This document shows, in pieces, positions 1 to 17,422 of a DNA stretch of 17,422 bases. A model generated the notes under the pieces. That model worked only from the letters and a program-made list of their open reading frames with translations, was not told the DNA's origin and did no database searches. The translations under genes and the position numbers were made by a program. Origin of the DNA: Bryobacterales bacterium (GTDB taxonomy: Bacteria; Acidobacteriota; Terriglobia; Bryobacterales; Bryobacteraceae); NCBI GenBank assembly GCA_003132865.1, contig PKYZ01000817.1:1-17422 (forward strand), given 5' to 3'. Every line of letters starts with the position of its first letter. The stretch's first letter is position 1.

Positions 1-413
1 CGCTCCTTTTGCGACTGCTTCATGTCCTCGATAGCGGTGCGGAAGGAGCGCTCCAGTTGCGCGCGTTGTTTGGCAGCGTACGACAACATGACGAACTGTT
101 GTTGGCCGAATTCGATGAACAGGTAGACCTTCTGCTCACTCGCGGCAACCCGCGCGAGGAGCCATTGCGAGGTGACCATGGTTTCCAGGTAGGACCGTTC
201 GGTGCGGTTTTGAGGTTGCCAGTCGGCTTCCAGCTCGTCCCAGAGCTGGGAGTAGTCCGCGGCGTTTTCGTCGGGGAGGATGGTGGCGCGGGTGCGCAGG
301 CCGTAGGTGAGGGCGTTGAAGCGGATGGCGTTCTTGCCCTCGGGTGTTTTCGGACCAGTAGAATGCTGGGAGTTCTGCCGGTTGGATCTCTGGTTCTTCT
401 CTGAAATTACCAT
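1..413 (-). CDS. Acidobacterial hypothetical protein, STGPKTPEGK type, C-terminus off the window
   Basis: The minus strand reads open from an ATG at 413 through the left edge, giving 137 codons with no stop. The ATG has an AAGGAT ribosome-binding site about 9 bases upstream. The N-terminus contains NRQNSQHSTGPKTPEGKNA followed by a hydrophilic helical part with LWDELEADWQPQNRTERSYL (about residues 53-72). From memory, this basic, glycine/proline-rich start (STGPKTPEGK, then NAL.YGLR) marks a multi-copy family of unknown function in Acidobacteriota. The opposite strand also has an open frame over this stretch, but its protein looks like nothing known, while the minus reading has a coherent family signature. 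Function is unknown. The next gene to its right, on the same strand, ends at 700. Confidence 0.75.
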   Translation of the reverse strand, partial: MVISEKNQRSNRQNSQHSTGPKTPEGKNAIRFNALTYGLRTRATILPDENAADYSQLWDELEADWQPQNRTERSYLETMVTSQWLLARVAASEQKVYLFIEFGQQQFVMLSYAAKQRAQLERSFRTAIEDMKQSQKE

Positions 414-699
414 GTTGGTTATCCTTCGTAAGTCAGATTCCGGGTGCTGGGGGCGAAACGCCCATACCCGATTCAATGATAGAACGCGGGTCGTAAGGAA
501 AAGCCGTGCCTAGAGGGCGGGGATTTAGTAAGTGGTTTGTGTGCAGTTAGATGCAGCGGGGAAGTTTATTTCCGAAACTTGTGACCGTGCTGAGGTTTTC
601 AGTGTCCCCAGCCCTCATGCCGCACAGGCAGCGTCGGGCCAAAACCAAACTCGGCGGCTTTCTGATAGCCGCGGGGCAGCCTAACGTTCCCAAGGCTTG

Positions 700-1089
700 T
701 CAGGCAGCCAATAGTGCGTTGGACAGTTCTTCCGCCGTGTGTTCGGGACTATCTCGGACCAGATAACGGCGCAACCGCACGTCCAGTGGGAGCTTGCTCG
801 GATCCAGATCCTTCGGAACTATCGGTACAACTCTCTTCCCCATGCCGATGGCGGCCCCGAGTTCAAAAAAGAGAGCTGGCTTCGCCGGGTACTCGGCATC
901 CAGCAATGCGACAAATACGTCGCTGCCTCGTAAGCCAGATTCCAGAGCCTCGCGGAGCGATTCACCAGGGTGAACGTCGAACTCGTCGAACCAAACAGTC
1001 ACTCCACGCTGCTTGAGCGCTTGAGCGAACGACCGCGCCCAGTCCGCATCGAGCGCAGAGTGCGAAATAAAAACCTTTGGCTTGTCCAT
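700..1089 (-). CDS. TIR-domain protein (downstream member of a tandem pair)
   Basis: A stand-alone TIR domain of 129 residues. KVFISHS near residue 5 is the betaA strand plus BB-type loop start, WFDEFDVHPGESLREAL follows near residue 33, and YPAKPALFFELGAA holds the Glu (about E76) at the position of the catalytic Glu of TIR NAD-hydrolases. I chose the ATG at 1089 because AAAGGA lies 8 bases upstream. An ATG at 1098 is in frame, but its purine run touches the start codon. TIR proteins in bacteria cleave NAD or make cyclic ADP-ribose signals, often in phage defence; that activity here is inference from the fold. The gene lies 31 bases downstream of a second TIR gene on the same strand, so the two are probably co-transcribed. 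No SIR2, ThsA or other effector is nearby. Confidence 0.85.
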   Translation of the reverse strand: MDKPKVFISHSALDADWARSFAQALKQRGVTVWFDEFDVHPGESLREALESGLRGSDVFVALLDAEYPAKPALFFELGAAIGMGKRVVPIVPKDLDPSKLPLDVRLRRYLVRDSPEHTAEELSNALLAA

Positions 1090-1120
1090 CGCTGTCATCC
1101 TTTTCGCTGCACGCGGGCCG

Positions 1121-1522
1121 CTAGCTGTCCAAGTAAACCTCGATATCGTTCAACTCAAGAAGATCGCGCTTCTTGAGCAGCACTGGAATGCCCGGACGAA
1201 CTTGCAACTCCGCCGCCGTGATTCCGAGCAATAGTGCCACGATCGGAATGCGGCGGCCCCACGCGGCCCCGATCTCGGCCCAAACGTAAGGCCGTTCGAG
1301 CGCCCAAGGCGTAAGCAACACCACCAGTTCGTGCGCCCGTTGTAGGAAGTCGAGGATGTCTTCTTCGAAGTCCGCGCCGGCATCGACTTGGCCCTCGTCC
1401 AAGAAAGGTGTCGCGCCGCGCGCCTCGATTTCCCGGGCGATCTGCTTTGCAACCCAAGTATCCGGGCCGCTGTGGCTGACGAAGACCAATCGCTTTTTTG
1501 TGCTCGAAGACTCATCGGCCAC
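1121..1522 (-). CDS. TIR-domain protein (upstream member of a tandem pair)
   Basis: A second TIR domain, only distantly similar to its neighbour. RLVFVSHSGPD is at residues 11-21, PFLDEGQVDAGADFEEDI at about 39-56, and RPYVWAEIGAAWGRR at about 77-91 carries the expected catalytic Glu (E83). The C-terminus is LLELNDIEVYLDS. The GTG at 1522 gives 133 residues, like the neighbouring TIR protein. The frame stays open to a TTG at 1705, but that 61-residue extension is Arg-rich, unlike a folded domain, and would overlap the previous gene by 11 bases, so I reject it. The GTG has GGGA directly in front but no well-spaced ribosome-binding site, so the start is uncertain. An NAD-consuming role is inferred from the family; the sequence does not show what it senses. 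Confidence 0.8.
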   Translation of the reverse strand: MADESSSTKKRLVFVSHSGPDTWVAKQIAREIEARGATPFLDEGQVDAGADFEEDILDFLQRAHELVVLLTPWALERPYVWAEIGAAWGRRIPIVALLLGITAAELQVRPGIPVLLKKRDLLELNDIEVYLDS

Positions 1523-1694
1523 TCCCAGTATTGTACCAGTGGGGCGGCGCCTTGCGGCGCTAATCCGGAAGTTGCGTTTCGCACGGCGTAGTTCCGTGTA
1601 TATCCCGTCCGGCGCAACGCCGCGCGAAGGCGTGTGGAAATTTCGGCGCCTTGTCTGCGCTAAGACGTTGTTCCCCGATGGCTTGATGGCATTC

Positions 1695-1964
1695 CTATCC
1701 GGCAAACATCTTCAGTGCTTCCAGCGCGAGAAGTTTTGCGGACTCGACCTCACCCCGTCCAAAAAGCGCGAAAGCTTGTTCGGCCGCGCGCGCCGCTGCC
1801 TCTATTTCCGGATGGTATTGGGCTTCTCTCCCTTTATCGCCACCCTTCAGCCATGTGTGTTGCTTGAGCCAGGCGACGACAGCGGCTGGTTTTCCCGGGT
1901 GAATTTGGGAGGAGTTATTCTCGGCGACAGCGGTAAGAATTATGCGAACCAAAGTAGCTTCCAT
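1695..1964 (-). CDS. Small helical hypothetical protein upstream of the TIR pair
   Basis: An 89-residue protein starting at the ATG at 1964, with GAGGA at good spacing upstream (an upstream in-frame TTG at 1991 is less likely). It is soluble-looking and has no signal peptide. The N-terminal helix is MEATLVRIILTAVAENN, the middle holds AVVAWLKQHTWLKGG, and the C-terminal half (about residues 51-89) is a regular alpha-hairpin of the kind EAAARAAEQAFALFGRGEVE followed by SAKLLALEALKMF. That last part resembles a TPR-like helix pair, but one pair is too little to call it. I do not recognise a family. It is the first gene of the minus-strand run leading into the two TIR genes, with a 172-base gap to the chosen start of the next one, so it may share their transcript. 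Confidence 0.55.
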   Translation of the reverse strand: MEATLVRIILTAVAENNSSQIHPGKPAAVVAWLKQHTWLKGGDKGREAQYHPEIEAAARAAEQAFALFGRGEVESAKLLALEALKMFAG

Positions 1965-2125
1965 GGGTCCTCGATCCTCGGCCAGCCTCAACTGCCGAAC
2001 CGGTAATCGTATCAGGCCGCGCCTGAGGCGTGCGGATCGCTGTAGATCTCCATTACCTCAATCCTCCCTGCGTACACCACGTCATGGCCAGCGCGCTGAA
2101 TGGGTAATGTTGTCTTTGCGCTTCG

Positions 2126-2154
2126 GCGATACGGAGTTTTTGGGGCGAACTCAA
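2126..2154 (-). promoter_or_regulatory. Weak candidate promoter ahead of the small-protein/TIR cluster
   Basis: On the minus strand TTGAGT (2154-2149) and TATCGC (2131-2126) are separated by 17 bases. This places a start of transcription near 2119, about 155 bases ahead of the ATG at 1964. The -10 is poor. Just upstream (around 2166-2176) lies a near-palindrome TATACGGTATA that could be an operator. The rest of 1965-2191 shows nothing else I can name. Confidence 0.22.
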
Positions 2155-2191
2155 GTGCCTTTTCTATACGGTATACCTTGCGCGCTCCCCA

Positions 2192-2998
2192 TCACCTCTG
2201 CTCGGCCACACCAATCTGTTCCGTGGTCAGCACATCGCCCGGCTCAAGGGAATTCAGGAGCACCCAACCCGTGCGGCCAAAATCCGGCCCTGTGGTGCCC
2301 AACACGGCCAACCTGTCCCATATTATGATCTGCTCGGCGGCGACTTTTCTCGATCCAAGGCTGAAGGTCTTCTTCTGCAAAAGGCGTACTTCTTGGGCCT
2401 TCTCGACAATGAAACCGCAGTCGTATTTCAGCAGTTCATCCAACTTCTTGCGGAGCATAACGCCCATTAGGGACTTCGTTGCCAAGTAATCGTTAAAGCA
2501 CCCTTCATCGTTGGCGACGAAGCCCGAGAAATGGAAGCCGTCTTCAACCCTCAGGCGTTCAGCCTTCTCCAAAGTGAATGCCACCGAATCAAAATCCGCT
2601 GGGTAGAACTTCGTCGGTTGTCCAAACGCATAGCTGACTTCGTGGGCGGAATCCTTTTCAAAATCGCAGGCGGTGCAGAGATCGAAGTGGATAACCGAAC
2701 CGTCTTTCTTGTGAACGACCCCATTGATGAACACACGCAGGAGTCTGCCGCCCGATACGTTCTTTAATGTGCCTTCAAAAGCCGGGATGTCCTGTTTGAA
2801 GTAATCGGAGTAGCGGAACATCTTCAAAGCGCTTAAAGTTATCGTCGGAGCACCGCTCCGGTCCTTCACTTCAAATACGGACGGCTGGGCTGACTTGTTA
2901 GCGCCGGGTTCGTGCGATTGACCCGTTTGGGCGGTGGCGGGCATCCACAGTCCGCAAAAAGCCATTAGGGAAAGCGAAATGGTCAGCAGCAGTGCCAT
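2192..2998 (-). CDS. Secreted hypothetical protein
   Basis: A 268-residue protein from the ATG at 2998 (a TTG two codons upstream is also in frame). Residues 1-24 form a type I signal peptide ending PATA-Q, so it is exported. The mature part has a beta-rich segment (about 50-150) with FEGTLKNVSGGRLLRVFING, the look of an immunoglobulin-like fold such as FxxG/NEAT-adjacent acidobacterial proteins, and a CTAC motif (C108, C111) that could form a disulfide or bind metal. The C-terminal third is charged and helical (MLRKKLDELLKYD). It stands between the TIR cluster and a membrane peptide gene, on the same strand, with 227 bases to the next gene. I do not recognise the family and propose no function. 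Confidence 0.7.
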   Translation of the reverse strand: MALLLTISLSLMAFCGLWMPATAQTGQSHEPGANKSAQPSVFEVKDRSGAPTITLSALKMFRYSDYFKQDIPAFEGTLKNVSGGRLLRVFINGVVHKKDGSVIHFDLCTACDFEKDSAHEVSYAFGQPTKFYPADFDSVAFTLEKAERLRVEDGFHFSGFVANDEGCFNDYLATKSLMGVMLRKKLDELLKYDCGFIVEKAQEVRLLQKKTFSLGSRKVAAEQIIIWDRLAVLGTTGPDFGRTGWVLLNSLEPGDVLTTEQIGVAEQR

Positions 2999-3179
2999 AC
3001 GCAAACTGTAGCAGGATTTCAGACTGATGGGGTTGATGGCGTTATCTTAAATGGAACTAGAAGCGTCGGTCTTATCGCTTCCGCCGTGTGGTTGAACCGC
3101 AATTCCAATTCTTGCTTTTGCCCCGAGTTCATTCTAATATATGGAGAGAGTTGAAGGCGGTGCGGTTGGCAGGTTACAG

Positions 3180-3305
3180 TCACTTTGCCTGCTCGTCAAG
3201 ACTTTTCTTAGAGTTTTTTAAAAGAGATACTACTTGGTTTATCACAGCGGCGAGTAGGCCGAGGCATGCCGTCACAATGCCGATGATGGAGGAAGGCTCC
3301 GCCAT
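3180..3305 (-). CDS. Small single-span membrane peptide (41 residues)
   Basis: A short minus-strand frame, ATG at 3305 and TGA at 3182-3180. It encodes a 41-residue peptide with one clear hydrophobic span (IIGIVTACLGLLAAVINQVV, residues 7-26) and a basic then polar tail (LLKNSKKSLDEQAK). The hydrophobic span followed by positive charges fits an N-out single-span topology. No strong ribosome-binding site is visible, which is the main doubt. It is transcribed away from the plus-strand membrane protein at 3457. The surrounding 3005-3456 otherwise shows no gene. Function unknown; small holin-like or toxin-like peptides look like this, but nothing more specific can be said. Confidence 0.4.
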   Translation of the reverse strand: MAEPSSIIGIVTACLGLLAAVINQVVSLLKNSKKSLDEQAK

Positions 3306-3456
3306 GCCAAATTAGACGTCGGTCGCGTGGAGAATGTTTCAAACCCTTGTGTAGGGGCCAAAAAAAGGGGTACAAAGGGCGTATGCCATGGCAGACTCCT
3401 GCCGAGGTGGCTGCGCATCAACAGCGGTTAAAAGTATAAACGGAGTCCTCTCAAAC

Positions 3457-4089
3457 ATGGGATATCAATGGGGCAGGTTCATTTGGTGGCTTGGCCAGAA
3501 TTCAGCCGCCGTTCAAGCGCTTGCGGCTGTTGTCACGGTTCTGCTCACTGGCGTCCTCATCTTTGTCACTATTCGCTACGTTTTGCTAACGCGCAAGCTC
3601 GTTGAAGCCAGCGAAGCATCAATACGAGCCGGCTTTATGCCTGATATTAATGCAAATATTGACTTTACACATCCACGCAAAGACGAACTTTCAATCTACG
3701 TAAAGAACACTGCTGAGCCGCCTATTTGTATTCTGCGGGCGAAGTTAATTGGCGGGTCGCTATTTAAATGGCCGGAAACCGCAAACCCACCGAATGAGTA
3801 CGCTGCCGAGCTGAAGTTCGGCCCTTCCGATATAACGTCTTTAACATCTCTGTTTCTACGGAAGAATGAAGAGGCGCGTGGCGTGTTCAGGATAACACCA
3901 ATCGAACATATAGATGACGCTGATTGGCTAAAAGCCATAAACTATCGAGTATCACTGACCGCCACGGTGATAATTGAAGTCTCGGATATTACTGGGCGAA
4001 TTCTATACTCGTTCACAGTACTACGCGATGCTGAGACCGCCAACACGCGCATTCGGACACAGTTTCCGAGTTCATTTGACAAAACCTAA
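3457..4089 (+). CDS. Single-pass membrane protein of unknown function
   Basis: A 210-residue protein. I prefer the ATG at 3457 (MGYQWGRFIWWLGQN) because GGAG lies 11 bases upstream and the preceding 23 in-frame codons from 3388 look non-coding; the longer start cannot be excluded. Residues about 20-42 form one transmembrane helix, followed by YVLLTRKLVEAS, a linker typical of anchored bacterial proteins with a cytoplasmic domain. The rest (about 60-200) alternates beta-like segments with KNTAEPPICILRAKLIGGS and YRVSLTATVIIEVSD and resembles an immunoglobulin-like or C2-like sandwich. Base composition is visibly richer in A+T than the genes right of 4139, as if acquired. It abuts the broken translocase gene at 4139. 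Function unknown. Confidence 0.65.
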   Translation: MGYQWGRFIWWLGQNSAAVQALAAVVTVLLTGVLIFVTIRYVLLTRKLVEASEASIRAGFMPDINANIDFTHPRKDELSIYVKNTAEPPICILRAKLIGGSLFKWPETANPPNEYAAELKFGPSDITSLTSLFLRKNEEARGVFRITPIEHIDDADWLKAINYRVSLTATVIIEVSDITGRILYSFTVLRDAETANTRIRTQFPSSFDKT

Positions 4090-4138
4090 TAGTAGTTTTA
4101 TGCTTAGGGCGAACACCCGTTTTAACCTGTTGTTCTCG

Positions 4139-4450
4139 GCGCGCAAGGAGATCGAGGAACGCATTCGCCGGCTCGGCCAGAAAGCGCGCGCCGCCGGCAT
4201 CCACCTTGTGCTGGCCGTGCAGCAGCCAGGCCGCGAGATCGTCAAAGGCGCCTTGCAGGCGAATATCCCGGCGCGGGTCGGTCTGCGGGTCACCAGCCGG
4301 ATCGAGTCCAAGATGTTGCTGGATCGCAGCGGCGCAGAGGATCTGCTGGGCAACGGCGACCTCCTGTTCAAGGATATCGGCGATCCCGTTCGGTTGCAGG
4401 GATTGTACCTCCCGCCCGACGAACGCAGGGCAATCTTCGGCGCTCGCTGA
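4139..4450 (+). pseudogene. FtsK/SpoIIIE-type DNA translocase, C-terminal remnant
   Basis: The last 103 codons of an FtsK-like motor domain. ARKEIEERIRRLGQKARAAG aligns with the helix before Walker-B-distal strand residues, IHLVLAVQQPGREIVKGALQ with the 'GIHLVLATQRPSVDVITG' signature, NIPARVGLRVTSRIESKMLL with the 'NIPxRIAFxVxSxxDSRxIL' stretch, and GAEDLLGNGDLLF with the 'GAExLLGxGDML' motif. The Walker A and B parts are missing. The frame continues left of 4139 only into bases shared with the end of the membrane-protein gene and loses all similarity there, so the gene was cut at about 4138. The codons from 4139 to the TGA at 4450 are intact and GC-rich. It may be a leftover of a host or integrative-element translocase; no function is expected. 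Confidence 0.8.
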
Positions 4451-4591
4451 TTCGGGGCATTCTATCAGGCCAAGCCCCTGCGCTGAATCGACGCATTCTC
4501 GAATCGGGACCTGCAACGGGTTAGTTGGTTAGGACGCTGCGTTCAGCCTGTGGGAAGAATCGCTCCCTGACGGTCGCGGCTCGGTAGCGCC

Positions 4592-4613
4592 GAAAAGAGG
4601 CCCGCCTCGGGCC
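4592..4613 (-). terminator. Intrinsic terminator of the pterin operon
   Basis: Read on the minus strand, GGCCCG-AGG-CGGGCC forms a 6-bp G/C hairpin and is followed by TCTTTTC. It lies 27 bases beyond the stop codon of the GTP cyclohydrolase gene, as expected for a rho-independent terminator of the three-gene run that starts at 6096. The U-tract is short, so strength is uncertain. Confidence 0.6.
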
Positions 4614-4639
4614 GTCCCTCCAGAGATCGCAGTGCACGG

Positions 4640-5254
4640 TTACCGGCTGCCGGAAGTATGCACTAATGAAAGGAACTCGTCCCGCGTTTCTTTCTGGTTG
4701 CGGAACGCGCCCAGCATAGCGCTGGTCACGGCACCGGAGTGCTGCTTCTCCACGCCGCGCATCATCATGCACAGGTGCCGCGCCTCCAGGATGACGGCGA
4801 CGCCCTGGGGATTGACGGCGTCGGCGATAGCATCGGCGATCTGTGTGGTGAGGCGCTCCTGCACCTGCAGGCGGCGGGCGAAGACGTCGACGACGCGGGG
4901 GAGCTTGGAGAGGCCGACGACCTTGCCTTTGGGCAGATAGGCGATGTGCGCCTTGCCGAAGAAGGGCAGCAGATGATGTTCGCACATGCTGAAGAACTCG
5001 ATGTCCTTCACCACCACCATTCCGTCCGAGTTCTCGCGGGAAAACAGCGCGCCGTTGACGATGCTTTGGATATCCGTTTCATAGCCGCTGGTCAAAAAGC
5101 GGAAAGCCTTCTCAGCGCGCTCCGGCGTCCGCACCAGGCCTTCCCGGGCTGGATCTTCGCCGACCTTCAACAACAACTCTTTCATTAGCGATGCAATGGA
5201 CTCCTGGTCCTGCTTCGGTTGCATCACCTTCACAAGTGCTCTGTTTTTCTTCAT
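4640..5254 (-). CDS. folE: GTP cyclohydrolase I
   Basis: Converts GTP to 7,8-dihydroneopterin triphosphate, the first step to folate, biopterin-type pterins and queuosine; a cytosolic homodecamer in known members. The 204-residue length is normal. The zinc ligands are visible: C91 and H94 in [10 protein letters not shown] and C162 in RHLCMMMRG. Also present are [15 protein letters not shown] (about 38-51), [20 protein letters not shown] (114-133), with the usual [12 protein letters not shown] following, and the H161-C162 pair. The N-terminus ([20 protein letters not shown]) is a slightly long lead. The gene starts 3 bases after the stop of a PTPS-family gene and ends just before an intrinsic terminator, so it is the last gene of a pterin operon. 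Zinc-dependent type IA is clear. Confidence 0.96.
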
Positions 5255-5257
5255 TGC

Positions 5258-5683
5258 TCAGCTTGCCCTCAACTCGAAAAGATTGCGCTTGGTTTCCCGC
5301 AATCGAATGGCTTCCAGGCGCGGCCCGTCGCCGGAAAACACGGAATGCCAATGCGCAGCCAAGCGCTCCTCAATCACGCGCAGAATGTTCTCGGATGTAG
5401 GAACTACTTCCTGGAACTCGCGCACGTCGGCGTTCATATACTTGTGATCGAAATCGTGGACAACGCGCGAGGCCACCAAATTGTCCAAGGCTGACACGTT
5501 TATAACCTGTCCAGACACCGGATCGAGCGGTCCCGAGACGGACACTTCCAAAACGTAGTCGTGCCCGTGCCCATGCGGGTTATTGCATTTGCCGTACAGC
5601 GCGCGATTCTCGCCTTCGGAGAACCGCTCGGAATGCAGCCGGTGGGACGCGGCGAATCGATAACGGCGCGTGACGCGAATCAT
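5258..5683 (-). CDS. 6-pyruvoyl-tetrahydropterin synthase / QueD family, catalytic Cys present
   Basis: A 141-residue PTPS-fold protein that would act on dihydroneopterin triphosphate, the FolE product, to give 6-pyruvoyl- or 6-carboxy-tetrahydropterin. Zinc ligands are H14 (FAASHRLH), H39 and H41 (CNNPHGHGHDY). The catalytic Cys is C33, the Asp-His pair is D79-H80 in VVHDFDHKYMN, and the pterin-anchoring Glu is E130 in LRETKRN. The CNNPxGHGH spacing matches animal-type PTPS better than E. coli QueD. Its ATG overlaps the previous gene's TGA by 4 bases (ATGA) and its stop is 3 bases from folE, so the three genes are translationally coupled. Which product it makes (biopterin route or queuosine route) cannot be read from sequence. 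No sepiapterin reductase, queC or queE is in the window. Confidence 0.93.
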   Translation of the reverse strand: MIRVTRRYRFAASHRLHSERFSEGENRALYGKCNNPHGHGHDYVLEVSVSGPLDPVSGQVINVSALDNLVASRVVHDFDHKYMNADVREFQEVVPTSENILRVIEERLAAHWHSVFSGDGPRLEAIRLRETKRNLFELRAS

Positions 5684-6096
5684 TTGCGTGCTCCCGCGTA
5701 ATCCACATACAGGTCATCGGTTTCGTACAGCCGGACGTTTTGCAATCGCGCGGGGCTTCCCTCGAAAGACGGCTCTAAGCGATTCCAGATCTCAGCCGCA
5801 ACGTTCTCGGCAGTGGGCACAACTTTATCGAAAGGCGGGACCTCATAATTCAGGAAGCGATGATCCATGGGTTCGATCACGGCTTTGTGGATGATCTCCT
5901 TGAGCTGCTTGAGATCGAAGACCATACCGGTGGCGGGGTCCGGGTCACCTTCCAGCGTCACTTCCAAAACATAGTTGTGACCGTGACCGTTCGGATTCGC
6001 TGCCAAGCCGTAGAGTGCGCGATTCTGCTCGAGGGTTAGCGAGGATTGGGCACAAACGTGCGACGCAGAGAATTCAGCTTTGCGGGTGATGAGCAT
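5680..6096 (-). CDS. PTPS/QueD-family paralogue lacking the catalytic Cys
   Basis: A 138-residue PTPS-fold protein, first gene of the pterin operon. The start is the ATG at 6096 (MLITRKAEFSASHVCA); the open frame runs far upstream to 6897, but that part lies antisense to a real gene. Zinc-site histidines are kept: H13 (SASH), H38 and H40 in ANPNGHGHNYVLEV. D78-H79 (EPMDHRFLN) and E125 (LYETDDLYVDY) are also kept. The position of the catalytic Cys in its neighbour (GKCNNP) is Ala here (GLAANP), and there is no Glu at that place as in PTPS-III. A Cys does follow the first zinc His (C15). It may have another reaction, bind pterin only, or pair with the neighbour. The ATG has no clear ribosome-binding site, and a near-perfect TATAAT lies upstream. 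Confidence 0.9.
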   Translation of the reverse strand: MLITRKAEFSASHVCAQSSLTLEQNRALYGLAANPNGHGHNYVLEVTLEGDPDPATGMVFDLKQLKEIIHKAVIEPMDHRFLNYEVPPFDKVVPTAENVAAEIWNRLEPSFEGSPARLQNVRLYETDDLYVDYAGARK

Positions 6097-6121
6097 TACC
6101 AAATGGTTGGATGCAGCGGCA

Positions 6122-6149
6122 TTGGGATAAGATACTCTAAGATTATAGT
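6122..6149 (+). promoter_or_regulatory. Candidate promoter for the TlpA/HAD-kinase-like operon
   Basis: TTGGGA (6122-6127) and TATAGT (6144-6149), spaced by 16 bases, face right. A transcript would begin near 6156 and reach the ATG at 6178 with AAGGAA and AGGGA in its short leader. The site overlaps the minus-strand -10 described separately. Confidence 0.45.
6142..6147 (-). promoter_or_regulatory. Candidate -10 of the pterin operon
   Basis: The minus strand reads TATAAT from 6147 to 6142, a consensus -10 lying 46 bases ahead of the ATG at 6096. No good -35 is seen at 16-18 bases upstream. It shares bases with the plus-strand -10 at 6144-6149, so polymerase cannot occupy both at once. Confidence 0.4.
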
Positions 6150-6177
6150 AGAAGCTTAAGGAAACGCAGGGACTTAG

Positions 6178-6939
6178 ATGAAACAGAACAAGATTGATCT
6201 GGCGATCAAGGCAGCCACGGGAGTTTTGCTGGTGGCGTTGGCTTTCGTGATTGTGTACTCGGTGCAGGATCATGTGGTGGGAGTGGGTGACAGCGCCCCA
6301 GAATTCCGGGTCAAGACCGAAAACGGCGCCGTGGTGACGCCGACGAATTTTGGCGGCAAGGTGCTGATCTTGAATTTCTGGGCCAGTTGGTGCGCGCCGT
6401 GCGTGCAGGAGATCCCGTCTCTGAATCAGATCCAGAAAATGTTTGCATCGCAAGGTTTGGTGGTGCTGGGCGTCAACGTGGACAGCAAAGAGGAGCTGTA
6501 CCGGAAAATGTTGGAACCCAGGGTGGCGGAAACGTTGGTGCCCGGCGTGCGGGAGTTCCTGCAGCGGCATGCCGGACAACCGGTTGGCTTGGCGACCAAC
6601 GCCGAACCGGCGAACGTGGATTTTATACTGGATCGGGGCGGCCTGCGCGCGTATTTCCGAGTGGTCGTGGATGGCCACCAGGTGCAACATCCCAAGCCGC
6701 ATCCGGAAATCTATCTGCGCGCCGCCGGGCTGCTTTCGGTCGCGCCCCGAAACTGCATCGTGTTTGAAGATTCCTTTTCCGGCGTCGAAGCGGCGCGGGC
6801 GGCCGGCGCGCGCATCGTGGGTGTGAGAACCACGCATCGTGAGTTGCCGGGCGCGGATCTGGCAATCGACGATTTCCGCGACCCGCAACTGGGGCAACTT
6901 GAAGCATGGCTGCGGGCGCAGGTCCCGGACGCGCCGTAA
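6178..6939 (+). CDS. Chimera: membrane-anchored TlpA-like thioredoxin N-half fused to HAD phosphatase-like C-half
   Basis: One uninterrupted 253-codon frame. Residues 10-29 are a membrane anchor. Residues 36-103 are TlpA/ResA-like: GDSAPEFRV, then ILNFWASWCAPCVQEIPSLN with C72 and C75, then LVVLGVNVDS. The cis-Pro half of the thioredoxin fold is absent. From about 104 the sequence becomes a HAD phosphatase of the beta-phosphoglucomutase type: LVPGVREFL, GLATNAEPAN (motif II, T140), HPKPHPEIYLRAA (motif III, K173), CIVFEDSFSGVEAARAAGAR (motif IV, E197, D198). The HAD nucleophile motif DxDG and the cap domain are missing. Both halves therefore lack essential elements. The junction is near KEELYRKML, where either family could read similarly, as if a deletion joined two genes in frame. 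It starts an operon with the gene at 6949 (9-base gap). Confidence 0.85.
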   Translation: MKQNKIDLAIKAATGVLLVALAFVIVYSVQDHVVGVGDSAPEFRVKTENGAVVTPTNFGGKVLILNFWASWCAPCVQEIPSLNQIQKMFASQGLVVLGVNVDSKEELYRKMLEPRVAETLVPGVREFLQRHAGQPVGLATNAEPANVDFILDRGGLRAYFRVVVDGHQVQHPKPHPEIYLRAAGLLSVAPRNCIVFEDSFSGVEAARAAGARIVGVRTTHRELPGADLAIDDFRDPQLGQLEAWLRAQVPDAP

Positions 6940-6948
6940 AGGGGGACT

Positions 6949-8652
6949 ATGGGGTCACTTTTGCGCATGGTGATGCCAGTGGCGCTACCTTTAGGAGTTT
7001 TCGCTATCGCCGCGGTTATTTTCGCGATCTGGCGCCGCGATGGACGGCTCCGCGGGCAGCGCGAAATGTTGCGCCGAGCCTATGAACTAGGCGAAGAGAT
7101 CCTGGGCGCCTCTTCGGCGGACCAGATCCTCGACAAGGTCAGGGTAGTGGTGCCCAGAATCTTCGGAGTCAACACTGCGGCACTTTACCTGTACAATCGC
7201 CACGCGAAAACGCTCGATGCGGTCGGCCGCAGCGGCGCCGATCACACTTCCATTCCACTTTCGGCGCCCCCGGCGGGACCGCAAGCCGGCGCGGTAGCCT
7301 GCTTCCACTACCGGACCCTGCTGGCGATTCCCGACACCTCCCGCAGCCCATTTCCGGTGACGGGACAGCCGGGCCCAGGGGGCACCCCGGATGCGCCGCG
7401 GTCGCTGCTGTTCGTTCCCATGCTGGCGCAAGGCGAGGTATTGGGCATTCTGCAGATGGACCAGCGCGACCACGCGCGGGTTTTCAGCCGTGAGGAGCAG
7501 ACGCTGACGCAGCATCTGGCCAACCAGATCGGCGTGGCGGTGCGGCTGCTGGACCAGCGATCGGTGCGCGAGCAGCTTTTCCGCACGGAAAAGCTGGCGG
7601 CGGTGGGGCAGCTCATTTCGGGAATTGTGAACGATCTGCGGACGCCTTTGGCGGCGATCGCGAGCCTGACCCAGGCGGCTCAACTGGCGCAAGCGGCGGG
7701 CAACGGACTAGCGGGGCCGGCGGGGGTGGACTTGGCGGGCATAGCCGCGGAGGCGCATCGCGCGGCCGGGATCGTCGACCGGCTGGTGGGGTTCGCCGGC
7801 ACGGGTCCGGCGCAGACGCAACTCGTGGATCTGAATGCTCTGTTGCTGAACCTGATCGAGTTTCGGGAACGCGAGTGGAAGGTGCGCGGAATTCGGGCGC
7901 GCTGTCTGCTGGCGGAAGAACCGGCCACCGTGCTGGGATCGCACGGGCAACTGGAGCAGGTGTTTCTGAATCTGCTGGTGCATGCCGAGCAATCGCTTTC
8001 CGAGGCGAGCGAGAAACTGATCACCATACGGAGCAGCGTGGTGGCGCGGCGCATCCTGGTGGAGATCGGCTACAGCGGTCTGAAGGGGGCCGCGGACCCG
8101 TTTGTGCCGGGAGCGGACGATGCGTCCGGTGGCGCGGGCTTGGGCGTTTGCCGTAGTTTGATCACCGGCCATGGCGGCGAGATACGGCTGGTACAGCAGG
8201 CAGCGGGCGATCCGGCGTTTCAAGTGGAGCTCCCCTGCGCGGTGCGGGAGAAGCCCAGCGGGCCTGCGCCGGAGAACGGCCGCGACGGCGCCCACACGTT
8301 GACGGCGCTGGTGATCGAACCGGCCGAAGCCATTCAGACGCAGTTGCGCGATCTGCTGGCGGTCCGCGGATATCGCGTGGTGCCGGTGAACAGCTCCGAC
8401 GAGGGTCTGGACCTGGCGCAACGCCTGCGCTTCGATGCCATCTTCTGCTCGGTTCACGCACCGGGGCTCAATTGGGTGGAAACCGCCGAGCAGGTGAAGA
8501 CTCGCGTGGGCGGATTCGTGCTGCTTTCCGACTCTTATAACGCGGATCTATCGGCCGATTTCGCGGGCGAGCGCCGCTTCGTGCTGGCCAAGCCGGTGGA
8601 TGAGAAGCAATTGGACCGCGTGCTCGAAGCCATCCAGGTTGGCTCCCGGTAG
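6949..8652 (+). CDS. Membrane-anchored GAF - degenerate histidine kinase - degenerate receiver protein
   Basis: 567 residues with GGGGG just before the ATG. A membrane helix (about 10-28) is followed by a GAF domain (about 47-200; FVPMLAQGEVLGILQMDQRD), a dimerisation/H-box region, an ATPase-like domain (about 290-430) and a receiver-like domain (about 451-563). Signature residues are altered. The H-box reads GIVNDLRTPL with N228 in place of the phospho-acceptor His. The N-box reads NLLVHAEQ, keeping N341 but with H345 for the second Asn. The Asp-containing DxGxG is VEIGYSG. In the receiver, FDAIFCSVHAPG has S501 at the phospho-acceptor Asp and the acidic pair is replaced by IEPAE. The receiver Lys (K548, LAKPV) and the ATP-lid glycines (GGAGLGV, GHGG) remain. 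It is probably a signalling pseudoenzyme, co-transcribed with the chimera upstream. Confidence 0.9.
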   Translation: MGSLLRMVMPVALPLGVFAIAAVIFAIWRRDGRLRGQREMLRRAYELGEEILGASSADQILDKVRVVVPRIFGVNTAALYLYNRHAKTLDAVGRSGADHTSIPLSAPPAGPQAGAVACFHYRTLLAIPDTSRSPFPVTGQPGPGGTPDAPRSLLFVPMLAQGEVLGILQMDQRDHARVFSREEQTLTQHLANQIGVAVRLLDQRSVREQLFRTEKLAAVGQLISGIVNDLRTPLAAIASLTQAAQLAQAAGNGLAGPAGVDLAGIAAEAHRAAGIVDRLVGFAGTGPAQTQLVDLNALLLNLIEFREREWKVRGIRARCLLAEEPATVLGSHGQLEQVFLNLLVHAEQSLSEASEKLITIRSSVVARRILVEIGYSGLKGAADPFVPGADDASGGAGLGVCRSLITGHGGEIRLVQQAAGDPAFQVELPCAVREKPSGPAPENGRDGAHTLTALVIEPAEAIQTQLRDLLAVRGYRVVPVNSSDEGLDLAQRLRFDAIFCSVHAPGLNWVETAEQVKTRVGGFVLLSDSYNADLSADFAGERRFVLAKPVDEKQLDRVLEAIQVGSR

Positions 8653-8691
8653 CACGATGCCCGCGTGGCGCCCGCGCGGTAAAGTAATCTT

Positions 8692-9162
8692 ATGCGGAAA
8701 TGGCTGCCGATCGTTCTGTTGTGCGCCTGGCCCTTACTGGCGCAAAAGTATACCGGGCCGCGCCCCGCTAAGCCGGACCTTCCCTACCTGATGCACGCCG
8801 ACAACCTGATACCGGCGGAGAGCGCGGAAGCCAAGCAGGAAGACCGGAAGGGTGAAGTCACCTACCTGATTCCCGGCGCCAACTCCACGGTGCGCACGCC
8901 GCTGGCGTCGCCGGCGTTTCTGATTCTTACGGACCAACTCCAGGCGGACCGGCTGCAGCTCTTCAAACTGCAGTCCAAGGGCGGCCAGCGCGAAGTGCTA
9001 TTCCGTCGCAAAAACAAGCTGGTGGCGCGCCCCATCCGGCTCAACGTCACGCGCCTCGACGAGAACTTGTACAAGATCGAAGTGGATGAGATTTTGGAAA
9101 ATGGCGAATACTCGCTGTCACCGGCGGACTCGAACGAGGTTTTCTGTTTCCAGGTCTATTAG
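8692..9162 (+). CDS. Secreted hypothetical protein
   Basis: 156 residues. MRKWLPIVLLCAWPLLAQ is a type I signal peptide with cleavage near ALLAQ-KY. The mature protein is basic, with YLIPGANSTVRTPLASPAF (about 58-76), then LQADRLQLFKLQSKGGQREV and a beta-rich end (IEVDEILENGEYSLSPADSN) that closes with FCFQVY. The layout suggests a small periplasmic beta-sandwich. I do not recognise a family beyond its acidobacterial look. It follows the kinase-like gene by 39 bases on the same strand and may belong to that operon. Its TAG stop codon (9160-9162) is the first base group of the hairpin repeat starting at 9160, so the repeat sits exactly at the 3' end. Confidence 0.75.
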   Translation: MRKWLPIVLLCAWPLLAQKYTGPRPAKPDLPYLMHADNLIPAESAEAKQEDRKGEVTYLIPGANSTVRTPLASPAFLILTDQLQADRLQLFKLQSKGGQREVLFRRKNKLVARPIRLNVTRLDENLYKIEVDEILENGEYSLSPADSNEVFCFQVY

Positions 9163-9218
9163 GCGCCTGCGGCGCCAACATCGACAAAAGCTTGTCGATG
9201 TTGAGAAGTCAGAAGTCA
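9160..9218. repeat. Two-hairpin dispersed repeat, copy 1
   Basis: A 58-base unit also found at 12781-12838, identical at 55 positions. Hairpin 1 is GGCGCC-TGC-GGCGCC. Hairpin 2 has 12-base arms CAACATCGACAA and TTGTCGATGTTG around an AAGC loop. Two GAAGTCA heptamers follow. It lies between convergent genes and includes the stop codons of both (plus-strand TAG at 9160, minus-strand TGA at 9211-9209). It could act as a bidirectional terminator or be a non-autonomous REP/MITE-like element. Confidence 0.85.
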
Positions 9219-10540
9219 GTAGCCGGAATAATGCCGGCTTTGGTCTTCTGTATTCTGTCTCCTGTCTTCTGTCTCCTGTCTTCGGTCTTCCATTCCGAAA
9301 CGAACGTGTGGTCGAGCGCCAGCCGGTCGCTTTCGAACATGAACATCCCAACGCCCTCGCGCTTCTCGATAGGACCGCACAAAATCCGCTCTCCCTTGGA
9401 TCGAGGCACCGCTACCAGCGTCAGCGGAACCTCACTGCCATGCACCTCGATGGAATGGAATTTCAGACCCACGGCGAAGTAACTCGAGGGCTGGTATTGT
9501 TGCTCGAAGCGAACGATCCGCCCGTGCGCGATGGCGCCTTCAGGAGCCAGGACGCTCCCATGTGCCCGGATCGCATTCAGCAACTGTCCTTCGATGGCGT
9601 CGCCGGCAAACGAGAGCTCCGAGTCGATTGTTGAGCGCAATGCGATCTTAATCGTTATTCCGGACGGTATGGCTACCGGCTTTTGCGGCACTGCCGACTC
9701 GCCTGCAGACGGCTCCAGATCGGTCCGGAAAACCGATTCGGTCTGAAACTCACGGCAGGCAGCGTACTCGATCCGGTTATCATAGCGGTGGGCTTCCGCG
9801 TCCCACATTTTGAGAACCGTCAACTGCGGAAGCAGGAAATCGGAGCCGCCAATCCGGGCCCGTCGATAGTCAATAGTAGTCTCGACGCGGCACGTTTGCG
9901 ACTCCCGCGGAGGATTGGGAACCTCAATCGTCATCCGGCTGAGTTCGGCGTTCTCCGGATCGATCCAAAATCTGCCCTCATAAGCCATGGTCGCCAGATC
10001 TTCCGTCCGCGGGCCAACTTTCACCTGGTAATGACTGACCGCCAGCGGCACGCGATAGCGGTATACGGCAAAGGCTCGCCCCTGGTCTTGCTCGGGGCCG
10101 AGATACTGGTACTCCGACCCGTTGGCTGAAAAGACGCTCATCAGGAATGGACCAAAATCGCCCGATCCCGTCATGCCACCGCCGACAATCTTTTCCACAT
10201 CCTCGGATTGGAAGCGTCGAGCGCCCACCCAGGAAAAGATCTCCGCGCCTTCGGAGACAGTCACATCCAATTTGAACCGGTCTGTCCAGAACAGCGTCAT
10301 CTGCGGCTCGATCTTCGGATCCTGCACATCGGCGCAACTGCTCACGCGGACAGCGGGAATCGCCTCGAACCTGGACCGGCGCACCGTCTGGACGCACGTG
10401 TACTTCGGCAATCTCTCGATATTCTCGACGATTTTCGCGCGGGCCTGATTCAGCAGCGCGAGGGAATCGATTTCTCCGCACAGGGCGAGCGGGCACATCG
10501 CTCCGAGAATCACAGCGGCGTGGACGGCGAGCCGCGTCAC
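9209..10540 (-). CDS. Secreted acidobacterial protein with repeat-encoded C-terminal tail
   Basis: 443 residues from a GTG at 10540, with AAGGGAGGGG upstream. The N-terminal 21 residues are a signal peptide. The mature N-terminus has IERLPKYTCVQTVRRSRF (about 41-58), the Tyr-Thr-Cys-Val-Gln motif I recognise from numerous acidobacterial secreted proteins of unknown function, followed by a beta-rich domain (DRFKLDVTVSEGAEIFSWVG). The C-terminal third (about 300-415) contains SGITIKIALRSTIDSELSFA and GSVLAPEGAIAHGRIVRFEQ, typical of a TrbI/Hcp-like beta-roll seen in such proteins. The last 25 or so residues (TEDRRQKTGDRIQKTKAG...) come from the heptamer tandem repeat, and the stop lies inside a GAAGTCA unit, so the native stop seems lost. 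It is the last gene of a minus-strand run. Confidence 0.8.
   Translation of the reverse strand: MTRLAVHAAVILGAMCPLALCGEIDSLALLNQARAKIVENIERLPKYTCVQTVRRSRFEAIPAVRVSSCADVQDPKIEPQMTLFWTDRFKLDVTVSEGAEIFSWVGARRFQSEDVEKIVGGGMTGSGDFGPFLMSVFSANGSEYQYLGPEQDQGRAFAVYRYRVPLAVSHYQVKVGPRTEDLATMAYEGRFWIDPENAELSRMTIEVPNPPRESQTCRVETTIDYRRARIGGSDFLLPQLTVLKMWDAEAHRYDNRIEYAACREFQTESVFRTDLEPSAGESAVPQKPVAIPSGITIKIALRSTIDSELSFAGDAIEGQLLNAIRAHGSVLAPEGAIAHGRIVRFEQQYQPSSYFAVGLKFHSIEVHGSEVPLTLVAVPRSKGERILCGPIEKREGVGMFMFESDRLALDHTFVSEWKTEDRRQKTGDRIQKTKAGIIPATDF
9244..9292. repeat. Seven-unit heptanucleotide tandem repeat
   Basis: Seven head-to-tail copies of TCTYCTG (with variants TATTCTG, TCTTCGG, TCTTCCA). On the minus strand they read CAGAAGA-like, close to the CAGAAGT rotation of the plus-strand GAAGTCA heptamers at 9205-9218, so the two blocks form a loose inverted pair around a small AGCCGG/CCGGCT hairpin (9221-9239). 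The block is coding on the minus strand, giving the RRQKTGDRIQKT tail of the secreted protein. Confidence 0.75.
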
Positions 10541-10578
10541 ATATGCGCCCCTCCCTTGAGCGCTCCGACATTCTCACT

Positions 10579-11370
10579 CTACCGCAGTCCGATCTCTCTC
10601 AAGTACGCCAGCAGCGCCTCCGGGTTATCGGTGATGATGGCATCCACCTGCGCCGCGATCAGGCGCCGCCAGTCGCGGGGACGATTGGCCGTCCAGGCGA
10701 CCACTTCCAAGCCTGCGGCATGCGCCGCGTGGACCTGCCTGGCAGAGGCCAGCGCGTGATAGGGCGCCACGATCCCCGCTTCAGCCCGGTGCGCGATCGC
10801 GACGAAGCGCCTCGGAGGGCCGACATACAGCGCTCCGAGACGGATCTCGGGCGCCAGCCGCCCGATGGCGTGCAGTATGCGGAAATCGAAGGACTGCACG
10901 ATCACCCGCTTTTCCAGTTTGTGCCGCCGGATCGCCTGGCACACCAGATCGGCGAAACGTTCCGGTGGAGGCGCCAGTCGAGGGCGATCCGGGAAACTCT
11001 TGATTTCGATGTTGAAGAGGAAATGGCCGCGGTCCGACAGGTCGAGCACCTGGTCGAGCGTGGGGACGCGCGCGCCTGGAATGAGCGTCTGTTTTGGGAA
11101 GCGCGGGTTCCGCACGGCGCCGCAGTCCCAGCGTTCGAGTTCGGCAAGAGTCAGGTCCCGGATGACGCGCGGCGGGTCGGGCGACTTGCAGATCGACCGG
11201 TTCAACTTGGGATCGTGCGAAACCACGACCACGTCGTCGCGAGTGACCGCCACGTCCATCTCCAGCGCATCGGCGCCCACGGAGATGGCGTATTCAAATC
11301 CCGGCAAAGTGTTTTCCGGCCGCATGGCGCGCGCGCCACGGTGGCCGTGTACTAAGATGGGCCGTCCCAC
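10579..11370 (-). CDS. Glycerophosphodiester phosphodiesterase (GDPD family)
   Basis: Hydrolyses glycerophosphodiesters to glycerol-3-phosphate and an alcohol. 263 residues, close to UgpQ length. It starts at a GTG (11370) whose first residues already reach the catalytic motif HGHRGARAMRPENTL, with H10, R11 and E19. The metal ligands E37 and D39 are in ADALEMDVAVTRDD and the second His H52 in VVVSHDPKLNR. Later signatures are FNIEIKS, VIVQSFDF, VVAWTANRP and VDAIITDNPEALLAYL. No signal peptide, so probably cytosolic. Its start lies 18 bases after the thioredoxin-like gene and its stop 38 bases before the secreted-protein gene, all on the minus strand. The physiological substrate cannot be told. 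Confidence 0.93.
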   Translation of the reverse strand: MGRPILVHGHRGARAMRPENTLPGFEYAISVGADALEMDVAVTRDDVVVVSHDPKLNRSICKSPDPPRVIRDLTLAELERWDCGAVRNPRFPKQTLIPGARVPTLDQVLDLSDRGHFLFNIEIKSFPDRPRLAPPPERFADLVCQAIRRHKLEKRVIVQSFDFRILHAIGRLAPEIRLGALYVGPPRRFVAIAHRAEAGIVAPYHALASARQVHAAHAAGLEVVAWTANRPRDWRRLIAAQVDAIITDNPEALLAYLREIGLR

Positions 11371-11388
11371 TGGATTTAGAATAGCCCG

Positions 11389-11859
11389 TTAGAGGAGGGA
11401 GATGAGGTGCTCTATGAGACTGGGCGGCGTTTCACCCGGTTCAGTAATCAGTTTGCCGACCCGGTAGCGCAGCACGAGATAGCTAAATAGCGTCCAGCCT
11501 GTTTGCTTCCAACGGACGCGACCTTCACGATCCAGCAGCACGAAGGTTGGTCTGCCATTCACGTTAAAGCGATCGGCGACTTCACCACCGCCGTCGCGCA
11601 CCTCGAGCCGCCGGACCGCGTGCACGCCGATATATCTGCGCCATGCTTGCTCGTCCTCGTCAGCGCTGATGCCGACGACCGCTACATCGTTTGAACCGAA
11701 CCGGCCAGCCAAATCCGCGAGAGCTGGGCCGCTCGCACGGCAGGGAGCGCACCAGGTAGCCCAAAAGTCCAGGAGCACAACACCTGGCCGCGGGCCAGGA
11801 TTGCACTGGATAGCAGCAGCGAAAAGACAAGCCATAACTTTCGCATAGCAGCCTCGCAC
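11389..11859 (-). CDS. TlpA-like thioredoxin, signal peptide out of frame (frameshift likely)
   Basis: The C-terminal part is a clear thioredoxin-fold oxidoreductase. VVLLDFWATWCAPCRASGPA has the redox CAPC pair (C37, C40), GISADEDEQAW follows, and NVNGRPTFVLLDREGRV holds the cis-Pro. The uninterrupted frame begins at a GTG (11859) with AAGGA touching it, an unlikely start. The well-placed start is the ATG at 11846 (GAGG five bases upstream). It opens a textbook signal peptide, MRKLWLVFSLLL up to about ARGQ, in the other frame. That frame would have to slip by -1 to enter the thioredoxin frame, around the GC hairpin CTGGCC-CGC-GGCCAG just before VVLLDFW. So one base seems lost, by mutation or sequencing error. 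If intact, the product would be a periplasmic thiol-disulfide protein. The first gene of a run with GDPD. Confidence 0.75.
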   Translation of the reverse strand: MRGCYAKVMACLFAAAIQCNPGPRPGVVLLDFWATWCAPCRASGPALADLAGRFGSNDVAVVGISADEDEQAWRRYIGVHAVRRLEVRDGGGEVADRFNVNGRPTFVLLDREGRVRWKQTGWTLFSYLVLRYRVGKLITEPGETPPSLIEHLISLL

Positions 11860-11960
11860 TCCTTATATTCTAGCTCTTGGGCTGTCGATTTAACCCCGCC
11901 CGCTGTTGGTAGTTGCGCCGCAACGGTACTGGTGAGATGATTGCCCTTCGGGAAAACTCT

Positions 11961-12779
11961 ATGAAGAAATGGATATTGCTCGCATCTGTGTTGACGACTT
12001 TCGGCGTTTGCGGCTCGGCGCAGGCGCAAACGGCGGCCAGGAAAAAGCTGCTCTTCATCGGCGAAGTGAAGGGCTTCGAGCACGATTCGGTGTCGCATGC
12101 CATGGCGACCATCGAAAAGCTGGGCCAGCAGAGCGGCCTTTGGGATACGTACCTGCGCACCGATTCGGAGCTGCTGACCAAGCAGAAGCTGGGGAACAAT
12201 GCCAAGAACCTGAATTACTTCGACGCCGTAATGTTCTACACTACCGGCGAGCTGGATTTGAACGACGAGCAGAAAGCCGCGCTCGTTTCCTTCGTCAAGG
12301 AGGACGGCAAAGGCTTCCTGGGCACGCACAGCGCCACCGACACGTTCTACAAGTGGCTGGAGTATGGCGACCTGATCGGCGGATATTTCAACGAGCACCC
12401 ATGGATGCAGGTGCATGCCGAGATCAACGTGGAGGACCGCGCCTTCCCGGCCACCAAACATTTCCCAGCGCACTTCCCGATCTACGACGAGATCTATCAG
12501 TTCAAGGATCCCTATTCGCGCGACAAGGTGCGGGTATTGATGAGCATCGATCCTAAGACAGTGGACCTCAAGAACCCGCGGGTGCACCGCACCGACCAGG
12601 ACTTCGCCGTAACCTGGGTGCACCAATACGGAAAGGGCCGCGTGTTCTATTCCTCGCTGGGCCACCGGGAGGAAGTGTGGGACCGCCCGGACATCCAGCA
12701 GATGTGGACCGAAGCGGTGAAGTGGGCGATGGGCATGACCCAGGGCGACGCTACGCCGCGGCCGAAGCCGGCGGAGTAA
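11961..12779 (+). CDS. Secreted ThuA-domain protein
   Basis: 272 residues from ATG 11961 (MKKWILLASVL); 16 in-frame codons upstream are not convincing. Residues 1-22 are a signal peptide ending GSAQA. The ThuA (class I glutamine-amidotransferase-like) fold is visible as KKLLFIGEVKGFEHDSVSHA (28-47), FDAVMFYTTGELDLNDEQKA (87-106), GKGFLGTHSATDTF (116-129), GGYFNEHPW (140-148), then a late FAVTWVHQYGKGRVFYSSLG. Members named for trehalose utilisation are widespread as secreted proteins in Acidobacteriota and Planctomycetes, where substrates are mostly unknown and sugar-related roles are inferred. The catalytic Cys of amidotransferases is not present at the THS site. It is divergent from the thioredoxin-like gene across 101 bases, and a hairpin repeat follows its stop by one base. 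Confidence 0.88.
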   Translation: MKKWILLASVLTTFGVCGSAQAQTAARKKLLFIGEVKGFEHDSVSHAMATIEKLGQQSGLWDTYLRTDSELLTKQKLGNNAKNLNYFDAVMFYTTGELDLNDEQKAALVSFVKEDGKGFLGTHSATDTFYKWLEYGDLIGGYFNEHPWMQVHAEINVEDRAFPATKHFPAHFPIYDEIYQFKDPYSRDKVRVLMSIDPKTVDLKNPRVHRTDQDFAVTWVHQYGKGRVFYSSLGHREEVWDRPDIQQMWTEAVKWAMGMTQGDATPRPKPAE

Positions 12780-12780
12780 A

Positions 12781-12853
12781 TAGGCGCTTACAGCGCCAAC
12801 ATCGACAAAAGCTTGTCGATGTTGAGAAGTCAGAAGTCGGAAGTCGGACGTCA
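12781..12853. repeat. Two-hairpin dispersed repeat, copy 2, with heptamer tail
   Basis: The same 58-base unit as at 9160. Hairpin 1 here is GGCGCT-TAC-AGCGCC: relative to copy 1, the closing C-G pair has become T-A on both sides, so pairing is kept. Hairpin 2 (arms CAACATCGACAA / TTGTCGATGTTG) is identical. It is followed by four heptamers of the GAAGTCR type (12826-12853). It begins one base after the stop of the ThuA gene, and its last heptamer supplies the minus-strand stop of the yhaV remnant. Confidence 0.85.
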
Positions 12854-13081
12854 GAATCGCTCACGCCCCCTCGACTCACGTTGGTCCGGCCCGACGCGGC
12901 GTCCCAACGCGAAGCTGGCGGCTTTCGCTTTCCGGAACAGGTCGTCCCAATCATCAGGAGGATCGCCGTCGCGCAACCGTCTGTTGAAGATCACGTAGGG
13001 GTCTGTCCGCGAGCCGGCTTTGCGGAGGGTTGTTTCGTCGTTCACCCAGGCGTAGATGATCGCCTTGGGGATCGCTGTCAT
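12851..13081 (-). pseudogene. YhaV-type toxin, C-terminal remnant
   Basis: Reading KAIIYAWVNDETTLRKAGSR, then TDPYVIFNRRLRDGDPPDDW, matches the end of YhaV (E. coli: KVIILGWMNDENTLR, KKTDAYTVF, HPPADW) over about 45 residues. YhaV is a RelE-like ribosome-dependent mRNA endonuclease of a type II toxin-antitoxin pair with PrlF. The usual upstream two thirds (including the GRYRLFFRY stretch) is absent in all frames read. The ATG at 13081 has no ribosome-binding site, and the frame meets a stop about 24 codons further up. No PrlF-like AbrB-fold antitoxin is seen. The C-terminus is extended by about 20 Arg-rich residues up to a stop inside the GAAGTC-type heptamers. A decayed fragment, not a working toxin. 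Confidence 0.65.
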
Positions 13082-13156
13082 TGGGTGGGTGTCTGGAAAG
13101 TTCGACGTGCGCGGCCGTCCACGAACGGCAGCGGCAGTGCTAGCCAGCTAGGCGTG

Positions 13157-13500
13157 ATGCTGCTAGCGGTCGCTTCTTGGATACTCTCGCCTCCCTGGTT
13201 CAGGATCGTTTCGGCTTTCGTCGACACCGAATGGGACCTGTTTGACTATCCCTGCCCGGTCACTGTGCCCTTACAGGGAGGCATCACGGCGCAGGGTACA
13301 GGCACGGTCATTTATCGATTCGAGTTCAGCGATGGATCCCCGCGTGGGCTGCTCCTGGCACGAACTGGATCACGGCCATCGGGCGGCAAAGCGGCCTCGC
13401 CGCCCAGACCAACTTCATCATATAGACGGACTGGTCGCAGTTTCGCCGCGGAACCCAGCATCATGCCTACAACCCCACTGAGAACATCCTCAACGTCTCC
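13157..13500 (+). pseudogene. Frameshifted remnant of a small secreted protein
   Basis: An ATG at 13157 opens a signal-peptide-like start (MLLAVASWILSPPWF), then CPVTVPLQGGITAQGTGTVI followed by YRFEFSDG, which recalls the 'CPxxixFxGxIxxxGxGTVxYRWxRSDG' domain seen in numerous bacterial secreted proteins. Similarity in this frame stops near 13338. A plausible continuation (APGTNWITAIGRQSGLAAQT) is in the next frame from 13336 and runs into an in-frame TAG near 13420, with a further stretch (DWSQFRRGTQHHAYN) after it. I read this as one gene broken by a shift and a nonsense change. The match is from memory and short, so the call is tentative. Confidence 0.38.
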
Positions 13501-13508
13501 AATGCACG

Positions 13509-13979
13509 ATGGCGATCATCGCGAATCCTGCTACGTTCGACTCCCTTTTCACGCTGTATTACCTGCTCACATTCGAGACCGCAGCCGGTCAAACGTGCCG
13601 CCCGCCGATTAAGGGTAATTGCCAGTTCGGGCAAAACGGTGCCCAGTGGAACACGGCAGCCGCGCTGTTCGCGTTTCTGGTGAAAGGCCCGGATAACTGC
13701 ACGCCCGCGACTCCGCCCACAACCGGCCACTGCCTCGGCACGAAAGATCAGAACGCCAACAAGCACACATCGCGGCCTCAGGGCACGGTCGATTTCTACG
13801 TGGTAGGCACGGCGCTCCACGTGACTGGCGGCGGTCAACATGCAGTCGTCGCCGCTTGCCAAACGGGTCGCTCCTGTTCGCAGGGGCAGTACGGGGTCCG
13901 GCCCAGGTCGAATCCTCGGTGCCGCGGCCGCAGTCCCGGTCCGCAGAATTTTACTCAAGAATCGGTTACAATTCGATGA
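13509..13979 (+). pseudogene. Degenerate first copy of the 'NTDTIV' secreted-protein family
   Basis: The frame holds a diverged copy of the C-terminal half of the two genes downstream. LFTLYYLLTFET aligns with KLTVNYIAMFTP; TCRPPIKGNCQFGQNGAQWN with the TCPPKMTGNYTMSQQGGTWS region; and NANKHTSRPQGTVDFYVVG with LANEHTGLPAGIVDFYIGG. Signal peptide and N-terminal half are absent, the ATG at 13509 lacks a ribosome-binding site and a TGA lies ten codons upstream. About 36 unrelated Arg/Pro-rich residues follow the last conserved Cys, as if the original stop had been lost. It could be an expressed short protein, but a decayed tandem duplicate fits better. Confidence 0.55.
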
Positions 13980-13994
13980 TAATTGGTGTATACT
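13966..13994 (+). promoter_or_regulatory. Candidate promoter of the secreted-protein pair
   Basis: TTACAA (13966-13971) and TATACT (13989-13994) are spaced by 17 bases, close to a sigma-70-type promoter. The transcript would start near 14001 and have a leader of about 104 bases that includes a run of eight G (14043-14050) and the GAGAGGA ribosome-binding site ahead of the ATG at 14105. Confidence 0.5.
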
Positions 13995-14104
13995 ACCCCC
14001 ACCAGCACTCAAAACGGGGTTCTGCGCTAGCAGCAGGAGTCCGGGGGGGGACGTCGTAATCCGACCTCCCAACTCCCAAACACTGCACCGGAGAGGACAT
14101 TTAG

Positions 14105-15190
14105 ATGAAAAAACGGTTGTTCACACACACAGGCGTCTGTTGGCTGATCGCCGCCGGCGCCGCGAACGTTTTGGGGATCGCCAGCGCCCAGGACACGGGC
14201 GACGCCACAACCAAGGTCGCCGCGTTTGCGGCGGGCAGCGATTACTTGCAAACGGGACCTGGCACGGAGGCCACACTGCCTATCGGAGGGAAGATGGTCA
14301 AGGTCACTTTGACTGGTGTACCGATACAAGGCAGCACCGGCGGCACGTTGGGCAATACCGACACCATCGTCCAACGCACCGAGGACGCAGTTTTCCCCAC
14401 CGGCGCTGCGGTAACCGTCACGTCGGTCCCGATCCCCATTACTTTGACGGCGTTGAGCTTGACGGGCACCGTGCCAGGCCCGAGTGGAGGCAATTGTACG
14501 GTCACCATCACGCTGGCGTCGAGCCCCGCCAGCACCGGGACGTTGACACTTTACAGCAACGGGACGTACTCATCGCAGGTGACGGTGTACTTCAGTGCAA
14601 CGTTTACTCCCATCGCGCCCAATACGACCTGTTATCCGCCAATTACAACCGCCCCCCCGTGTAAGTTTATCCAAAAAGGGGGCCATTGGAGCACGAAACC
14701 GCTGACGGGCGAGTACGAGGTGGTAGGCCCCTACGGCGACCTGCAGGCTAACGTTCACACCAACCTGCCGCCAGGCTACGCGGACTTCTACATTTCGCAA
14801 TCGCAAACGGACTCCGCGAGAACAGCCGCACATGCCACCTGCGAGGCGCTCGCGAAAGTGGGCACGCCCTGTCCGCCAAAGGTGTCGCCAACGAGCTTGA
14901 ACTTCGGCACGGTGACAGTCGGCACAACTAGTGCGGCGCAGACCGTGACGATGACGAACCTGGCCAGCTCGGCGATAAACTTCAGCAGTATCGCGATCGT
15001 GGGGACGAACCACGGGGATTTCAGTATTGCGAGCAACACTTGTGGGGCCTCCTTGGCCGGGGGCGGAAGCTGCGCCATTGGAGTAACATTCACACCCAGC
15101 GCCATTGGAGCGCGGGTAGCCGAACTGCGCTTTACCGATAACGGCGGTGGTAGCCCGCAGACTGTTCCGCTTAAGGGCACTGGGCAGTAA
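14105..15190 (+). CDS. Secreted protein of the 'GSDYLQT/NTDTIV' family with C-terminal ASH domain
   Basis: 361 residues. Signal peptide 1-29 (ends GIASAQ). The family core (about 40-256) has GSDYLQTGPGTEATLP, GNTDTIVQRTED, CTVTITLASSPASTGTLTLY, GGHWSTKPLTGEYEVV and VHTNLPPGYADFY, with conserved cysteines at 131, 176, 186, 246 and 256. It is shared with the gene at 15354 and, in decayed form, with 13509. Residues 259-361 form an ASH/HYDIN-type ('choice-of-anchor D') immunoglobulin-like domain: VSPTSLNFGTVTVGTTSAAQ, then TLTFTPSAIG-like GVTFTPSAIGARVAELRF, ending VPLKGTGQ. The neighbouring paralogue lacks this domain. The start has GAGAGGA at proper spacing. Likely a cell-surface or secreted protein of unknown function; family members I recall are acidobacterial and have no assigned activity. 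Confidence 0.85.
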   Translation: MKKRLFTHTGVCWLIAAGAANVLGIASAQDTGDATTKVAAFAAGSDYLQTGPGTEATLPIGGKMVKVTLTGVPIQGSTGGTLGNTDTIVQRTEDAVFPTGAAVTVTSVPIPITLTALSLTGTVPGPSGGNCTVTITLASSPASTGTLTLYSNGTYSSQVTVYFSATFTPIAPNTTCYPPITTAPPCKFIQKGGHWSTKPLTGEYEVVGPYGDLQANVHTNLPPGYADFYISQSQTDSARTAAHATCEALAKVGTPCPPKVSPTSLNFGTVTVGTTSAAQTVTMTNLASSAINFSSIAIVGTNHGDFSIASNTCGASLAGGGSCAIGVTFTPSAIGARVAELRFTDNGGGSPQTVPLKGTGQ

Positions 15191-15328
15191 GCCAGGGCCA
15201 CGACGTAGCTATTTGTTCAACATGTGACGTTCCGGCGGACACTACTGCCGGCCGGGACGCCCCATGGGAATCCCGGTTCGGCACCGAGGGGACCAAACCG
15301 GAGAATGCTTCAGTCCGGACCCTCCAAA

Positions 15329-15353
15329 AACACTGCACCGAAGAGGAGATCAG
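15329..15353 (+). repeat. Duplicated leader of the secreted paralogues
   Basis: AACACTGCACCGAAGAGGAG and the bases up to the ATG at 15354 repeat the leader at 14079-14104 (AACACTGCACCGGAGAGGA). The leader includes the ribosome-binding site at the same distance, so the genes were duplicated together with their 5' untranslated region. Weaker similarity continues about 15 bases further upstream in both. Confidence 0.65.
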
Positions 15354-16073
15354 ATGAGAAAGCGATTTAACACAAGTAAAGCCGTGATCCGCATTATCGC
15401 CATTGCAGCGGCAGGGAGCCTATGTGGCATCGCCAGCGCCCAGATTACCGGCGTCGCCGAAGGCTCCGATTACTTGCAGACAACCAAGGGCACCCAGGTC
15501 ACGATTACTCTGCCCACGGGACCCGTAACGATCCCATTGACCGGCAAGCCGATCCCGGGAAGGGGAAATACCGACACGATCGTGCGGCGCAAGAAGCAGA
15601 CCAGCTTCACAACCGCGGAGGCAGGGGCCGTCCCTGCCGTCACGATACCGATCCAAATTGAGGCCCTGAACCTGCAGGGCACATTAGGCTCCTGTACGGT
15701 CACCATCACGCTGGCCCCAACCCCTGCCAGCACCGGTACGATGATGATCAATGTGACCAGCGCCACTGGCGGCACATTCTATTCCAAACTGACTGTGAAC
15801 TACATCGCGATGTTCACGCCCGCTGCAACCTGTCCCCCAAAAATGACAGGCAATTACACGATGTCGCAACAGGGCGGGACTTGGTCGACAACTCCTTTAC
15901 CGAACGAGTACTTGGTGGTGAAGCCTTACCCCAATGTGCTGGCGAACGAGCATACCGGGCTTCCCGCGGGAATCGTGGATTTCTACATCGGCGGAACGGG
16001 GACTGAAGCGGGTGAGACAATCCGACATGTAGTCTGTGAGGCGGCCAAGGCGGCGGGGCAACCCTGTCCCTAG
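15354..16073 (+). CDS. Secreted protein of the 'GSDYLQT/NTDTIV' family, short form
   Basis: 239 residues from ATG 15354, chosen because AAGAGGAG lies just upstream and a signal peptide begins there (MRKRFNTSKA... ending GIASAQ at residue 30); the frame is open 30 codons further up but those are leader. The core repeats the neighbour's signatures: GSDYLQTTKGTQVTITLP, GNTDTIVRRKKQ, CTVTITLAPTPASTGTM, GGTWSTTPLPNEYLVV, NEHTGLPAGIVDFY, and a C-terminal CEAAKAAGQPCP. It ends right after this last Cys, where the neighbour continues into an ASH domain. Probably exported, likely disulfide-bonded, function unknown. It follows the long form by 163 bases; no clear promoter of its own was found. Confidence 0.85.
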   Translation: MRKRFNTSKAVIRIIAIAAAGSLCGIASAQITGVAEGSDYLQTTKGTQVTITLPTGPVTIPLTGKPIPGRGNTDTIVRRKKQTSFTTAEAGAVPAVTIPIQIEALNLQGTLGSCTVTITLAPTPASTGTMMINVTSATGGTFYSKLTVNYIAMFTPAATCPPKMTGNYTMSQQGGTWSTTPLPNEYLVVKPYPNVLANEHTGLPAGIVDFYIGGTGTEAGETIRHVVCEAAKAAGQPCP

Positions 16074-16146
16074 AGTATAGGGATCTGCGACTCACTTAGC
16101 TTCTGAACATCACTCGTTGGAACCCCGATTCGCGAGGAGGTAAGAC

Positions 16147-17422
16147 ATGGCTCAAGTCCCGGCAGATTATCGGCGTCTTCCCGGCAGCGAAAGACGTCCG
16201 GCGGAAGGCACCAAGCTTCTCGGGCCGGCCGACCCGGCAGAGGAATTCTCCGTCACCGTCCGCGTCCGGCGGCGGCCGGGCGCGCCTCCTCTGCCGGATC
16301 ACGAGCACTGGATGGCCACGCCGCCAGGTCGCAGGACGTTCATCACGCACGACGAGTTCTCCACAAAATACGGCGCCGCGCAGGAAGACCTGGACGCTGT
16401 GGCTAACTTCGCGCGCCGGCATGGAATAACTGTGCAGGAGACCGGCGTGGCAGGCCGCACAGTGGTCCTGTCCGGCACCGTCGCGCACATGACGCAGGCA
16501 TTCGCCGTGGACTTGGGGCGCTACGAATCGCCCAGCGGAACCTACCGTGGACGCGACGGCTTCATCTACGTACCGAATGAACTGGCCGACGTCGTGGTGG
16601 CCGTCTTCGGCCTTGACAACCGGCGGGTCGGCTTCCGCAATACCCCCGACCCGCCCGGCACGACTGGGTTAAGCCCCACGCTCGTCGCCCAATTCTACAA
16701 CTTCCCGCAGGGTCCGCCGGATGCCAGCTCGCAGAGAATCGGCGTCGTCGAATTCAAGCCCGGCGGCTGGACCCCGATCGACATCCAGGCGACCCTCACG
16801 CCTTGGATTGCCCCCATCACCAATCCCACGGTCGTGGATGTCCCTCCCTCTGGAAATTCCGGGAATTCGGACTCCGAGACCATACTCGACGTCTGCACTG
16901 CGAGCGCGGTGGCCCCCGGCGCTCAGATCCAGGTCTACTGGGGCGGCGATCCGACGACGGCCCAGGACTGGTTCACGGTCATCGACAGGATCTTTCACAA
17001 GCCTCAGGCTGGGGATCCGCCCCATCCGGATGTCTTGTCGATCAGTTGGACATTGATCGGCGGCGACGACTTCATCACACCCGCAGGCGTAGTTTCAACC
17101 GCGACGATCAACGAGATCAGTTCCGACTTCCGGGACATGGCCCTGGCAGGCATCACCGTACTGGTGGCCTCGGGCGACGGCGGCTCATTGGGCTGGAACA
17201 ACCCTGCGGCAGCGCCGCCGACTGCGCACGGAAAGGCCCATGTCGCATATCCGGCAGGCGACCCCTGGGTTACGTCCTGCGGCGGCACGGCAACCGGGGT
17301 CACCGCTGCGTTCACGCTGGGGCAGGAGTACCTCTGGAACGATTCCACTGGCGCCACGGGCGGGGGCGTCAGCGCCTTCTTCAACACTTTGCCGCCCTGG
17401 CAGGTCGGGATTGTCTCCCAGC
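16147..17422 (+). CDS. S53 (kumamolisin-like) serine-carboxyl protease, 3' end off the window
   Basis: 425 codons run open to the right edge from an ATG preceded by GAGGAGG. Residues about 30-160 are the Pro-kumamolisin activation domain (EFSVTVRVRRRPG, FARRHGITVQ, TVAHMTQAFAVDLGRYE, IYVPNELADVVVAVFGLDNR). The peptidase domain starts near 172 with GLSPTLVAQFYNFP and RIGVVEFKPGGW. The catalytic Glu and Asp are E244 and D248 in DSETILDV, and the oxyanion-hole Asp is D344 in VLVASGDGG. The nucleophile (GTSA motif) lies beyond the window. The usual AYPA-type stretch is present as VAYPAGDPWVTSCGGTATG. No signal peptide is visible, as in several kumamolisins. Known members are acid-active proteases that mature by autocleavage. 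It stands 73 bases after the secreted paralogue. Confidence 0.93.
   Translation, partial: MAQVPADYRRLPGSERRPAEGTKLLGPADPAEEFSVTVRVRRRPGAPPLPDHEHWMATPPGRRTFITHDEFSTKYGAAQEDLDAVANFARRHGITVQETGVAGRTVVLSGTVAHMTQAFAVDLGRYESPSGTYRGRDGFIYVPNELADVVVAVFGLDNRRVGFRNTPDPPGTTGLSPTLVAQFYNFPQGPPDASSQRIGVVEFKPGGWTPIDIQATLTPWIAPITNPTVVDVPPSGNSGNSDSETILDVCTASAVAPGAQIQVYWGGDPTTAQDWFTVIDRIFHKPQAGDPPHPDVLSISWTLIGGDDFITPAGVVSTATINEISSDFRDMALAGITVLVASGDGGSLGWNNPAAAPPTAHGKAHVAYPAGDPWVTSCGGTATGVTAAFTLGQEYLWNDSTGATGGGVSAFFNTLPPWQVGIVSQ

Follow-up and report, generated by a model that had tools for sequence, protein, structure and literature searches.

An in-frame TlpA-HAD open reading frame in a Bryobacterales contig: a very probable assembly chimera of different genomes

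The open reading frame and its two incomplete domains

The window, i.e. the whole stretch of DNA that was analyzed, is 17,422 nt in length and comes from contig PKYZ01000817.1 of a Bryobacterales bacterium (assembly GCA_003132865.1). The ORF list of the window displays an ATG start codon that opens a 253 amino acid forward-strand frame, in which the front of a TlpA-type thioredoxin is followed in frame by the rear of a HAD hydrolase. The positions of this chimeric ORF and of the features around it are given in Table 1.

Table 1. Positions of the chimeric ORF, its neighbors and the joins in the window
Feature	Start	End	Strand	Description and method
Chimeric ORF	6178	6939	+	253 aa; TlpA front (1–112) and HAD rear (104–253), in frame; ORF list, Pfam, tblastn
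L001-identical segment	4952	6513		1562 nt, 100%; folE front, two PTPS-type genes, tlpA front; blastn and ungapped comparison
Two PTPS-type genes	5258	6109	-	Inside the L001-identical segment; Pfam applied to the first (5258–5683)
Mosaic FolE (GTP cyclohydrolase I)	4640	5254	-	Residues 1–101 from the L001-type parent, 102–204 from another genome
Left join zone in folE	4952	5020		L001 identity starts at 4952; 31–41-nt exact stretches also elsewhere
Right join	6487	6513	+	27-nt KEELYRKML stretch; switch from L001 tlpA to HAD gene
Right-hand parent DNA	6486	8652	+	HAD rear and 567-aa GAF-domain protein; collinear with G047 contig C20, 85%

Analysis by Pfam shows an AhpC-TSA match at ORF residues 36–109, which covers only positions 1–75 of the 124-position profile, and a HAD_2 match at residues 106–216, which covers only positions 63–178 of 178. 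A complete thioredoxin domain with its cis-Pro half is not present, the AhpC-TSA match ending at 75, nor is HAD motif I with the nucleophilic Asp (DxD), the HAD_2 match beginning at 63. The sequence WCAPC, read from the translation, is found inside the AhpC-TSA match after a hydrophobic N-terminal stretch and is taken here to be the CxxC active site of a TlpA-type thioredoxin. The translation also contains TNAE, KPHPE and FEDSFSGV, which are presumably the later motifs of a HAD beta-phosphoglucomutase-like hydrolase.

A protein search with the fusion as query covered 5.8 billion proteins and gave 1183 matches; the figures refer to the best 120 of these. The top match listed, P0001, is a complete 229 aa HAD protein with the sequence LDMDGVIVD near its start, which is absent from the chimeric ORF. 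P0094 and P0095 are complete TlpA proteins of 180 aa, and P0095 is found on 39 contigs. P0095 fills the AhpC-TSA profile from position 1 to 122 of 124 and, in contrast to the partial domains of the chimeric ORF, both P0095 and P0001 fill most of their Pfam profiles. None of the best 120 of 1183 matches shows more than 50% identity in both halves. The fusion ORF itself is absent as a protein among the matches listed; it may have been missed in gene calling, or may be contained in a cluster formed at 90%.

By tblastn, ORF residues 1–113 display 99% identity to P0095, and residues 79–229 of P0001 align with window positions 6484–6936 (ORF residue 103 onward) at 98% identity. The two matches overlap at KEELYRKML, ORF residues 104–112. 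The first part thus resembles the TlpA/ResA/DsbE-type membrane-anchored thioredoxins (Pfam AhpC-TSA, Redoxin), but unlike these it stops after the first half of the domain, the part at P0095 positions 113–180 being absent. Similarly, the second part resembles the beta-phosphoglucomutase-like HAD hydrolases, which is the database name on several of the HAD matches, but does not have the first 78 residues, including the DMDG motif. The missing TlpA residues 113–180 and HAD residues 1–80 (with DMDG) were not detected elsewhere in the window by tblastn, where the best E-values are 0.22 and 1.7, respectively. The match with E-value 0.22 falls in a separate thioredoxin-like ORF at 11389–11859, which has 32% identity to full-length TlpA. 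This ORF is on the reverse strand, encodes 156 aa and covers the Pfam Thioredoxin_8 profile at positions 3–94 of 94.

The original prediction, which had described an in-frame ORF with a TlpA front and a HAD rear at this position, is correct in these respects, as it is for the thioredoxin without a cis-Pro half, for the HAD part without the DxDG nucleophile and for a junction at KEELYRKML compatible with both families. It had placed the TlpA part at residues 36–103. This is TlpA front sequence, however the boundary is slightly narrow, since residues 1–35 also belong to the TlpA parent.

Parents of the two sides and the joins between them

L001 is contig PMOK01000263.1 of the Bryobacterales MAG palsa_89. 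Alignment of the window with L001 shows identity at 1562 of 1562 positions (4952–6513), with a mismatch directly outside each end (4951 and 6514). Both ends of the identity are abrupt and are within coding sequence. To the left, inside folE (4668–4951), 199 of 284 positions are identical, and to the right of 6513 the window and L001 are unrelated. In L001 both genes at the ends of the segment, folE and tlpA (180 aa), are complete. Of the two PTPS-type genes in the segment, the second owes its name to a resemblance to the first, and the end given for it is approximate.

A second genome, G199, displays 92% identity to L001 over 2544 nt that span both break positions; in intervals of 100 nt the identity varies between 80% and 99% and does not change abruptly at the breaks. 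As G199 agrees with L001 across the breaks, L001 is taken to represent the native layout and the window to be the mosaic. The opposite possibility, that L001 is the misassembled side, is rejected on the match of G199 to L001 throughout.

The other parent resembles a different genome. From 6486 up to about 8653 the window is collinear with contig C20 of G047 at 85% identity, and further collinear pieces are found at 8680–9291 and 10587–11386 (87%). G047 has a complete HAD gene (228 aa) followed by a matching 572 aa GAF-domain gene; tlpA is not part of this arrangement. In the 567 aa GAF-domain protein of the window, HisKA and receiver matches are below the Pfam cut-offs. In the two match lists, 17 or more entries for HAD and the GAF protein have longest contigs of equal size as judged by eye, and these are taken as shared contigs. 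On the right side, the usual arrangement thus appears to be a HAD gene with the GAF gene after it. The contig of P0001 (10,941 nt) is not among the GAF-protein matches listed.

The KEELYRKML stretch is present in P0095 as VNVDSKEELYRKMLQRFQ and in P0001 as AHGAAKEELYRKMLEPRL. The window has VNVDSKEELYRKMLEPRV at this location, thus the switch of parents is inside KEELYRKML. This nine residue word is the longest common to P0095 and P0001, and a word of seven or more residues was shared in 0 of 1000 shuffled pairs; the sharing is more than chance. The 27-mer of the junction is found exactly in one of 257 genomes of the order (G001) and with up to three mismatches in one more (G199), in both cases inside tlpA. 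It was not found in a HAD gene, exactly or with up to three mismatches, in any of the 257 genomes, and the HAD gene of G047 differs from it at several positions. The identical residues in P0001 suggest that the two parents at the right join may be identical over all 27 nt. Since KEELYRKML is read in the same frame in both genes, the frame stays open across the join, and for the same reason its perfection is no evidence for function.

On the left the segment ends inside folE, thus the FolE of the window is also a mosaic. Among 119 other listed matches (best 120 of 7999), residues 1–101 have relatives of up to 99% identity, and residues 102–204 have no relative above 73%. P0121, the mosaic FolE, appears only once among the matches listed, on one contig of 38,532 nt, and its source field has the sign (-) given to proteins that the window encodes. 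The exact 31–41-nt stretches at the left join are also found in loci of other genomes (L003, G047, G111, G141 and G194). A parent of the left-hand part of folE was not found among the listed FolE matches or the compared genomes. G047 as the relative of the left flank is only partly supported: repeated sequences of G047 have counterparts at 1–587 and 4556–4596, but folE positions 4661–5010 are 79% identical to G047, no closer than to G081, G111 or G194.

Origin of the fused frame

The fusion ORF is very probably an assembly chimera of different Bryobacterales genomes from soil, and most likely not a real gene. The nearest relative changes abruptly within coding sequence, from L001 (4952–6513) to G047, and native unjoined versions of both sides are present, i.e. 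folE–tlpA in L001 and G199, and HAD–GAF in G047 at 85% identity. The L001-type piece of 1562 nt is set between DNA resembling other genomes of the order; its right edge is in the nine residue stretch common to the closest intact relatives and its left edge in a conserved folE stretch. The absence of divergence in this middle piece, its sudden start and end in conserved words and the native versions of both sides together argue for a chimeric contig. A metagenome assembler probably passed from one genome to another at shared words. No such protein would then be made, and a redox or phosphoryl function would need no explanation. Links between assembly graphs through shared k-mers are a described source of chimeric contigs in metagenome assembly (PMC7299287). 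The window resembles such contigs in having sequence of several genomes joined, probably at shared k-mers, and nothing essential differs, although the join here keeps the reading frame and mimics a fusion gene.

The distribution of both genes was surveyed across the order in 257 genomes, of which 175 show a match to HAD at E ≤ 1e-60 and 236 a match to TlpA at E ≤ 1e-35. With the fusion as query, five genomes show matches at E ≤ 1e-60 and every one is confined to one half, so that no match spans both halves at this threshold, which a strongly diverged fusion could escape. In the adjacency comparison 149 and 150 genomes have coordinates listed and both genes are listed in 96, a shared contig being judged by eye. 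HAD and tlpA are on one contig in five of the 96 (G070, G148, G149, G173 and G202) and are adjacent in none. The nearest pair is in G173, about 5.7 kb apart and on opposite strands; positions 1097–8033 of its contig C79 (L164) contain the HAD gene together with the folE-to-tlpA cluster.

These counts bear on the deletion proposed in the original prediction, either as a natural event or as an artefact, by which neighboring intact tlpA and HAD genes of a single genome would have been joined. Both genes do occur in the same bacterial order, however the side-by-side arrangement was seen in none of the 96 genomes, and the TlpA side of the window is identical to one genome while the HAD side resembles another. 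A deletion of this type is extremely unlikely. Of the proposal the artefact is retained, and the deletion of neighbors is not, as the halves follow different genomes. The original prediction had also considered a novel redox-plus-phosphoryl-binding membrane protein, for which no support was found. The probability is negligible that a membrane-anchored CxxC half-domain joined to a HAD fragment is retained by selection as a functional fusion. The intact frame and the hydrophobic N-terminal stretch are compatible with such a protein, although an artefact would show both as well. However the ORF is composed of the sequence of two genomes, both of its domains are incomplete, unlike those of P0095 and P0001 with their nearly full profile coverage, and no relative with both halves is found among the best 120 of 1183 matches or in the 257 genomes. 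The recurrence in independent genomes or assemblies that is expected of a natural fusion, which the original prediction itself put forward as support for function, is thus not seen in these sets; relatives have separate intact genes and no second fusion was found, which by its own test counts against a real fusion. A literature search returned nothing on a TlpA-HAD fusion in the portions of the sources covered; such a search is weak since the term HAD cannot be told apart from the common English verb form "had".

There is a small chance that the ORF is a natural recombinant. A 1.56-kb L001-type fragment would have been taken up and recombined in folE and, via a short stretch, into the HAD gene, which would leave a broken fusion gene, probably without function. 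The frame is intact, and either edge is in sequence suitable for homologous or microhomology-directed recombination. At the left join, a very recent transfer with its end in homologous tracts would give a similar picture. However this event must unite the folE and HAD loci, which are not neighbors in the relatives examined, must truncate HAD and must leave zero divergence over 1562 nt, and a second occurrence is found neither in the matches listed nor in the 257 genomes. It is less probable still, and very unlikely, that a real and very recent recombinant strain expresses the CxxC half-domain with the HAD fragment, as an early snapshot of a domain fusion made by microhomology.

With an assembly chimera as the preferred reading, the significance of the locus is that of a warning only: two genes joined in frame at a short word common to both can be mistaken for a new domain fusion. 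In practice one can ask if the two halves follow different genomes and if an adjacent gene, folE in this case, is a mosaic too.

Other sequences in the window

To the right of the GAF-domain gene, a 1.3-kb stretch at 9292–10586 is without a counterpart in the collinear G047 locus. Directly before it, at 9204–9290, is a short dispersed repeat that is present in many places in G047. Another short dispersed repeat of G047 is found at 4556–4596, to the left of folE.

Positions 4125–4450 encode the C-terminus of an ATPase of the FtsK/SpoIIIE type, with 87%–88% DNA identity to G161 and G165; the G165 version is 605 aa in length. The sequence starts abruptly after lower-GC sequence, and the contig may have a third join here. 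Positions 1–620 gave no match in a plasmid collection, and positions 1–587 resemble a many-copy element in G047 (73%–86% identity). Two adjacent small TIR-domain ORFs (Pfam TIR_2) are found on the reverse strand, at 700–1098 and 1121–1705.
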